Assembly (NCBI GenBank): GCA_016875395.1
Contig: VGRF01000023.1
Location: 1 to 64,000 of the forward strand
From: Deltaproteobacteria bacterium
GTDB lineage: Bacteria; Myxococcota_A; UBA9160; UBA6930
DNA length: 64,000 bases
Direction of reading: 5' to 3'
Positions 1 through 64,000 of the stretch are shown in pieces. Each line of letters begins with the position of its first letter. Positions within the stretch are counted from its first letter, which is position 1. A program made the translations under genes and the position numbers. The notes beneath the pieces are model-generated. The model was not told where the DNA came from, did no database searches, and was given only the letters and a program-made list of their open reading frames with translations.

Positions 1-194
1 CACAGCTCGTCGGGAATCCGCCAGCCCCGGTGAGCCTTCCCTCGTGCAGACACTTCACCCCCGGTCGCCAGTCGGAGGGTCACGGCTTGTCAATCATTAA
101 CACCCTGGGCGGTTTTCGGATAGGCTCTTACTTGCGGAACGTCCCCCCTCCGGGGCGGCGCAAGCGTCGCCCCGCGTTCGGAGGCTCTCTAGAG

Positions 195-1376
195 ATGGCA
201 GAAGCAGTCATCGTCGAAGCGCTGCGCACGCCAATCGCGCGCGGGAAGATCGGCAAGGGCGATCTCTCGGGTTTTCACGCGGCGCAGCTGCTCGGACTCG
301 TGCAGCGCGCGGTCGTCGACAAGGCGGGCATCGCGCCGCGCGAGGTCGAGCAGATCTTCGGCGGCTGCGTCACGCAGGCCGGCGAGCAGAGCAACAACAT
401 CACGCGCCACGCGTGGCTCGGCGCCGTGCGCGACGACTACTCGACTGCGGGCACCACGATCGACGTGCAGTGCGGCTCGGGGCAGCAGGCGAACAATCTC
501 GTCAATGCGCTCATCAAGGGCGGCTCGATCGACTGCGGCATCGCGTGCGGCATCGAGCTGATGAGCCACGTCGGCCTCGGCGCCAACGTGATGAACGGCC
601 CCGGCTTCTTCATTCCGCCGGGCTTCACATGGGACGAGCCGCTCTCGCAGTTCATCGCCGTGGAGCGCATCGCCAAGAAGTGGGGCATCACGCGCGACGA
701 GGCGGATGCGTTCGCGCTGCGCTCGCAAGAGCTCGCCGCGAAGGCCGCCGCCGCGGGTCACTTCGCGCGCGAGATCATGCCAATCGATGCGCCCGTGGTC
801 GGTGACGACGGCAAGGCGACCGGCGCGACGCAGCGGGTAACCGCCGACCAGGGCATTCGCCCGACGACGCGCGAGGGACTCGCGGCGCTGAAGCCCGTGC
901 AACCCGACGGCATCCACACGCCGGGCAACTCGTCGCAGGTTTCCGACGGCGCCGCCGCGCTGCTCTACATGAGCGCCGAGAAGGCGCGCGCTCACGGCCT
1001 GCGCCCGCGCGCGCGCATCAAGCACGACGTCGTCGTCGGCGCCGATCCCGCGACGATCCTCGAAGGCCCGATCGACGCGACGCGCCGCATCCTCGCGAAG
1101 AGCAAGCTGTCGCTGCGCGACATCGATCTGTTCGAGTGCAACGAGGCCTTCGCCGCGGTCGTGCTCGCGTGGCAGCGCGCGTTCCCGGAGATCGACCCCG
1201 CGCGCGTCAACGTGAACGGCGGCGCGATCGCGCTCGGCCACCCCGTCGGCGCGACGGGCTCGCGCCTCATCGTGAGTGCGCTGCACGAGCTCGAGCGCAC
1301 GGGCAAGCGCACGGCGCTCGTCACGATGTGCTGCGGAGCCGCGGTCGGCACCGCCACGATCATCGAGAGAGCCTGA
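195..1376 (+). CDS. Thiolase (acetyl-CoA acetyltransferase family)
   Basis: This 393-residue thiolase should cleave 3-ketoacyl-CoA with CoA or run the reverse condensation in the cytoplasm. The classical residues are visible: the nucleophile Cys93 in VQCGSGQQA, His349 in GGAIALGHPVGATG, and Cys380 in MCCGAAVG. Length is normal for the family. I start at ATG 195 because the protein then opens MAEAVIVEALRTP, as thiolases do; the open frame continues upstream to 30 but reads as non-coding. It heads a plus-strand run of beta-oxidation-type genes. The form resembles steroid-type FadA5/FadA6 thiolases, but the substrate is not determinable. Confidence 0.93.
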   Translation: MAEAVIVEALRTPIARGKIGKGDLSGFHAAQLLGLVQRAVVDKAGIAPREVEQIFGGCVTQAGEQSNNITRHAWLGAVRDDYSTAGTTIDVQCGSGQQANNLVNALIKGGSIDCGIACGIELMSHVGLGANVMNGPGFFIPPGFTWDEPLSQFIAVERIAKKWGITRDEADAFALRSQELAAKAAAAGHFAREIMPIDAPVVGDDGKATGATQRVTADQGIRPTTREGLAALKPVQPDGIHTPGNSSQVSDGAAALLYMSAEKARAHGLRPRARIKHDVVVGADPATILEGPIDATRRILAKSKLSLRDIDLFECNEAFAAVVLAWQRAFPEIDPARVNVNGGAIALGHPVGATGSRLIVSALHELERTGKRTALVTMCCGAAVGTATIIERA

Positions 1377-1380
1377 CTGA

Positions 1381-1418
1381 CGTTCGCTCGCCTTCGGCTC
1401 GCTGCGCGCTCCGCTTGC
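1381..1418 (-). repeat. Intergenic repeat family R, copy 1
   Basis: Read on the minus strand, this copy shares GCAAGCG, CGCAGCGAGCCG and AGGCGAGCG blocks with copies at 3970-4018, 6808-6836 and 58654-58704. It lies directly after the thiolase stop. Its function is unknown. Confidence 0.5.
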
Positions 1419-1453
1419 AAAGAACGCCAACTGAAGCACGGGAGACGACAGAC

Positions 1454-2368
1454 ATGTCCGTCCTAGCCGGCAAGGTCGCACTTGTTACGGGCGCGGGCTC
1501 CGGCCTCGGGCGCGTCGAAGCGCTCGAGCTCGCGCGCCAAGGCGCCGCGGTCGTGGTGAACGACCTCGGCACCACGCTCGACGGCCAGGGCACGAGCGAC
1601 GCGCCGGCGCGCGAAGTGGTGCGCGAGATCGAGGCCGCGGGCGGGAAGGCGATCGCGGCGTTCGGCGACGTCGCGGACTTCGCGCAGAGCGAGCGCCTCG
1701 TGCGTGCCGCCGTCGACGCGTTCGGCGATCTCAACATCCTCGTCAACAATGCCGGCTTCACGCGCGACGGCATGATCCAGAAGATGAGCGAGGAGCAGTG
1801 GGACTCGGTGATGCGCGTTCATGCGAAGGGCCACTTCTGCATGATTCGCCACACGATGTCGTACTGGCGCGATCGCCAGAGAGCGGGTCAGGCGGTGTAC
1901 GGCCGCATCATCAGCACCGCGTCCGATTCGTTCATGATGGGGCAGCTCGGGCAGCCGAATTACGCGGCGGCGAAGGCCGCGATCACGCACCTGACACTCT
2001 CCGCCGCGCGCGAGTGTCAGCGCATGGGCGCGACGGCGAACGTGATCCTGCCGCGCGCGCGCACGCGCATGACGATGGCTTCGACCTGGGCCGCGATGTA
2101 CGAGAAGCCCGCCAGCGGCTTCGACACCTACGCGCCCGAGAACATCGGCCCCGTGATCGCGTGGATCGCGTCGCCGCACGCCGCGAACGTGAGCGGCAAC
2201 CTGATCCAGATGTGGGGCAAGCACGTGCGCATCTACGCCGCGCCGAAGCCCTCGCTCGACCACGAGCACGACGTGCCGTGGACGGTGGACGAGCTGCAAA
2301 AGGTGTTGGGGCCGTTCTTCGCGACGAGGAAGCCGGTGGACGATTCGTTCGCGCTCCCGTTGGCATGA
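1454..2368 (+). CDS. SDR family oxidoreductase, 3-hydroxyacyl-CoA dehydrogenase-like
   Basis: A 304-residue short-chain dehydrogenase. Visible motifs are the nucleotide-binding TGAGSGLG near residue 12, the NNAG motif in ILVNNAG, a serine in STASDSF, and the catalytic YAAAK. The VVVNDLG segment and the long C-terminal tail after the Rossmann fold resemble the dehydrogenase part of peroxisomal multifunctional enzyme type 2, which oxidises (3R)-hydroxyacyl-CoA. The start at ATG 1454 gives the usual MSVLAGKVALVTG opening. It sits between a thiolase and a luciferase-like oxidoreductase. A TTGTTACGG word lies inside its codons at 1482. Confidence 0.88.
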   Translation: MSVLAGKVALVTGAGSGLGRVEALELARQGAAVVVNDLGTTLDGQGTSDAPAREVVREIEAAGGKAIAAFGDVADFAQSERLVRAAVDAFGDLNILVNNAGFTRDGMIQKMSEEQWDSVMRVHAKGHFCMIRHTMSYWRDRQRAGQAVYGRIISTASDSFMMGQLGQPNYAAAKAAITHLTLSAARECQRMGATANVILPRARTRMTMASTWAAMYEKPASGFDTYAPENIGPVIAWIASPHAANVSGNLIQMWGKHVRIYAAPKPSLDHEHDVPWTVDELQKVLGPFFATRKPVDDSFALPLA

Positions 2369-2377
2369 GCTGACGCG

Positions 2378-3409
2378 TTGCAAGTCTTCGCCGCCGTCGA
2401 CGACGTGCGCATGCCGCTCGCGGCGATGCCGGCACACGCGCAGCGCGCGGAGCGATTATGGTTCGACGGGCTGATCGTTCCCGAGGCGGTGTACGACGCG
2501 ATTCCCGCCGCGACCCTCGCCCTCGCGAGCACCAAGCGGCTGCGCGTCGCGACGGGCGTGATCGTCGCGTTCGCGCGCAGCCCGATGCTCGTGGCGCAGG
2601 ATGCCTGGGCGCTCGCTCAGTTATCGGGCGGCCGCTTCTCGCTCGGGCTCGGTCCGCAGGTGAAGGGCAACGTCGAGGGGCGCTTCGGCATGCCGTGGAG
2701 CGCGCCGGCTGCGCGCATGCGCGACTACGTCGGCGCGCTGCGCGCGTGCTTCGAGGCATTCCAAACCGGGAGGCCGCTCGCGTACGCGAGCGCTTCGTAC
2801 TCACTCGCGCGCATGCAGCCGTTCTTCAAGCCCGACGCGCTGCCTCCCGAGCACGCGCGCATCCCGATCTGGCTCGGCGCGATCGGGCCCCTCATGACTC
2901 GCGTCGCAGGCGAAGTCGCGGACTGCGTGATCGCGCATCCCACGAATTCGTCGCCCGCGTATCTGCGCGACGCGATGCGACCGAAGCTCGCGGAGGGCGC
3001 GGGGCGCGCGGGGCGAGAGGCGCGGGAGATCGCGGTGATCGCGAATCCGATGGTGGCGACCGGGGCCGACACGGCTTCCGTCGCGAAGGAGCGCGAGGCC
3101 GCGCGCGAGGTGCTCGCCTTCACGTTCTCGACGCCCGCTTATTGGGGAACGCTCGAGCACCACGGCTGGGGCGGCGTCGGCCGCGCGCTGCTCGAAAGGA
3201 CGCGCGCGAACGAATGGGGTGCGCTGCGCGCGCTCATCTCGGACGAGATGCTCGACGTGCTCGTTCCGAGCGCTGGTTACGGCGAGATCGCCGCGCTGAT
3301 CCGCGCGCGCTACGCGGGCATCGCGGAGGGCATCAGCCTGCGCATGCCGGCGGACCCGGCGCACGATGCCGCGTTCGCTCGAGTCGTGGAGGCTCTGCGG
3401 GGCGCCTGA
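2378..3409 (+). CDS. LLM-class F420-dependent oxidoreductase
   Basis: A 343-residue member of the luciferase-like monooxygenase superfamily (TIM barrel). It resembles the F420-dependent branch with the conserved VIVAFARSPMLVAQDAW segment and a C-terminal region of the same group. The start is a TTG at 2378, nine bases after the preceding stop; a later ATG at 2411 would remove the first beta strand. Such enzymes use reduced or oxidised F420 or FMN on diverse substrates. The position after an SDR and before DUF35 genes suggests a redox step in the same pathway, which is inference. Confidence 0.82.
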   Translation: MQVFAAVDDVRMPLAAMPAHAQRAERLWFDGLIVPEAVYDAIPAATLALASTKRLRVATGVIVAFARSPMLVAQDAWALAQLSGGRFSLGLGPQVKGNVEGRFGMPWSAPAARMRDYVGALRACFEAFQTGRPLAYASASYSLARMQPFFKPDALPPEHARIPIWLGAIGPLMTRVAGEVADCVIAHPTNSSPAYLRDAMRPKLAEGAGRAGREAREIAVIANPMVATGADTASVAKEREAAREVLAFTFSTPAYWGTLEHHGWGGVGRALLERTRANEWGALRALISDEMLDVLVPSAGYGEIAALIRARYAGIAEGISLRMPADPAHDAAFARVVEALRGA

Positions 3410-3519
3410 TTCGCGCCGCACACCTTGTCCGCCGAATTGCAACGTGTTTCACTCGCGCGCCTTCGCCCCCGCGCGCGAATGCCTCGCGTGACGCGGGCGC
3501 TTTCGCTCGGAGGCGAGGA

Positions 3520-3969
3520 ATGGCGCGTCCCATCGAGCCGGCGCTGACGGCGCCGCACAAGCTCTCGTACACGTACAAGCGCTCGCTCGGTCCGGTGCTC
3601 GGGAGGTTCTTCACGGCGCTGCGCGATCGGCAGATCCTCGGCGTGCGGCGCGCGGACGGCTCGGTGCTGGTGCCGCCGAAGGAGTACGACCCCGAGAGCG
3701 CGGAGGCGCTGACGGAGCTCGTGCCCGTGAAGGAGACGGGCGTCGTGAAGAGCTGGGCGTGGGTGCAGACGCCGCGCAGGCAGCAGCCGCTGCAGCGCCC
3801 CTTCGCCTACGCGCTGATCCAACTCGACGGCGCCTCGACGCCGCTCGTGCACGTGGTCGACGCCGGCAGCGCGAGCGCGATGAAGACCGGCATGCGCGTG
3901 CGCGCGCGCTGGGCCGAGAACCGCGTCGGTGCGATCACCGACATCGCAGCGTTCGTGCCGGAGGCCTGA
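3520..3969 (+). CDS. DUF35 OB-fold protein without zinc-ribbon cysteines
   Basis: A 149-residue protein of the DUF35 family (rubredoxin-like ribbon plus OB-fold). Members partner with thiolase-fold enzymes and bind acyl-CoA. Here the ribbon segment reads ILGVRRADGSVLVPPKEYDPE and the whole protein contains no cysteine, so zinc cannot be bound in the usual way. The OB-fold part (about residues 60-149, with FAYALIQLDGASTPLVHVV) is normal. ATG 3520 follows a strong GGAGGCGAGGA ribosome site. It is followed by a second DUF35 gene and two thiolase-fold genes, which are its likely partners. Confidence 0.85.
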   Translation: MARPIEPALTAPHKLSYTYKRSLGPVLGRFFTALRDRQILGVRRADGSVLVPPKEYDPESAEALTELVPVKETGVVKSWAWVQTPRRQQPLQRPFAYALIQLDGASTPLVHVVDAGSASAMKTGMRVRARWAENRVGAITDIAAFVPEA

Positions 3970-4018
3970 GCAAGCCGCGCAGCGAGGCGAAGCCGAGCGA
4001 AGATCGAACAGTGGCCTC
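3970..4018 (+). repeat. Intergenic repeat family R, copy 2
   Basis: This 49-bp element begins directly after a stop codon. Its last 18 bases, AGATCGAACAGTGGCCTC, are identical to those at 58687-58704, and the rest is a close match. It may belong to a 5' leader or be a dispersed repeat. Confidence 0.55.
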
Positions 4019-4071
4019 CGCGTTGCCTGACGCCGGGGCCATCCATGAACGGACGAGGTGCGAGACAAGAC

Positions 4072-4584
4072 ATGGCGGACACGAAAGCAACCGATCCGAA
4101 CGCGCCCGTCGAGGTGATGCTGGCGCCGGTCGAGCTCGACTACACGTACTCCGCGGGCCAGAGCGCGTCGCGCTTCCTGCGCGCGATCGCGCAGGGCAAG
4201 CTGTTAGGGCAGCGCTGCCCGGTCGACGGGCGCGTCTACTTTCCGACGCGCGGCTCGTGCCCGCAGCACGGCGTCGTGATCGACGGAGAGCCGGTCGAGC
4301 TGAAGGACGCCGGCACGCTCGTCACGTACTCGATCGTGCGCGTCCCGAGCCAGAACATCCCGCTGCAGCTGCCGTACATCAGCGCGCAGATCCAGCTCGA
4401 CGGTGCGAACACCGTCCTCATGCACCTCGTGAACTGCAAGCTCGAGGACGTGCACATGGGCATGCGCGTGCGCGCGGTGTGGAAGCCGCGCGAGGAGTGG
4501 ACGACGTCCGTCGGCAACATCCTCTACTTCGAGCCAAACGGTGAGCCCGACGCACCCTACGACTCGTACAAGGAGCACATCTGA
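4072..4584 (+). CDS. DUF35 (Zn-ribbon/OB-fold) protein, partner of thiolase-fold enzyme
   Basis: A 170-residue DUF35 protein. The ribbon reads RCPVDG...GSCPQHG, so two of the four usual cysteines remain and the others are Asp and His (C-x2-D and C-x2-H). The OB-fold follows, with LPYISAQIQLDGANTVLMHLV. I prefer ATG 4072, with GAGGTG upstream, over ATG 4045. Its stop overlaps the start of the next gene (TGATG), so the two are translationally coupled. The known Ltp2-ChsH2 and SAL-type steroid aldolases need a DUF35 partner; the same arrangement is inferred here. Confidence 0.88.
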   Translation: MADTKATDPNAPVEVMLAPVELDYTYSAGQSASRFLRAIAQGKLLGQRCPVDGRVYFPTRGSCPQHGVVIDGEPVELKDAGTLVTYSIVRVPSQNIPLQLPYISAQIQLDGANTVLMHLVNCKLEDVHMGMRVRAVWKPREEWTTSVGNILYFEPNGEPDAPYDSYKEHI

Positions 4585-5639
4585 TGCGCGACGTGGCGGT
4601 CGTCGGGTTCGTGCAGTCGCCGTCGATGCGGCGCGAGCCCGATCGCAACGAGGTCGAGATCCTGATCCCGGTGATGGCCGAGCTGAAGAAGAGCGTCGGC
4701 ATCACGAACGATCAGCTCGACTTCGTGTGCTCGGGCTCGAGTGATTACTTGGCGGGCCAGTCGTTCGCGTTCATCGCGGGCCTCGACGCCGTCGGCGCGT
4801 GGCCGCCCGTCTCCGAATCGCACGTCGAGATGGACGGCGCGTGGGCGCTGTACGAGGCGTGGGTGAAGATGCAGATGGGCTACGCCGACATCGCGATGGT
4901 GTACGGCTTCGGCAAGCCCTCGATGGGCGACCTGCCGCTGACGATGGCGCTGCAGCTCGACCCCTACTCGCTGATGCCGCTCTGGCCCGACGCCGTTTCG
5001 CTCGCCGCGCTGCAGGCGCGCGTGCTGCTCGAAGGCGGGCACGTCTCCGAGCGCGAGATGGCGGAGCGCGCGGTGCGCGATCGCAAGAACGCGAAGGCGA
5101 ATCCGTTCGCGCAGGTGAAGGGCGACTTCGAGGTGGAGAAGCTGCTCGCGGCGCCGCATCACGTCGCGCCGCTGCGCAAGCACGACTGCGCGCCGATCAG
5201 CGACGGCGCCGCGGGGGTCATCCTCGCGGCCGGCGACAAGGCGCGCGCGCTCTGCAAGCGGCCCGCGTGGATCAAGGGCATCTCGCACATCCTCGAGCCG
5301 ATGGAGCTGGGCGTGCGCGACCTGACCAGGTCGCGTTCCACCGAGATCGCCGCGCAGAAGGCCGGCGTGTGGCGCGACAAGCTGGACACCGCCGAGCTAT
5401 CGGCGCCGTTCACGCACCAAGAGATCTTGGTGGAGCGTGCGCTCGGGCTCACCGCGAAGACGAACATCAATCCGTCGGGCGGTGCGCTCGCGGGCAATCC
5501 GATGATGGCCGTCGGCCTCGCGCGCATCGGCGAGGCGGCGCAGCAGATCTGGCGCGGCAGCGCGGACCGCAGCGTCGCGCACGCGACCTCGGGGCCGTGC
5601 CTGCAGCAGAACCTCGTGTGCGTGCTGGAGGGCAACTGA
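4584..5639 (+). CDS. Thiolase-fold protein lacking nucleophilic Cys (Ltp2/SAL-like, probable aldolase)
   Basis: A 351-residue SCP2-thiolase-like protein. Where thiolases have VENACASG this protein reads VEMDGAWAL, placing Gly85 at the nucleophile position. The GHP motif is NPMMAVG, with Asn305 replacing His. Classical thiolysis therefore looks impossible. Steroid side-chain aldolases such as Ltp2 show the same kind of loss and work with a DUF35 partner, and a DUF35 gene immediately precedes and overlaps this one. The family is clear; retro-aldol activity is inference. It forms a tandem pair with the next gene. Confidence 0.85.
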   Translation: MRDVAVVGFVQSPSMRREPDRNEVEILIPVMAELKKSVGITNDQLDFVCSGSSDYLAGQSFAFIAGLDAVGAWPPVSESHVEMDGAWALYEAWVKMQMGYADIAMVYGFGKPSMGDLPLTMALQLDPYSLMPLWPDAVSLAALQARVLLEGGHVSEREMAERAVRDRKNAKANPFAQVKGDFEVEKLLAAPHHVAPLRKHDCAPISDGAAGVILAAGDKARALCKRPAWIKGISHILEPMELGVRDLTRSRSTEIAAQKAGVWRDKLDTAELSAPFTHQEILVERALGLTAKTNINPSGGALAGNPMMAVGLARIGEAAQQIWRGSADRSVAHATSGPCLQQNLVCVLEGN

Positions 5640-5640
5640 G

Positions 5641-6798
5641 ATGGCCGAGCTGTGCGGAGTCATCGGCATCGGGCAGACGAAGTACGCGCCCTCGCGCAAA
5701 GACCTCTCGATGCCGGGGTTGTTACGGGAAGCGGCGGAGCGCGCGCTCGAAGACGCGGAGCTCACCTGGAAGGACATCGACGCCGTCGTGATCGGGAAGG
5801 CGCCCGACATGTTCGAGGGCGTGATGATGCCCGAGCTGTTCCTCGCCGAAGCGATCGGCGGCGCCTACAAGCCGATGCTGCGCGTGCACACCGCCGGCAG
5901 CGTGGGCGGCTCGACGGGCATCGTGGCCGCGAGCCTCGTGCAGAGCGGCGTACACGATCGCGTGCTCACCGTGGCGTACGAGAAGCAGAGCGAGTCGAAC
6001 GCCACCTGGGCGCTCTCGATCGGGCTGCCGTTCAGCGTGGCGACGGTCGCAGGCGCCGGTGGCTACTTCGCGCCGCTCGTCCGCGGCTACATGCGCCGCA
6101 GCGGCGCGCCCGAGGACACGGGCATTCGCGTCGCGGTGAAGGATCGCGAGAACGCGCTGAAGAACCCGTACGCGCATCTTCAGATCGAGGACATCAGCTT
6201 CGAGAAGGTGGCGAGCTCGCCGATGCTGTGGGACCCGATCCGCTACCTCGAGACGTGTCCGAGCTCCGACGGCGCGTGCGCGATGGTGATGGCGCGCGAG
6301 AAGCTCGCCGAGCGCAGCTCGAAGAGAGTGGCGTGGGTGCACGCGACCGAGATGCGCAGCGAGCCCACCTCCTTCAGCGGCCGCGACCAAGTGATGCCGC
6401 GCGCGACGCTCGACAACGCGAAGTCGCTCTACAAGAAGGCGCGCATCACGAACCCGCGCAAAGAGATCGACTGCGCGGAGATCTACGTGCCGTTCTCGTG
6501 GTTCGAGCCGATGTGGATGGAGGGCATGCTGATCGCCGAGCCGAATCAGGGCTGGCGCATGACCTACGACGGCGCGACGGCGCTCTCGGGCGACTTCCCC
6601 GTGAACATGAGCGGCGGCGTGCTCAGCTCGAACCCGATCGGCGCCTCGGGCCTGATCCGCTTCGCCGAAGCCGCTCTGCAAGTGCGCGGCATGGCGGGCG
6701 CGCACCAAGTCGACGGGGCGAAGAAGGCGCTCGGACACGCCTACGGCGGCGGCTCGCAGTACTTCAGCACCTGGATCGTGGGCAGCGCGAAGCCGTAG
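5641..6798 (+). CDS. Thiolase-fold protein lacking nucleophilic Cys (Ltp2/SAL-like, probable aldolase), second paralogue
   Basis: A 385-residue thiolase-fold protein. The nucleophile region reads RVHTAGSVGGS, with Gly86 in place of Cys, and the GHP motif reads LSSNPIGASG, with Asn331 in place of His. A tyrosine-rich stretch, GHAYGGGSQYFS, near residue 368 falls where Ltp2-type aldolases place catalytic tyrosines, although exact equivalence needs an alignment. It starts one base after the stop of its paralogue. Together with two DUF35 genes upstream it could form two aldolase-DUF35 pairs or one heteromeric complex. Confidence 0.87.
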   Translation: MAELCGVIGIGQTKYAPSRKDLSMPGLLREAAERALEDAELTWKDIDAVVIGKAPDMFEGVMMPELFLAEAIGGAYKPMLRVHTAGSVGGSTGIVAASLVQSGVHDRVLTVAYEKQSESNATWALSIGLPFSVATVAGAGGYFAPLVRGYMRRSGAPEDTGIRVAVKDRENALKNPYAHLQIEDISFEKVASSPMLWDPIRYLETCPSSDGACAMVMAREKLAERSSKRVAWVHATEMRSEPTSFSGRDQVMPRATLDNAKSLYKKARITNPRKEIDCAEIYVPFSWFEPMWMEGMLIAEPNQGWRMTYDGATALSGDFPVNMSGGVLSSNPIGASGLIRFAEAALQVRGMAGAHQVDGAKKALGHAYGGGSQYFSTWIVGSAKP

Positions 6799-6807
6799 CG
6801 TGTCGAC

Positions 6808-6836
6808 CTTCGCTCGTCTGCGGCTCGCTGCGCGCC
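6808..6836 (-). repeat. Intergenic repeat family R, copy 3 (short)
   Basis: Read on the minus strand, this short copy keeps the CGCAGCGAGCCG and CGAGCGAAG blocks of the family. It lies just after the stop of the second thiolase-fold gene. Confidence 0.4.
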
Positions 6837-6901
6837 GCACCGAGGAACGGCGCGGCTTACGGCCGCTCGAGCGCGGCTGAGCGCGCATCAGAGGGGAAGA
6901 A

Positions 6902-8452
6902 ATGGCAGACCTCGGATTCTGGAAGTTCGCGGCGAGCGATCCGAACGCGCTCGCGCTCGTCACGCCGTCGGAGCAGCTGCTCACGCGCGGCGAGCTGGCG
7001 GCGCGCGGCAATCAGGTGGCGCGCGGGCTCGCGGCGCTCGGGCTCGGCACGGGCGACGTGGTGGCGGTCGTCGTCGAGAACGGCGCGGCCTTCATCGAGC
7101 TGTATCTCGCGTGCTTCCAGACCGGGCTCTACTTGGTGCCCATCAACCATCACTTATCAGGGCCCGAGATCGCGTACATCGTGGAGAACTCCGAGGCGAA
7201 GGCGTTCGTCGGCAGCGCGCGCTTCGCGGACGCGATCTCGAAGGCGGCGACCGAGTTCGCGTTGCCCGCCGCGAATCGCTTCGCGCTCGGCCGGCTCGAA
7301 GGCTTCCGCCCGTACGAAGAGCTCAGCGCGGGGCAGTCGGCCGCGCTGCCGGAGAAGCGCACCGCAGGCGCGATCATGAACTACACGTCGGGCACGACGG
7401 GCCGGCCGAAGGGCGTGCGGCGTCCCCTGACAGGGATGGACCCCGACCTGATCGGCGCGCTCTTCACCGGCTTCCAGCAGATGTTCGGCGTGAAGCCCGA
7501 GGACGGAAACGTCCACATCACCGGCTCGCCGCTCTATCACACCGCGGTGCTGATGTTCGCATCGGCGGCGATGCATCTCGGCCACAGCGTCGTGCTCATG
7601 GACAAGTGGACGCCCGAGGAGATGCTGCGGCTCATCGCGAAGTACCGCGTCACCACGAGCCACATGGTGCCGACGCAGTTCCACCGCATGCTGCAGCTGC
7701 CCGCCGACGTGCGCGCGAAGTACGACTGCTCCTCGACGCGCGCGATGGTGCACGCGGCGGCGCCGTGCCCGCCCGACGTGAAGCAGAAGATGCTCGCGTG
7801 GTGGGGCGACTCGATCTGGGAGTACTACGCCGCGACGGAAGGCGGCGGCACGATCGTCTCGCCGCAGGAGTGGCGGCGAAAGCCGGGCACCGTCGGCAAG
7901 GCGTGGGCGAACGCCGAAGTGAAGATCTTCGACGACGACGGGAACGAGTGCGCGACGGGCGCGACCGGCACGGTCTACATGCTGCGCGGTCAAGCCGACT
8001 TCGAGTACTTCAAGGACAAGGACAAGACGGAGAAGGCGCGGCGCGGCCGCTACTTCACCGTGGGCGACATCGGCTACCTCGACGGCGACGGCTACCTGTT
8101 CCTGTGCGACCGCAAGAACGACATGATCATCTCGGGCGGCGTGAACATCTATCCCGCCGAGATCGAGTCCGTGTTCCTCACGCACCCGAGCGTCGGCGAC
8201 GTCGCGGTGTTCGGCATTCCGCACGAGGAGTGGGGCGAGGAGGTGAAGGCGGTCGTCGAGCCCGCGCACGGCGTGGTCCCCGGCGATGCGCTCTCGCGCG
8301 AGATTTTCGACTTCCTGCGCGACAGGCTCGCGAAGTACAAGACGCCGAAGAGCATCGACTACGTGACGGAGATGCCGCGCGATCCGAACGGCAAGCTCTA
8401 CAAGCGCAAGCTGCGCGACCCGTACTGGGCCGGCCGCACGCGCAACATCTGA
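6902..8452 (+). CDS. Acyl-CoA synthetase (AMP-binding)
   Basis: A 516-residue ANL-superfamily ligase, full length. It should adenylate a carboxylic acid and form its CoA thioester. The P-loop-like motif reads YTSGTTGRPKGVRR, the A5 region is YYAATEGGG, the hinge is YLCDRKNDMIISGGVNIYPAEIE, and the catalytic lysine is in PNGKLYKRKLR near the C terminus. ATG 6902 follows GAGGGGAAGAA. It lies about 100 bp after the aldolase-like pair, in the same direction, and probably activates a pathway acid. Chain length or ring specificity cannot be told from motifs. Confidence 0.92.
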   Translation: MADLGFWKFAASDPNALALVTPSEQLLTRGELAARGNQVARGLAALGLGTGDVVAVVVENGAAFIELYLACFQTGLYLVPINHHLSGPEIAYIVENSEAKAFVGSARFADAISKAATEFALPAANRFALGRLEGFRPYEELSAGQSAALPEKRTAGAIMNYTSGTTGRPKGVRRPLTGMDPDLIGALFTGFQQMFGVKPEDGNVHITGSPLYHTAVLMFASAAMHLGHSVVLMDKWTPEEMLRLIAKYRVTTSHMVPTQFHRMLQLPADVRAKYDCSSTRAMVHAAAPCPPDVKQKMLAWWGDSIWEYYAATEGGGTIVSPQEWRRKPGTVGKAWANAEVKIFDDDGNECATGATGTVYMLRGQADFEYFKDKDKTEKARRGRYFTVGDIGYLDGDGYLFLCDRKNDMIISGGVNIYPAEIESVFLTHPSVGDVAVFGIPHEEWGEEVKAVVEPAHGVVPGDALSREIFDFLRDRLAKYKTPKSIDYVTEMPRDPNGKLYKRKLRDPYWAGRTRNI

Positions 8453-8453
8453 G

Positions 8454-9137
8454 GTGTTCGTGGAGAAGCCCGCAGCGCCCGCGACCCCGAGGCCCTCCGG
8501 CACCGCCGTCCTGATCCGCGACGGCGCCGCCGGGCTCGAGGTGTTGTTGTTGCATCGCGCCGACAAGAGCGCGCACGGCGACTGGGTGTTCCCCGGCGGC
8601 AAGGTGGAGCCCGGCGACATCGTGAGCGGCGACGCGGGCTCGGTGGGGTCGGCGCTGCGCGCCGCGATTCGCGAGACGCAGGAAGAAGCGGGAGTCGATC
8701 TCGCGGGCGTCGCGTTGCCCACGATCGCGCGTTGGATCACGCCCGAGATTCGCCCGAAGCGCTTCGACACGTGGTTCTTCCTGGGTGCGCTCGAGGCGGA
8801 CCGCGCGGTCGTCGTATGCAACTCCGAGATGACCGAGCACCGCTGGCTCACGCCCGGCGCCGCGCTCGATCTGCATCACGCGAAGGAGTTCGCGCTCGCG
8901 CCGCCGCAGTTCGTGACGCTCTCGTGGCTCGCCGACTTCGAGCGCGCCGAGCGCGCGCTGCGCGAGCTGCCCGCGCGGCCCCTCGTCACGTTCCGCCCGC
9001 TGCCGCTGAAGCTCGAGGACGGGATGTGCATGCTCTACGACGGCGACGCGGGCTACGCGACGCGCGACGCGTTCGCGCCCGGCCCGCGTCACCGCATCTC
9101 GGTGCTGAGCAGCGGCACGCGCTACGAGCGCGGCTGA
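8454..9137 (+). CDS. Nudix hydrolase, NUDT19/RP2-like
   Basis: A 227-residue Nudix protein. The Nudix box is split by an insertion: GGKVEPGD at about 48-55, then AIRETQEEAGVDL at about 71-83, where E77 and E78 would bind metal. An insertion in the box is typical of the NUDT19/RP2 group, which includes acyl-CoA diphosphatases. That activity would suit a locus full of acyl-CoA enzymes. The start is GTG 8454, one base after the synthetase stop, so co-translation is likely. Confidence 0.85.
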   Translation: MFVEKPAAPATPRPSGTAVLIRDGAAGLEVLLLHRADKSAHGDWVFPGGKVEPGDIVSGDAGSVGSALRAAIRETQEEAGVDLAGVALPTIARWITPEIRPKRFDTWFFLGALEADRAVVVCNSEMTEHRWLTPGAALDLHHAKEFALAPPQFVTLSWLADFERAERALRELPARPLVTFRPLPLKLEDGMCMLYDGDAGYATRDAFAPGPRHRISVLSSGTRYERG

Positions 9138-9151
9138 CAGTTGTTACGGAG

Positions 9152-9349
9152 ATGAGCGAGGCGCCGCTCGATCCGACGCGCTGCCCGCTGTGCGGCGAAG
9201 CGAACGCGTGCGGCGCCGCAGCGGGGCGCGAGGAGTGCTGGTGCTTCAGCGCGCAGCTCGCGCCCGAAGCGCTCGCGCGCATCCCCGAGCGCGCGCTCGG
9301 AGTCGTGTGCATCTGCGTGAAGTGTGGGAAGGCAGAGCCGGCGCGCTGA
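9152..9349 (+). CDS. Small cysteine-rich CWC-type protein
   Basis: A 65-residue protein with RCPLCGEANAC, ECWCF and CICVKCG motifs, matching the cysteine-rich CWC family, probably metal binding and of unknown role. ATG 9152 follows TTGTTACGGAG, where the recurrent TTGTTACGG word at 9141-9149 overlaps the ribosome site. It is 14 bases after the Nudix gene and convergent with the enoyl-CoA hydratase. The family assignment rests on the cysteine pattern only. Confidence 0.75.
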   Translation: MSEAPLDPTRCPLCGEANACGAAAGREECWCFSAQLAPEALARIPERALGVVCICVKCGKAEPAR

Positions 9350-9355
9350 GCAAGC

Positions 9356-10159
9356 TCACACGCCGCGAAACACCGGCTTCCTCTTCTCCAAGAACGCGCG
9401 CGGTCCTTCGGCGGCGTCCTGCGACGCCATCACCTGCATCCCGTACTTCTGCTCGATCGCGAACGCATCCTCTTCGCGCATCGCTTCCGTTTCGCGCAGC
9501 GTGGCGAGAATGCCCTTCACGGCGAGGGGACCGTTCTCGGCGATGCGCTGCGCGATCTGCTTCGCCTTCGCGAGCGCCTGGCCGTCGGCGACGACGTGGT
9601 TCACGAGACCGAGCTCGTAGGCGCGCCGCGCGGGCAGGTCCTCGCCCGCGAGCAACATCTCCGCCGCGACCGCGTAGCCGATCTGCCGGCGCAGGCGCAC
9701 GGCGGAGCCCGCCATCGGGAAGAGGCCGCGCTGCACTTCGGTCACGCCGAACTTCGCGCTCTCGCCCGCGACGCGAATGTCCGTGCCCTGCAGAATCTCG
9801 GTGCCGCCCGCGCGCGCGAAACCTTCGGCGGCGAGGATCACCGGCTTGTTAGGGCGATACGTCTTCAGCCACGCGCCGTAGATCACGTGCGGCTCCTTCT
9901 TCACGCGCTCCATGTACGGGTTGTCGCTGACGCCGCCGCGCATCTTCCCGATCTCGGCGAGATCCATGCCCGCGCAGAACGTGTCGCCGCGGCCGGTGAG
10001 GATCGCGACGCGCAGCTCCGGATCGCTGTCGAGCTGCACCCACGCGTCGTAGAGCCGGCACATCACCTCGCAGTTGACGGCGTTCTTCTTCTCGGGCCGA
10101 TTCAGAGTGACCACGAGGACGTGCTCTTCGCGGTCGACGAGGACGACGGGATCCGGCAT
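9356..10159 (-). CDS. Enoyl-CoA hydratase/isomerase (crotonase family)
   Basis: A 267-residue crotonase. Typical elements are LNRPEKKNAV at the N terminus, the oxyanion-hole segments RGDTFCAGMDL and AEGFARAGGTEI, and the C-terminal AFLEKRKPVFRG. A glutamate in TEVQRGLFP lies where crotonases have a catalytic acid. The start at 10159 gives MPDPVVLVDREE and is preceded by AAGGAG. It stands alone on the minus strand, convergent with the small CWC gene and divergent from the PEP-CTERM gene. Hydratase rather than isomerase activity is not proven. Confidence 0.9.
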   Translation of the reverse strand: MPDPVVLVDREEHVLVVTLNRPEKKNAVNCEVMCRLYDAWVQLDSDPELRVAILTGRGDTFCAGMDLAEIGKMRGGVSDNPYMERVKKEPHVIYGAWLKTYRPNKPVILAAEGFARAGGTEILQGTDIRVAGESAKFGVTEVQRGLFPMAGSAVRLRRQIGYAVAAEMLLAGEDLPARRAYELGLVNHVVADGQALAKAKQIAQRIAENGPLAVKGILATLRETEAMREEDAFAIEQKYGMQVMASQDAAEGPRAFLEKRKPVFRGV

Positions 10160-10463
10160 CAGGCGCTCCTTCGGGGAACGCGGAGGGAATGACGGAGGGC
10201 GAGCCCCGTCAAGGCAGCGCCCGGTCTTCGCACGCGACGGGCTTGCGCGCTGCCCAGAATGGCTGGGTATGCGGCGTTTTCTGCGAAGATTCGCCCCGAG
10301 GGGGTGCAGGGGAGGCGCAGCTCCCGCTCTTGGTGAGCCAGAACACAGAGAATGCGAGTCCCCGATGAGTGGTTTTGGGGGCACTTACTCGCGGGAACGG
10401 TTTATTGTGCGCCCCGTCGGGGATTTTCCCGACCTAACGCTGACGATGCTGGGAGAGGAACAG
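10160..10463. other. Divergent intergenic region, enoyl-CoA hydratase / PEP-CTERM gene
   Basis: No gene is seen here. The region must hold promoters for both flanking genes. A small hairpin, GTCGGG-N6-CCCGAC, lies at about 10417-10435 in the leader of the PEP-CTERM gene, and the stretch 10372-10410 is the least GC-rich part. I could not find a convincing sigma-70 or sigma-54 box. Confidence 0.4.
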
Positions 10464-11180
10464 ATGACGCAATTGAGGCTTTTGGTGTTGTCGCTTGCGC
10501 TGTTCGCGGCGCCGGCGCTCGCCGCGCCGGTTTCGGTGCAGGTCGACCATATCGGTCAGTCCTGGTCGCTCGACTACAACGGCATCATGGACGTGAACGG
10601 TGTGCCGACCGTCCTCTCGGGTTTGACGGCGACGATCGACTTCCAAGTGGTCGATTTCTTCTACGACGCGTCGTCGGACGCCTCGGGGCTCGTCATCGCC
10701 CTCGATGTCTACAACACGACGGATCCGACCATCTGGCAACGCGGTGCGGTGTCGGGCATCGGGTTCGACACGGACCCGAACGTGATTCGGAGCTGGAGTT
10801 CGGTGAGCGGGTACTACAACCGGCTCGCGTTCAACACGACGCTCCCGACTGGCGCCGGGTTTCAGGTCGAGATCTGCCTCAGTACAAAGAGGTCGAGCTG
10901 CACCGGGCCGTGGGCGGCCGGGAATCAGGTGGGCACGAACGTCGTGCAGTCCGCGGTTGTGTTCCTCGCGTTCCAAGGCGACGTCACTGGCACTGGAGTG
11001 ACGCTCGACAACTTCGGCATCCGCTACGCGGACCTGCAGTCGGCGTTCCACGGCGTTCAGGCCGGTCTCGGCCTCGGTGTGCCGGTGGCCCCGATTCCGG
11101 AGCCGGCGTCGATCGCGGCCTTCGGCCTCGGCGCTCTGCTGACGGGCGCTTCGCTGCGCCGCCGGATGCGCGCGAACTAG
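10464..11180 (+). CDS. PEP-CTERM sorting domain protein, secreted
   Basis: A 238-residue exported protein. It has a signal peptide (residues 1 to about 20, ending LAAPALAAP), a beta-rich middle with no family I recognise, and a C-terminal PEP-CTERM tail: PIPEPAS, a hydrophobic helix, then RRRMR. Such tails are cut by an exosortase, which is not in this window, and the proteins are commonly linked to exopolysaccharide. ATG 10464 has an excellent GGGAGAGGAACAG site. Codon use is less GC-biased than in the neighbouring metabolic genes. A strong hairpin follows the gene. Confidence 0.85.
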   Translation: MTQLRLLVLSLALFAAPALAAPVSVQVDHIGQSWSLDYNGIMDVNGVPTVLSGLTATIDFQVVDFFYDASSDASGLVIALDVYNTTDPTIWQRGAVSGIGFDTDPNVIRSWSSVSGYYNRLAFNTTLPTGAGFQVEICLSTKRSSCTGPWAAGNQVGTNVVQSAVVFLAFQGDVTGTGVTLDNFGIRYADLQSAFHGVQAGLGLGVPVAPIPEPASIAAFGLGALLTGASLRRRMRAN

Positions 11181-11201
11181 GCGCACCGCGCACTTCGTAC
11201 T

Positions 11202-11237
11202 GAAGCGCCGGGCTCGAGCGATCGAGCCCGGCGCTTC
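11202..11237 (+). terminator. Stem-loop terminator after PEP-CTERM gene
   Basis: A perfect 16-bp stem (11202-11217 with 11222-11237) closes on a GCGA loop. It lies 22 bases after the stop codon. Only three T bases follow shortly after, so it is a strong hairpin with a weak U tract. Confidence 0.7.
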
Positions 11238-11302
11238 GCATTTGGGCGCGCGGAATTCGCGAGCGCCCGTGGTACACCCACACGTCTTCTCGGAGGAGCC
11301 GC

Positions 11303-12478
<1,176 letters not shown>

Positions 12479-12574
12479 GTCCGGGCGAGCGCGGTAGATC
12501 GAGGTGCGGATGCAGCTGGCGGCTGCGCCGCAGCTGATTCGTCCAGGTGACTTCGCAGAGTTTCGGGAGATGAG

Positions 12575-13681
12575 ATGGACTTCTCGTACAACGACGACCA
12601 GAAGGCGATCCGCGAGCTCGCTCGCAAGATGCTCGAGGAGATGGCGACCCACGAGCGCCTCAAGGAAGTGAAGGCGACGCCGGAGCGCGTCGACCGCACG
12701 CTTTGGCGCGAGCTCGCCAAGGCGAACTTGCTGGGCGTCGCGATCGCAGAGCAGCACGGCGGCAATGGCGGTTGGCTCACAGAGCTCGCGCTGCTGATGG
12801 AGGAGGTCGGCCGCGCGGTGGCGCCGGTGCCCGTGTACCCGACGCTCGTGCTCGGCGCTCTGCCGCTCGCCGAGTTCGGCAGCGACGCGTTGAAGGCGAA
12901 ATGGCTGCCGCGCATCGCCTCAGGCGACGCGATCCTCGCGCACGCGATCGTCGACGATCGCCCGATCGACGTCGTCACCGCGCGCCGCGACGGCGATGCC
13001 TACGTGCTGAACGGCACGCGCTCTCTCGTGCAGGCCGCGCACGTGGCCGACGCGATCTTCGTGCCCGCCCGCACCGACGCGGGCCCCGCACTGTTCGTGG
13101 TCGACGCGAAGGTGAAAGGCGTGCACCTCGAGCGCGTCGAGACCACCGACGAGCACCTGCGCCCGCACTTTCACGCCAACGACGTGCGCGTCAGCGCCGC
13201 GGACGTGGTGGGCGCGATCGGACACGGGGATGCGATCGCGGCGTGGACGCAGCAGCGCGCGACGCTCGCGCTGTGCGCGATGCAGGTCGGCGTCGCCGAG
13301 CGCGCGCTGCAGATCACCGCTCGCTATGCGACCGAGCGCCAGCAGTTCGATCGCCCGATCGGCAGCTTCCAGGCCGTACACACGCGCGCCGGCGACGCCT
13401 TCGTCGACGTGCAGGCGATGAAGCTCACGATGCTGCGCGCGCTTCACCTGCTCGAGCAGCGTGAGGACGCGACCGAGAACCTCATCATCGCGAAGTACTG
13501 GGCCGCCGACGGCGGGGGCCGCGTCGCCTACGCCGCGCAGCACCTCCACGGCGGCATCGGCGTCGACGTCGACTACCCCATCCATCGCTACTACCTGTGG
13601 GCGCGGCAGATTGGGCTTCATCTTGGGAGTGGCGCGGAGCAGGTGGAGTTATTGGGGGAGCGGTTCGCCCGCGCTCGCTGA
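12575..13681 (+). CDS. Acyl-CoA dehydrogenase, small-type partner
   Basis: A 368-residue acyl-CoA dehydrogenase homologue with a less conserved middle domain. The C-terminal half is standard, with RQQFDRPIGSFQAV and AQHLHGGIGVDVDYPIHRYY. It lies 96 bases after the other dehydrogenase gene in the same direction. In known heteromeric enzymes one subunit binds FAD with the other and may lack the base. It ends just before a long palindrome that probably closes the transcript. Confidence 0.9.
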   Translation: MDFSYNDDQKAIRELARKMLEEMATHERLKEVKATPERVDRTLWRELAKANLLGVAIAEQHGGNGGWLTELALLMEEVGRAVAPVPVYPTLVLGALPLAEFGSDALKAKWLPRIASGDAILAHAIVDDRPIDVVTARRDGDAYVLNGTRSLVQAAHVADAIFVPARTDAGPALFVVDAKVKGVHLERVETTDEHLRPHFHANDVRVSAADVVGAIGHGDAIAAWTQQRATLALCAMQVGVAERALQITARYATERQQFDRPIGSFQAVHTRAGDAFVDVQAMKLTMLRALHLLEQREDATENLIIAKYWAADGGGRVAYAAQHLHGGIGVDVDYPIHRYYLWARQIGLHLGSGAEQVELLGERFARAR

Positions 13682-13703
13682 CGCTCGCGCTGCATCGTTG
13701 CCG

Positions 13704-14016
13704 CGCCTTCTCCTTGTTTACTTCGCAAACGCCTCCGAAGACTCCGGCGTTTGCTGCGCGCTTCGCTTGCGGCCTCGGCCGACACGCTTGGCAGGAGCGT
13801 TCGACTGCGAGGTTGCTCCGACGTCATCGCGAACGCGGCAATGCGCCGAGGCGGCTGCGCGCGTTGTCGCCACCTCGATGCATTGCCGCGTTGAGGAAGC
13901 GGAGGAACGTGCTCGATGACGAACGCTACTCGCTGCGGGTCGGCCGAGGCCGCAAGCGAAGCGCGCAGCTTTCCGCGGAGTCTTCGGAGCGGAAAGCGAA
14001 GTAAACAAGGAAAAGC
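13704..14016. repeat. Long imperfect palindrome (~313 bp) between convergent genes
   Basis: The outer arms are 13704-13786 and 13934-14016, which match closely when one is reverse-complemented, including TCCTTGTTTAC near the ends and GCGCGCTTCGCTTGCGGCC inside. The inner arms match exactly over 13 bases, 13833-13845 (AACGCGGCAATGC) with 13880-13892. Both strands carry look-alike open frames as a by-product. It separates convergent acyl-CoA dehydrogenase and ClpP genes, so it could act as a bidirectional terminator or be a MITE-like element. Confidence 0.8.
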
Positions 14017-14035
14017 GTGAACCCCGATCGCAGGT

Positions 14036-14635
14036 TCAGCTCAAGTCCCCCGCACTCCTCACCACGCGACCGACGATCCCATACGCCACCGCTTCCTCGG
14101 GCGACATCCAGTAGTTGCGCTCGGTGTCTTGCTCGACCTTGGCGAGCGGCTGGCCGGTAGCGTCGGCGATCGTTTGGTTGAGGCGCCCGCGCGCCTTCAT
14201 GATTTCTTCGGCCTCGATGCGGATGTCACTCGCGCGGCCGCCCACGCCACCGAGTGGCTGGTGGATCATGAAGCGCGTGTTGGGGAGGCAGAAGCGGTCG
14301 GTCTTCGGCACGGCGAGGTAGATGTGCGTGCCGGCGCTCGCGACCCAGCCGGTGCCGACGATGCGTACGCGCGGCTTCACGAACTTGATCATGTCGTGGA
14401 TCGAGTCGCCGGCCTCGACGTGGCCGCCTTCGGAGTGCAGGAAGATCGTGATCGGCTCGTCGCTCGTAGCCGAGAGCGCGAGCAGTTGCGCGGTGATCTC
14501 CTGCGCGAGCTTCGAGGTGATCTCGCCGTGCAGCAGGATCGTGCGCGACTCGAACAGCCGCTCGGTGATCTTCGACGGAATCATCGCGGGCAGCGGCGGC
14601 GCTTCGGGCTTGTCGTCGTCGTTGTCGTCGTTCAC
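14036..14635 (-). CDS. ClpP-family serine protease with catalytic Asp replaced by Asn
   Basis: A 199-residue ClpP homologue. Ser100 (WVASAGTH) and His125 (FMIHQPLGG) are in place with the normal 25-residue spacing. The third triad position, 49 residues on, is Asn174 in TERNYW where E. coli ClpP has TERDRF. Listeria ClpP1 also carries Asn there, so activity in a mixed ring is possible. The N terminus is acidic (NDDNDDDK). I prefer GTG 14635 because GAGG lies just upstream; GTG 14662 is possible. No clpX is adjacent. It could be an accessory ClpP paralogue. Confidence 0.88.
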   Translation of the reverse strand: MNDDNDDDKPEAPPLPAMIPSKITERLFESRTILLHGEITSKLAQEITAQLLALSATSDEPITIFLHSEGGHVEAGDSIHDMIKFVKPRVRIVGTGWVASAGTHIYLAVPKTDRFCLPNTRFMIHQPLGGVGGRASDIRIEAEEIMKARGRLNQTIADATGQPLAKVEQDTERNYWMSPEEAVAYGIVGRVVRSAGDLS

Positions 14636-14689
14636 GGGAGCCTCACTTCGGAGATCGCGCACGTTAACGGACGGCGCGCGCGCGCTCCG

Positions 14690-17380
14690 TCAATTCGCGA
14701 GTGGATCTGCGATCAGGGGCGGGATCGTCTTCGGGAGCCCTGGCGCGCTCCAGCTCCCGCTGCGATCGGCGTCGACGAGAATCGCGTTGGTGAACGCGAA
14801 CGGCCGATGGCCCGGCAACACCTGCGCGTAGAGCTCGCTCGCGGGGCCCTCCACTTCCACGAACACCGCCGAGTCCCGCGCAAAACGCAGAGGCACGCGC
14901 ACGCTGCCGGGCTTCGCGAGAGGCTTCGTCGCGACGAGCTCGGCGTTGACGAACACGCGCACTTCCGCGAGCGCGACCCACGGCGCCGCGCGCACCTCGA
15001 CCTCGAGCTCTCCCGAGTCGCCTGCGAAGCGTTCGCCCGGCCCCGCGTTCCCGATGCGCGCGAACACCAGCGGTCCGCTCGTGCCGAAGCTCTTGCCCGC
15101 GCGCAGCGACGCCATCAGCGCGGCCTCGTCGCAGCCAGCGATCGTGTCGTCCGCGATCGCGACGTAGTTGCGCGGCACCCCGACGATCTCGCCTCGGCTG
15201 TGCGAGTCGCTGTTCGCCGTCGCGGTGCGGCGCTCCCCCTGGAGCAGCAGCGACATCCAGTCTGCGCGAGCGAGGCGGTACCGGTCGAGGCGTTTGCCGT
15301 TGAAGATCTCGATGCCGGCAAAGTCCACGTCGCGAACGCCACCCGGCCCCGGCTCGACGAGCGAGAAGTTGCGCTTCGCCGCCAGCGGCTTGTTAGGGCG
15401 GAGCGGCTTTCCCTTCACGCCGAGGTGCGAGAAGAAGGAGCCGTCGCCGACCTCGTCGGGCCCGCTCTCGCGCGGGTGATTGATCTGCACGAACACGCCT
15501 TCGCCGCTGCTCGCGCGCACTTCGCGGATGACGCTGCGCACGCGCACGCCTTCGCCGCGCGGCGCTCCGCCGCGGTAGGCCGTGCGCTCGTAGCGCAGTG
15601 GGAACGCGTTCAGGTGCCCGATCGTGAACGGCGCCTCGCCGCCGTGGAAAGTGCTCGTGACTTCCGCGCCCACCACGCTCGCGATGCGGTCCGCGAGCCC
15701 GAGGCGCGCGATCACGGGGCGCGCGTCGATCACGCGGTCGTGCTCGCTCATCACCACGATCTCGCCGCCGTGCGCCGCGAAGCTCGCGAGCTGCTCGGGC
15801 AGCGGCAGCGCCGCGTCCATGCTCTCGGCGCTGTGCACGTGCAGGTCCGCGCCGATCCAGCTCGCGCTTTCGAGCGCGCGCGGCGGCGCTTCGATCTCGA
15901 GCGCGCGCTTCTGGCCGGCGCTCAGCGTCACGGTCGCGCTGCGCACGTCGTACTCGAGGCCGCGCGTGGCGATCACGCGGTAGCGGCCGGGCGCGAGCGC
16001 GACTTCCGCCGGGTCGGTGGCTGCGGACGCGAGCGAGATCACGTTGTCCGCGTCGCCCTTGCGCAGCTTTCCGTAGCCCACGCCGAAGCCGAGGAGATCG
16101 TCCTCGAAGTGCGGCGTGGGCGTGCCGTCGACGCCCACGAACACGAGCCGCATCGTCTGCCCGCGTGGCAGCGCGAGCGCGGCGGGCGCGCCGACCGCGC
16201 CGACCGCGATGGGCTCGAGCTTCGCGCCCTCCGCACCGACGCTGAATTCACGGACGACCTCGCGGGCGCCCGGTGCGACGGCGCGCGCCTGATAGGTCCC
16301 GGGCGGAAGGCGCAGGGCGAAGCGGCCGTCCGCGTCCGGGCGCACCTGGCTCACGGGCGCGCCGGCCGCGGTCGCAAGGTGGATGCGCGCGCGCGGATCG
16401 TCGACGCGACCCGCAACAAGTACGGCGTTCGGCAGCAGGCGATCCGTCACGGACGCGACGTCGGAGCGCGCACCGACGTGAATCGCGCGCTCGAGGATCA
16501 GCGTCTCGCCTTCGTCGAGCGACATGAACGGCACCTGCAAGAGCTGGCCGACGCCGGGCGTGCCTTCGCCGAACCAGAACGGCCGCGGCGCAACCGCGGT
16601 CAGCGTGAAGTCCTCGGCCGTCACCGAGAACGCGGGCAGCGCGCGCTCGTTGCCTGCGGCGTCGCGCGCGCGCGCCGAACGCAGCTCGAGCCCGTACGCG
16701 ACCTCCGGCAGGCCCGCGCCGCCGACCAGCACGTGCACATCGCTCGGCGAGATCATGTCGAGCGCGTCGAGCAGATCCTCCCCGCCCGGGTGCGCGAAGC
16801 CGTGCGACTGCGCGAGGTCGCTGCGCACGAGATGGAACGAGCGCATCTGCGCGCTCGCGTGCATTGCGAGCTCCGCGAAGCCGAGCACGCGGTCGCCATT
16901 CGTGAGGCGCGTCAGCTCCGTCGTCACGCGCAGCTCGTGTGGGCGCGCCCTCGAGAGCGCGTGAATGATGCGCACCCGCAGGCCGCGGCCTTCGCCCTCT
17001 GAGATCGCGCGCGCCTCCCAGTTCGCGAGTTCCACGCGCACGCGCTCGATCGGCAGCGCGAGCGCGCGATCGAAGTTCGGCAGCGCATGCAGGCTCGACC
17101 ACTGGTCGTTCGCGCGCCCGCAGTGCCCGAGGTCGATCAGCGTGCCGCCGCGCGGCGAGAGGAACGTCTCGTGCTCGGGCGCTGCGATCGCCGCGCAAAG
17201 CGTGCCGTTCGAGAGCGCGTAGTCGCCCACACCGGCGTCGGCGTCGGGGCCGCCGACCGCGAGCGCGTCGAAGCGGGGCGCGGTGATGCGCTCCGCGACG
17301 AGCGCGCCGGCATCGGCGAACGAGTGCGAGGGAAACGCCGAGAGCGCGGCAACCAAGAGCAGCAAGCTTGTGCGCAACAC
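14690..17380 (-). CDS. Secreted CehA/McbA-type PHP metallohydrolase
   Basis: An 896-residue exported protein. A signal peptide (about residues 1-23) is followed by a beta-rich region, a carboxypeptidase-like repeat segment near 340-400 (VAGRVDDPRARIHLATAAG, then LPPGTYQARAVAPG), and a C-terminal PHP-type domain. Metal ligands are visible in GADLHVHSAESMD, VMSEHDRV, INHPRES and TANSDSHS. CehA/McbA members are phosphoesterase-fold hydrolases, some of them carbaryl esterases. The start is GTG 17380, which places the signal peptide at the N terminus. It is divergent from a CoA-transferase gene across a palindrome. The substrate is unknown. Confidence 0.85.
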   Translation of the reverse strand: MLRTSLLLLVAALSAFPSHSFADAGALVAERITAPRFDALAVGGPDADAGVGDYALSNGTLCAAIAAPEHETFLSPRGGTLIDLGHCGRANDQWSSLHALPNFDRALALPIERVRVELANWEARAISEGEGRGLRVRIIHALSRARPHELRVTTELTRLTNGDRVLGFAELAMHASAQMRSFHLVRSDLAQSHGFAHPGGEDLLDALDMISPSDVHVLVGGAGLPEVAYGLELRSARARDAAGNERALPAFSVTAEDFTLTAVAPRPFWFGEGTPGVGQLLQVPFMSLDEGETLILERAIHVGARSDVASVTDRLLPNAVLVAGRVDDPRARIHLATAAGAPVSQVRPDADGRFALRLPPGTYQARAVAPGAREVVREFSVGAEGAKLEPIAVGAVGAPAALALPRGQTMRLVFVGVDGTPTPHFEDDLLGFGVGYGKLRKGDADNVISLASAATDPAEVALAPGRYRVIATRGLEYDVRSATVTLSAGQKRALEIEAPPRALESASWIGADLHVHSAESMDAALPLPEQLASFAAHGGEIVVMSEHDRVIDARPVIARLGLADRIASVVGAEVTSTFHGGEAPFTIGHLNAFPLRYERTAYRGGAPRGEGVRVRSVIREVRASSGEGVFVQINHPRESGPDEVGDGSFFSHLGVKGKPLRPNKPLAAKRNFSLVEPGPGGVRDVDFAGIEIFNGKRLDRYRLARADWMSLLLQGERRTATANSDSHSRGEIVGVPRNYVAIADDTIAGCDEAALMASLRAGKSFGTSGPLVFARIGNAGPGERFAGDSGELEVEVRAAPWVALAEVRVFVNAELVATKPLAKPGSVRVPLRFARDSAVFVEVEGPASELYAQVLPGHRPFAFTNAILVDADRSGSWSAPGLPKTIPPLIADPLAN

Positions 17381-17409
17381 GGGCGCGCACGGTAGCGGCG
17401 TGATCGCGG

Positions 17410-17457
17410 GTGCACGTCGGCCATCGGTGCCAGGCACCGATGGCCACGAGCGTGCAC
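17410..17457. promoter_or_regulatory. Operator-like palindrome between divergent genes
   Basis: A perfect inverted repeat with 13-bp arms (17419-17431 and 17433-17445) around one A, with core GGTGCCAGGCACC, is flanked by GTGCAC at 17410 and 17452. It lies 30 bases upstream of the minus-strand GTG and 27 bases upstream of ATG 17484. It could be a shared operator. A dispersed GGTGCC-type repeat is the alternative. Confidence 0.5.
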
Positions 17458-17483
17458 TACCGTGGCGCGCTCTCGGAGGCTCG

Positions 17484-18734
17484 ATGCGCGTCGGAGAAGT
17501 GCGGCACCCCGAACGCGGCGCACAGGGGAAACCGCTCGCGGGCATCTCGGTGCTCGCCGCGGAGCAGATGCAGGCGCTGCCCTATGCGACCCAGCTGCTT
17601 GCGCACCTCGGCGCGGACGTGGTGAAGGTCGAGCCGCCGGGCCGCGGCGAGACGGGCCGTGCGTCGAACCCGTTCCTCGTCGACGAGGACGGCCGCAAAG
17701 TCGGCGCCACGTACCTCCGTAACAACCTCGCGAAGCGCAGCATCGCGCTGGACCTGAAGACCGACGCCGGCCGCGCGCTCTTCCGCCGGCTCGTGCCGCA
17801 CTTCGACATCGTCGCCGAGAACTTCCGCGCGGGCTCGATGGAGCGCATGGGCCTCGGCTACACGGCGCTCGCCGCGGAGAACCCGCGCCTCATCTACTTG
17901 TCGCTCTCGGGCTTCGGCAATCTCGAGCGCTCGCCCTATCGCGATTGGCCCGCCTACGCGCCGATCGGCGAGGCGATGGGCGGCATCTACGAGCCCACGC
18001 GGAAGGCGGGCGAGCCGCCGCGCGTCGTCGTCGCGGGTGCGCTCGGCGACAACGCGACCGCGCTCTACGCCGTGATCGGCGCGCTCGCGGCGCTCCAACA
18101 CCGCGAGCGCACGGGCCTCGGCCAGCACGTCGACATCGCGATGTACGACTCGATGATCGCGATGGCCGACATGGTCCCGCAGCTCTGGTCGATGGACGCG
18201 CCCGCATCGATGGCGGGCCCCGGCTCGACCGCGCTCGTCGCCGCGTTCAAGGCGAGCGACGGCTACTTCGTGATCGCCGTGCTGCGCGAGCACATGTTCG
18301 AGAAGCTGTGCCGCTTGTTAGGGCGCGAGGAGTGGCTCAGCGATCCGCGCTTCGCGACGCGCGTGGGCTGGGCGAAGCACACCGAGACGGTGATTCGCCC
18401 CGTGCTCGAGGCGTGGGCGGCGACGAAGACCAAGCTCGAGGCCGCGCGTGCACTCGCGGAGCTCGGCATCACCGCGGGGCCGAGCAACGTCGCCGCCGAC
18501 ATCGCGGCCGATCCGCACGTCGAGCTGCGCGGCATGCTGATCGAGGTGCCGCGGCCGGATTCGCCGAAGCCGTATCTCGTGAGCGGCAACCCCGTGAAGA
18601 TGTCGCGCCTCGCAGAAGGTCCGCTCGGCCCCGCGCCGCGCCTCGGCGCGCACACCGAGGACGTGCTGCGCAGCCTGCTGGGCATGGACGACGCCGAGAT
18701 CGCGCGCCTGCGCGGCGAAGGAGCGATTCCGTGA
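17484..18734 (+). CDS. Family III CoA-transferase (CaiB/BaiF)
   Basis: A 416-residue CaiB/BaiF protein that would move CoA between carboxylic acids in the cytoplasm. The nucleotide-binding region GADVVKVEPPGRGETGR, the KRSIALDLKTDAGR segment and the catalytic Asp189 (GALGDNATALYA, aligning with Asp169 of formyl-CoA transferase) are present. ATG 17484 follows CGGAGG. Its stop overlaps the GTG of the next gene, so the two are coupled. An alpha-methylacyl-CoA racemase role is an alternative within this family. Confidence 0.9.
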   Translation: MRVGEVRHPERGAQGKPLAGISVLAAEQMQALPYATQLLAHLGADVVKVEPPGRGETGRASNPFLVDEDGRKVGATYLRNNLAKRSIALDLKTDAGRALFRRLVPHFDIVAENFRAGSMERMGLGYTALAAENPRLIYLSLSGFGNLERSPYRDWPAYAPIGEAMGGIYEPTRKAGEPPRVVVAGALGDNATALYAVIGALAALQHRERTGLGQHVDIAMYDSMIAMADMVPQLWSMDAPASMAGPGSTALVAAFKASDGYFVIAVLREHMFEKLCRLLGREEWLSDPRFATRVGWAKHTETVIRPVLEAWAATKTKLEAARALAELGITAGPSNVAADIAADPHVELRGMLIEVPRPDSPKPYLVSGNPVKMSRLAEGPLGPAPRLGAHTEDVLRSLLGMDDAEIARLRGEGAIP

Positions 18735-19459
18735 GCGAGGCGCTCCGCGGTTTCGGCGTCGCAGGCAAAGTCGCTGTCGTCACGGGCGCCGCGCGCGGCA
18801 TCGGCCTCGGCGTCGCCGAGCTGCTCGCGCAGGCCGGCGCACGCGTCGTCGCCGCGCGGGTCGACGTCTCGAGGCGCGCGGACTTCGACGCGCTCGTGGA
18901 CTCGGCCGTCGCGCGCTTCGGCCGCCTCGACGTGCTCGCCAACGTCGCAGGCGTGCTGCGCGTCGCGCCGACGCTCGAGATGTCCGAGGACGACATCGAC
19001 TTGTTGTTAGGCGTGAACCTGAAGGGCGTGCTCAACGGCTGCCGCTCCGCCGCGCGCGCGATGTCGAAGTCGGGCGGCGGCGCGATCGTGAACATCGCCT
19101 CGAGCGCCGCCTATCACGCCTACCCGCACTACGGCATCTACGGCGCGACCAAGGCCGGCGTCGTCGCGCTCACGCGCGTGCTCGCGAAGGAGCTCGCGCC
19201 GAGCATTCGCGTGAACGCGATCGCGCCCGGCATGGTCGACACGCAGATGGCGGGCCGCCGCTACCGCAACGCCGACGGCACGCAGAGCGAGGCACAACGT
19301 GCCGCGATGCTCGCCGAGATGAAGGAGCGCAGTCCCCTCGGCATCCCCGGCGAGCCGCGCGACATCGCCGAAGCCGTGCTCTATCTCGCGAGCGACGCCA
19401 GCCGCTACACGACGGGGCAAGTGCTGCACCCGAACGGCGGCGCGCTGATGGTGAGCTGA
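18731..19459 (+). CDS. SDR family oxidoreductase with shortened Rossmann segment
   Basis: A 242-residue short-chain dehydrogenase with TGAARGIG, the Ser in NIASSAAYH and the catalytic YGATK. The second beta strand (ARVVAA) runs straight into RVDVSRRADF. About 20-25 residues that normally hold the cofactor-specificity loop and following helix are missing, in frame. The canonical NNAG is NVAG. The start is GTG 18731, overlapping the preceding stop (GTGA). If the deletion is real, cofactor binding must differ from usual SDRs. Confidence 0.85.
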   Translation: MSEALRGFGVAGKVAVVTGAARGIGLGVAELLAQAGARVVAARVDVSRRADFDALVDSAVARFGRLDVLANVAGVLRVAPTLEMSEDDIDLLLGVNLKGVLNGCRSAARAMSKSGGGAIVNIASSAAYHAYPHYGIYGATKAGVVALTRVLAKELAPSIRVNAIAPGMVDTQMAGRRYRNADGTQSEAQRAAMLAEMKERSPLGIPGEPRDIAEAVLYLASDASRYTTGQVLHPNGGALMVS

Positions 19460-19469
19460 AGGAGCCCCG

Positions 19470-20084
19470 ATGCCCCTCGACCTTGCTGCGCTCGTGACGC
19501 CCGCGCGCACCGCGCTCGTCACGTCCGAGATTCAGCGCGGCGTGCTCGGCGATCTCTCGGCGTTGCCCGAGCTCGCGAAGGAGGGGCAGCGCATCGTGCC
19601 GAACATCGCGCGACTTGTTACGGCCGCGCGCGCGGCGGGCGTGCGCGTGATCCACTGCACCGCGTTTCACCGCGCGGACGGCCTCGGCGGCAACAAGAAC
19701 GCGCGCCTCTTCTCGTACATGGCGAAGAGCGCGAACAAGATGACCCCGGGCTCGCCGCAGCAAGAGATCGTGCGCGAGGTCGCCGTCGCCGAGAGCGATC
19801 TCGTGCTGCCGCGCATCCACGGCCTCTCGCCGTTTCAGGGCACCGAGCTCGACTCGGTGCTGCGCAACGAGGGCGTCGCCACGATCGTCGGCGTGGGCGT
19901 GTCGGTGAACATCGCGATCCAAAATCTCACGTTCGACGCGGTGAACGCGGGCTATCAGGTCGTACTCCCGGTCGACGCGGTTGCCGGCACGCCGCGCGCG
20001 TACGCCGAGCAGGTGTTCGAGCACACGCTGCGCAACGTGGCGACGCTCGTGAGCACGCACGACGTGCTGAAGGCGTGGGCGTGA
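19470..20084 (+). CDS. Isochorismatase-fold hydrolase with altered triad
   Basis: A 204-residue member of the cysteine hydrolase/isochorismatase fold. The usual Asp-Lys-Cys triad is not intact. The Asp position reads SEIQRG (Glu20), the Cys position reads SVNIAIQN (Ala149 where TNVCV is typical), and the Lys region reads LPRIHGLSPF with no lysine. Isochorismatases proper also lack the Cys but keep the Asp. ATG 19470 follows AAGGAGCCCCG. It lies 10 bases after an SDR gene. The reaction is unknown, and it may be non-catalytic. Confidence 0.82.
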   Translation: MPLDLAALVTPARTALVTSEIQRGVLGDLSALPELAKEGQRIVPNIARLVTAARAAGVRVIHCTAFHRADGLGGNKNARLFSYMAKSANKMTPGSPQQEIVREVAVAESDLVLPRIHGLSPFQGTELDSVLRNEGVATIVGVGVSVNIAIQNLTFDAVNAGYQVVLPVDAVAGTPRAYAEQVFEHTLRNVATLVSTHDVLKAWA

Positions 20085-20140
20085 GACATTCCGGCCGGGG
20101 CAATCTGATCGCCCGGTCATTTTGGCCCGGCCGAAACGTC
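20085..20140. repeat. Palindromic repeat family P, copy 1 (double unit)
   Basis: Two facing units, 20085-20108 and 20117-20140, are separated by TCGCCCGG. The unit is close to TCATTTTGGCCCGGCCGAAA, itself nearly palindromic. It starts at the base after the isochorismatase-fold stop codon and precedes the methyltransferase gene. The best copy is at 53998-54051. Confidence 0.7.
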
Positions 20141-20160
20141 CGGCCCCCCGCGAGGCCTCG

Positions 20161-20931
20161 ATGACCGACGATCTCCCCGATCACGCGCGCCGCAACCGCG
20201 AGCACTGGGACGCTTGGGCGCCCGCGTATGGCGGCCGCGTCGCGGGCGCGTGGGCGCGCAGCGAGCCGAGCTGGGGCATCTGGGGCGTCGCGGAGCGCGA
20301 GCTGCAGCTGCTGCCCGCGGACATGCGCGGCCTCGATGCGATCGAGCTCGGCTGCGGCACCGCCTACGTCTCGGCGTGGATGGCGCGGCGCGGCGCGCGC
20401 GTCGTCGGCGTCGACAACAGCGCGAAGCAGCTCGAGACGGCGCGCGCGCTTCAGCGCGAGCACGGTCTCGACTTCCCGCTGCTTCACGGCAACGCCGAAA
20501 CGGTGCCGCTGCCGGACGCGAGCTTCGACTTCGCGATCAGCGAGTACGGCGCGTGCCTCTGGTGCGACCCGCACGCGTGGTTGCCCGAGGCGGCGCGCTT
20601 GTTACGGTCGGGCGGGCGGCTCGTGTTTATCGTGAACTCGATGCTGATGTCGCTCACGACGCCCGAGCGCGAGGGCGAAGCCGCAACCAACGCGCTGCTG
20701 CGTCCCGCGTTCGGCTTGCATCGCCTCGAGTGGCCGCACGACGCGAGCGTCGAGTTCCATCTCACGCACGCGGAGTGGATTCGCGTGCTGCGCAGCGCGG
20801 GCTTCGAGATCGAGGCGCTGCTCGAAGTGAAGCCGCCGGCGCACGCCACCTCGAGCTGGGACTTCGTGACGCTCGAATGGGCGAGGAAGTGGCCGTGCGA
20901 GGAAGTGTGGAAGGTGCGCAAGCGCGTGTGA
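20161..20931 (+). CDS. Class I SAM-dependent methyltransferase
   Basis: A 256-residue methyltransferase. Motif I is AIELGCGTAYVS (about 60-71), the acidic end of beta strand 2 is VVGVDNS, and the post-I region has HGNAETVPLPDASFDFAISEYG. This is the Methyltransf_11/25 type, and the target could be a small molecule or a lipid. The gene is bracketed by copies of the P palindrome (20085-20140 and 20946-20976), so it may be a separate transcription unit. The first few residues (MTDDLPDHARRNREHWDAWAP) are typical of the family and support ATG 20161. Confidence 0.88.
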   Translation: MTDDLPDHARRNREHWDAWAPAYGGRVAGAWARSEPSWGIWGVAERELQLLPADMRGLDAIELGCGTAYVSAWMARRGARVVGVDNSAKQLETARALQREHGLDFPLLHGNAETVPLPDASFDFAISEYGACLWCDPHAWLPEAARLLRSGGRLVFIVNSMLMSLTTPEREGEAATNALLRPAFGLHRLEWPHDASVEFHLTHAEWIRVLRSAGFEIEALLEVKPPAHATSSWDFVTLEWARKWPCEEVWKVRKRV

Positions 20932-20945
20932 CAAGCGCGATGCGC

Positions 20946-20976
20946 TGAGTCATTTCGGCCCGGCCGAAATGACTCA
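20946..20976. repeat. Palindromic repeat family P, copy 2 (single unit)
   Basis: A perfect hairpin with 14-base arms (20946-20959 and 20963-20976) and loop CCG, built on TGAGTCATTTCGGC. It lies between the convergent methyltransferase and the small minus-strand ORF and could terminate both. Confidence 0.7.
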
Positions 20977-20995
20977 CCCTCGGCGGTGGGGCCGA

Positions 20996-21241
20996 TCAGG
21001 CCGGGCCGATTCGGCCTACCCCATGGACCGCTCGCCACAGCGCTTGAAGCCCCAGCTCGTCCACCCAGTACGCCAAGTAGTCGTGGTCGATCAGCGCCGC
21101 GCCCGCGCGAATGCGCGCGGCTTCCTCGATCGCTCTCGCGCCGCGCGCGAGCAGCGCTTGCAGCAGCGCATCCTCGGGCGTGAGGGCGCCGCCGTTCCTT
21201 GCCGCGCGCCGCGCAGCCTGTTCCGCGTAGTCGCGCCTCAC
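20996..21241 (-). CDS. Small hypothetical protein coupled to RND pump
   Basis: An 81-residue protein opening with RRDYAEQAARRAARNGG and ending with DYLAYWVDELGLQALWRAVHGVGRIGPA. I do not recognise a family. It has no membrane segment and looks helical, with alternating Ala/Arg/Glu. The GTG at 21241 overlaps the stop of the RND pump gene (GTGA), as do the other junctions in this operon, which supports real translation. Codon use matches the neighbours. It may be an accessory of the efflux system, which is inference from position only. Confidence 0.6.
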   Translation of the reverse strand: MRRDYAEQAARRAARNGGALTPEDALLQALLARGARAIEEAARIRAGAALIDHDYLAYWVDELGLQALWRAVHGVGRIGPA

Positions 21242-24200
21242 GTCGCGAGCGGCTCTGCGGGCGCCGCCTCGGCACGCATCTCGTTCACCGGCTCGCCTGC
21301 ATCCTCGGGCCGCACCTCGGGCCTCAGCAGCTTGTAGAGGACGGGTGTAACGAGTCGCGCGAGTAGGGTGGAGCTGACGAGGCCGCCCATGATCACGATC
21401 GCGAGCGGCGAGTAGAGCGGGGCGCCTTCGAGTGCGAGCGGCAGCAGGCCGCCGAGCGCGGTGAGAGTCGTGAGCAAGATGGGCAGGAAGCGGATACGCC
21501 CCGCGCGCTCGATCGCTTCGTCGAGCGCCACGCCCTGCGCGCGCAGCTGATTGGTGAAATCGACCAGCAGGATCGAGTTCTTCACCTCGATGCCGACCAG
21601 CGCGATGAAGCCGATCATCGCCGTGAACGAGATCGTCTCCCCGACGAGGAACAGCGCGAAGAGCCCGCCCGCAACGCCGAGCGGGATCACGCTCGCAACG
21701 ATCAGCGTGCTCTTGAAGGTGCGGAACTCGAGCACGAGCACCGCGAGCACACCGAACGCCGCGACGAGCATCGCGGTGCCGAGGCCGCCGAAGCTCTCGG
21801 CGGCTTCCTCCATCTCGCCCGCCACTGAGAAGCCCGTGCCAGCGGGCCACTTCTTCGCTTCGAGCCGAGCGACCGCCGCGCTCGTGACCTTGTTCGTGTT
21901 GAAGCCGCCGCGCACGTCGGCCGTGACGCTCGCGCTGCGAATGCCGTCGCGGTGGTCGATGCGCGCGAGCGAGCTCTCGAGCTCGACGCTCGCGAGCTGG
22001 CGCAGTGGCACCTGCGCACCGCTCACACTCGTTACGGAGAGACGATCGAGCGCGCTGAGGTCGGGCCGCCCGGCTTGATCGAGCGTCACGCGCACGACGT
22101 GCTCTTCACCGGCGGCGTCACGCAGCACGCCGGCTTCGAGCCCCGCGATCGCGAGCCGCACCGCGCGCTTGAGCTCGAGCTCGGGGACGCCGAGGCGCCC
22201 CGCCTGCTCGTCGTCGACGCGCACCGCGAGATCGAGCTTCGGCTGCGCGAGGGGATTGTCCACGTAGCGCGTGCCCGGCGTCGCGAGCAGCAGCGCCTCC
22301 ACCTCGCTCGCGAGGTGCGGCAGCTGCTCCAGCTCTTCCGCGAAGACTCGAATCTCGATCGGGTTGTCGAGCGGCGGCCCATTCTGGAACTCGAACACGC
22401 GAATCTTCGCGTTGGGGTAATCCGCGAGCTCCGCGCGAATCTCGTCGAGCAGCTGCGGAGACGCGAAGGGTTCCCACTCGTCGAGGTGCACGAACAGCTC
22501 GGCGATGCGCGTGTTCTCTCCGATCGGCCGCACGTTGTAGAAGATCTGCGGGTTGCCGTGGCCGACGTTCGTAATCACTCGCTCGACTTCGGGGTGCCCT
22601 GCGAGCACGCGCTCGGTGAAACGCGCAGCCTGCTCGGTGGCAGCGAGCGTCGCTCCCTCTGCGCTCTCGATGCGGATGCGGAACTGCGGGATGCCGGCTT
22701 TGGGGAAGAACGAGATGCCCATGGTGGGCACCAGCGCGAACGCGGCGGCGACGAAGGCGATCGATGCCGAGCAGCTCACGACGGGACGTGTTAGGGAGAA
22801 GTGGAGCAGCGGGCGGTAGCTCGCCTCGATGCCGCGTTCGAAGAGCTGGAGCGCGCGATTCCCGTGCGCTCCGGTTTGCGGCAGCCAAATGCTCGCGAGG
22901 AACGGGATGATCGTCAGCGAGACGAACAGCGACGCGCCCACCGTGAAGATCACGGCGAGCGGCATGCCGCGGATGTAGAGGCCCGCGCCGCCGGGCAGCG
23001 TGAGCAGCGGCAGGAACGCGAGCATCAGCGTCGCGGTGCAGCCGATCACCGCGACGCCGATCTGCTGCGTCGCGCGAACCGCGGCCTCGCGCCGCGTCGC
23101 ACCGGCGCGCAGGAAGCGCGTCACGTTCTCGGTGACGACGATCGAGTCGTCGACGAGCAAGCCGAGCGCGATCACGAAGCCGACGATCGAGAGTTGGTTC
23201 AGCGAGAGCCCCACGGCTTCGAGCAGCGCGACGCCGATCGCGAGAGAGAGAGGAATCGAGAGCATCACGATCAGCGCTGCGCGCAGCCCGAGCGGCAGCA
23301 GCGTGAGAAGCACGAGCGCGATCGCGAGTCCGAAGTCGCGGTACAGACCGTCGAGTCGATGCGCGACGTTCAGCGACTGATCGAAGATGACCTCGGCGGC
23401 GACCTCCGCAGGCACAGTCCCGCGAAATTCTTCGAGCGCAGCGATCGCGCGATCGCGCACGTTGAAGATGTGCTCGTTCTCGCGCAGCTCGACCGTCACG
23501 AACACCGCCCGCCGGCCGTCGACGCGGGCGACGTGCGTGAGCTCTTCGTAGCCCCAGTCCACGCTCGCCACGTCGTCGAGCTTCACCAGCCGCGCGCCGT
23601 CGGCGGCGACCACCGTGTCGCGCACCTCGTCGAGCGACTCGAAGTGCGTGCCCGTCTCGACGTTGAAGCGACGGCCGCCCTGCTCGACGGCGCCGCCGGG
23701 AATGTTCGCCGCGCCCGCTTCGAGCGCGCCTAACACGCGCGTGAGTGGAACGCCGAGCTGCTCGAGCTTCGCGGGATCGAGCCGCACGCGAACCTGCGAG
23801 TCGGGATACGCCCAGGTCTCCACTTCCTTCACGCCGGGGAGCACTTCGAGGCGATCCTCGAGCCGCTCAGCTTCGCGCTCGAGCACGCGCCAAGGGGCGG
23901 TCTCCGAGAGCAGCGCGATCTGCAGGATCGCGACCTCGGTGGTGCGCATCCGCTCGACTTCGAGCCGCGCGAGGTCCGCGGGCAGCTCGCCGCGCACGGC
24001 GTTCACCTCGCGCACGACCTCTTCGTACTTGCGCTCCGGGTCGGCGTCCCAGGTGAACTCGATCACAGTCACCGCGAAGCCGTCCTGCATCATGCTCTCG
24101 ACGTCCCGCAGATCGTCGAGCTCGCGCACGCGGTCCTCGATCGGATCGACCACGAGCTCTTCGAGATCGCGCGGGGTCGCGCCCGGATGGACCGCCGTCA

Positions 24201-24339
24201 CGAAGTAGATCGGCATCGGGAAGCTCGGATCTTCCGAGCGCGGAATCGTGCGCAGCGCGGAGACGCCGATCGCGACGAGCATCGCGAACACCACGAGCGT
24301 GAGCTGCGGCCGTTCGACCGCGAACTTCGCGATTTTCAT
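21238..24339 (-). CDS. RND-family efflux transporter permease
   Basis: A 1033-residue inner-membrane RND pump of the AcrB/MexF type with the usual 12 membrane segments in two halves. The first segment lies at about 10-30 (LTLVVFAMLVAIGVSAL). The proton-relay acidic pair is in ALGLLVDDSIVVTENV, and the matching lysine is in LVGIEVKNSILLVDF in the second half. Large periplasmic loops follow the first and seventh segments. The start at 24339 overlaps the stop of the membrane-fusion gene by four bases. It would export a hydrophobic compound with the adjacent HlyD-like lipoprotein; no outer-membrane factor is encoded nearby. Confidence 0.93.
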   Translation of the reverse strand: MKIAKFAVERPQLTLVVFAMLVAIGVSALRTIPRSEDPSFPMPIYFVTAVHPGATPRDLEELVVDPIEDRVRELDDLRDVESMMQDGFAVTVIEFTWDADPERKYEEVVREVNAVRGELPADLARLEVERMRTTEVAILQIALLSETAPWRVLEREAERLEDRLEVLPGVKEVETWAYPDSQVRVRLDPAKLEQLGVPLTRVLGALEAGAANIPGGAVEQGGRRFNVETGTHFESLDEVRDTVVAADGARLVKLDDVASVDWGYEELTHVARVDGRRAVFVTVELRENEHIFNVRDRAIAALEEFRGTVPAEVAAEVIFDQSLNVAHRLDGLYRDFGLAIALVLLTLLPLGLRAALIVMLSIPLSLAIGVALLEAVGLSLNQLSIVGFVIALGLLVDDSIVVTENVTRFLRAGATRREAAVRATQQIGVAVIGCTATLMLAFLPLLTLPGGAGLYIRGMPLAVIFTVGASLFVSLTIIPFLASIWLPQTGAHGNRALQLFERGIEASYRPLLHFSLTRPVVSCSASIAFVAAAFALVPTMGISFFPKAGIPQFRIRIESAEGATLAATEQAARFTERVLAGHPEVERVITNVGHGNPQIFYNVRPIGENTRIAELFVHLDEWEPFASPQLLDEIRAELADYPNAKIRVFEFQNGPPLDNPIEIRVFAEELEQLPHLASEVEALLLATPGTRYVDNPLAQPKLDLAVRVDDEQAGRLGVPELELKRAVRLAIAGLEAGVLRDAAGEEHVVRVTLDQAGRPDLSALDRLSVTSVSGAQVPLRQLASVELESSLARIDHRDGIRSASVTADVRGGFNTNKVTSAAVARLEAKKWPAGTGFSVAGEMEEAAESFGGLGTAMLVAAFGVLAVLVLEFRTFKSTLIVASVIPLGVAGGLFALFLVGETISFTAMIGFIALVGIEVKNSILLVDFTNQLRAQGVALDEAIERAGRIRFLPILLTTLTALGGLLPLALEGAPLYSPLAIVIMGGLVSSTLLARLVTPVLYKLLRPEVRPEDAGEPVNEMRAEAAPAEPLAT

Positions 24340-25409
24340 TGCGCGGCCGCGACGTCGCTTGCCATCACCCGAACGAGCGAGCCGTCGCGCAACCACGTCA
24401 CGCCATCGGTCACGACCTCGCTCACGCCTTCCACGCCCGCGCTGAGCGCCGCCTCGTCGCCGCTGAGGAACGCGAAGCGCACGTCGAGGCGCCGCGCGCG
24501 CGTGCGCTCCGAGTCGAGCGCGAACACCGTGCCCGTGTCGCCGTCGCCCGCGGCGAGCGCGGTGAGCGGCACGAACGAGAGGCTCTCGCCGCCGCTCGGC
24601 ACGATCTCGACGCGCGCCGCGATACCCGAAAGAAGCAACAACTCGCTCGGATCGAGCGCGACCTCGATGTCGAACGTGCCGGTGGCGGGCGAAGCTGCCG
24701 CCGCGATCTGCGTCACGCGACCCGCGAGCGGCTGCGCGGGGTGAGCGTTCGTTTCGATCTTCGCGGCGTCGCCTAGTCGCAGCCGCACCACGTCGCGGTC
24801 CGCGACTCCCACGCGCACGATCCAGCCCGGCGCCGCGGACTTGAACGCGAACATCGGCGCGCCCGCGGCCACCATCTCGCTCTCTTCCGCGAAGCGCGCG
24901 AGCACGACGCCATCCGCCGGCGCGCGAATCTCGGCGTGCTGCGCATCGAAGCTCGCCATGCGCAGCCCCGCGCGCGCCGCCTCTTCCTGCGAGCGCGCAT
25001 CCTGCACGAGCGAAAGCGCCGCGACGCCCTCGCGGTACAGCTGCTCCGCACGCGCGCGGTCGCGCTCCGCCTTCTCGTGCGCCATGCGCGCCTGCGTCAC
25101 CCTGGAGCTCGCCTCGTCGGGCTTCAGCGTCGCGAGCAGCTGCCCGCGCGCGACGCTCGCGCCTGCGTCGACGTGCATGCGCTCGACGAAGCCCGGAATC
25201 TTGAACGCGAGCCGCGCTTCTTCCTTCCCCGCGAGCGAGCCCGTCGCCCGAACGGGCGCCGCCGCTGCGCCGCGACGAACGGGCGCGACGCGTACCGGCT
25301 GCGCTTCCTCCGCGACTGCGGGAGGCGGCGCCGACACATCGCGACACGCAGTGATTGCGGCGCAGGAGAGCGCGATTGCGAGCGCACGGGCTGTCAGGGA
25401 CGACGTCAT
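24336..25409 (-). CDS. RND efflux membrane-fusion lipoprotein (HlyD/AcrA family)
   Basis: A 357-residue periplasmic adaptor. The N terminus is a lipoprotein signal with lipobox AITAC, Cys22. The biotinyl-lipoyl halves are around GFVERMHVDAGASVARGQLLATL and AEIRAPADGVVLARFAEESEMV, with a coiled-coil hairpin between them (about 95-155), then the beta-barrel domain. It starts at 25409, overlapping the tetR-like gene, and ends overlapping the pump gene, so the three are translated together. It should link the pump to an outer-membrane channel. Confidence 0.91.
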   Translation of the reverse strand: MTSSLTARALAIALSCAAITACRDVSAPPPAVAEEAQPVRVAPVRRGAAAAPVRATGSLAGKEEARLAFKIPGFVERMHVDAGASVARGQLLATLKPDEASSRVTQARMAHEKAERDRARAEQLYREGVAALSLVQDARSQEEAARAGLRMASFDAQHAEIRAPADGVVLARFAEESEMVAAGAPMFAFKSAAPGWIVRVGVADRDVVRLRLGDAAKIETNAHPAQPLAGRVTQIAAAASPATGTFDIEVALDPSELLLLSGIAARVEIVPSGGESLSFVPLTALAAGDGDTGTVFALDSERTRARRLDVRFAFLSGDEAALSAGVEGVSEVVTDGVTWLRDGSLVRVMASDVAAAQ

Positions 25410-26119
25410 GTCTTGCGCCTCTGCCGCCGCTCGGTAGCGGCGGGCCTCGGGCGCGCAGACTTTGCGGGCTTCGCGAGCAGCCCGCCGAAGGCGAATCGAT
25501 ACGCGTCGCGCACAACGCGCGGCAGATCGCGGGCCGGAATTACGCTGTGCGTGCGCCCGCGAATCACCGCGCTCGCGATGCCGTGCACCTCGCTCCATAC
25601 CGCGAACGTGGCGGCCTCGATGTCGGCGCGCGGCAGCACGCCGGCGGCCATGCAGGCGCGCACGACGCTGCGCAGGTGCTCGTAGTTGTCGAGCCCGACT
25701 TCCCAGCGCTTGTCCTCGCGAATGCGCTGGCCAATGCGGTTCGTGATGAACATCAGCTGATAGAGCTGCGGGTTCTCGAACGCGAAGCGCAGGTAGCGCT
25801 CGCCGAGCTTGAAGAGTCGCTCACCGGGCGGCACCGCCACGCCGTCGAGCGAGCGCACCGCCGTGCGCAGTTGCGCAAAGCCGAGCGCGTGCAGCGCGAA
25901 CAGGATCTCGTCCTTGTCGCGGAAATACGCGTACAGCGCGCCGGGCGTGTACCCCACCGCCTCCGCGATGCGCCGCATCGAGACGCGCTCGAATCCCTCG
26001 TCGAGAAACAGCTGCAGCGCCGCGCGCGTGATCTGCTCGCGCACCACTTCGCGCGCGCGTTCCGTGCGCACATCCCGCCGAGAAGGCGGGGGCCGCATTC
26101 GCTGTTGGGGGGAGGGCAT
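25406..26119 (-). CDS. TetR-family transcriptional regulator
   Basis: A 237-residue TetR regulator. The helix-turn-helix is at about residues 45-64, in VSMRRIAEAVGYTPGALYAYFRDKDEIL. The remainder is the ligand-binding helical domain with an Arg/Lys-rich tail. It is the first gene of the efflux operon, overlaps the next gene by four bases, and has a TetR-like operator directly upstream of its start (26122-26149). Autorepression relieved by an efflux substrate is the likely logic, inferred from the family and the layout. Confidence 0.92.
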   Translation of the reverse strand: MPSPQQRMRPPPSRRDVRTERAREVVREQITRAALQLFLDEGFERVSMRRIAEAVGYTPGALYAYFRDKDEILFALHALGFAQLRTAVRSLDGVAVPPGERLFKLGERYLRFAFENPQLYQLMFITNRIGQRIREDKRWEVGLDNYEHLRSVVRACMAAGVLPRADIEAATFAVWSEVHGIASAVIRGRTHSVIPARDLPRVVRDAYRFAFGGLLAKPAKSARPRPAATERRQRRKT

Positions 26120-26121
26120 TG

Positions 26122-26149
26122 AACACCGTTCAGAGCGCTGAACGGAGTT
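26122..26149. promoter_or_regulatory. Putative TetR operator
   Basis: An inverted repeat: AACACCGTTCAG (26122-26133), spacer AGCG, CTGAACGGAGTT (26138-26149). The arms match at 11 of 12 positions. It lies three bases upstream of the regulator start codon, so a bound repressor would block transcription or initiation of the whole operon. Confidence 0.78.
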
Positions 26150-26212
26150 TAGTCTGGCCCCGAAGCACGGGCAACTCGCTCCGCCGCTCGTACTCGCCGG
26201 ACGCCCCGCGGG

Positions 26213-26758
26213 CTACTCGCCCTTCCGCTTCCCCGTCACCGCCTCGTACACGTCGTCGAGCGTGACGATCCTGTCTTCGCGAGGCGCCGAAGTCGACAGC
26301 GCGGCACCGTCGAACAAGACCTCGGTGACGCGATCAAGCTCGACTGGGATGAAGATCTCGTGCTCGACCTGAACGATCTTCTCGCCTTCCACGCGGCAGC
26401 CGCCCCATGCGAGCTTCAGCACCGTCGTCCCCACCGGCACAGGAAAACGAATCCCCGAATCGGCCCGAAACGGTGGCCGCTCTCCCTGCGGAATCACCTG
26501 AACCCCGCTGACGTACGCCTCCCCCGCGATCGACACCGCCAGCCAGCAAGCCGCCGGCTTGACCCATCCCTTCACCGAGGCTTTGTCGGCGTGGTCGTAA
26601 CTCACGTCCGGGATCAGGGGCACGCCCCGATCGTCGATCTTCAACTCCACCCACCCATGCGGATGCGCGAGCACATAGTCCCGCCGCTCCACCGGCAGCG
26701 ACGAGGCACAAGCCACGAGCACCGCAAACCCCATCAACACGATGTGACGAGCACGCAC
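26213..26758 (-). CDS. Hypothetical lipoprotein
   Basis: A 181-residue protein with a short lipoprotein signal (VLMGFAVLVACASS, lipobox LVAC) followed by a soluble domain I do not recognise. The segment PVPVGTTVLKLAWGGCRVEGEKIVQVEHEI looks beta-rich, and the C terminus ends TGKRKGE. The start is GTG 26758, six to eight bases after GGAGGT; an upstream in-frame ATG at 26827 would bury the signal peptide. It is read in the same direction as the efflux operon, but a 94-base gap with the operator separates them. Confidence 0.7.
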   Translation of the reverse strand: MRARHIVLMGFAVLVACASSLPVERRDYVLAHPHGWVELKIDDRGVPLIPDVSYDHADKASVKGWVKPAACWLAVSIAGEAYVSGVQVIPQGERPPFRADSGIRFPVPVGTTVLKLAWGGCRVEGEKIVQVEHEIFIPVELDRVTEVLFDGAALSTSAPREDRIVTLDDVYEAVTGKRKGE

Positions 26759-27095
26759 GACGACACCTCCGCTGAGCTGCGCGGGTCGGCGGGCCTCAAC
26801 GGCGCGCCGACCCGCGCACGCGTCCACCCCGTTCTACGTGAAGCCGCACAGCAAGAGCAGCCGGCGCGGGCCGCAGCGGGGGTCGCGGAGCGAGTGCCCA
26901 GGCGCGAGGCGCGCTCACGCTCGGATGCATCGCGAAGCAGCACGACCGGCGCACAGCAACCAACTGACGCGCCCGCGCGGCCGAGCGGAGGCGAGCCCCC
27001 GCGGAGGCCCGCGCCGGCTGCGCTGCCCCGAACGACCGGGTCACGCGCCACCACAAGCACGGCGAGTCTTCGACGCCGTGCGACCCCGAAGCGAG
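26759..27095. other. Intergenic region without recognisable gene
   Basis: The 337 bases between the amidohydrolase stop and the lipoprotein start hold only short open frames with Arg/Pro/Ala-rich shadow translations on both strands. I see no RNA gene, repeat or clear promoter. It presumably holds the lipoprotein promoter. Confidence 0.4.
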
Positions 27096-28337
27096 CTAGA
27101 TCTCGCCCCGCATCACCACTCCACCCTTAACAACCGCCCGCACCTTCTCGCGACTCTGCAGCAGCGCGATGTCCACCGATGGGTCGCCATCCACCACGAG
27201 CAGATCCGCGTAGTACCCCGCGCGAATCATGCCCGTCTTCACGGCCCCGCCAAACAACTCCCCGCCGTTCTTCGTGCTCCAGCGAATCACGTCTAGCGCC
27301 GGAATGCCGACCTGCTTCACGTAGAACTCCAGCTCCTCCATGTAGCGCCCGTGCGGCAGCACGATGATCCCGTAGTCGTCCCCGAGCACGACCTTCATCC
27401 CGTTCTCACGCGCGCGCTGCACGCGCCTCAGCACGTTGTCGAACTCGCTGCGCAGCCCCGCCATCTGCTCCTCGGTCGCCATCGAGAGCGCCGCCGTCGG
27501 CGAGAGCATCTGCGCGGTGAAGAACGCGCTCGGCACCCAGAACACGCCGCGCTCGAGCATCGCGTCCGAACATTCGTCGTCCATCTGATCGCCGTGGTCG
27601 ATCACGTCGATGCCGGCGGCGATCGCTTCGAGCATCACGTTCTTCCAGGCGATGTGAGCGCGCACCTTCGCGTGGCGCGAATGCGCGGTGCGGATGCAGG
27701 TGAGCAGTTCCTCCTTCGAGAGGCTCGACTCGCCCTCGTGCTCGGCGACGGCGTGACCGCCCGAGAGGAAGAGCTTGATCATGCGCGCGCCGCGCTTGAT
27801 CTCGGTGCGCACCGCGCGCTCGAACTCGTCGGGGCCGGAGCACAGCAGCTGCGCGCCCTTGTTGCCGAGATTCCACCACCACTTCTCTTGGTCCGTGTAG
27901 CCGCCGATCGCGTCGAGACCGCGGCTCGCCGGCAGCAGGCGCGGGCCCGGGATCAGGCCCTCGTTGATCGCGAGGCAAACGTCCGCGTCGATCGTGCCCG
28001 CGTTCGCGCCGCTCGAGATCACGCTCGTGACGCCGCAATCGAGTGCGAGCTTCAGGTTCTTCGCCGCCACGAGCGCGAGGTAGTTCTCAGGGCGCTCGAC
28101 GCCGAGCGGCTCGGGCTGAATCGTGATGTTGTTGTACGAGGCGTGGAAGTGGCCGGAGACGATGCCCGGCATCACGGTCTTCCCCGCCAGATCGACGACG
28201 CGATCGTCTGGCTTGGTCGCGACCGGCGCGCTTCCGACGCTCGCGATGCGATCGCCTTCGACGACGACGTTCAGGCCGGGCTGCGCCTTGGTGTCGCCAT
28301 CGAGCACGTTGGCGTTCTTCAAGATCAGGCGGGACAT
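27096..28337 (-). CDS. Amidohydrolase family metal-dependent hydrolase
   Basis: A 413-residue amidohydrolase with imidazolonepropionase/prolidase-like architecture. Metal ligands appear as His63 and His65 in SGHFHASY, a Lys in GARMIKLFLSGG, His in KVRAHIAW and in DVIDHGDQ, and an Asp in VLGDDYGI. The N- and C-terminal beta sandwich strands flank the barrel, and the protein ends VVKGGVVMRGEI. It should hydrolyse a cyclic amide or a similar bond. ATG 28337 follows GGGAGGATTTGCG. It is 19 bases downstream of the indolepyruvate oxidoreductase gene, so both are probably one transcript. Confidence 0.9.
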   Translation of the reverse strand: MSRLILKNANVLDGDTKAQPGLNVVVEGDRIASVGSAPVATKPDDRVVDLAGKTVMPGIVSGHFHASYNNITIQPEPLGVERPENYLALVAAKNLKLALDCGVTSVISSGANAGTIDADVCLAINEGLIPGPRLLPASRGLDAIGGYTDQEKWWWNLGNKGAQLLCSGPDEFERAVRTEIKRGARMIKLFLSGGHAVAEHEGESSLSKEELLTCIRTAHSRHAKVRAHIAWKNVMLEAIAAGIDVIDHGDQMDDECSDAMLERGVFWVPSAFFTAQMLSPTAALSMATEEQMAGLRSEFDNVLRRVQRARENGMKVVLGDDYGIIVLPHGRYMEELEFYVKQVGIPALDVIRWSTKNGGELFGGAVKTGMIRAGYYADLLVVDGDPSVDIALLQSREKVRAVVKGGVVMRGEI

Positions 28338-28356
28338 CGCAAATCCTCCCTAACAG

Positions 28357-31300
28357 CTAGGCCCGGCGGAACGCCGCGAGCAGCTCTGCTTCCTTCTCGC
28401 GCGCCGCTTCGAGGTGACGTTCCTTCACGCTGTCGAAGCCGCGCACCATCTCGGGCAGCGACGCGACCTCGACCGCGATCGGGAGGTTCTCGCGCGTCAG
28501 CGCGTCCGTCACCTCGCCGAGCGTGCGCTCGTAGCGCGCGATCTCGGCGCGCTCGTCGCGGCGGTGCGCAGTCCAGCCGAACGGGTCGAACGCGCTGCCG
28601 CGCAAGAACTTCAGCGCCGCCATCGCCTTGAACGCGGGCGCCATCACGCGCATCGGGATCGACCACTTCTTCACGCGCCCCGTCTCGGGATCGCGCGGCG
28701 CCAGGAACGCGGGCAGGAACTGCGGCGAGAGGTGAAGCGCTAGCGCGTAGTCGCCCTCGAACTCGCGCGCGACCTGCGCCACGAAGGAGCCGTCGCTGTA
28801 GAGCCGCGCGACTTCGTACTCGTCCTTGTAGGCGAGCAGCTTGAAGTAGTACCGCGCCGCCGCCTTCGCGAGCGCGTCGTGGCCGCGCACGATCTCTTGC
28901 TCGCGCTCGGCGACGCGCGCGACGAAGCGCCGGTAGCGCTCGGCGTACGCCGCGTTCTGGTACGCGGTGAGGAACTCCGCGCGCTTGGCGACGAGCGCGT
29001 CGAGAGACTCGCTCGCAGGCGACGCGGGCTCGCGCAGCAGCGGCCTCGCGGCGGAACGCACCGCATCGGGGTTCACGGCGAGCAGGCGCCCCCACGCGAA
29101 CGCGCGGCGGTTCATCTCGAGTCCGCGTCCGTTCAGCACCATCGCGCGATCGAGCGAGGCGAAGCCGAGCGGCAGCTTGCCGCGTTGCCACGCGAGACCC
29201 AGCAACAACATGTTCGTGGCGAGCGCGTCGCCGAGCAGCGCGACGGCGAGCTCGCTCGCGTTCACGACCTCGGTGTTCGCGTCGCCGCACACGCTGCGCA
29301 CGGCGCCGACCATCGCGTCGGCCGAGAGGTCGAGGTTCGCATTCGTCGCGAAGGCGACGGTGGGCTGCACGTGCGAGTTCACGAGCGCGAACGTGCGCGG
29401 CGCGAGCTTCGGGAGGTTCTCGAAGCTCGTCATCACCACCGCGTCGCAGCCGATCGCGAGATCCGCGCCGGCGCTTCCGATGCGCGTCGCGTGAATCTCC
29501 GCGGGCGTCTTCGCGATCCGCACGTGGCTCGCGACGGCGCCGTTCTTCTGCGCGAGGCCCGTCACGTCGAGCTCGCTCGCGCCGCGGCCTTCGAGATGCC
29601 CCGCCATCGCGACGATTGCGCCCACGGTCACGACGCCGGTGCCGCCGATGCCCGTGAGCAGCACGTTGTACGGGCGGTCGAGCGCGGGCAGCGCGGGCTC
29701 GGGCAGCGCCGCGAACAGCGCAGCCTGGTCGATGCCAGCGCCCTTCGTCTCCGCCTTGCGCAGCTTCCCGCCCGTCACCGACACGAAGCTCGGGCAGTAG
29801 CCCTTCACGCACGAGAAGTCTTTGTTGCAGCTCGACTGGTTGATCTTGCGCTTGCGGCCGAGCTCGGTTTCGAGCGGCTCGATCGAGATGCAGTTGCTCT
29901 GCACCGAGCAGTCGCCGCAGCCCTCGCACACCAGCTCGTTGATCACGATGCGGCGATCGGGGTCGTGAAACTTGTCCTGCTTGCGGAGTCGCCGAGCCTC
30001 CGCCGCACAGGTTTGGTCGTAGACGATCGCGGTGACCCCCGGCGTCTCGCGCAGCTGCTTCTGCACCGTGAGCAGCTCGCTGCGGTCGTGCACGGCGACG
30101 CCGGTGGGGAACACGCCTTCGTCGAACTTCGTGATGTCGTCCGTGACGACCACGACGCGCTTCACGCCCTCGGCAACGAGCTGGCGTGCGATCTCCGGGC
30201 ACGTCACTTCGCCTTCGAGCGGCTCGCCCTCGATCGGCTGGCCGCCCGTCATCGCGACGGCGCCGTTCACGAGCACCTTGTACGTGATGTTCACACCCGC
30301 TGCGACGCAAGCGCGGATCGCGAGCAGGCCGCTGTGGAAGTAGGTGCCGTCGCCGAGGTTCTGGAAGACGTGCGGCAGCGACGTGAACGGCGCGGTGCCG
30401 ATCCAGTTCGCGCCTTCGCCGCCCATGTGCGTGGCGCCGAACGTGCGGCGCTCGGGAAGCCACACCGCCATGCCGTGGCAGCCGATGCCGCCGAGCGCGA
30501 TCGAGCCTTCGGGCACCACGGTGGAGGTGTTGTGCGGGCAGCCCGAGCAGAAGCTCGGGAGGCGCATCAGCGCGCTCGCCGGCGCCGCGGGCATTGCAGC
30601 TTCCGCGGCGCGCAGCAGCGCCGCGTGCTCGGGCGCGCGGCGCGCGAGCCAGCTGCGAATCACGCCCGCGATCGCGCTCGGCGTGAGCTCGCCCTCGTTC
30701 GGCACGAGCGGCGCGCCGTGCTCGTCACTCTTCCCTAACAAGCGCGGCCGCTGCGCCTCGTTGAAGAGCACGCGCGCGAGCTGCTCCTCCACGATCGCGC
30801 GCTTCTCCTCCACCACGAGGACGTCTTCGAGGCCGCGGCAGAACTCGCGCGCGCCCTCGGGCTCGAGCGGCCAGGTCATCCCCACCTTGTAGATGCACAG
30901 GCCGATCTCGGCGCACTTCGCTTCGTCGAGCCCGAGCTCTTCGAGCGCTTGCCGCACGTCGAGATAGGGCTTCCCGGCCGTGATGATTCCGAAGCGACGC
31001 TTCGGCGAATCGAGCGCGATGCGATCGAGCCCGTTCGCACGCGCGAACGCCTGCGCCGCGGGCAGCTTCACCTGATACAGCGCGCGCTCGATCTCGAGCG
31101 GGACATTGTTCATCGTGACGTGGTGATCGCGCGCGGGGAACGCGAACTCGGGCGTAACGACTCGTACGCGCTCCGGGCCGACCTCGACCGAGGCGCCGCT
31201 GTCGACCGTGTCGGTGAGGCACTTCAGCGCGACCCAGCAGCCCGAGAAGCGCGACATCGCGAAGCCGAGCAGGCCGAAGTCGAGGTACTCCTGCACGCTC

Positions 31301-31830
31301 GACGGATTCAGCACGGGGATGCCGGCGTGAATCATCGCCTGCTCGCTCTGATGCGCGATCGAGCTCGACTTCGCGCCGGGGTCGTCGCCGCACAGCGCGA
31401 GCACGCCGCCGTGCTTCGCCGTGCCCATGTAGTTGCCGTGCTTGATGGGATCGAGCGAGCGGTCGACGCCCGGCCCCTTGCCGTACCAGATCGCGAACAC
31501 CCCATCCTTCTTCGGGCCCGGCTGCACCATCGCCTGCTGCGTGCCCCAGACTGCCGTCGCGGCGAGGTCCTCGTTCACGCCGGGCTGGAAGAGCACCCCC
31601 GCGCGCTCGAGGTGGGTGCGCGCCTCCCAGAGCGCGAGGTCGTAGGTGCCGAGCGGCGAGCCGCGGTAGCCCGAGATGAAGCCCGCGGTGTTCAGCCCCG
31701 CCGCGCGGTCGCGCTCGGCCTGCAGCAGCGGGAGCCGCACGAGCGCCTGCACGCCCGTGAGGAACACACGGCCCGACGCACGCGTGTAGCGGTGGTCGAG
31801 CTCGTAGGTCGTGTCGAGGGGCGTCGCCAT
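28357..31830 (-). CDS. Indolepyruvate ferredoxin oxidoreductase, fused single-chain
   Basis: A 1157-residue thiamine-diphosphate enzyme that fuses the alpha and beta domains of 2-oxoacid:ferredoxin oxidoreductases. It oxidatively decarboxylates aryl pyruvates to acyl-CoA. The N-terminal domain carries SGYRGSPLGTYD, the TPP site includes GDGTYFHSGLL, the [4Fe-4S] cluster ligands lie in CEGCGDCSVQSNC, and more cysteines follow in SSCNKDFSCVKGYC. The gamma-type domain is near GIGGTGVVTVG. I start at ATG 31830 (MATPLDTTYELDHRY). It is divergent from a luciferase-like gene across a palindromic region. Confidence 0.93.
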   Translation of the reverse strand: MATPLDTTYELDHRYTRASGRVFLTGVQALVRLPLLQAERDRAAGLNTAGFISGYRGSPLGTYDLALWEARTHLERAGVLFQPGVNEDLAATAVWGTQQAMVQPGPKKDGVFAIWYGKGPGVDRSLDPIKHGNYMGTAKHGGVLALCGDDPGAKSSSIAHQSEQAMIHAGIPVLNPSSVQEYLDFGLLGFAMSRFSGCWVALKCLTDTVDSGASVEVGPERVRVVTPEFAFPARDHHVTMNNVPLEIERALYQVKLPAAQAFARANGLDRIALDSPKRRFGIITAGKPYLDVRQALEELGLDEAKCAEIGLCIYKVGMTWPLEPEGAREFCRGLEDVLVVEEKRAIVEEQLARVLFNEAQRPRLLGKSDEHGAPLVPNEGELTPSAIAGVIRSWLARRAPEHAALLRAAEAAMPAAPASALMRLPSFCSGCPHNTSTVVPEGSIALGGIGCHGMAVWLPERRTFGATHMGGEGANWIGTAPFTSLPHVFQNLGDGTYFHSGLLAIRACVAAGVNITYKVLVNGAVAMTGGQPIEGEPLEGEVTCPEIARQLVAEGVKRVVVVTDDITKFDEGVFPTGVAVHDRSELLTVQKQLRETPGVTAIVYDQTCAAEARRLRKQDKFHDPDRRIVINELVCEGCGDCSVQSNCISIEPLETELGRKRKINQSSCNKDFSCVKGYCPSFVSVTGGKLRKAETKGAGIDQAALFAALPEPALPALDRPYNVLLTGIGGTGVVTVGAIVAMAGHLEGRGASELDVTGLAQKNGAVASHVRIAKTPAEIHATRIGSAGADLAIGCDAVVMTSFENLPKLAPRTFALVNSHVQPTVAFATNANLDLSADAMVGAVRSVCGDANTEVVNASELAVALLGDALATNMLLLGLAWQRGKLPLGFASLDRAMVLNGRGLEMNRRAFAWGRLLAVNPDAVRSAARPLLREPASPASESLDALVAKRAEFLTAYQNAAYAERYRRFVARVAEREQEIVRGHDALAKAAARYYFKLLAYKDEYEVARLYSDGSFVAQVAREFEGDYALALHLSPQFLPAFLAPRDPETGRVKKWSIPMRVMAPAFKAMAALKFLRGSAFDPFGWTAHRRDERAEIARYERTLGEVTDALTRENLPIAVEVASLPEMVRGFDSVKERHLEAAREKEAELLAAFRRA

Positions 31831-31883
31831 GCGAAGCGCGGGCGTTAGCGCTGACGAATGGACTTCGCTCGCGCGGCGCGCCT

Positions 31884-31955
31884 GGGGACGTGCACCAGGG
31901 ACGTACGTGCAACTCTCCCGCGCTATGCACGTACGTCCCCGATGCACGTGCAACG
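31884..31955. promoter_or_regulatory. Nested palindromes in divergent promoter region
   Basis: A perfect 14-base inverted repeat, GGGACGTACGTGCA (31898-31911) with TGCACGTACGTCCC (31926-31939), is separated by 14 bases. Related half-sites GGGGACGTGCA (31884-31894) and GATGCACGTGCA (31941-31952) flank it. The array lies between the starts of the indolepyruvate oxidoreductase (31830) and luciferase-like (31998) genes and looks like a multi-site operator. Confidence 0.65.
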
Positions 31956-31997
31956 GAGACGCATGTGCATCCCTCGCGATGCGCACGGGGAGCTGCG

Positions 31998-32831
31998 ATG
32001 AAGCTCGGCATCACGATGCACGCGACCGATCTCGCCATGGACGTGGCGGAGCTCGCGCGCGAGGCCGAGGCGCGCGGCTTTCACTCGCTCTACATCCCCG
32101 AGCACACGCACATCCCGGCGAGCCGTCGCACGCAGCCGCCCACGGGTACGGCGGAGCTCGAGGCGCAGTACTACCGCAGCCCCGATCCGATCGTGGCGCT
32201 CGCCGCCGCCGCCGCCGTCACGCAGCGCATCTTGTTAGGCACGGGCATCGCGCTGCCTGCGCAGCACGACCCGATCTCGTACGCGAAGCAGATCGCGACG
32301 CTCGATCGCATCGCGCGCGGCCGCTTCGTATTCGGCATCGGCTACGGCTGGAACGAGGACGAGATGGAGAACCACGGCGTCGACCCGCGCCGGCGCCGCG
32401 CGCACACGCGCGAGGCGATGCTCGCGATGCAGGCGCTCTGGTCGAACGAGGTCGCGGGTTATCAGGGGGAGTTCGTGCGCTTCACGCCGAGTTATCAATG
32501 GCCGAAGCCGGTGCAGCAACCGCGCCCGCGCGTGCTGATCGGCGGCGCGCCGGGGCCGCAGCTGTTCGCGCACATCGCCGAGTTCGGAGATGGCTGGATG
32601 CCGATCGGCGGCGCCGGCATCAAGCAGGCCCTGCCTGAGCTACGCCGCCTCTTCGAGCAGCGCGGTCGCGACCCGAGCTCGCTCCACGTCGTACCGATGG
32701 GCGTTCTCCCGGATGCGGCGAAGCTCGCCTACTACCGCGAGGTGGGCGTGACGGAATGCGTGCTTCGCCTCCCGAGCGCGCCGCGCAGCGAGGTGATGCC
32801 TGCTCTAGAGGCTTTCGCGCGGCTCCTGTGA
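31998..32831 (+). CDS. LLM-class F420-dependent oxidoreductase
   Basis: A 277-residue luciferase-like TIM-barrel protein. The opening MKLGITMHATDLAMDVAELAREAE, IPEHTHIP and the RFVFGIGYGWNEDEMENHG segment are typical of the F420-dependent branch. It differs from the homologue at 2378, so it is a separate paralogue group. ATG 31998 is supported by the family-typical N terminus; the ribosome site (GGGGAGCTGCG) is reasonable. A TTGTTAGGC word is embedded at 32232. The substrate is unknown. Confidence 0.87.
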   Translation: MKLGITMHATDLAMDVAELAREAEARGFHSLYIPEHTHIPASRRTQPPTGTAELEAQYYRSPDPIVALAAAAAVTQRILLGTGIALPAQHDPISYAKQIATLDRIARGRFVFGIGYGWNEDEMENHGVDPRRRRAHTREAMLAMQALWSNEVAGYQGEFVRFTPSYQWPKPVQQPRPRVLIGGAPGPQLFAHIAEFGDGWMPIGGAGIKQALPELRRLFEQRGRDPSSLHVVPMGVLPDAAKLAYYREVGVTECVLRLPSAPRSEVMPALEAFARLL

Positions 32832-32986
32832 GCACACGCCGCCCGCGCGTAGAGCGCGATCGAGTCGCGCTCGCGCACATCGAGCGATCCGAAAGCACGC
32901 GCGAGCTGTGGCGGCCTCGGACAGCTGCGCGGGGAGGCCGGATTCCTCGGGACGGAGCAGGCGCGGCGCGTTAACAGTTCGCATCG

Positions 32987-34678
32987 ATGGCGAACGCTCC
33001 GACAGCGCCAAGCGGAAGCGACCTCAGCGGGAGACTCGAGCCGAAGCTGGTCACCGTGCTGCGCGAAGGGCTCACTGCGCGCGACGTCGCGAGAGACGCC
33101 ACTGCGGGGGTGATCGTCGGCATCGTCGCGCTGCCGCTCGCGATCGCGTTCGCGATCGCGTCCGGTGTGTCCACCGCGCAAGGCCTCGCGACCGCGATCG
33201 TGGCGGGCTTCCTCATCTCCGCGCTCGGCGGCAGCCGCGTGCAGATCGGCGGGCCGACCGGCGCCTTCGTGGTGATCGTGTACGGCGTGGTGCAGCGCCA
33301 CGGCGTGGACGGCCTCACGCTCGCGACGCTGCTCGCCGGCGCGATGTTGTTACTGATGGGCTTCGCGCGGCTCGGCACCGTGATCCAGTTCGTGCCGTTC
33401 CCGGTGACGGTCGGCTTCACCGCCGGCATCGCGCTGATCATCGCGACCTCGCAGCTGCGCGACGTGCTCGGCCTCGAGATCGCGACGCTTCCGGCAGGCT
33501 TCCTCGATCAGATCGCGGCCTACTGGCAGCACGCGGGCGAAGTGAGCCTGTGGGCGCTCGCGATCGGCGGCGGCACGACGCTGCTCGTCGCGCTGTGGCC
33601 GCGCATTCTCCCGCGCGTGCCGGGCTCACTCGTGGCGATCGTGCTCGGGACTGCGGCGGTGCAGCTGTTGGGTCTGCCCGTCGAGACGATCGCCGACCGC
33701 TTCGGCGCGGTTCCTTCGAGCCTGCCCACACCGCACATCCCGAGCTTCACGCTCGAGCAGGTGCGCGCCGTGTTTCCCGACGCCGTCTCGATCGCGCTGC
33801 TCGGCGCGATCGAATCGCTGCTCTCCGCGGTCGTCGCCGACGGCATGGCCGGCACTCGACATCGCTCGAACATGGAGCTCGTCGCGCAGGGCGTCGCGAA
33901 CCTCGCGTCGCCGCTATTCGGCGGCATTCCGGCGACCGGCGCGATCGCGCGCACCGCCACCAACGTGAAGAACGGCGGGCGCACGCCGATCGCCGGCATC
34001 GTCCACTCCCTCACGTTGCTCGCGATCCTCTACCTCGCCGGAAATTGGGCCGGGTTGATTCCGCTCGCGACGCTCGGCGGAATTCTGCTCGTCGTCGCGT
34101 GGAACATGAGCGAGCTGCACGTCGTGCGCAGTCTGCTCAAGGCGCCGCGCAGCGACGTGCTCGTGATGGCGTCGACCTTCGTGCTCACGATCGCAATCGA
34201 CCTCACCGTCGCGATCCAAGTCGGCATGGTGCTCGCGGCCTTCCTGTTCATGCGCCGCATGGCCGAGATCAGCGAGGCCGGTTACGTGCGTCGCATGGCG
34301 AGCGAGGAGCCGCGCTCCGACGACCCGGAGGCGAGCGCGCAGCTCGACGTTCCCGACGGCGTCGAGATGTTCGAGCTGTACGGGACACTCTTCTTCGGCG
34401 CCGTCGCGAAGTTCAAGGACGCGGTGCGCCAGATGGAGCGGCGCCCTCGCGTGATGATCTTGCGCATACGAGACGTCGTGGTGATCGACGCGTCGGTGAT
34501 CCGAGCGCTCGAAGATCTGCTCGCGCAGACTCGACGCGACGGCACCACGCTTCTGCTCTCGGGCGTGCATGCCCAGCCCCTCGTCGCGATCGAACGCAGC
34601 GGCTTTCTCGATCGCCTCGGCGAGCACAATGCGCTGCCGGACATTCGCAGCGCGTTGGCTCGCGCGCGTGAGATCTAG
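32987..34678 (+). CDS. SulP-family anion transporter with STAS domain
   Basis: A 563-residue inner-membrane transporter. The membrane part (about 35-430) has the SulP signature LPLAIAFAIASGVSTAQGL and repeated hydrophobic segments such as LLAGAMLLLMGFARLG. A cytoplasmic STAS domain follows (about 455-560), with the conserved VVVIDASVIRALEDLL. It should carry sulfate, bicarbonate or another anion. Its stop overlaps the convergent HD-GYP gene end by four bases. The position near a sulfotransferase and a sulfatase-like gene is suggestive only. Confidence 0.92.
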   Translation: MANAPTAPSGSDLSGRLEPKLVTVLREGLTARDVARDATAGVIVGIVALPLAIAFAIASGVSTAQGLATAIVAGFLISALGGSRVQIGGPTGAFVVIVYGVVQRHGVDGLTLATLLAGAMLLLMGFARLGTVIQFVPFPVTVGFTAGIALIIATSQLRDVLGLEIATLPAGFLDQIAAYWQHAGEVSLWALAIGGGTTLLVALWPRILPRVPGSLVAIVLGTAAVQLLGLPVETIADRFGAVPSSLPTPHIPSFTLEQVRAVFPDAVSIALLGAIESLLSAVVADGMAGTRHRSNMELVAQGVANLASPLFGGIPATGAIARTATNVKNGGRTPIAGIVHSLTLLAILYLAGNWAGLIPLATLGGILLVVAWNMSELHVVRSLLKAPRSDVLVMASTFVLTIAIDLTVAIQVGMVLAAFLFMRRMAEISEAGYVRRMASEEPRSDDPEASAQLDVPDGVEMFELYGTLFFGAVAKFKDAVRQMERRPRVMILRIRDVVVIDASVIRALEDLLAQTRRDGTTLLLSGVHAQPLVAIERSGFLDRLGEHNALPDIRSALARAREI

Positions 34679-35244
34679 GCGCGCGCGACGAACCCTAGCC
34701 TTGCCGCTTCCTCGATCATCTCGTCGTCGAGCTGCTCCGGATCGAGGTACTCCGCCGCGTAACGCAGGTGCACCTTCTCGCGCACGAACGTCTGGAACAG
34801 CTCCGCGTCGATGTGCCCCTCGCCCGCCATCTTCTCGAGGATCGACAGCACCTGACGCAGCGGCATGCCGGGCTTGTAGGGGCGGTCCTTCGCGGTGAGC
34901 GCCTCGAACACGTCGGCGAGCCCGAGGATGCGGCCCTGCATCGAGATCTGGTTCTTCATGAGGCCCTGCGGATAGCCCGTGCCGTCCATGCGCTCGTGGT
35001 GCGCCCCGGCGATCGCGGGCACGCCGCGCAGCGAACGCGGGTAGGGCAACTGCTCGAGCATCTCGATCGAGGCGACGACGTGGTGGTTGATGATCTCGCG
35101 TTCGCGCGCGTTCAGCGTGCCGCGCGAGATCGTGAGGTTCTCGATCTCCTCGTCGCCGAGCAGCGCGCGCTCGGCGCCCGCCGTGTCGCGGAACGCGTAG
35201 CGCTCGGCGATCTCGCGCACGCGCCGCTGCGCCGCGGGATCCAT
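34675..35244 (-). CDS. C-terminal GYP half of the HD-GYP gene, possibly translated alone
   Basis: This 189-residue frame starts at ATG 35244, five bases after the G8 tract, which is itself a fair ribosome-binding sequence (GGGGGAG). It carries the GYP signature HHERMDGTGYP but lacks the HD pair and the sensor domains. If the frameshift is real, this fragment may be made on its own, though it would not be a complete phosphodiesterase. If the frameshift is a sequencing error, it is simply the end of the gene above. Confidence 0.45.
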   Translation of the reverse strand: MDPAAQRRVREIAERYAFRDTAGAERALLGDEEIENLTISRGTLNAREREIINHHVVASIEMLEQLPYPRSLRGVPAIAGAHHERMDGTGYPQGLMKNQISMQGRILGLADVFEALTAKDRPYKPGMPLRQVLSILEKMAGEGHIDAELFQTFVREKVHLRYAAEYLDPEQLDDEMIEEAARLGFVARA

Positions 35245-35249
35245 GTACT

Positions 35250-35257
35250 CCCCCCCC
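35250..35257 (-). other. Homopolymeric G8 tract at frameshift
   Basis: Eight consecutive C on the plus strand (G on the coding strand) mark the exact point where the HD-GYP reading frame changes. Seven G would keep the full protein in frame. Runs of this kind are prone to slipped-strand change and to sequencing miscalls. Confidence 0.85.
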
Positions 35258-36976
35258 GATGTTCGCGCGGCGCAGGAAGGCGCGGTCCTCTTCCAGCGCA
35301 GCCAGCTGGGCGGCTACGTCGCCCACCGCGAGCGGCGCGGGGCTCGGTGCGGCGCCCGCCCGCAACAACAAGTCGCGCTTCACGATCTCGAAGCGCGCGT
35401 CGACGAGCTCGATGCGGTCGGCGATGCCCTCGAGCTTGGTCGCCTTGTCCTGCACGTGCACCGGCGTCGTGACCTTGCCGCAGTCGTGCAGCAGCGCGGC
35501 GATGCGCAGCTCGTAGCGCTCGGCCTCGCTCAGCGTGAAGTCCGCGAGCGGACCCTCGTTCGTGGTGCAGGCGGCGTCGGCGATCAGGTCGGTGAGAATC
35601 GGCACGCGGCGGCAGTGCTGGCCCGTGTACGGCGACTTCTCGTCGATCGCGCGCACGATCAGCTGGATCAAGCCCTCGAACAGCGCGCGGAACTCGCTGG
35701 CAAGGCGTTCCTTGGTGAGTGCGATCGCGGTCTGCGAAGCGAGCGACTCGGCGATCGTGCGGTCGGCCTCGGGGAACGCAGCGCCGGCGAGCTGGAGCAC
35801 GCCGATCACGACGCCCTCGTGATTGCGCATCGGCATCGAGAGCGTCTCGAGCGCGCGCTCGTGCTGCTCGGCGTTCGCCACGAGGCAACGCTCGGCGCGC
35901 TCGTGCAGCGTGATCTCGTTCGCGGACGCTGCGCCGCTGAGGATGCGGCGCTCCAAGCGATCCGCGTCATCGAGCAAGTAGAGCGCGCCGACCTGCGCGT
36001 TCGTGACGTAGCGCTCGCCCTCGACGATCGACCGTAACAAGTGGTCGATCTCGCGCTCGGTCGAGAGCGCGATGCCGACGCCGTTCAGGCGCTGCATCAC
36101 GCCCACGTGGCGCTCGATGCGCGCCGCCATGGCGTCGAAGCTCGCGCCGAGTGCGGCGAGCTCGTCGTTGCCCACGAGGTTCGCGCGCACCGAGTAGTCG
36201 CGCTGTGCGAGCCGCTGCGTCGTGGCGTGCAGCTTCGCGATCGGATCGAGGCTGCGGCGCACCAGAATCGAGCCGAGCAGCCCGACCAACAGCAGCGACG
36301 CGAGCGCGACCAGCCCGAACGTGATGCGGAACAGCGCAAGCGGAGCGAGAACGGCGGGCCGCGGCTCGGCGAGCGTTACGCGCCACGCGTCGCTGCCGTA
36401 CTGCGCGTTCAGAAAGATCTCCCAGCTCTCCGCGATCTGCTCCTCGTCGGAGTCGATGCGCTGCGCATACAGCTCGCCACTCGCGCTCGCGATCGTCACC
36501 GCGACGTTTGCGCGCCACGTCTCGGGCGCGAGCACGTACTCCGGCACGATTTCGGCGAGGCGATGCGCGCCGTCGTCGCTGCGGCGCAATAGCTCGATGC
36601 GTGCGCCGCGCGTGCGCAGGAGCGGCGCGCCGCCGTCGAGGTGCGAGCGCTCGGCCTCGCTCAGGGTGGAGGCCTCGACCGAGGCGAGGCTGCGCAGCTT
36701 GTCCGCGAAGAAGGGATCGCTGGCGCGCGCGCTCGGCGCGGCGATCGCGGCGTCGACCAGCATCAGCCGCTCCAGGACTCCCATCCCGAGCTGCTTCGCC
36801 TCGCGTGAGAGGCGTGCGTGCGCGGCGTCTTCCCGCCGCCGCGAAGTCGAGACCCAGGTCAGCGCTGCGAAGAGCGTGATCGGCAGCAGCGCGCTCGTCA
36901 TCACGACGAGGAAGACGCGGCGCGCGATTCGGCTGTCGAGGAAGCGCCCGCGGATGAAGCCCGGTAGCCGCACGGC

Positions 36977-37435
36977 CTAATAATTCCGGCCGAGGCCGTA
37001 ATAGCCGCCGTTCGCGCCGCGCACGACGTCGTCGTGCGCGTTGGGATGGCTCACTTGGCGATGCGTGAGGCCGTCCTTGCCAATGCTGTACAGGTCGAAG
37101 TCGGCGTTGATCGGAACATTGAACTGATCTCGACGAGCGGCGATTGGCGGTGGAGCGCTCAACCTCAGATACACGTAGGGTCGTCCCCAAGGATCGTTCT
37201 TCGAGAGCCCCGCAGCAGCGAGGGACGCTGGCAGCGCCTCGTCGTTGATCTTCTTGACGTCGAGGTGAACGCCGATTCCCTTCAGATCGACGATCGCCTT
37301 CGCCACGCGCACGCGCTCGATGTAGCCGCGGTAGTTCGTGATCCCGAGCGCGGCCATCACGCCGACGATCGCGATCGCGATCGACAGCTCGACGAGCGTG
37401 AAGCCCGCCGTACGCCGGATGGCCTGGCGCCTCAC
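36977..37435 (-). CDS. Type II secretion / type IV pilin-like pseudopilin
   Basis: A 152-residue prepilin. The prepilin-peptidase site is RRTAG^FTLVELS, followed by the hydrophobic helix IAIAIVGVMAALGI with the conserved Glu at +5. The mature part, with NDPWGRPYVYL and DFDLYSIGKDG, matches GspG-like major pseudopilins. The GTG at 37435 overlaps the stop of the HAMP gene (GTGA). It is followed three bases later by the HD-GYP gene start. No other secretion genes are near, so this is an isolated pilin-like gene inside a signalling operon. Confidence 0.87.
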   Translation of the reverse strand: MRRQAIRRTAGFTLVELSIAIAIVGVMAALGITNYRGYIERVRVAKAIVDLKGIGVHLDVKKINDEALPASLAAAGLSKNDPWGRPYVYLRLSAPPPIAARRDQFNVPINADFDLYSIGKDGLTHRQVSHPNAHDDVVRGANGGYYGLGRNY

Positions 37436-37983
37436 TGGGTCCCGGGTCGAAGCCGCAGCGCCTTGCACGCCGCTTCGACCTCGCCGGCAAGGGCGAGTGC
37501 GCCCGACTCGCCGCGATCGCTCGCCCACTCCGAGAGCGCCGCTACGCACTCTTCGAGCTCGCCGAGGCGAACCTCTCGTTCGCGCAGCGCATCCAGCATC
37601 TCGTTCAGCTCGGCGGTCTCTTCCTGGACGTAGTCGGTGGCGCGAATCGTGACCGCCTCTGGAACGCGCCCCTCGCGAATTGCCCGGAACGCGGCGACGA
37701 ACCGGAACAGCGGCCCCCGCATCCGCGCGTAAAGAGCCCAGCAGCAGATCGCGGTCGAGCAGAGTGCGACGAACACGACGGGCCAGAACGCTGCGTGGAG
37801 ATCGAGAATGTGCTGCGTCAGCGCGCCCATCGCCTCGAGCGACTGGATGCTCGCGTCGAAGCGCTGAAACAGCGGCACGAAGAGCGCGACGGCGAGCGTC
37901 AGCAGCAGTCCGCCCGTGAAACACGTCGGCACCCAGAACAAGTGCGCGCGCAGGGAAGGGTTCGCGAACAAGGTCTTGCTCAT
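37432..37983 (-). CDS. Two-helix HAMP-type membrane protein
   Basis: A 183-residue protein with two membrane helices (about 15-37 and 65-87) and a short periplasmic loop, followed by a HAMP-like segment (GPLFRFVAAFRAIREGRVPEAVTIRATDYV) and a coiled coil (EETAELNEMLDALRERE). There is no output domain, which makes it an orphan membrane signal-relay protein. ATG 37983 overlaps the upstream stop by four bases (ATGA). It probably works with the pseudopilin or the HD-GYP protein encoded directly after it, which is inference from overlap. Confidence 0.75.
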   Translation of the reverse strand: MSKTLFANPSLRAHLFWVPTCFTGGLLLTLAVALFVPLFQRFDASIQSLEAMGALTQHILDLHAAFWPVVFVALCSTAICCWALYARMRGPLFRFVAAFRAIREGRVPEAVTIRATDYVQEETAELNEMLDALREREVRLGELEECVAALSEWASDRGESGALALAGEVEAACKALRLRPGTQ

Positions 37984-38351
37984 CGCATGCCCCAGTCGCG
38001 CGGAGCGCGCGTCCAGCGCTCGGGGCGATCGCCGAGCTGAAGCCTTGCGGCTGCGCCGCTCTCCAGCCGGAGGCGCAACTCCATGTCGCCCTCGCCGTCG
38101 GCGCCGTAGGTCACGCTGTAGGTCGTGGAGCCATCTGAGTTCGCGAGAGTGTCGACGTCCCGCACACGGAAGCTCTCGTCGCTCACACCTTCGAACGTCA
38201 GGAGGCTCGGGGAGATCGACAGGGAATGACCTGCGTAGCGGGGATCGTCCGAGATCCAGCGCCCTGCGAGCTCGCTCGGGAGGTAAGCCTGTGCCTTGCA
38301 CGCGAGCGCAAACCCGGCCGCAAGCCAAAGCGTGCGCGTACAAATCCGCAT
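37980..38351 (-). CDS. Small secreted hypothetical protein
   Basis: A 123-residue protein with a Sec signal (LWLAAGFALACKAQA^YLP). The mature part reads LAGRWISDDPRYAGHSLSISPSLLTFEG and is followed by polar beta-rich sequence; I recognise no family. It resembles small lipocalin-like periplasmic domains only in general character. The gene overlaps the HAMP gene and follows the PEP-CTERM gene by 61 bases. Confidence 0.7.
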   Translation of the reverse strand: MRICTRTLWLAAGFALACKAQAYLPSELAGRWISDDPRYAGHSLSISPSLLTFEGVSDESFRVRDVDTLANSDGSTTYSVTYGADGEGDMELRLRLESGAAARLQLGDRPERWTRAPRDWGMR

Positions 38352-38412
38352 GAGCGGCCCCCCACGCGCACTCTTCGGTACGAGAGGCGGGCTTCTTGAA
38401 GGAGAGCCGCGG

Positions 38413-39102
38413 CTAGCGACTCCCCCTGCGCAGGACGGGCAGTACGCCCACTGCAAGCAGGATCAGAGTCGCGGGCTCGGGGACGATCACGGTGATCATG
38501 TCGATCGTGCCACGAAGGGAGAGGTGGTCTCGACCGGCAGTTCGCGGGTCGAAGACCTCGATGACGAGCTCAAAGGCCTGGTCGTCAGGTCCGTAGTCAG
38601 CGCGGTTCCAATTCGCGTCGGCGAGCAGGTCGGATATCGCGGCCTTGCCGGTGTAGTCGAAGAGAGACCCGGCCGTGTAGCCCGTTCCCCAACTGACGCC
38701 GGGATCGAGGCTCCCAACACCCGATAGGCCGAGCACGAGCCATCCCGCCGTGTCGAGATTTGGGAGGGTGAATCCGTTCTCGATGCCCAACACGAGAGGA
38801 TTGGCCGCATCGAAGATGTAGTTGCCCACCGACACCATCACGCTCGACGAGGCTGCGGGAACAACCCAGTCGCCATAGGTCGGGTCGGGCTCTCGGTCGA
38901 ATGCCGCGGTGAGGTCGTAGACGATCGTTGCCGTGTACGGCACGCCAACTGTGATCGAGCCGTTTGTCACCGAGTTCGAGTCATCGGAGACCGTGATCGA
39001 GCCGGCAACGAGCAGCGTCACGGTCGTCGCCGACGCACTCGTCGCCCCCAGCGCCAGCACAGCAGCGGCGGCACTCAACAGCGAACGCATGGCGGCACCC
39101 AT
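38413..39102 (-). CDS. PEP-CTERM sorting domain protein, secreted
   Basis: A 229-residue exported protein. A signal peptide (LLSAAAAVLALGATSASA) is followed by a beta-rich body of Thr/Val/Asp-rich strands and a PEP-CTERM tail: IVPEPAT, a hydrophobic helix LILLAVGVLPVL, then RRGSR. ATG 39102 follows CAGGAGGGGCC; a second ATG at 39090 is possible. It lacks similarity to the other PEP-CTERM protein except for the tail. It heads the minus-strand run of pseudopilin, HAMP and HD-GYP genes and is divergent from an acyl-CoA dehydrogenase. The processing exosortase must lie elsewhere. Confidence 0.85.
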   Translation of the reverse strand: MGAAMRSLLSAAAAVLALGATSASATTVTLLVAGSITVSDDSNSVTNGSITVGVPYTATIVYDLTAAFDREPDPTYGDWVVPAASSSVMVSVGNYIFDAANPLVLGIENGFTLPNLDTAGWLVLGLSGVGSLDPGVSWGTGYTAGSLFDYTGKAAISDLLADANWNRADYGPDDQAFELVIEVFDPRTAGRDHLSLRGTIDMITVIVPEPATLILLAVGVLPVLRRGSR

Positions 39103-39281
39103 GGCCCCTCCTGGGTAGAGCGGGGCGATCCTACTACGACGCGGTCGCGACTCGCGCCGCCTTTCCGCCGGAATTCGCCGAAACGCGAGCAGCGCAAGCG
39201 CCTTTGGCATTCGCGTCCGTGCCTTGTTCCTCGCGCCCTCACTGCGCAAAGCTCCGCTTCTTCCCGCGCGAAAGGGCTGCG

Positions 39282-40472
39282 ATGGACCTGCGTTACTCCG
39301 AGGCCGACGAGAAGTTCCGCGCTGAGCTGCGCGGTTGGCTCGCGGACGCGGTCCCGAAGCACGGGCCGCCGCCGCCGCGCCACGACTGGGACGCGCGCCG
39401 CACCTGGGACATGGGCTGGCAGCGAAAGCTCTTCGAGGCGGGCTACGCGGGCGTGAACTGGCCCAAGGAGTACGGCGGACGCGGCGCGACGCTGACCGAG
39501 GAGCTCGTCTACTACGAAGAGACGGCGCGCGCGAAGGCGCCGTACGTCGGGATGGGCTTCGTCGGCCTGCGCCACGGTGGGCCGACGCTGATCGCCGAAG
39601 GCACGGAGCTGCAGAAGAAGCGCCACCTGCCGCGCATCCTGCGCGGCGAGGAAGTGTGGTGTCAGGGCTTCTCGGAGCCGACCGCGGGCTCCGACCTCGC
39701 GGCGCTGAAGACGGCGGCCGTGCGCGACGGCGACCACTACGTCGTCACGGGCCACAAGATCTGGACCTCGTTCGCTCAGCGCGCCGACTTCTGCGAGTTG
39801 TTAGTGCGCACGAATCCGGCGGCGCCCAAGCACAAGGGCATCAGCTGGATGATCCTCCCGATGAACCTGCCCGGCATCGAGATTCGGCCCCTGCCGACGC
39901 TGCGAGGTGAGAGCGACTTCAGCGAGATGTTCCTCGAGAGCGTGCGCATTCCGGCGGAGAACATCGTCGGTGCCGAGAACGATGGCTGGCGCATCACGAA
40001 CGTGACGCTGCGCTTCGAGCGCGGCACGGCGTGGGCCGCGGACATCATCGAGCTCACTCAGTACCTGCGCGACATGGCGCAGCTCGCGAAGCGCCTCACG
40101 AGCGACGGCGCGGCCGCATGGGAGGACCGCGCGCTGCGCCGCGAGCTCGGGCATCTCGCCGCGGAGGCCGACGCGCTCTGGGCGCTGATGAAGTGGCAGA
40201 TCGGCGAGGTACAGAAGACTGGCGTGCCGGGCCTCGGCGGCTCGGCGTTGAAGCTCGCCTACACCGAGCTGAATCAGCGCGCATACGAGTTCGGCCACCG
40301 TCTGCTCTCGCGCGCGGGCCTCGTGCGCGACGACTACGCCGCGCTGCCCGTCGTCGAAGTGAACGACACGTTCCTGAACTCGCTCTCGCTCACGATCGCC
40401 GCGGGCTCGAGCCAGATTCAGCGCAACATCGTGTCGGAGCGCATCCTCGGCATGCCGCGCGAGCCCAGGTAA
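39282..40472 (+). CDS. Acyl-CoA dehydrogenase, large-type partner
   Basis: A 396-residue acyl-CoA dehydrogenase with GVNWPKEYGGRG, the flavin contact segment WCQGFSEPTAGSDLAALKTAA, and the C-terminal IAAGSSQIQRNIVSERILG. ATG 39282 gives MDLRYSEADEKFR, the usual opening. It begins 12 bases before its tandem partner gene and is divergent from a PEP-CTERM gene. The sequence resembles the FadE/ChsE group that acts on bulky acyl-CoA rather than on straight chains, but the substrate cannot be read. Confidence 0.92.
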   Translation: MDLRYSEADEKFRAELRGWLADAVPKHGPPPPRHDWDARRTWDMGWQRKLFEAGYAGVNWPKEYGGRGATLTEELVYYEETARAKAPYVGMGFVGLRHGGPTLIAEGTELQKKRHLPRILRGEEVWCQGFSEPTAGSDLAALKTAAVRDGDHYVVTGHKIWTSFAQRADFCELLVRTNPAAPKHKGISWMILPMNLPGIEIRPLPTLRGESDFSEMFLESVRIPAENIVGAENDGWRITNVTLRFERGTAWAADIIELTQYLRDMAQLAKRLTSDGAAAWEDRALRRELGHLAAEADALWALMKWQIGEVQKTGVPGLGGSALKLAYTELNQRAYEFGHRLLSRAGLVRDDYAALPVVEVNDTFLNSLSLTIAAGSSQIQRNIVSERILGMPREPR

Positions 40473-40484
40473 CCAGGTGCATTC

Positions 40485-41459
40485 ATGAACTTCTCGCTCA
40501 ACGAAGACCAGCTCGCGCTCCAGCAAGGCATTCGGGATTTCTGCGACCAGGAGTTCCCCGTCGACAAGCTCGCGGCGCTCGAGAAGGAGCCGGTGACGCG
40601 CGAGCGCTGGAAGCAGCTCGCGGAGATGGGCGTGTTCTCGCTGCGCCTGCCGGAAGCGCAAGGCGGCGTGGGCCTCGGCATGGCGGAGGCCGTGCTCGTG
40701 TTCGCCGAGCTCGGGCGGCGCCTCGTGCCGGGGCCGCTCGTGTGGACTCATCTCGCCGCGGGCGCGATCGACGGCGCCGCGAGCGGCGACGCGATCGTGG
40801 GTGGTCTCGACGACACGCATCCGACGAATCGCCCGCAGCTCGTCGAGCATGCGGGCGCGCTCGACGCGTTCGTGTTGTTACGGAGGAGCGGGCTCTCGCG
40901 CGCGGCCAGCAGCGCGCTCGCAGGCCGCGACTTCGAGACGCCGCTCGATCCGCTGACGCCGATGCGCCACGTCGCGCAGCTGCCAGCGGGCGCAGCGTGC
41001 GGCGACGCCGCGGCCGCTGCGCGCTGGCGCCGCGACGGCGCGCTGCTCACGGCCGCGTTTCAGCTCGGCATCGCGGAGACCTCGCTCGAGCTCGCGGTCG
41101 AGTATGCGAAGAAGCGCGAGCAGTTCGATCGCCCGATCGCCGGCTTTCAGGCGATCAAGCACTTCGCCGCCGACATGCACGTGCGCGTCGAGCTGGCCCG
41201 CGCCGCGGTGTACGCCGCCGGCGCAACGTGCGACGACGCCGCGATCGGCGACCCGCAGCGCGCCGCCTCGGCCGCGCGCGTCGTGGCCGGCGAGGCCGCG
41301 CTCAAGAACGCGCGCATGTGCATCCAGATCTACGGCGGCATGGGCTTCACGTGGGAGATGCCGCCGCACTACTTCCTGAAGCGCGCGCTCGTGCTCGAGC
41401 ACGCGTTCGGCACGGTGGACGATCACAGCGCGATCGTGGCGGAGAGCGCAGTCTCCTGA
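40485..41459 (+). CDS. Acyl-CoA dehydrogenase, small-type partner
   Basis: A 324-residue dehydrogenase homologue, shorter than usual because the middle beta domain is reduced. The N-terminal helical domain reads FSLNEDQLALQQGIRDF, and the C-terminal domain has REQFDRPIAGFQAIKH and IQIYGGMGFTWEMPPHYFLKRA. It pairs with the preceding gene. This layout is the same as the 11303/12575 pair and supports a heteromeric enzyme. A TTGTTACGG word lies within it at 40875. Confidence 0.9.
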   Translation: MNFSLNEDQLALQQGIRDFCDQEFPVDKLAALEKEPVTRERWKQLAEMGVFSLRLPEAQGGVGLGMAEAVLVFAELGRRLVPGPLVWTHLAAGAIDGAASGDAIVGGLDDTHPTNRPQLVEHAGALDAFVLLRRSGLSRAASSALAGRDFETPLDPLTPMRHVAQLPAGAACGDAAAAARWRRDGALLTAAFQLGIAETSLELAVEYAKKREQFDRPIAGFQAIKHFAADMHVRVELARAAVYAAGATCDDAAIGDPQRAASAARVVAGEAALKNARMCIQIYGGMGFTWEMPPHYFLKRALVLEHAFGTVDDHSAIVAESAVS

Positions 41460-41474
41460 CGACTGGAGGCGAGG

Positions 41475-42346
41475 ATGATCACCGGCAGCTGCTTGTGCGG
41501 CGACATCGCGTGGGAGGTCGCTCAGCAGCCGGCGTGGATGACGCACTGCCACTGCTCGCTGTGCCGCAAGGCGCACGGCACGGCGTTCAGCACGTTCGTC
41601 GGCGTGCCGGCGAGCGCGTTTCGCTTCACGCGCGGCGAGGCGAGTGTGCGTGGGTTCGCGTCGTCCTCGGCGCTCGAGCGCACCTTCTGCCCGCGCTGCG
41701 GCTCGAAGTTGCCCGTGCGCTGGCAGGACGAAGTGCAGATGCCCGCGGCTTCGCTCGACGGAGCTCTCGGCGCGAAGCCGAGCAAGCACATCTTCGTCGC
41801 GTCGAAGGCGCCGTGGCACGAGATCCGCGACGCGCTTCCGCAGCACGCTGGTTCGGGGTCGAGCGATCCGGAGTTTCCCACGCGTCGCCACAGCGAGCCC
41901 GCGCCGGGAGTCTCGCGCGGCGCGTGCCTGTGCGGCGCCGTCGGGTTCGAGATCGACACACCCCTCACAGGTGCAACACGTGCTGTCACTGCTCGCGCTG
42001 CAAGGCGCGCGGCGCCGCGCATGCGTCGAACGCGTTCGTCTCGCTCGAGAACTTCCGCTGGCTGCGCGGCGAGGAGCGTCTGCGCTCCTACAAGGTTCCG
42101 GAGGCGGAGCGCTTTACGCAGTTCTTCTGCGCCGATTGCGGCAGCCCGCAGCCGGGCGTGAATCGCACGCTCGGCCGCGTGGTGATTCCGTGTGGCGCGT
42201 TCGAGGACGACCCAGGCCTGCGCGAGGCGCGCCACATCTTCGCGCCGTTCCGCGCAGCTTGGTTCGAGATTGCCGACGACTTGCCGCAGTACGAGGCCTA
42301 TCCGCCGCCGCCGTGGCCGCTGGCATCCGTGGCAAAGGTCACCTGA
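41475..42346 (+). pseudogene. Tandem GFA-domain protein gene, frameshifted
   Basis: The first GFA domain (CENP-V/glutathione-dependent formaldehyde-activating fold) is intact: GSCLCGDIAWEV, HCHCSLCRKAHG and CPRCGSKL supply zinc ligands. A second copy begins GACLCGAVGFEIDTPL. Its CCHCSRCK, FFCADCGSP and HIFAPFRAAWFEI parts continue only in another frame, so a one-base deletion lies near 41965-41985. Adding one base gives 290 residues. If uncorrected, the first frame runs to 42161 with a nonsense tail. It follows the dehydrogenase pair by 15 bases. Confidence 0.75.
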
Positions 42347-42413
42347 ACACCCGTACCTGCGTCACCTCGCTCGCGCTGGGTGCCACCGATATGGCAAAGC
42401 AGGAGGCCTCAAC

Positions 42414-42791
42414 ATGCGACACCTCACATCATCCTTGTTAGGGGCGAGCCTACTCTTCGCGAGCTCGGCATGGGCCGAAGGTGACAAGGGTCCGGAATGG
42501 GACGACTCGCACATGCGGAGTCGACACCAGGAGTTTCGCAGCGAGGAGCGCCCGCGCATCACGGGGGAGTCTGGCTACGGCGCTCTTCAGAGTGGAAGCG
42601 CGACGACGAGCACGGCGGTGAGCCCCGAGCTCGAGTACACGAGTCAGCGCCAGTGGATTCAGGGGGCACTGTCGTCGAGCTCTTCGAGCAAGGCGCCGGC
42701 CACGGTGAAGTCGTCGGGGGACAAGACCTCCGGCATTTCGCGCGGTTCTTCGCTTCGCGGTTCGAGCACCCGCGGCCGCAGCCGTCGGTAG
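42414..42791 (+). CDS. Small secreted Ser/Arg-rich protein
   Basis: A 125-residue protein with a signal peptide (HLTSSLLGASLLFASSAWA^EGD) and a polar, probably disordered mature part rich in Ser, Thr and Arg, ending SSTRGRSRR. I recognise no family. ATG 42414 has a strong AGGAGG site eight bases upstream. The TTGTTAGGG word lies in the signal-peptide codons at 42435. It stands between the GFA gene and the sulfotransferase gene. Confidence 0.68.
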   Translation: MRHLTSSLLGASLLFASSAWAEGDKGPEWDDSHMRSRHQEFRSEERPRITGESGYGALQSGSATTSTAVSPELEYTSQRQWIQGALSSSSSSKAPATVKSSGDKTSGISRGSSLRGSSTRGRSRR

Positions 42792-42868
42792 CGAGCGAGG
42801 CGAGCAGCCTCTTCGGAGCGGGCCGACTCGGCTTGTGACGCGCGCGCGGGTAGGCAAACTGCGCGCGC

Positions 42869-44122
42869 ATGTCGCACGCGCCGCCGCCGCCGTTTCGTCC
42901 GCCGCCGATCCGCGCGTTCAATGCCGCCGGCCGCTTCGCGGCACGCCTCGGCGTGCGCGGCTTCGCGTTCGACGAAGACGTGGTGCTGTCGGCCGCGCGC
43001 GCGCAGGCGAAGCTCGACGACTTCGGGCCCGCCAGCTTTCTCCCCGGGCTTCGTACGCTGATCGCGTCGCTCGAGCGCGACGCCAAGCTGAACGCGTTCG
43101 GCCGGTACTTCGCCAGGCGCCAGCTCGTCGAGCTGTTGGTGACGCGGCTGCGCCTCGTTCACTGGCGCACGTGCAACCCGGAAGTCGAGAAGCAAGAGAT
43201 CGTCCGCCCGCTGTTCGTGCTCGGGCTCCCGCGCACCGGCACGACTCTGCTCTACAGCCTCCTCGCGCTCGATCCCGCGCATCGCTCGCCGCTCTCGTGG
43301 GAGGTGGACGATCCGTGTCCCCCACCCGAGGGCGCGAGCTACGAGAGTGATCCTCGCATCGACCAGAGCGCATGGCGCTTCAGGCAGCTGGAGCAGCTCG
43401 CTCCGGGCATCCAGGCGATCCATCCCGTGGGCGCGTCGCTGCCGCAGGAGTGCATCGTCATCACGGCGTCGGAGTTCATGTCGATCCGCTTCGAGATGAC
43501 CTTCGACGTGGCGAGTTATCAGGACTGGCTGCTCGAAGCCGACATGACGGGTTGTTATGCCTGGCACAAGCGCTTCCTGCAGCACCTCCAGTCGCGCTAC
43601 GCGAAGGAGCGTTGGGTGCTGAAGTCGCCCGGCCACCTCGGCGCGATCGACGCGCTGCTCGCCGCCTACCCCGACGCGCGCATCGTGCAGACGCACCGCG
43701 ATCCGCGGCGCGTCGTGCCCTCGGTGTCGTCGCTGGAGTGGACGCTGCGCGGCGTCGCGAGCGACGCGCAGGATCCGCGCGCGCTCGGCCGGCAGCAGCT
43801 GCGCGCTTGGTCGCGCACGCTGCGCGCTGGCATGGAGGCGCGGGCGCGGAACGCGGCGCGCGAGGGCCAGTTCGCGGACCTGCACTTCCGCGAGATCGCG
43901 CGCGATCCGATCGCGTGCGTGCGGCGCATCTACGAGCGCTTCGGGTTCACGTACACGCCCGCGTTCGAGCAGCGCATGAGCGAGTACGTCGCTGCGCACC
44001 CGCGCGAAGAGCACGGCGCGCACCGCTACACGCTCGAAGGATTCGGTCTGCACGCGGGCGAAGTCGACGCCGCGTTTGCCGACTACTGCGCGCGCTTCGA
44101 GGTGCAGCGCGAAGAGGCGTAG
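42869..44122 (+). CDS. Sulfotransferase family protein
   Basis: A 417-residue sulfotransferase (Sulfotransfer_3 type). The 5'-phosphosulfate loop is FVLGLPRTGTTLLYSLL (about 115-131), and the 3'-phosphate region includes RWVLKSPGHLGAIDALLAAYPDARIVQTHRDP with the conserved Arg/Ser context. It would transfer sulfate from PAPS to a small molecule. The N-terminal Pro-rich stretch may be extra. It is convergent with an SDR gene. A sulfatase-like gene lies at the other end of the window, but no functional link is shown. Confidence 0.9.
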   Translation: MSHAPPPPFRPPPIRAFNAAGRFAARLGVRGFAFDEDVVLSAARAQAKLDDFGPASFLPGLRTLIASLERDAKLNAFGRYFARRQLVELLVTRLRLVHWRTCNPEVEKQEIVRPLFVLGLPRTGTTLLYSLLALDPAHRSPLSWEVDDPCPPPEGASYESDPRIDQSAWRFRQLEQLAPGIQAIHPVGASLPQECIVITASEFMSIRFEMTFDVASYQDWLLEADMTGCYAWHKRFLQHLQSRYAKERWVLKSPGHLGAIDALLAAYPDARIVQTHRDPRRVVPSVSSLEWTLRGVASDAQDPRALGRQQLRAWSRTLRAGMEARARNAAREGQFADLHFREIARDPIACVRRIYERFGFTYTPAFEQRMSEYVAAHPREEHGAHRYTLEGFGLHAGEVDAAFADYCARFEVQREEA

Positions 44123-44192
44123 CGCTGCGGCCGACGTCATCGCGCGAGCACGGCGGCGCGAGCGCGGCGCCGCAGGCCTCGTTGGCGCTGGG

Positions 44193-45062
44193 CTACTTCG
44201 CCTCGATTCCGTACATGCGCCGCAGCAGCGCCTGGAGCGCACGCTCGGGCAGCGCATTCAGCAGCGCACGCTGGAGGCGTGACGCCGCGGGCACGAAGTA
44301 GGTCTCGCGCGGACGGCGCGCGGTCGCGGCGCGCACCACGACATCGGCGACTGCGTCTGGCGGCAGCGCGCCCGCGACCTGCTTCTCGGCGAACACCTCG
44401 AGGTCGAGCAGCAGCTTGCGGTAAGGGTGGTCGTCGCTTTGGCGCAGGTGCTCCACCGACGCCTTCGTGTTCGCGAACGTCTCGGTGTCGACGAAGCCGC
44501 ACACCACGTGCGAGAGCGCGATCCCGAACGGCGCGAGCTCGAGGCGCAAGCTGCGCGTCGCCATCTCCATGCCCGCCTTCGTCGCCGCGTACGTGACCGC
44601 GATCGGCGCCGGCACGTTGCCCGCGAGCGAGCCGATGTTGATCACGCGGCCGCCGCCCTGCGCGCGCATCGCGGGTGTGACGAGGCCCGTGAGGTGAATC
44701 GCGGCGATCAGGTTCACCTCGAACGTACGCGTCATATCGGCGCGCGGGAGCAGCTCGACCGGCGCACCGGGGCTCGCGCCCGCGTTGTTCACGAGCACGT
44801 CGACGCGGCCCCACTCGCGCAGTGTGCGCGCCACGAGCTCGGTGCAGTCGGCCTCGCGCGAAAGATCGGCCGCGACCGGCAGTGCGTTGCCGCCCTCCGC
44901 GGCGATCTCCTTCGCGAGCGCCTCGAGCCGCTCGAGCCTGCGCGCGGCGAGCGCCACACGAAAGCCGGCGCGCGCGAGCGCCCGCGCTGCTGCGGCGCCG
45001 ATGCCGGAGGAAGCGCCGGTGACGATGGCGACGCGGGGCGAAGAGCCGGAGGTGTTGGTCAT
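44193..45062 (-). CDS. SDR family oxidoreductase
   Basis: A 289-residue short-chain dehydrogenase of the classical type: TGASSGIG near residue 15, ARR as cofactor loop (suggesting NADP), NNAG, Ser in NIGSLAGN, and the catalytic YAATK. The C-terminal extension, ending LQALLRRMYGIEAK, is typical of the DHRS7/RDH-like group. ATG 45062 follows from the family-typical start TSGSSPRVAIVTG. It is divergent from the HMG-CoA-synthase-fold operon. A retinol or steroid-like alcohol is possible as substrate, but this is only family analogy. Confidence 0.88.
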   Translation of the reverse strand: MTNTSGSSPRVAIVTGASSGIGAAAARALARAGFRVALAARRLERLEALAKEIAAEGGNALPVAADLSREADCTELVARTLREWGRVDVLVNNAGASPGAPVELLPRADMTRTFEVNLIAAIHLTGLVTPAMRAQGGGRVINIGSLAGNVPAPIAVTYAATKAGMEMATRSLRLELAPFGIALSHVVCGFVDTETFANTKASVEHLRQSDDHPYRKLLLDLEVFAEKQVAGALPPDAVADVVVRAATARRPRETYFVPAASRLQRALLNALPERALQALLRRMYGIEAK

Positions 45063-45134
45063 GCTCGAGAAGATTGCGCGCGGCGCGGGGACGTTCCGCG
45101 GGTGCGTCAACGTGGAGCGCGCGCGAATCCGCCT

Positions 45135-45164
45135 TTGACCGCGCCGATCTCGCCTGGTTACGAT
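45135..45164 (+). promoter_or_regulatory. Possible sigma-70 promoter for the 45234 operon
   Basis: TTGACC (45135-45140) and TACGAT (45159-45164) are separated by 18 bases. They lie 69 bases before ATG 45234, in the only less GC-rich spot of this divergent gap. The match is by eye to the sigma-70 consensus. Confidence 0.45.
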
Positions 45165-45233
45165 ACGCCCCGGCTCGAAATTCACCCCGCGGGCGACCCG
45201 ACTCGGCGCGCCCAGCGGCCCCGGAGGCTGCGC

Positions 45234-46649
45234 ATGCCCGGCATCGTCTCGTTCGGCGCCTACATCCCACCGACGCGCCTCGGTTTTTCGGTGATGGCGG
45301 GCCGCGCTCCGAAGGATGGGGGCCCCGAACGCTCCGTCGCGTGGAACGACGAGGACGCCGTCACGATGGGCGTCACCGCGGGCGTGAACTGCCTGCGCGG
45401 CTTCGATCGCGCGAGCGTGGATGCGCTGCTCTTCGCGTCGACCACCTACGCGTTCAAGGAGAAACAGGCTGCGGCGCTCGTCGCGAAGGCGCTCGACCTG
45501 CGCCGCGACGTGCGCACCACCGATGTCTCGGGCTCCCTGCGCGCGGGCACCGACGCGCTGCACGCTGCCTTCGACGCGGTCGCCGCCGGCAGCGCGCGCC
45601 GCGTGCTCGTGATCGCGAGCGATGCGCGGCTCGGTGCGCCGGGCTCGGGGCTCGAACAGAATTTTGGCGACGGTGCGGCCGCGTTCCTGATCGGCGGCGC
45701 GGATGCGATCGCCACGTTCGAGGGCGCGTACGCAATCTCGGACGAGATCGTCGACACGTGGCGCAGCGAGGGCGACCCCTTCGTGCACTCGTGGGAAGAG
45801 CGCTTCGTCGTGCAGGAGGGCTACACGCCCGGCGTCACGGAAGTGGTGCGCGGCCTGTGCGCGAAGCTCGGCGCAAGGGCCGGCGACTTCTCGAAGGTCG
45901 CGCTGTTCGGCCCCGATGCGCGCAGTCATCAGGGCGCCGCGCGCGCGCTGAAGCTCGACGCGGCGAAGCTCGTCGACCCGCTGTTCGGAAAGCTCGGCAA
46001 TGCCGGCGTCGCGTTTGCGCCGCTGTTGTTATGCGCGGCGCTCGAGAGCGCGAAGCAGGGCGAGCGCGTGCTGCTCGCCGCGTACGGCGACGGCGGCGAA
46101 GCGCTGGCGTTCGCGGTGACGGATCACATCGGCAAGCTCGAGCCGCGCCGCGGCGTCGCCTGGCACCTCGCGCGCCGCCGCGCCGTCGCGAGCTACGACC
46201 GCTATCGCGCGGCGCGTGGCCTCGACACCAAGGAGTACGCCGCGGGCCGCGATCAAGGCCTCAGCGCCACGATCCACTTCCGGGAACGAGAGGAAGACGT
46301 CGCGTTCAAGGGCCAGAAGTGCAACCGCTGCGGCGGCGTGCAGTTCCCGATCCAGCGCATCTGCGAGCGCTGCTTCGCGAAGGACGACTTCGAGCTGGTG
46401 CGCCTCTCGGATCGCATCGGCACGGTGCTGACGTACACGTTCGACTTCTTCTTCCCCACGCCGGATCCGCCGACGGTCGTGACCGTGACGGAGATCGACG
46501 GTGCGCGCGTGCACCTCCAGCTCGTGAACGTCAAGCCGGAGCAGGTGCGTCTCGGCCTGCCCGTCGAGTTCGAGTTCCGCCGCGTCCACCAAGGCGGCGG
46601 CAGACCTAATTACTACTGGAAGGGCGTGCCCCTTCCGGAGGGAAACTGA
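45234..46649 (+). CDS. HMG-CoA-synthase-fold protein fused to DUF35
   Basis: A 471-residue fusion. The first part (about 1-330) has the HMG-CoA synthase/KAS III fold, with GAYIPPTRL and FGDGAAAFLIG. The nucleophile region reads VSGSLRAGTDAL, placing Leu102 where ACKAGT has Cys. The second part is a complete DUF35 unit: zinc ribbon Cys363, 366, 377 and 380, then an OB-fold. Archaeal HMG-CoA synthase, thiolase and DUF35 form a complex that channels acetoacetyl-CoA; here two of those parts are one chain and the thiolase gene follows by one base. Loss of Cys argues against ordinary synthase activity. Confidence 0.86.
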   Translation: MPGIVSFGAYIPPTRLGFSVMAGRAPKDGGPERSVAWNDEDAVTMGVTAGVNCLRGFDRASVDALLFASTTYAFKEKQAAALVAKALDLRRDVRTTDVSGSLRAGTDALHAAFDAVAAGSARRVLVIASDARLGAPGSGLEQNFGDGAAAFLIGGADAIATFEGAYAISDEIVDTWRSEGDPFVHSWEERFVVQEGYTPGVTEVVRGLCAKLGARAGDFSKVALFGPDARSHQGAARALKLDAAKLVDPLFGKLGNAGVAFAPLLLCAALESAKQGERVLLAAYGDGGEALAFAVTDHIGKLEPRRGVAWHLARRRAVASYDRYRAARGLDTKEYAAGRDQGLSATIHFREREEDVAFKGQKCNRCGGVQFPIQRICERCFAKDDFELVRLSDRIGTVLTYTFDFFFPTPDPPTVVTVTEIDGARVHLQLVNVKPEQVRLGLPVEFEFRRVHQGGGRPNYYWKGVPLPEGN

Positions 46650-46650
46650 G

Positions 46651-47808
46651 ATGCGCATCGACGCGCTTCGCGACAAAGCCGCCGTCGTCGGCGTCGGCTG
46701 CTGCCAGTTTGGCGAGAACTGGGACAAGGCGCCGAGCGACATGATCGTCGACGCGGCGTACGAGGCCTACGCCGACGCCGGCATCGAGAACCCGCAGCGC
46801 CAGATCGACGCGGTGTTCACCGGCTCGATTTACTCGAACAAGGGCCCGCTCGAGTGCAGCGACGCGCTGAAGCTGTTCGGCAAGCCCGTGACGATGGTCA
46901 GCAATTACTGCGCGACGGGCACCGACGCGTTCCGCATGGCGGTGATGACTATCGCGGCGGGCGTGTACGACACGGTGCTCGTGGTCGGATACGACAAGCC
47001 CAAGGACCGCGGCGTCTCCGGCCCGAGCGTGATGATGGATCGCGTGCGCGATCTGCCGCAGACGCCCGCGGGCTGGTTCTCGCTGTGCGCGTCGACCTAC
47101 TTCGCGAAGTACGGCGCGGGCCGCGAGGAGCTCGCGAAGATCGCGGTGAAGAACCACAAGAACGGCTGCCTCGCGCCCAACAGCTTTCTGAAGCGCGAGA
47201 TCACGGTCGAGGAAGCGCTGAACGGGCGCATGATCTCGTGGCCCTTCGGGCTGTACGACTGCGCGGCGCAAACGGATGGCGCCGCCGCCGCGATCGTGAC
47301 GCGCGCGGACCTTGCGAAGAGCTACGGGCCGGATCGCATTCTCGTGAAGGGCGTGAGCATCATGTCGGGCCCGAATCCTCAGAAAGATCCGGGCAACGAC
47401 TTTCTGTCGTGGAAGCCGACGGGCTGGGCCGCCGCGGAGGTCTACGCGCAGGCCGGCATCACCAGGCCGTTCGACGAGATCGACGTCGCCCAGGTGCACG
47501 ACTGCTTCACGCTCACCGAGCTGCTCACGTACGAGGATCTCGGCTTCATCGAGAAGGGCTCCGCCAAGGAGCACATCGCGAGCGGCACGTTCGAGTTGTC
47601 AGGCGAGCTGCCCGTGAACACCGATGGCGGCCTCAAGGCCTTCGGTCACCCGACCGGCGCGACAGGCGTGCGCATGATCTACGAGAACGTGCAGCAGCTG
47701 CGCGGCAAAGCGGGCAAGCGCCAGGTGAAGGACGCGCGCGTCGCGCTCAGCCACAACATCGGCGGTCACCCGACCGCGTGCGGGATCGCGATCATCGCCA
47801 AGGAGTAG
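46651..47808 (+). CDS. SCP2-type thiolase with intact catalytic residues
   Basis: A 385-residue thiolase of the archaeal/SCP2 type. It keeps the nucleophile Cys87 (VSNYCATGTDA), His333 in KAFGHPTGATG and the HNIGGHP motif, so thiolysis or condensation is possible. This contrasts with the two Cys-less homologues at 4584 and 5641. ATG 46651 is one base after the stop of the HMG-CoA-synthase-fold/DUF35 gene, and the two products are likely partners. Two enoyl-CoA hydratases and a dehydrogenase follow. Confidence 0.92.
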   Translation: MRIDALRDKAAVVGVGCCQFGENWDKAPSDMIVDAAYEAYADAGIENPQRQIDAVFTGSIYSNKGPLECSDALKLFGKPVTMVSNYCATGTDAFRMAVMTIAAGVYDTVLVVGYDKPKDRGVSGPSVMMDRVRDLPQTPAGWFSLCASTYFAKYGAGREELAKIAVKNHKNGCLAPNSFLKREITVEEALNGRMISWPFGLYDCAAQTDGAAAAIVTRADLAKSYGPDRILVKGVSIMSGPNPQKDPGNDFLSWKPTGWAAAEVYAQAGITRPFDEIDVAQVHDCFTLTELLTYEDLGFIEKGSAKEHIASGTFELSGELPVNTDGGLKAFGHPTGATGVRMIYENVQQLRGKAGKRQVKDARVALSHNIGGHPTACGIAIIAKE

Positions 47809-47811
47809 GTG

Positions 47812-48615
47812 ATGCCCGGAACGGTGCATTTCGAAAAGTCCGGCGGCGTCGCCACGCTCACGCTCGACAACCCGAAGGCGCGCAACGCCTTCGACTACGA
47901 GATGACGCAACAGCTGCGGCGCTACTGGGGCGAGATCTCGCGCGATCCCGAGGTGGTGTGCGCAGTCGTTACGGGCGCGGGCGAGAAGGCCTTCTGCACC
48001 GGCTGGGACATCACCTCGACTGCGAGCGGCGACTCGCAGCACTACGCGACGGGGAGGCGCCTCGACGCGCCGTACTCGCAGATCACCGCGCTGCAGAACC
48101 GCTGCTGGAAGCCCGTGATCACCGCCGTGAACGGCATGTGCGTCGGCGGCGGGCTGCACTTCGTCGCGGACAGCGACCTCGTGATCGCGGCGGAGGGCGC
48201 GACGTTCTTCGACACGCACTGCGAGGTCGGTCTCGTCTCCGCGCTCGAGCCCGCGAGCCTCGCGCGCAAGATTCCGCTCGACGCGGTGATGCGCATGGCG
48301 CTGCTCGGGAGCGCGGAGCGCATGAGCGCCGCGCGAGCGCGGGAGATCGGCCTCGTGGGCGAGGTGGTGCCCGCGGCGAACCTGATGACTCGCGCGCGCG
48401 AGCTCGCGGACACGATCGCGCGCTACTCGCCCACCGCGCTGGCGCGCACCAAGCGCGCGATCTGGACGAGCCTCGAGCACGGCATCGAAGAGGGCCTCGA
48501 CGCCGCGCACGACATCCTCGACGCACACAGCGCGCACCCCGACATGGTCGAGGGCACGAAGGCGTTCCTCGAGAAGAGGAAGCCGAAGTGGGCGCCGTAC
48601 ACGGGTGAGGGCTGA
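47812..48615 (+). CDS. Enoyl-CoA hydratase/isomerase family protein
   Basis: A 267-residue crotonase. It has LDNPKARNAFDYEM, the oxyanion segments TGAGEKAFCTGWD and VNGMCVGGGLHFV, and the C-terminal AFLEKRKPKWAPY. ATG 47812 has AAGGAG at proper spacing; GTG 47809 is an alternative. Its stop overlaps the ATG of a second crotonase gene (TGATG). Whether it acts as hydratase, isomerase or hydrolase cannot be decided from these motifs. Confidence 0.91.
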   Translation: MPGTVHFEKSGGVATLTLDNPKARNAFDYEMTQQLRRYWGEISRDPEVVCAVVTGAGEKAFCTGWDITSTASGDSQHYATGRRLDAPYSQITALQNRCWKPVITAVNGMCVGGGLHFVADSDLVIAAEGATFFDTHCEVGLVSALEPASLARKIPLDAVMRMALLGSAERMSAARAREIGLVGEVVPAANLMTRARELADTIARYSPTALARTKRAIWTSLEHGIEEGLDAAHDILDAHSAHPDMVEGTKAFLEKRKPKWAPYTGEG

Positions 48616-49361
48616 TGCCGAGTTTCATCCTCACCGAGGTCGCCGACGGCGTCGGCACGATCACGCTGAATCGCCCCGAGAAGCTGAACGCCTACACCAC
48701 CGAGATGGGCGACGAGGTGACCTCCGCGATCCGCGCGTGGCGCGACGATGCCGCGGTGCGCGCGGTGGTGATTACGGGAGCGGGCCGCGGCTTCTGCGCA
48801 GGCGTCGACCTCGAGCACTTGAAGGCGCATCAGGCGGGCGCGAACGCCTCGAAGGGCCCGCGGCTCGGCGAAGAGGACTTTCTCAAGAAGCTGCCGCTCG
48901 AGATGGCCTCGTATCCGAAGCCACTCATCGCGGCGGTGAACGGCGCCGCGATCGGCGTCGGTGTCACGATGATCCTGCCGTGCGACATCCGCATCGCGGC
49001 CGAGGGCGCGAAGATCGGCTTCGCGTTCGCGAAGCTCGGCATCCTCGCGGGCCTCGGCAGCACGCACCTACTCCCGCGCATCGTCGGCCGCGCGAAGGCG
49101 CTGGAGCTGCTGATGAGCGCGCGCACGATCCTGGCCGACGAAGCGCTCGCGTGCGGGCTCGTGAACCGCGTCGTGCCTGCGGACAAGCTGATGAGCGAAG
49201 TGCGCGAGCTCGCGAAATCGATCGCAGCGAATCCGGCGCCCGCGGTCGAAGCGGCCAAGGCGGGCATCAACTTCGGCCACGAGCACGCGATGCAGGAAGC
49301 GATGCGCAACGAAGAGCGGCTGAGCGCAGAGCTGCGCGAGAGGATGGGAAGGAAGGGATAG
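48615..49361 (+). CDS. Enoyl-CoA hydratase/isomerase family protein
   Basis: A 248-residue crotonase, paralogous to the preceding gene. Visible segments are LNRPEKLNAYTTEM, TGAGRGFCAGVDLEHL and AVNGAAIGVGVTMILPCDIRIA, with the usual helical end. It lies four bases before the dehydrogenase gene, so thiolase, two hydratases and dehydrogenase read as one operon. Tandem crotonases often divide hydration and isomerisation; that division is inference here. Confidence 0.91.
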   Translation: MPSFILTEVADGVGTITLNRPEKLNAYTTEMGDEVTSAIRAWRDDAAVRAVVITGAGRGFCAGVDLEHLKAHQAGANASKGPRLGEEDFLKKLPLEMASYPKPLIAAVNGAAIGVGVTMILPCDIRIAAEGAKIGFAFAKLGILAGLGSTHLLPRIVGRAKALELLMSARTILADEALACGLVNRVVPADKLMSEVRELAKSIAANPAPAVEAAKAGINFGHEHAMQEAMRNEERLSAELRERMGRKG

Positions 49362-49365
49362 GCCC

Positions 49366-50541
49366 GTGGACTTCGAGTTGACGCCAGAGGAGAGAGCTTT
49401 CGAGGCTGAGGTCGAGCAGTTCCTGCGCGAGAACTACTCCGCCGACGTGATGGATGCGAACCCGGAGCAGCTCTCGCAGACCGTCGACACGCCCCCGAAG
49501 CGCGCGTTCATGCGCAAGCTCGCGGAGCGCGGCTGGCTCGGCATGTCGTGGCCGAAGGAGTACGGCGGGCGCGAGTCATCAGGCATCTACGACTTCGTGC
49601 TGACCGAAGCGCTCGCACGCTGGGGCGCACCGCAGCCGGGCAAGGGCGTCGGCATCGTCGGCAAGACGCTGATTCGGCGCGCGAGCGAGAAGATGAAGCG
49701 CGAGTTCTTGCCGCAGATCATGCGCGGCGAGATCGAGTTCGCGATCGGCTACAGCGAGCCGAACGCGGGAAGCGACGCCGCGAACATGCAGCTCAAGGCC
49801 GAGAGAGTGAGCGGGGGCTGGAAGCTGAACGGGCAGAAGACGTGGACCACGTCGGCGCACTTCGCCGACTGGTACTGGGTGGGCGCGCGCACCGACGCCA
49901 CCAAGAAGCACGACGGCATCACGCTGTTCCTGATTCCGATGAACCACCCCGGCTTCACGATCCGTCCGATCGAGACGATCGGCGACGAGCGCACGAACGA
50001 AGTGTTCTTCGACGACGTGTTCGTGCCCGACGACTACGTCGTCGGCAAAGTCGGCGAGGGATTCACCTACATCAGCGAGGCGCTCGACCTCGAGCGCTTC
50101 GCGATGATGCCCGTGGGCCCGCTCGAGAAGAAGCTCGAAGCGCTCGTCGGCTGGGTGCGCGGCGCCGAGCGCGACGGCGCGCCCGTCGCGAGCGACGCGA
50201 ACGCGCGGCACCGGCTTGCGCGCATCGCGACCGAGGTGGAGGTGGCGCGCGTGCTGCAGCGGCGCGTGATCAGCGCCGCGCTGTCGAACCGAATTCCGAC
50301 GGTCGAGTCGTCGCAGTACAAGCTCTTCATGAACGAGACCGGGCAGCGCCTCGCGAACGCCGCGCTCGACCTAATGGGTGAGGAAGGCGCGCAACGACCC
50401 GGCGAAGCGAGCGCGCCGCTCGGTGGTCGCTTCGAGCGCAGCTACCGCTACACGGTCGTCGACACGATCGGCGGCGGCGCGAGCGAGATCCAGAAGAACA
50501 TCATCGCGCGGCGAGGGCTGGGGCTGCCTAAGAACTTTTGA
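49366..50541 (+). CDS. Acyl-CoA dehydrogenase
   Basis: A 391-residue acyl-CoA dehydrogenase with GMSWPKEYGGRE, FAIGYSEPNAGSDAANMQ and the C-terminal IGGGASEIQKNIIARRGLGL. It starts at GTG 49366, four bases after the crotonase stop, and ends the 45234 operon. There is no tandem partner gene here, so it probably forms a homotetramer. It would introduce the double bond that the neighbouring hydratases act on. Confidence 0.92.
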   Translation: MDFELTPEERAFEAEVEQFLRENYSADVMDANPEQLSQTVDTPPKRAFMRKLAERGWLGMSWPKEYGGRESSGIYDFVLTEALARWGAPQPGKGVGIVGKTLIRRASEKMKREFLPQIMRGEIEFAIGYSEPNAGSDAANMQLKAERVSGGWKLNGQKTWTTSAHFADWYWVGARTDATKKHDGITLFLIPMNHPGFTIRPIETIGDERTNEVFFDDVFVPDDYVVGKVGEGFTYISEALDLERFAMMPVGPLEKKLEALVGWVRGAERDGAPVASDANARHRLARIATEVEVARVLQRRVISAALSNRIPTVESSQYKLFMNETGQRLANAALDLMGEEGAQRPGEASAPLGGRFERSYRYTVVDTIGGGASEIQKNIIARRGLGLPKNF

Positions 50542-50724
50542 GCGCGCCGCGGGAATCGAGGGCGGCTGCTCGGCCTTCCCTGCGCGAGGCGCGTCTGCAC
50601 GCGTGCGCCCGCGCGGTGCGAGTGCCCGGCAATTCCGTCGCGTTCGGTGCGCATCGCATGCGCAGTTCGTCACGTCGGCGAGCGCACGCGGTACTCAACA
50701 CCACACACAGGTGTTGGAGCCCCC

Positions 50725-50964
50725 ATGACCGCGCTGCTGATGGTGCACATCTTCCTCATCGTCTTCGCGGTGCGACGCGGCTGGCGCGTCGCGCCGTTCG
50801 TGCTGCTGGCAATGACGCCGCTCACCGCGCACTTCATCGCCGGCGCACCACCGATTCAGCTGATGGGCTGGCTCGTGTCGGTCACGACGCTGACCGGCCT
50901 CGTCGGCCTACTCTCGACGGCGAGCCTCGTCTACACGGCCGTCGTCGACCCGGAGCCTGCTTAG
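50725..50964 (+). CDS. Small membrane protein
   Basis: A 79-residue protein with two or three membrane helices (LLMVHIFLIVFAV, APFVLLAMTPLTAHFIAG, LMGWLVSVTTLTGLVGLLS). I recognise no family. ATG 50725 follows TTGGAG, and a short hairpin (50696-50716) lies directly upstream and could mask the ribosome site. It is 49 bases before an amidohydrolase gene in the same direction. The helices plus the ribosome site support it as real, with moderate certainty. Confidence 0.55.
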   Translation: MTALLMVHIFLIVFAVRRGWRVAPFVLLAMTPLTAHFIAGAPPIQLMGWLVSVTTLTGLVGLLSTASLVYTAVVDPEPA

Positions 50965-51013
50965 CGCCTCGAGCGGCGGCGTATGATGCGGCTCCGCACC
51001 CGCGGAGGCGCGC

Positions 51014-51838
51014 GTGGCGAAGCTTCGAGCGATCGATCTCGCGATCAACGTCGACATGAGCCGGCTCGGCATGCCCGAGTGGCTGAAGGCTGCGGAGCGC
51101 GAGACGTTCAAGCAGGGCGACGCGCTGTTTCGAGACCTGACCACGGACGAAGTCGCCGCGCAGATGGACGCGCACGGGATCGCGCGCGCGGTGCTCGGCG
51201 TCGATCCGCTCGCGCCGAATCCGCACGTGCTCGCGTTCCTGGAGAAGCACCCCGGCCGATTCTTCCTCGCTGCGAGCCTCGACCCTAACAACGCGATGCG
51301 CGGCATTCGCGCGCTCGAAGCGGTGAAGCGCGCGTACCCGCGCGAGCTCGTCGAGGCACGCGTGGTCCCGTTCCAGCACGATCTCGCGCCCGATGCTCCG
51401 CTCTACTACCCGATCTACGCGAAGTGCATCGAGCTCGGCCTCGTGTGCGGCGTCTACACGGGCCTGCCCGTGCCGCCGGTGCCGGGCGAGTGCCAGCACC
51501 CGATGCATCTCGATCGCGTCTGCTTCCACTTTCCCGAGCTGAAGCTCGTGATGTGTCACGGCGCCGATCCGTGGTGGGACGTCGCGATCCGGCTGATGAT
51601 GAAGTACCGCGGGCTGCACTTGCAGACCTCGGCGTGGGCGCCGAAGCGGCTGCCGCCGGAGCTGATTCACTTCATGAACACGCGCGGCCAGGACAAGATT
51701 CTGTGGGCCTCGAATCATCCGAGCGTCCCGCTCGCGCGCCACTTCGACGAGCTGCCTGCGCTGCCGCTGCGCGAAGGCGTGCTCGACAAGTACCTCTACC
51801 GCAACGCCGCTCGCCTGTTCTTCGGCGAGAGTGATTAG
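51014..51838 (+). CDS. Amidohydrolase 2 family protein
   Basis: A 274-residue TIM-barrel protein of the amidohydrolase-related family (Amidohydro_2). Its HxH motif is not intact: the N terminus reads AIDLAINVDMSRLG. The barrel end has HGADPWW and LWASNHPSVPL, then NAARLFF. The start is GTG 51014 with GGAGG upstream. It is next to a second amidohydrolase with better-kept ligands. Such pairs often accompany aromatic or lactone degradation. Loss of the first metal site suggests altered activity. Confidence 0.83.
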   Translation: MAKLRAIDLAINVDMSRLGMPEWLKAAERETFKQGDALFRDLTTDEVAAQMDAHGIARAVLGVDPLAPNPHVLAFLEKHPGRFFLAASLDPNNAMRGIRALEAVKRAYPRELVEARVVPFQHDLAPDAPLYYPIYAKCIELGLVCGVYTGLPVPPVPGECQHPMHLDRVCFHFPELKLVMCHGADPWWDVAIRLMMKYRGLHLQTSAWAPKRLPPELIHFMNTRGQDKILWASNHPSVPLARHFDELPALPLREGVLDKYLYRNAARLFFGESD

Positions 51839-51848
51839 GGAGATCTCG

Positions 51849-53024
51849 ATGGAGACGCTCGGCTATCCGGTCTACGACGCCGACAATCATCTCTACGAAC
51901 CCGAGGAAGCGATCCTCGCGCATCTGCCCAAGAAGTACGCGAGCCAGTTCCAGTACGTCACGGTGAACGGGCGCAAGAAGCTCGCGATCGGCGGCCAAAT
52001 CAGCGACTACATCCCGAACCCGACCTTCGACGTGCTCGCCGCGCCCGGCGCGCACGAGAAGTGGTATCGCGCGCAGAACAGCGAGGGCCTCACGCTGCGC
52101 GAGTTGTCAGGCAAGCCGATCGCGTGTCCGCCTGCGTTCCGCAACGGCGCCGATCGCCTGAAGCTGATGGACGAGCAGGGCGTCCACGCGACGCTGATCT
52201 TCCCCACGCTCGCGAGCGCGGTCGAAGAGCGCATGAGCTTCGACCACGCGCTGATGAACGCGGTGCTGCACTCGCTGAACGAGTGGATGTTCGAGACGTG
52301 GGGCTTCGCGCGCGAGGGGCGCATCTTCGCCGTGCCGTTCGTGACGCTGATGGATGTCGAGATGGCGGTGCGCGAGCTGGAGTGGGCGCTCGCGCGCGGC
52401 GCGCGCAGCATCGGCCTGCGTCCGGCGCCGGTGCCGGGCTATCGCGGCAGCCGCTCGTTCGGCTTTGCCGAGTTCGATCCGTTCTGGGCGCGCGTCGCAG
52501 AGGCCGGGATCTTCGTCTCGATGCACGCGAGCGACTCGGGCTACGACCGCTTCTCGCGAATGTGGCAGGGCGGCAGCGAGTTTCTCCCGTTCAAGCCCGA
52601 CCCGTTCCGCCAGGTGATGGGGCTCAGCTCGCGCGCGATCCACGATTCGCTCGCGGCGCTGATCTGCCACGGCGTCTTCGACCGTCACCCGCGCGTGCGC
52701 GTCGCCAGCATCGAGAACGGCTCGAAGTGGGTGTTCGGCCTGATGGATGCGCTCGCGCACGCCTACGGCCAGATGCCGCGCGAGTTCTCGCGCCATCCGC
52801 ACGAGACGCTGCGCGCGCACGTCTACATCGCGCCGTTCTACGAAGAGCCGATCCGCAGGCTCGCCGACGCGATCGGCATCGAGCGCGTGCTGTTCGGCAG
52901 CGACTTCCCGCATCCCGAGGGCCTCGCGCGGCCGCTGGACTTCTTGCCCGAGATCGCGGAGTTCAGTGCGCGCGATCAGGAGCGCATCATGAGCGCGAAC
53001 CTGCGCGGCCTGCTCGCCGCGTAA
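51849..53024 (+). CDS. Amidohydrolase 2 family protein
   Basis: A 391-residue amidohydrolase-2 protein related to ACMSD/4-oxalomesaconate hydratase-type decarboxylases and hydrolases. Features are DADNHLYEP at the N terminus (Asp-x-Asp-x-His form of the metal motif), FVSMHASDSG, LICHGVFDRHP, and VLFGSDFPHPEG with the last Asp ligand. ATG 51849 follows AGGGAGATCTC; an earlier in-frame start at 51831 overlaps the previous gene. It is convergent with an SDR gene. The reaction is unknown. Confidence 0.9.
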   Translation: METLGYPVYDADNHLYEPEEAILAHLPKKYASQFQYVTVNGRKKLAIGGQISDYIPNPTFDVLAAPGAHEKWYRAQNSEGLTLRELSGKPIACPPAFRNGADRLKLMDEQGVHATLIFPTLASAVEERMSFDHALMNAVLHSLNEWMFETWGFAREGRIFAVPFVTLMDVEMAVRELEWALARGARSIGLRPAPVPGYRGSRSFGFAEFDPFWARVAEAGIFVSMHASDSGYDRFSRMWQGGSEFLPFKPDPFRQVMGLSSRAIHDSLAALICHGVFDRHPRVRVASIENGSKWVFGLMDALAHAYGQMPREFSRHPHETLRAHVYIAPFYEEPIRRLADAIGIERVLFGSDFPHPEGLARPLDFLPEIAEFSARDQERIMSANLRGLLAA

Positions 53025-53030
53025 GCGCGC

Positions 53031-53933
53031 TCACCCCTTCGGCCGCGCAAACGGATTCGGGTACAGGATCGCTTCCTGAAACGCGCTCTCCATCTCGGCG
53101 AAGGCCGTGTCCATCTCCCACACGCCGTCCGTTACGACCTCGCGCGTGATCACCGGGTTCGCGAACAGGCCGATGCGGCCGTTGCCGCACTGCACGACGC
53201 GCCCGTTCAGCCACGCGCTGCGCTCGCTCGCGAGGTAGACGACGGGCGGCACCACGTTCGCGACGCTGATGCGCGGGTTGTCGGGGCTGTAGTTCATCAG
53301 CGTGCTCTTGCCCTGAAGGCTCTCGGTCATGCGCGTGAACGCGACCGGCGCGATGCAGTTCGCCGTGACGCCGTATTGCCCTAATGAGTTCGCGCACGAG
53401 AACGTGAGGCCGACGATGCCCATCTTCGCGGCGGCGTAGTTCGGCTGAACGGGCGAGCCGTAGAGGCCCGAGCCCGACACGAAGTTGATGATGCGGTACT
53501 GGCCGCCGCGGTTGTCGCGCCACCACTCGCTCGCGTGGCGGATCGTGTTGAAGGTGCCCTTGAGATGCACCGCGATCACCGAGTCCCATTGATCCTCGGT
53601 GAGCTTCCAGACGAGGCCGTCGCGGATGATGCCCGCGACGTTCACGAGAATGTCGAGGCGCCCGAATTCGCGGATCGCCGTCGCGACGAGCTCCTTCGTC
53701 TCGCTGAAGCTCGTCACGTTCGCGGTGTTCGCGACGGCCTTGCCGCCGGCCTTCAGGATCTTGTCGACGACTTCCTGCGCTGGCCCGCCGCTCGCGTTGC
53801 CGCCGTCGAGCGCGACACCGAGGTCGTTCACGACGACGCACGCGCCTTCCGCCGCCATCGTCTCCGCCACCGCCGCGCCGATGCCGCGCCCCGCGCCCGT
53901 GATCACCGCCACGCGTCCTTCGAGCTTGCCCAT
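53031..53933 (-). CDS. SDR family oxidoreductase, 3-hydroxyacyl-CoA dehydrogenase-like
   Basis: A 300-residue short-chain dehydrogenase of the same subfamily as the one at 1454: TGAGRGIG, VVVNDLGVALDGG, Ser in NFVSGSGLYG and the catalytic YAAAK. It also has a long C-terminal tail. NVAG replaces NNAG. The resemblance to the multifunctional-enzyme dehydrogenase suggests oxidation of a 3-hydroxyacyl-CoA. ATG 53933 gives MGKLEGRVAVITG. It is divergent from a cytochrome P450 gene across the best copy of the P palindrome. Confidence 0.89.
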   Translation of the reverse strand: MGKLEGRVAVITGAGRGIGAAVAETMAAEGACVVVNDLGVALDGGNASGGPAQEVVDKILKAGGKAVANTANVTSFSETKELVATAIREFGRLDILVNVAGIIRDGLVWKLTEDQWDSVIAVHLKGTFNTIRHASEWWRDNRGGQYRIINFVSGSGLYGSPVQPNYAAAKMGIVGLTFSCANSLGQYGVTANCIAPVAFTRMTESLQGKSTLMNYSPDNPRISVANVVPPVVYLASERSAWLNGRVVQCGNGRIGLFANPVITREVVTDGVWEMDTAFAEMESAFQEAILYPNPFARPKG

Positions 53934-53997
53934 GCCGCCTCCCGCGAAAGGCGCGCAATCTACGCGCGCGGAGATGGCGCTGCATGCGGATCGCCGC

Positions 53998-54051
53998 TCA
54001 TTCCGGCCGGGCCAAAATGACCGCCCGATCATTTTGGCCCGGCCGGAATGA
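53998..54051. repeat. Palindromic repeat family P, copy 3 (perfect double unit)
   Basis: Two 23-base arms (53998-54020 and 54029-54051) are exact reverse complements, separated by CCGCCCGA. Each arm is itself near-palindromic around GGCCGGGCC. It sits between divergent SDR and P450 genes, so it is not only a terminator. Confidence 0.8.
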
Positions 54052-54095
54052 CCGCTCTGAGGCGACCGCCCGCTCGCCGCGCCTATCGTGCGCAG

Positions 54096-55286
54096 ATGCC
54101 CAGCTCCGAGCGCATCTACGACCCCTACACGCACGAGATGCAGCAGGATCCTTATCCCGCCTACGCGTGGTTCCGCGAGCACGCGCCGTGCGCATACAAC
54201 CCGCGCATGGACTTCTACGCGCTGTTCCGCTTCGAAGACGTGTGGAACGCGACGCTCGATTGGAAGACGTTCAGCTCGCGGCTCGGGCCCACGCTCGAGA
54301 ATCGCAGCATGCCGGGCGAGTTCTTCTCGATCATCGGGATGGACCCGCCGCGCCACACGCGCGTGCGCAACATCGTCAGCCGCGGGTTCACGCCGCGCCG
54401 CATCGCCGCGCTCGAGCCGAAGATTCGCGCGATCGCGCGCGAGCACCTCGGCAAGCTCGAAGGCCGCCGCGCGTTCGACATGCAGGCCGAGTTCTCGGTG
54501 AAGTTCCCGATGGACGTGATCAGCCTGCTGCTCGGCTTCCCCGTCGAGTACCGCGCCGAGTTCCGAGCGAACATCGAGCGCAGCCTCGAGCGCGACCCGA
54601 GCACGAACATGCCGCCGCAGGCCGGCATCGACGCGATCATGCGCTCGCAGTCGATGATTCGCGAGCTGCTCGCCGAGCGCAGGAAGCATCCGCAGGACGA
54701 CTTCCTCTCGCTGATGGCCGAGGCGACCTACGACGACGTCGACGGCGAGACGCGCGCGCTGACGGACGACGAGATCGGCGCGTTCTGCAACTTGTTAGGG
54801 GGAGCGGGCGCCGAGACGACCACGAAGCTGATCGGGAACCTCACCGTGTACCTGTTCCGCAACCCGGATCAGCGCGCGCTGATCTGGCGCGAGCCGGCGC
54901 TCATTCCCGACGCGATCGAGGAGGTGCTGCGCTACGACGCGCCGTCGCAGTACCAGGGCCGCGTCGCGCAGACGGACACGACCTGGCACGGCGTCACGAT
55001 TCCGGCGGGCGCTCGCGTCGCGCTCGTGACGGGCAGCGCGGGCCGAGATCCGCGCGAGTACCCCGACCCCGATCGCCTCGACGTGCGCCGCCAGCGCGGT
55101 CGCGAGATCTACTTCGGCCACGGGCAGCACGTGTGCATCGGGAAGTCGCTCGCGCGCCTCGAGGCGCGCATCGCGCTCGAAGAACTCCGCGCGCGCTGGC
55201 CCGAGTACGCGGTCGACGAGGCGAGCCTCACGCGCACTTATCAAGCGCACGTTCGCGGCTTCGCGACGGTGCCGGTGCGCGTTTGA
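54096..55286 (+). CDS. Cytochrome P450
   Basis: A 396-residue soluble bacterial P450. The I-helix is GGAGAETTTKL, the ExxR motif is EEVLR, and the haem loop is FGHGQHVCIGKSLAR with Cys347 as the axial ligand. It would hydroxylate a hydrophobic substrate with electrons from a ferredoxin and a reductase; neither is in this window. ATG 54096 gives MPSSERIYDPYTHEMQQDPYPAY. Its stop overlaps the TTG start of the following thioesterase gene, so the two are coupled. Steroid or terpenoid oxidation is a possibility only by context. Confidence 0.93.
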   Translation: MPSSERIYDPYTHEMQQDPYPAYAWFREHAPCAYNPRMDFYALFRFEDVWNATLDWKTFSSRLGPTLENRSMPGEFFSIIGMDPPRHTRVRNIVSRGFTPRRIAALEPKIRAIAREHLGKLEGRRAFDMQAEFSVKFPMDVISLLLGFPVEYRAEFRANIERSLERDPSTNMPPQAGIDAIMRSQSMIRELLAERRKHPQDDFLSLMAEATYDDVDGETRALTDDEIGAFCNLLGGAGAETTTKLIGNLTVYLFRNPDQRALIWREPALIPDAIEEVLRYDAPSQYQGRVAQTDTTWHGVTIPAGARVALVTGSAGRDPREYPDPDRLDVRRQRGREIYFGHGQHVCIGKSLARLEARIALEELRARWPEYAVDEASLTRTYQAHVRGFATVPVRV

Positions 55287-56110
55287 GCGCGAGCGAAGTC
55301 AGCGCGACAGCCGACTGCATCTACGAGCGCGCGGGCGAGCTCTTCGTGCCGACGAAGTGGGCGGGCGGGCCGTGGTCGCCGGACACGCAGCACGGCGCGC
55401 CGCCGGCGGGCTTGTTCGCGCGCATGGCGGAGCTCGCGGAACGCGAGAGCGGGCTCCAGCTCGCGCGCCTGACGATCGACCTGTGCAAGCCCGTGCCGCG
55501 CGTGCCGCTGCGCCTCGCGACGCGCTGGGTGCGGCGCGGGCGCAAGCTCGGCCTCGTCGAGGGCATGTTGTTACGGGGAGATGAAGAGATCGCGCGCGCC
55601 TCGGCACTGCTGCTCGTGCCGCGCGCCGAGCTCGCCGGCAGCTCCTCGGAGCCCGCGCTCACGCCGCTGCCGCCCGAGCGCGCGCAAGCGATCGAGTTCA
55701 TGCCGAGCGCGTTCGCGCGCGACGTACCGCCCGGCTTTCACTTCTCGATCGAGGCGCGCATCGGCCGCGATGAGCTCGGGCTCGCGGCATGGATCACGAC
55801 GCCGCTCACGCTCGTCGCTGGCGAGATCACCTCGCCGCAGGTGCGCTTCGGCATGCTGAGCGACCTCACCTTCGCGATCGGCGGCCACCTCTTCCTGCGC
55901 CACGCGGGCCAGACGCCGCGCGACACCGGCACGCGCTTCATCAACGCCGACATCACGATCTACCGTGAGCGCGCGCCCGAGGGCGAGTGGCTCGGCTACC
56001 GACCCGCGCTGATCAGCAACCAAGCGGGCGTCGGTATCGCCGAGGTGGTGCAGTTCGATCGCGCGGGGCGAATCGGAAGATCGATTCAGGCGCTCGTCGC
56101 GATGACCTGA
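55283..56110 (+). CDS. Acyl-CoA thioesterase-like protein (TesB/4HBT_3 type)
   Basis: A 275-residue double hot-dog protein. The first half has PPAGLFARMAEL and LARLTIDLCKPVP, and the second half has FGMLSDLTFAIGGHLFL and the C-terminal GVGIAEVVQFDRAGRIGRSIQALVAM, as in TesB-like thioesterases. The start is TTG 55283, overlapping the P450 stop by four bases (TTGA). An embedded TTGTTACGG word lies at 55568. It may hydrolyse a product thioester of the pathway. Confidence 0.84.
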   Translation: MSASEVSATADCIYERAGELFVPTKWAGGPWSPDTQHGAPPAGLFARMAELAERESGLQLARLTIDLCKPVPRVPLRLATRWVRRGRKLGLVEGMLLRGDEEIARASALLLVPRAELAGSSSEPALTPLPPERAQAIEFMPSAFARDVPPGFHFSIEARIGRDELGLAAWITTPLTLVAGEITSPQVRFGMLSDLTFAIGGHLFLRHAGQTPRDTGTRFINADITIYRERAPEGEWLGYRPALISNQAGVGIAEVVQFDRAGRIGRSIQALVAMT

Positions 56111-56226
56111 AGGCGCGCCCGCGCGACTTACGGGCGAAGTTGCGAAAGAATCGCGGATTCAGCGTCAGACGCCGATTCCGCGATCTTGCTTCCACGGGCG
56201 CGGGGTTGGCTGTCGACGAGCGTCTC

Positions 56227-57159
56227 CTAGCGCAGCCGCTGCACCGCGCGGTCCACTTCCGCGACGAGCTTCTCGATCTCCTCGTTGTTCGCCTCGCGTA
56301 CACGCGGATCGGGGAACTTGCCCTCGAGGCTGTACTGGCGTGCCGCGAGCGCGCGCGTGCCGTAGCGGCCGACTTCGAGGCGGTAGAAGTCGGCGGGCGC
56401 CTGCCCGAACGCCGCGACGAACGCGTCAGCGCTCGGGGTGCCCTTCGACCAGGCGCGGAAGTACGCCGCGAGCTCATCCTGCCGCTCGCGGTTCGCGACC
56501 ATCAGGTAATGCACCGCGAGCCACACGCGCGCGCGGTCTTCCTTCACGTAGCGGCCGGGCTCTTCGCTCAGCAGCGCGCCGGGCTGGCGGCCTTCCTTCT
56601 CGTCCGCGATCAGCGCCGCGTACTGCGAGAGCTCGATCGGTGGCAGGCCGCCGATCTGAATCGTGTTGCCCTCGATCTGGAACGCAGACACGAGCTCCGC
56701 GAGCCCCTCGCGATACCAGTTCGGCGAGCGCACGCGCGCGTCGTCGAGCCACAGCTTCACGAGATCGCGCTTCAGCGTCTGCCGATCGATCGGCTTGTTC
56801 TGCCCGCCGAGCTTCGCGACGCCGAGGCTGCCGCTCGCCGTCACGTTCGCCCAAGCGCCAGTTTCTTTGTCGATCAGATACGGGAGCGCGTCGGTGCCGC
56901 TCTTGAAGACCATCAGGCGAACTTTTCCGAGCTTCGCCTTCTGCAGGCTCGTGAACCAAGTCATCGCCGCGCGGAACTCTTCGAGCTCGCGGTAGAGCTG
57001 CTGCGCCTCTTCGAGGTCGCCGTCCGTGTAGATCGCGAAGTTCGCGCCCTCGACGACCTGCCAGTCGCCGCCCACCGGCGTGCTGGCGCAGGCGCCGAGC
57101 AGCGCTGAGGCGAGGATTGCGATCGCGAGCGCGCGCACGGAGCAGCGGCGGATGAGCAT
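56227..57159 (-). CDS. Lipoprotein, hypothetical (DUF1570-like)
   Basis: A 310-residue lipoprotein with lipobox LLGAC. The mature part starts with WQVVEGANFAIYTDGDLEEAQQLYRELEEFRAAM. It includes PNWYREGLAELVSAF, which is the region where DUF1570-type peptidase-like proteins carry HExxH, but no HExxH is seen here. A C-terminal helical segment follows. ATG 57159 follows GAAGGAACC. It is divergent from a CoA-transferase gene. The family assignment is tentative. Confidence 0.68.
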   Translation of the reverse strand: MLIRRCSVRALAIAILASALLGACASTPVGGDWQVVEGANFAIYTDGDLEEAQQLYRELEEFRAAMTWFTSLQKAKLGKVRLMVFKSGTDALPYLIDKETGAWANVTASGSLGVAKLGGQNKPIDRQTLKRDLVKLWLDDARVRSPNWYREGLAELVSAFQIEGNTIQIGGLPPIELSQYAALIADEKEGRQPGALLSEEPGRYVKEDRARVWLAVHYLMVANRERQDELAAYFRAWSKGTPSADAFVAAFGQAPADFYRLEVGRYGTRALAARQYSLEGKFPDPRVREANNEEIEKLVAEVDRAVQRLR

Positions 57160-57243
57160 GGGGGTTCCTTCGAAGAGCGCCAATTCCTACAGCATTCCGC
57201 GCACTTCGGCCTGACCATCGGTCGCCGCCCCTGCGGGGTTTGA

Positions 57244-57272
57244 TTTACAAGACGCGGCGTCTCGAATACCAT
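57244..57272 (+). promoter_or_regulatory. Possible promoter with operator-like palindrome
   Basis: TTTACA (57244-57249) and TACCAT (57267-57272) are 17 bases apart, a fair sigma-70 match. The spacer holds the palindrome AGACGC-G-GCGTCT (57250-57262), as expected for a regulator that acts at the promoter. The start codon of the CoA-transferase gene is 124 bases downstream. Confidence 0.42.
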
Positions 57273-57395
57273 AGCCGCGCCTTCGCCCCCGGTAGCTCGC
57301 CGAGCGAGCGGTCTCGCGGTGCTTCGCCCCGCTCGACCAACCGTCGCGCGCACCTGCGCGCTTGGAACCGGCGGCAGGCGCATGGGAGAGCCTGC

Positions 57396-58652
57396 ATGAA
57401 ACCGCGCAAGCGCATCGTCCCCGGCCGCCGCATGCCGGTGAAGGCCCCGGTCGTCGCGGCGAAGCGGCCGAGGCGCCCGAAGAGCGATCTGCCGCCGGCG
57501 CTCGGCGGCATCACGGTGCTCGACCTCTCGACCGTCGGCCCAGGCACGCGCTGCACGCGCATCCTCGCCGACTACGGCGCGCGAGTGATTAAGGTCGGCG
57601 CGCCGCCGCGCCGCGCGGGCGTACAGGTGGAGCCCGCGTTCTACGCCTACAGCGCGCGCCGCGGCTTCCTGCAGACGCGCCTCGATCTGAAAGAGCCCGA
57701 GGGCCGCGACGCGTTCATGAAGCTCGCGAAGCTCGCCGACGTGATCGTCGAGAGCTACCGGCCCGGCGTCGCGAAGCGATTGGGGATCGACTTCGAATCG
57801 GTGAAGCGCATCAACCCGGGCATCATCTACGTGGCGACCAGCGGCTACGGACAATCCGGTCCCGCCGCGCAGTGGGCAGGCCACGACATCAATTACTTGG
57901 CGATGGGCGGCTTCTTGCACACGAGCGGCCGCGGCTCGGGCGGCAAGCCGCCGCTGCCCGGCGCCACCGTCGCCGACAGCGCGGCGGGCGGCATGCACGC
58001 CGCGATCGCGGTGCTCGCCGCGCTCCAGCGCCGGCACACGACGAAGAAGAGCGAGTTCCTCGACGTCTCGACCACCGACGGCGTGCTCACGCTCACCTCG
58101 CTCTACATCGACGAGTTCCTCGCCACCGGCGAGAAGCCCGGCCCCGGCCACGACGTGCTCACCGGCCGCTACGCGTTCTACGACACCTACGTGTGCCGCG
58201 ACGGCAAGTGGCTCGCCGTCGGCGCGATCGAGGGCCACTTCTACACGAACTTGTGCAAGGCCCTCGGCTGCGCGCAGTTCATCAACAAGCAGTACGACGA
58301 CGTCGCGCAGCCGCAGATCCGCGCGGCGTTCGCGAACGCCTTCAAGTCGCGCGATCGCGACGACTGGGTGAAGGAGCTCGCGCCGAACGACACGTGCGTG
58401 ACCGCGGTCTACTCGATCGAGGAGCTGGTGAAGGACAAGCACCTCGCGGCGCGCGGCGCCTTCAGCGAGGCGCTGCATGCGAACCGCGGCGCGTTCCAGC
58501 AAGTCGCGCCCGTGCTCGCGGGCATGGAGCGCGACGGCGAGCCGTTCGAAGCGCGCGACGCGTCGCGCTCGGACACCGTCACGCTGCTCAAGGAAGCGGG
58601 GATGTCCGCGAACCGCATCGAAGATCTCAAGGCGTTCGGAATCATCGCCTGA
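57396..58652 (+). CDS. Family III CoA-transferase (CaiB/BaiF)
   Basis: A 418-residue CaiB/BaiF protein with the catalytic Asp194 in GATVADSAAGGMHAA, matching Asp169 of formyl-CoA transferase. The N-terminal 25 residues are Lys/Arg-rich (KPRKRIVPGRRMPVK) and precede the normal fold start ITVLDLSTVGPGTRCTRILADYGARVIKV. ATG 57396 has GGGAG upstream; the open frame extends further without support. It leads a run with two MaoC hydratases, a dehydrogenase and another CoA-transferase-fold gene. Confidence 0.9.
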   Translation: MKPRKRIVPGRRMPVKAPVVAAKRPRRPKSDLPPALGGITVLDLSTVGPGTRCTRILADYGARVIKVGAPPRRAGVQVEPAFYAYSARRGFLQTRLDLKEPEGRDAFMKLAKLADVIVESYRPGVAKRLGIDFESVKRINPGIIYVATSGYGQSGPAAQWAGHDINYLAMGGFLHTSGRGSGGKPPLPGATVADSAAGGMHAAIAVLAALQRRHTTKKSEFLDVSTTDGVLTLTSLYIDEFLATGEKPGPGHDVLTGRYAFYDTYVCRDGKWLAVGAIEGHFYTNLCKALGCAQFINKQYDDVAQPQIRAAFANAFKSRDRDDWVKELAPNDTCVTAVYSIEELVKDKHLAARGAFSEALHANRGAFQQVAPVLAGMERDGEPFEARDASRSDTVTLLKEAGMSANRIEDLKAFGIIA

Positions 58653-58653
58653 C

Positions 58654-58704
58654 GCAAGCGAAGCGCAGCGAGCCGGAGGCGAGCGGAGATCGAACAGTGG
58701 CCTC
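58654..58704 (+). repeat. Intergenic repeat family R, copy 4
   Basis: A 51-bp element immediately after the CoA-transferase stop. Its end, AGATCGAACAGTGGCCTC, is identical to 4001-4018, about 54 kb away. The following gene starts 70 bases later. Confidence 0.55.
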
Positions 58705-58773
58705 GACGTGCGCGGGACACTCGACGCTCGCTGCTCACGAACCTCTCGTCAGAGCCTAACAACTGGAGAAGTC

Positions 58774-59283
58774 ATGTCCGAGATCCCGGCCGACGTCCAA
58801 GCTTGGATCGGTCAGAAGCGCTACGAGCTGTGGGGCGAGTTCGACGTCGAGCGCGGTTACATCTTCACCACCTGCTCCTCGGTGATGAACGGCAACCCGC
58901 TGTTCTGGGACGAGAAGGCCGCGAACGAAATCGCGGGCGGCTTCATCGCGCCGCCGACGATGATCTCGGTCTGGTTTCGCCCGCATCACTGGTCGCCGGG
59001 CAAGGACGAAGGCGCCGTGCCGCTGCAGTGCCACTTCGACTTGAAGGAGCGTCTCGGCGTTCCGGAAGCGGTGATGACCGACAACGCGATCACGTTCTAC
59101 GAGCCCGTGCGCGTGGGCGACCGCTTGAAGACCCACCAAGTGATCACGTCGATCTCGCCGCTCAAGGAGACGAAGCTCGGCATGGGGCACTTCTGGGGGC
59201 TCGAGGTGCACTACGAGAACCAGAAGGGCGAGCTCGTCGCGATCGAGACGTACACCGGTTACGGCTACCGAAGGAAGAAGTGA
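58774..59283 (+). CDS. MaoC-like dehydratase, N-type subunit
   Basis: A 169-residue hot-dog protein of the FAS1-like dehydratase/MaoC group. It resembles the subunit that partners with an active MaoC-type hydratase, as ChsH2 does with ChsH1. The opening MSEIPADVQAWIGQKRYE and the central VWFRPHHWSPGKDEGAVPLQCHFDLKERLG are recognisable. The classical Asp-x4-His site is not seen. A TGGAGAAGT site precedes ATG 58774. Its stop overlaps the ATG of the next gene (TGATG), which supports an obligate pair. Confidence 0.82.
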   Translation: MSEIPADVQAWIGQKRYELWGEFDVERGYIFTTCSSVMNGNPLFWDEKAANEIAGGFIAPPTMISVWFRPHHWSPGKDEGAVPLQCHFDLKERLGVPEAVMTDNAITFYEPVRVGDRLKTHQVITSISPLKETKLGMGHFWGLEVHYENQKGELVAIETYTGYGYRRKK

Positions 59284-59759
59284 TGCACGCAGTCCGCACC
59301 CTCGACAGCATCAAGGCCGGCGAAGCGCTGCCGGAGCTGAAGATCGAAGTCTCGCCGACGACCGTCGTGCTCGGCGCGCTCGCGAGCCGCGACTGGCGGC
59401 CGATGCACCACGACAAAGACTTCGCGGTGAATCGCAACGGCACGCGGCACATCTTCATCAACACCCCGCACAACGCCGCCTACTTCGAGCGCTACATCAC
59501 GGATTGGACCGGGCCGCACGGCCGCCTGGCGCGCATCAAGTTCCGCATGCGGGACTCCGTGTTCCCGGGCGACACGATGGTGTTCCACGGCAAGGTGGAC
59601 AAAGTCGAGAAGGACGCGACGGGCTGCGGCTTCGTCGATCTCTCGGTGTGGCTCACCGTCGGCGACAAGACCACGACCGAGTGCACCGCGCGAATCGCCG
59701 TGCCCACCGCCCCGGGCGACAACCCGTGGGCGCGGCGCGGGGAAGCCTGGCGCCCTTAA
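59283..59759 (+). CDS. MaoC-like (R)-enoyl-CoA hydratase, catalytic subunit
   Basis: A 158-residue hot-dog protein with the hydratase-2 motif: Asp37 and His42 in SRDWRPMHHDKDFA. It would add water to an enoyl-CoA, with the preceding gene product as structural half. The two-subunit arrangement is known from cholesterol side-chain hydratase ChsH1-ChsH2 and is inferred here. ATG 59283 overlaps the upstream stop. The dehydrogenase gene follows 16 bases later. Confidence 0.87.
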   Translation: MHAVRTLDSIKAGEALPELKIEVSPTTVVLGALASRDWRPMHHDKDFAVNRNGTRHIFINTPHNAAYFERYITDWTGPHGRLARIKFRMRDSVFPGDTMVFHGKVDKVEKDATGCGFVDLSVWLTVGDKTTTECTARIAVPTAPGDNPWARRGEAWRP

Positions 59760-59775
59760 CAAGCGGGCGCGGGCT

Positions 59776-60900
59776 GTGAACCTCGACTTTACAGACGAGC
59801 AGCAAGCGCTGCGCGATCTCGTGCGCGGCGTGTGCGCCGAGCACTCGCCCGTCTCGGTGGTGCGCGCGCTCGAAGACGACGCGCGCGGCTGGCCGGATGC
59901 GCTGTGGAAGCAGCTCGGCGAGTCGGGCGTGCTCGGGATTCTCGTGCCCGAGGTTCATGGCGGCGCGGGGCAGGGGCTGCTCGACGAGGCTGTCGCGTTC
60001 GAGGAGCTCGGCCGCGCGCTCGCGCCGTCGCCTGCGTTCGTTTCGAGCGCCGTGTGCGCGAGCGCGCTGCTCGCCGCGGGCAGCGAGGCGCAGCGCGAGG
60101 CGTGGCTGCCGCACATCGCGAGCGGCGCAGCGGTGCTCACGCCGGCGTGGCTCGAGCCCCAGCGCGGCTTCGGCCCGAACGGCGTGCAGCTTCGCGCGCG
60201 CAGAGACGGCGCGAGCTGGGAGCTGAGTGGCGTGAAGCGCAACGTCGCGTTCGCGTCGCACGCGACGCGCCTGCTCGTGCTCGCGCGCACGGGCGATGCC
60301 GAGAGCGACGTGACGTGGCTGCTCGTCGACCCGAACGCGCCGGGCGTCACGGCGAAGCAGGTGCGCGGCCTCGCTTCGGGCACCGAGTACGAAGTGAGCT
60401 TCAGCGCAGTGCGCGTGAGCGACGACGCGCGCGTCGGCGCGGTGAACGCCGGCTGGGTCGCGTGGGAGCGAGTGCTGCGCGACGCGCTCGTCGTGCTCGC
60501 CGCGTTCGCGAACGGCGCGTGCGAGCGAGCGCTCGAGATCACCGTGCAGTACGCGAAGGACCGCAAGCAATTCGACAAGCCGATCGGCGCGTTCCAAGCG
60601 ATCTCGCACTACCTCGCCGACGCGCGTACCGCACTCGACGGCAGCAAGTACCTCACCTACGAGGCCGCGAGCGTGCGCGACGCAGGCGGCGACATCGCGC
60701 GCCTCGCGCCGATGGCGAAGCTGTTCGCCTGCGACACGTTCCGCGACACGACGGCGATGTGTCAGCAGGTGTGGGGCGGCGTCGGCTTCACGATCGAGTA
60801 CGACATCCAGCTCTTCTTCCGCCGCGCTAAGCAGCTGCAGCTGTCGTGGTGCGACCCGTCGCACCTCGATGAGTCGATCGCGCGCGCGATTCTCGCCTGA
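59776..60900 (+). CDS. Acyl-CoA dehydrogenase
   Basis: A 374-residue acyl-CoA dehydrogenase homologue. It has the short N-terminal domain type (NLDFTDEQQALRDLVRGVCAEH), the RKQFDKPIGAFQAISHYLAD segment and QQVWGGVGFTIEYDIQLFFRRAKQLQ. It is close to the small-type partner proteins at 12575 and 40485. GTG 59776 follows the hydratase gene. No large-type partner is adjacent, so it may pair with one encoded elsewhere. The context suggests it forms the double bond for the MaoC hydratase. Confidence 0.9.
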   Translation: MNLDFTDEQQALRDLVRGVCAEHSPVSVVRALEDDARGWPDALWKQLGESGVLGILVPEVHGGAGQGLLDEAVAFEELGRALAPSPAFVSSAVCASALLAAGSEAQREAWLPHIASGAAVLTPAWLEPQRGFGPNGVQLRARRDGASWELSGVKRNVAFASHATRLLVLARTGDAESDVTWLLVDPNAPGVTAKQVRGLASGTEYEVSFSAVRVSDDARVGAVNAGWVAWERVLRDALVVLAAFANGACERALEITVQYAKDRKQFDKPIGAFQAISHYLADARTALDGSKYLTYEAASVRDAGGDIARLAPMAKLFACDTFRDTTAMCQQVWGGVGFTIEYDIQLFFRRAKQLQLSWCDPSHLDESIARAILA

Positions 60901-60926
60901 ACCCTTCCAACCACTCGGAGTCTTCG

Positions 60927-62168
60927 ATGCATCAAGGTGGCCCCCTCACAGGTCTGCGCGTGATCGAATCCTCGCTGCTCGGTCCCGGCGCGATCGGCAC
61001 GCATCTGTCGGATCTCGGCGCCGACGTGATCAAGGTCGAGTCGCCCGCCGGCGACTACATCCGCGACATGACGTGGCCCATCGTCGAGGGCGTCTCGTTG
61101 CTGCACCTGCACGTGCACCGCGGCAAGAAGAGCATCGTGCTCGACCTGAAGACTGCGGAAGGCGCGCAGATCTACAAAGACCTCGTCGCGAAGTCCGACG
61201 TCGTGATCGAGGCGATGCGGCCCGGCTCGCTCGCGGCGCGCGGCCTCGGTTATCAGGATCTGCGCGCGATCAACCCGAAGATCGTCTTCTGCAACATCTC
61301 CGGCTACGGCGCGACCGGGCCGTATCGCGACCTGGCCTCGCACGGCATCGCGTACGACACCTGGGGCGGCGCGATCAAGCCCGAGTACGACGCCGACGGC
61401 TTCTGCTTCATCCCCGAGCACGCCTCGATCGGCATGCACGCGGGCCCGATGTTCGGCGCGCTCGGCATCCTCGCGGCAGTGATCCGCGCGCGCGCCACCG
61501 GCGAAGGCTGCGAGCTGGAAGTCGGCCAGAGCGACGCGACCGCATACATGGACTGGTATCGCATCGAGAGCTGGCTCGCGTACAACCGGCCCGAGGATGT
61601 TGTTACGGGCAACAAGTCCGACAACTACTTCCGCCGCGCGCCGGGCACGGCCGGCATGAAGGAAGGCGTGCGATACCAGATCTACGAGAGCTCCGACGCG
61701 CACGTGCTGTTCATGGCCTCGGAGCAGGCGTTCTGGAAGAACTTCTGCCTGTGCGTGGGCCGACCGGATCTCTTCGAGCGCTGGCCGGGCTCGAAGTACG
61801 CGGACCACGCGCGCGGCAATCGCGAGCTGCAGGCGATCCTGCGCGACATCTTCAAGACGAAGACCGCGAAGGAGTGGATCGCGCTCGGCGAGGAGAAGGA
61901 CTTCCCGATCGCGCCGTTCAACACGCCGAAGACCATCGTCGACGATCCGCAGTTCAAGGATCGCTTCCCGCTCTACACGGTGGAGCAGTGCGGCGCCGAG
62001 ATGCTCCCGTACCCGGTGAAGTTCCCCGGCGAGGCGTTGCCTGTTCCGGCGAAGGCGCCGAGCGCCGGACAGCACACGGACGAAGTGCTGGCGCGTGTGC
62101 TGGGCAAGAGCGCGGGCGAGCTCGCGACGCTGCGCAGCGCGGGCGTCTTCGGCAAGCCGAAGGCGTGA
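60927..62168 (+). CDS. CaiB/BaiF-fold protein lacking catalytic Asp
   Basis: A 413-residue CaiB/BaiF homologue, complete in length, with LGADVIKVESPAGDYIRDM and KKSIVLDLKTAEGAQIYKDL. At the nucleophile position formyl-CoA transferase has IGDSGTGMH; this protein reads SIGMHAGPMFG, so Met170 replaces Asp. The enzyme therefore cannot form the usual aspartyl-CoA anhydride and may be a racemase-like or non-catalytic partner. ATG 60927 is 27 bases after the dehydrogenase stop. A TTGTTACGG word lies at 61600. Confidence 0.88.
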   Translation: MHQGGPLTGLRVIESSLLGPGAIGTHLSDLGADVIKVESPAGDYIRDMTWPIVEGVSLLHLHVHRGKKSIVLDLKTAEGAQIYKDLVAKSDVVIEAMRPGSLAARGLGYQDLRAINPKIVFCNISGYGATGPYRDLASHGIAYDTWGGAIKPEYDADGFCFIPEHASIGMHAGPMFGALGILAAVIRARATGEGCELEVGQSDATAYMDWYRIESWLAYNRPEDVVTGNKSDNYFRRAPGTAGMKEGVRYQIYESSDAHVLFMASEQAFWKNFCLCVGRPDLFERWPGSKYADHARGNRELQAILRDIFKTKTAKEWIALGEEKDFPIAPFNTPKTIVDDPQFKDRFPLYTVEQCGAEMLPYPVKFPGEALPVPAKAPSAGQHTDEVLARVLGKSAGELATLRSAGVFGKPKA

Positions 62169-62196
62169 CGCACCCCAACAACCGCCGCGCCGCCGC

Positions 62197-62565
62197 GTGA
62201 GCCGCGCGTTCCGCATCGCTGCGGGCGCCATGGCGGCGGTCTTCGTCGCCTGCGCCGCGGCGCAGTGGAACGATCCCGACGCGCTCTACTGGATCGCGCT
62301 GTACGCCGTCGCCGCGCTCCTCGCCGCGCGCGCCGCGCATGGCGAGCTGCCGCGCATCCCGATCGCGGCGGCGCTCGCGATGTACGTGTTTCTCGCGCTG
62401 CGCATGGCGCCGAGCCTCTTCGCCGCGCGCGAGGAGGCGTTCACGCACTGGCAGATGCTCGATTCGAGCGACGAGCTCGCGCGCGAGGCGGGCGGCGTCG
62501 CGCTGTGTGCGCTGTGGAGCGCGGTGCAGGCGTGGCAGGCGTTTCGGCGGCGCGCGCCGTCCTGA
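62197..62565 (+). CDS. TMEM220-like membrane protein
   Basis: A 122-residue membrane protein with three or four helices. The motif AQWNDPDALYWIALYAVAALLA is characteristic of the transmembrane 220 family, whose function is unknown. The start is GTG 62197, giving RAFRIAAGAMAAVFVACAA as the first helix. It is 28 bases after the CoA-transferase-fold gene and 22 bases before a metallo-beta-lactamase-fold gene, all in the same direction. Confidence 0.78.
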   Translation: MSRAFRIAAGAMAAVFVACAAAQWNDPDALYWIALYAVAALLAARAAHGELPRIPIAAALAMYVFLALRMAPSLFAAREEAFTHWQMLDSSDELAREAGGVALCALWSAVQAWQAFRRRAPS

Positions 62566-62587
62566 TCATCTGCTTCGAGGAGGGCCT

Positions 62588-63976
62588 GTGATTCGCATCG
62601 TCTCGCTCTCGTTCGCGATGTGCTTTGCGAGTGTGCTCGCGGCGACTGCCCAGCAAGACCCGCGCGCGCTCCTCATGCGCGAGCACCCCGAGCTCGCGGC
62701 TGCGCTGCAGCGCGACGCAGGCTTCGGCGGCGCGAGCTCCGCGCTCGTCGCGAATCGCATGCACTCGCGCGATGCCGCGGCGATCGCGGACTCGCGCGCG
62801 AAGACGAGCGTCGAGGAAGTCGCGCCGCGCACGTGGCTGATTCGCATGCCGTTCGTGAACGCCGTGCTGTTCGAGACGAGCGACGGCCTCGTGCTCGTCG
62901 ACGCAGGACACTCACCCGGCGGCCCGGGACTGCTCGACGCGATTCGCAGCGTGAGCAAGCAGCGCATCCACACCGTGATCTACACGCACAGCCACGCGGA
63001 TCACGCGTTCGGCACGTGGGCGCTGCTCGAAGCGGGCGAGAAGCCCGAGATCGTCGCGGCCGAGGAGCTGCTGGGCGGCTTCGAGTTGTTACTGAAGCTG
63101 CGCGGCTCGATCGCGAAGTACAACAATCAGCGCTTCGAGGACGGCCCCGCGACGCGCGACGACTTCGTGTGGCCCACGCGCACGTTCCGCGGATCGCTCA
63201 CGCTGAAGATCGGCGGCGAAGACTTCGTGCTCACGCACTGCAAGGGCGAGACGGACGACCAGCTCTGGGTGTGGGTGCCGAGCCGCCGCGCGCTCGCGAG
63301 CGCCGACTACTACCAGGGCTTCTTCCCGAACGCGGGCAACCCGAAACGCATGCTGCGCGACATCGACGCCTGGGCGCAGGGTCTGCGCGACATGGCCGCG
63401 CGCGAGCCCGCGTTGTTGTTGCCCGCGCACGGTGAAGCCCTGCGCGACCCGCAGCAGATTCGCGGCGAGCTGCTCGCCCTCGCCGAGGCCTTTCAGTCCG
63501 TGATCGATCAGACCCTCGCGCACCTGAACGCGGGCCTGCGCAAGGACGAGATTCCGCTGCGCGTCGCGTTGCCGCCTCATCTCGCGAGCCGGCCCACGCT
63601 GCGGGTCAACTACACGAGCGTCGCCGACGTCTCGCGCATGGTGCTGAAGAAATACACGGGCTGGTGGGACGACGTGCTCTCGCACTGGAGCCCCGCGCCG
63701 CTCGCCGAGGAAGCGCGCACGCTCGTCGAGCTCGCGGGCGGCAGCGCGCGCGTGGCGGAGAAGGCGCGCGCGCTGGTCGCGGAAGGCAACCTCGCGCTCG
63801 CCTCGCACCTCGCGGACTGGGCGTGGCACGCGGACCCGAACGATCCCGTCGCGCAGCAGCTCGTGGTCGACGTCTACGTCGCGCGCGCGATCGATCCGCG
63901 CTCGCTGCTGCAGGAGCGCATGGAGTACTTGGCGCGCGCAGCGGAGGCGCGGGGACGGCTCGCGCTCGGGCAGTAA
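62588..63976 (+). CDS. Metallo-beta-lactamase-fold protein with alkyl-sulfatase dimerisation domain
   Basis: A 462-residue exported hydrolase. A signal peptide (IRIVSLSFAMCFASVLAATAQ) is followed by the MBL fold with THSHADHAFGT as zinc ligands and the later LTHCKGETDDQLWVWVPSR. The C-terminal helical region (about 370-440, EEARTLVELAGGSARVAEKARALVAEGNLALASHLADW) matches the alkyl-sulfatase dimerisation domain. The SCP-like third domain of SdsA1 is absent. It may cleave alkyl sulfates or related esters. The start is GTG 62588 with GAGGAGGGCC upstream, and the stop at 63976 lies within the window. Confidence 0.85.
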   Translation: MIRIVSLSFAMCFASVLAATAQQDPRALLMREHPELAAALQRDAGFGGASSALVANRMHSRDAAAIADSRAKTSVEEVAPRTWLIRMPFVNAVLFETSDGLVLVDAGHSPGGPGLLDAIRSVSKQRIHTVIYTHSHADHAFGTWALLEAGEKPEIVAAEELLGGFELLLKLRGSIAKYNNQRFEDGPATRDDFVWPTRTFRGSLTLKIGGEDFVLTHCKGETDDQLWVWVPSRRALASADYYQGFFPNAGNPKRMLRDIDAWAQGLRDMAAREPALLLPAHGEALRDPQQIRGELLALAEAFQSVIDQTLAHLNAGLRKDEIPLRVALPPHLASRPTLRVNYTSVADVSRMVLKKYTGWWDDVLSHWSPAPLAEEARTLVELAGGSARVAEKARALVAEGNLALASHLADWAWHADPNDPVAQQLVVDVYVARAIDPRSLLQERMEYLARAAEARGRLALGQ

Positions 63977-64000
63977 CAACCGCCCGTTACTTCTCGTCCT

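Follow-up and report, generated by a model that had tools for sequence, protein, structure and literature searches.

The window, by which we mean the whole 64,000-nucleotide stretch of DNA analyzed, carries at positions 3520-6798 four complete genes, here called D1, D2, T1, and T2. Their order is as given in the preliminary description, with two genes for DUF35 proteins upstream of two for thiolase-fold proteins. These genes and their neighbors are as follows.

165..1376, + strand: FadA5-like steroid 3-ketoacyl-CoA thiolase (PRK07850; NCBIfam equivalog, 553 bits, cut-off 515)
1463..2368, + strand: SDR dehydrogenase, candidate beta-hydroxyacyl-CoA dehydrogenase (PRK07791; 341 bits, below the cut-off of 373)
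2378..3409, + strand: F420-dependent LLM-class oxidoreductase (TIGR03617; NCBIfam, 310 bits, cut-off 278)
3520..3969, + strand: D1, DUF35 subunit without zinc ligands (149 aa, no Cys; Pfam OB_ChsH2_C, 41 bits)
4072..4584, + strand: D2, DUF35 subunit with a degenerate zinc ribbon, C49-D52-C63-H66 (170 aa; Pfam OB_ChsH2_C and zf-ChsH2)
4584..5639, + strand: T1, assigned to Ltp4 (PRK07937; 351 aa; NCBIfam, 526 bits, cut-off 419)
5641..6798, + strand: T2, assigned to Ltp3 (PRK08313; 385 aa; NCBIfam, 646 bits, cut-off 514)
6902..8452, + strand: acyl-CoA synthetase (FadD4/PRK12406-like; best NCBIfam score 499 bits, below cut-off)
9356..10384, - strand: EchA19-like enoyl-CoA hydratase (PRK07799, 352 bits, cut-off 316; EchA19, 346 bits, cut-off 400)
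11303..13681, + strand: two tandem acyl-CoA dehydrogenases (NCBIfam acyl-CoA dehydrogenase models, below cut-off)

The stop codon of D2 overlaps the start codon of T1 (TGATG), T1 and T2 are separated by a single nucleotide, and an in-frame ATG at 4045 is a possible alternative start for D2. Both T1 and T2 match the Pfam thiolase domains. The OB fold (OB_ChsH2_C, cut-off 27 bits) is the only Pfam domain called in D1; in D2 it scores 56 bits and is accompanied by the zinc ribbon, zf-ChsH2. The cysteines of D2 lie at residues 49, 63, and 122, which confirms the CxxD/CxxH reading (C49xxD52 and C63xxH66), as the 149-residue product of D1 does the absence there of any cysteine.

Also borne out were the loss of the nucleophilic cysteine from both thiolase-fold proteins and the replacement by Asn of the His in the GHP motif. 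The nucleophile position is occupied by Gly85 in T1 and Gly86 in T2; among orthologues it is Gly (52) or Ala (29) in Ltp4 and invariably Gly in Ltp3 (75/75). The Asn residues are N305 of T1, found in 75 of 81 orthologues, and N331 of T2, found in all 75. The Cys and GHP His of SCP2-type thiolases are thus absent from T1 and T2, being replaced by Gly or Ala and by Asn. Chance or misalignment can be ruled out as the source of this pattern because it is conserved in some 80 orthologues from three phyla.

Gene order (Rv3522, Rv3523) and NCBIfam scores above cut-off identify T1 as Ltp4 and T2 as Ltp3, and the D1-D2 pair corresponds to Rv3521. Rather than an unknown pair, T1 and T2 are orthologues of the published Ltp3-Ltp4 aldol-lyase, so the earlier idea of a thiolase-derived, DUF35-dependent aldolase was right, for a pair already known. 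The order Rv3520c-Rv3521-ltp4-ltp3 has been described (PMC6429209), genetics in Rhodococcus rhodochrous showed ltp3 and ltp4 to be essential for degradation of C24-branched sterol side chains (PMC6593523; PMC4761994), and the product has been termed a "heteromeric aldol-lyase (Ltp3-Ltp4)" (PMC6678751). In Rhodococcus sp. OK519 (locus L083), the homologous genes stand between a divergent TIGR03559 "F420_Rv3520c" gene (498 bits, cut-off 335), which comes before them, and a gene for a steroid 3-ketoacyl-CoA thiolase, which comes after; this arrangement matches the published order. The LLM-class gene upstream of D1 in the window belongs to TIGR03617 and not to TIGR03559, an observation that counts against the reading preferred below. 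In other respects the locus resembles those of Rhodococcus rhodochrous and Mycobacterium (Rv3523/Rv3522 with Rv3521): the two subfamilies, their order, the adjoining DUF35 doublet, and the presence of steroid genes nearby are the same. It differs in that the DUF35 domains are encoded by two genes, whereas they are fused in Rhodococcus, in that D2 has a CDCH zinc quartet where Rhodococcus has none, and in the host, which is of a Myxococcota-like lineage.

The arrangement is strongly conserved. Among 80 loci drawn from Myxococcota, Actinomycetota, and Pseudomonadota, all 78 that are complete show the order DUF35-DUF35-Ltp4-Ltp3, and D1 and D2 are fused into one gene in 30 loci. Fusion or fission has switched independently several times on the tree, with nine changes counted and a forced minimum of seven, although one locus (L067) was scored as split because of a contig cut, so that the true count is somewhat below nine and the minimum may drop by up to two. 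Of 90 genomes from the class of the host, 67 have Ltp3 and Ltp4 as a pair and 18 have neither; the remaining five are discordant, which where checked reflected contig ends or broken genes.

A four-cysteine zinc ribbon is absent from the doublet, D1 having no ligands and D2 the CDCH quartet. Zinc ligands are lacking in every one of 77 D1 orthologues, which carry a conserved PPxEYDP in place of the second zinc knuckle. Among 80 D2 sequences, 58 retain a site of the form C4, C3D, or C2DH; the other 22 have lost it, among them those of rhodococci, in which the need for ltp3 and ltp4 was demonstrated. The division between a structural and a CoA-binding DUF35 subunit suggested in the preliminary description finds no support in this distribution, zinc loss in D2 being frequent. 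In an exploratory comparison that ignored phylogeny, no alignment column of T1 or T2 tracked this loss cleanly.

AlphaFold models of T1 and T2 are full thiolase folds (pLDDT 89.8 and 89.0, respectively). No close relative of Ltp3 or Ltp4 was found in the PDB, the best match having approximately 30% identity. DUF35-partnered thiolases head the fold matches (6esq, 7pyt), with Ltp2 and Sal further among them; the best structural matches are the archaeal thiolase/HMG-CoA synthase/DUF35 complex (6esq) and the benzoylsuccinyl-CoA thiolase BbsAB (7pxp), which share the DUF35-partnered thiolase fold. Unlike T1 and T2, 6esq and 7pxp are true thiolases whose catalytic Cys is intact.

With Ltp2-ChsH2 (M. 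tuberculosis Rv3540c/Rv3542c; TcLtp2, PDB 6ok1) the locus shares the thiolase fold, the lost nucleophile, and the DUF35 partner, but it has two different thiolase-fold genes and no hydratase domain fused to DUF35. Alignment with the Ltp2 tyrosines gave a divided result. At the position of the base, Tyr294, T2 has a Tyr, namely Tyr282 of a YVPFSW motif invariant in 75/75 Ltp3 sequences, whereas T1 has none, the position being H, Y, S, or C across Ltp4 orthologues; the Ltp2 motif YDHF itself reads YVPF in T2 and SAPF in T1. The acid, Tyr344, has a counterpart in neither: the MAFFT position is uncertain by a few columns, and the conclusion rests only on the region being free of Tyr (T2 320-340, T1 296-314). 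Sal-Shy of Comamonas testosteroni (PDB 9myr) likewise has Gly for Cys at the nucleophile, the base Tyr, and an altered DUF35 zinc finger. Where Sal has its acid, Cys304 of YDCY, every T2 orthologue and almost every T1 orthologue has Pro.

Gene identity, order, co-occurrence, conserved residues, and folds are best explained if the locus is orthologous to the Rv3521-ltp4-ltp3 operon and encodes a single heteromeric retro-aldolase that depends on DUF35 and acts in the degradation of sterol side chains; we put the probability of this at about 0.78. We infer a central dimer of one Ltp3 and one Ltp4, flanked by the unlike subunits D1 and D2 in an alpha-beta-beta-alpha arrangement like that in the solved structure of Sal with its DUF35 partner. 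Ltp3, with its invariant motif, is presumed to be the catalytic protomer, Tyr282 accepting the proton from the beta-hydroxyl so that the C-C bond would be cleaved. Ltp4, whose thiolase fold has neither the catalytic Tyr nor the catalytic Cys, is presumed to be an inert partner; its role is probably to shape the steroid pocket, much as ChsH2 helps to form that of ChsH1. The enzyme would probably act on a CoA-esterified sterol side chain that is branched at C24 and carries a tertiary hydroxyl on that carbon. Because a tertiary alcohol cannot be oxidized to a ketone, thiolysis is ruled out and cleavage calls for an aldolase.

Two separate homomeric aldolases acting at different steps, Ltp3 with one DUF35 protein and Ltp4 with the other, would also suit a locus with two genes of each kind, and Sal, of which Ltp2 is a homologue, forms homodimers in which each protomer has its own DUF35 (PMC12329534). 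This is improbable in view of the strict one-to-one co-occurrence and order of Ltp3 and Ltp4, the repeated fusion of D1 to D2, the lack of every known catalytic residue in Ltp4, and reports that both genes are essential for the same substrates. Of the alternatives allowed by the preliminary description, one heteromer or two aldolases, the evidence favors the single heteromer. That T1 and T2 are non-enzymatic "lipid-transfer proteins," the NCBIfam title of PRK07937, is very hard to credit: the name was inherited from SCP2-thiolase, the SCP2 domain is absent, the thiolase fold is complete, and the catalytic Tyr of Ltp3 is invariant.

A heteromeric aldolase might instead act in this lineage on something other than C24-branched sterols, for instance another branched isoprenoid acyl-CoA. 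The genome has many further DUF35-thiolase pairs, and neither a canonical KstD (PRK12835 model; best 369 bits, cut-off 837) nor HsaC (best 199 bits, cut-off 450) scores above cut-off in it, a result that also weighs against the preferred reading. We nevertheless consider this unlikely. Next to the locus are the genes for a steroid 3-ketoacyl-CoA thiolase and an EchA19-like enzyme, an Ltp2-type gene (PRK07855) lies in the genome near a DUF35 reading frame, and FadD3, whose score exceeds the cut-off, follows the distribution of Ltp4 in the class (62/7/6/15, Fisher p ~1e-7). The neighborhood fits sterol side-chain degradation, and relatives of the acyl-CoA synthetase lie close to ltp4-ltp3 in many loci.

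Within the preferred single heteromer, we tentatively propose, at somewhat under even odds, a third kind of thiolase-fold aldolase site in a pseudo-symmetric, four-chain assembly of Ltp3, Ltp4, and the DUF35 doublet. The base Tyr would be kept, the proton donor would be neither Tyr344 nor Cys304, and Ltp4 would be an obligate pseudo-enzyme. Conservation suggests Ltp3 His83, Ltp3 Tyr368, or a residue of Ltp4 as candidate donors.

Knowledge of Ltp3 and Ltp4 comes from genetic work on actinobacteria used in industry, and their genes lie within the cholesterol cluster of the tuberculosis bacterium. What is new here is modest: the asymmetry of the subunits, the DUF35 doublet, and the question of the catalytic acid. 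The published accounts that we found name no DUF35 partner of Ltp3-Ltp4; by comparison, doublets of the Rv3521 type belong to this enzyme, zinc is dispensable, and Ltp3 should be the catalytic subunit. The host is an uncultured bacterium, and its enzyme is a version of one that has been little studied and with which mycobacteria and rhodococci cleave the branched side chains of plant sterols; the occurrence of Ltp3-Ltp4 in Myxococcota-like bacteria, mostly uncultured, adds to the known degraders of phytosterols.

The four genes of interest form a tight run on the plus strand:

3520-3969, plus strand, DUF35 protein D1
4072-4584, plus strand, DUF35 protein D2
4584-5639, plus strand, thiolase-fold protein T1 (Ltp4)
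5641-6798, plus strand, thiolase-fold protein T2 (Ltp3)

The D2 and T1 genes share the sequence TGATG and a single base separates T1 from T2, which suggests translational coupling. T1 and T2 score above the curated cut-offs of NCBIfam PRK07937 and PRK08313, respectively. Scanning named genomes with the T1 family yielded at least 589 relatives, the best 80 of which were retained; the nearest named loci belong to Myxococcota and "Deltaproteobacteria" MAGs. At a Rhodococcus sp. locus (L083), an opposite-strand TIGR03559 ("F420_Rv3520c") gene is followed by a double DUF35 protein, T1 and T2, with a steroid 3-ketoacyl-CoA thiolase beyond T2. This is the published order Rv3520c, Rv3521, ltp4 (Rv3522), ltp3 (Rv3523) (PMC6429209), and gene order and family models together identify T1 as Ltp4, T2 as Ltp3 and Rv3521 as the presumptive counterpart of D1 plus D2. 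These four genes are an orthologue of the Ltp3-Ltp4 operon, an already known system.

Papers that cite Wilbrink et al. 2012 describe ltp3 and ltp4 as aldol-lyases, and report that C24-branched sterol side chains require both while straight ones do not (PMC6273163; PMC6593523; PMC4761994). A review terms Ltp3-Ltp4 a heteromeric aldol-lyase acting on the C24-C25 bond (PMC6678751), and in M. neoaurum the C22-C23 aldolytic route persists after knock-out of ltp3 or ltp4 (PMC10398937). Our literature search found neither a name for the DUF35 subunit nor a structure of Ltp3-Ltp4, and no PDB chain is close to T1 or T2.

The neighbourhood includes a steroid 3-ketoacyl-CoA thiolase (553 bits; cut-off 515), an EchA19-like hydratase (346 bits, below the cut-off of 400), an SDR, an F420 LLM enzyme, an acyl-CoA synthetase and two acyl-CoA dehydrogenases. 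Elsewhere in the genome are FadD3 (730 bits; cut-off 657), the distribution of which follows Ltp4 across the class (62/7/6/15), and an aldolase of the Ltp2 type (600 bits; cut-off 469) with a ChsH2-like ORF of 327 residues carrying DUF35 at its C-terminal end (L122, G000 C30, 225-1391 and 2944-3927). Compared with TcLtp2, this aldolase has YDAF in place of YDHF but keeps AYIHG. Ring degradation is not shown for this genome, since its KstD-like and HsaC-like matches fall under the cut-off. Farther along the same catabolic stretch lie a sulfotransferase (42869-44122) and a cytochrome P450 (54048-55286). A second DUF35-thiolase pair occurs at 46398-47808 (PRK06157, 415 bits; cut-off 403), within a large genomic set of 17 DUF35 and 19 Thiolase_C_1 matches, and the ORF at 10074-11180 ends in PEPASIAAFGLGALLTGASLRRR, resembling a PEP-CTERM sorting signal. 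Adjoining an actinobacterial ltp4-ltp3 locus, L049 58-2426 holds a protein resembling P450s (by eye, CYP125-like) and a further conserved ORF; these recur in 18 and 13 loci, respectively, and gave no NCBIfam match at the threshold used.

The preliminary description allowed for one heteromeric aldolase or two different ones. D1 then D2 lies directly upstream of T1 in every locus whose DUF35 side is complete (78 of 80), and in 30 loci a single protein of some 310-330 aa carries both domains. Nine changes between the fused and the split state are needed on the T1+T2 tree, at least seven of them forced by well-supported branches, both numbers being slightly too high owing to one row (L067) mislabelled at a contig end. 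Ltp3 and Ltp4 occur together in 67/90 genomes of the class and are both absent from 18/90; the five discordant genomes, as far as checked, reflect contig ends (G054, G055, G082) or broken copies (G012, G018). The case for one machine rather than two rests mainly on the repeated fusion of D1 with D2 and on the strict co-occurrence. Lower-scoring second or third Ltp4-Ltp3 copies in G006, G030, G038, G052, G067 and G071 are perhaps paralogues for other side chains.

The residue description given earlier was right wherever checked: the thiolase nucleophile is replaced by Gly85 (T1) and Gly86 (T2), the GHP motif carries Asn (N305 and N331), D1 has no cysteine and D2 has C49xxD52 and C63xxH66. Its division into a structural and a CoA-binding DUF35 subunit found no support. 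Every D1 orthologue has lost the zinc site and carries a conserved PPxEYDP motif in its place, and the D2 quartet is CCCC in 30 sequences, CCCD in 23, CDCH in five (the window's own clade) and lost in 22, rhodococci among them. Since both sites can be missing, the system does not require zinc.

The AlphaFold models (pLDDT 89.8 for T1 and 89.0 for T2) best match DUF35-partnered thiolases, namely 6et9 for T1 (Z 44.5, 339 residues) and 6esq for T2 (Z 53.1, 374 residues). Ltp2 (6ok1) aligns with T2 at Z 45.3 (rmsd 3.0, 369 aligned) and with T1 at Z 36.1 (rmsd 2.4, 326 aligned); Sal (9myr) gives 45.2 and 37.1, respectively. The base and acid are Tyr294 (of YDHF) and Tyr344 in TcLtp2, and Tyr302 and Cys304 in Sal (PMC12329534); both TcLtp2 tyrosines were located in the 6ok1 sequence. 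Of the Ltp2 tyrosines proposed as a check, Tyr294 has its equivalent in Ltp3 Tyr282, within a YVPFSW motif kept in 75/75, but Tyr344 has one in neither protein: no Tyr occurs throughout that stretch, a conclusion unaffected by an alignment uncertainty of a few columns. In Ltp4 the base position varies among His, Tyr, Ser and Cys, and Pro occupies the Ltp2 His/Sal Cys position in every Ltp3 and almost every Ltp4. From these residue states, Ltp3 appears to keep the base and to have neither of the known acids, and Ltp4 seems inert. Guesses at the acid, picked by conservation, include Ltp3 His83 (75/75) and Tyr368 (74/75).

The substrate in this organism would, we infer, be a C24-branched side chain. 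Hydration of its enoyl-CoA would yield a tertiary alcohol, which is not oxidisable, and a retro-aldol step would therefore be needed to cut the chain. The Sal complex is alpha-beta-beta-alpha with a single DUF35 on each outer side (PMC12329534), and in ChsH1-ChsH2 one protomer is non-catalytic and gives space to the steroid (PMC11321319). By analogy to both, the best model would have Ltp3 as the catalytic subunit, Ltp4 as an inert one and two DUF35 caps that differ from each other. The worth of the case is that it makes testable what each subunit does and what the missing proton donor is.
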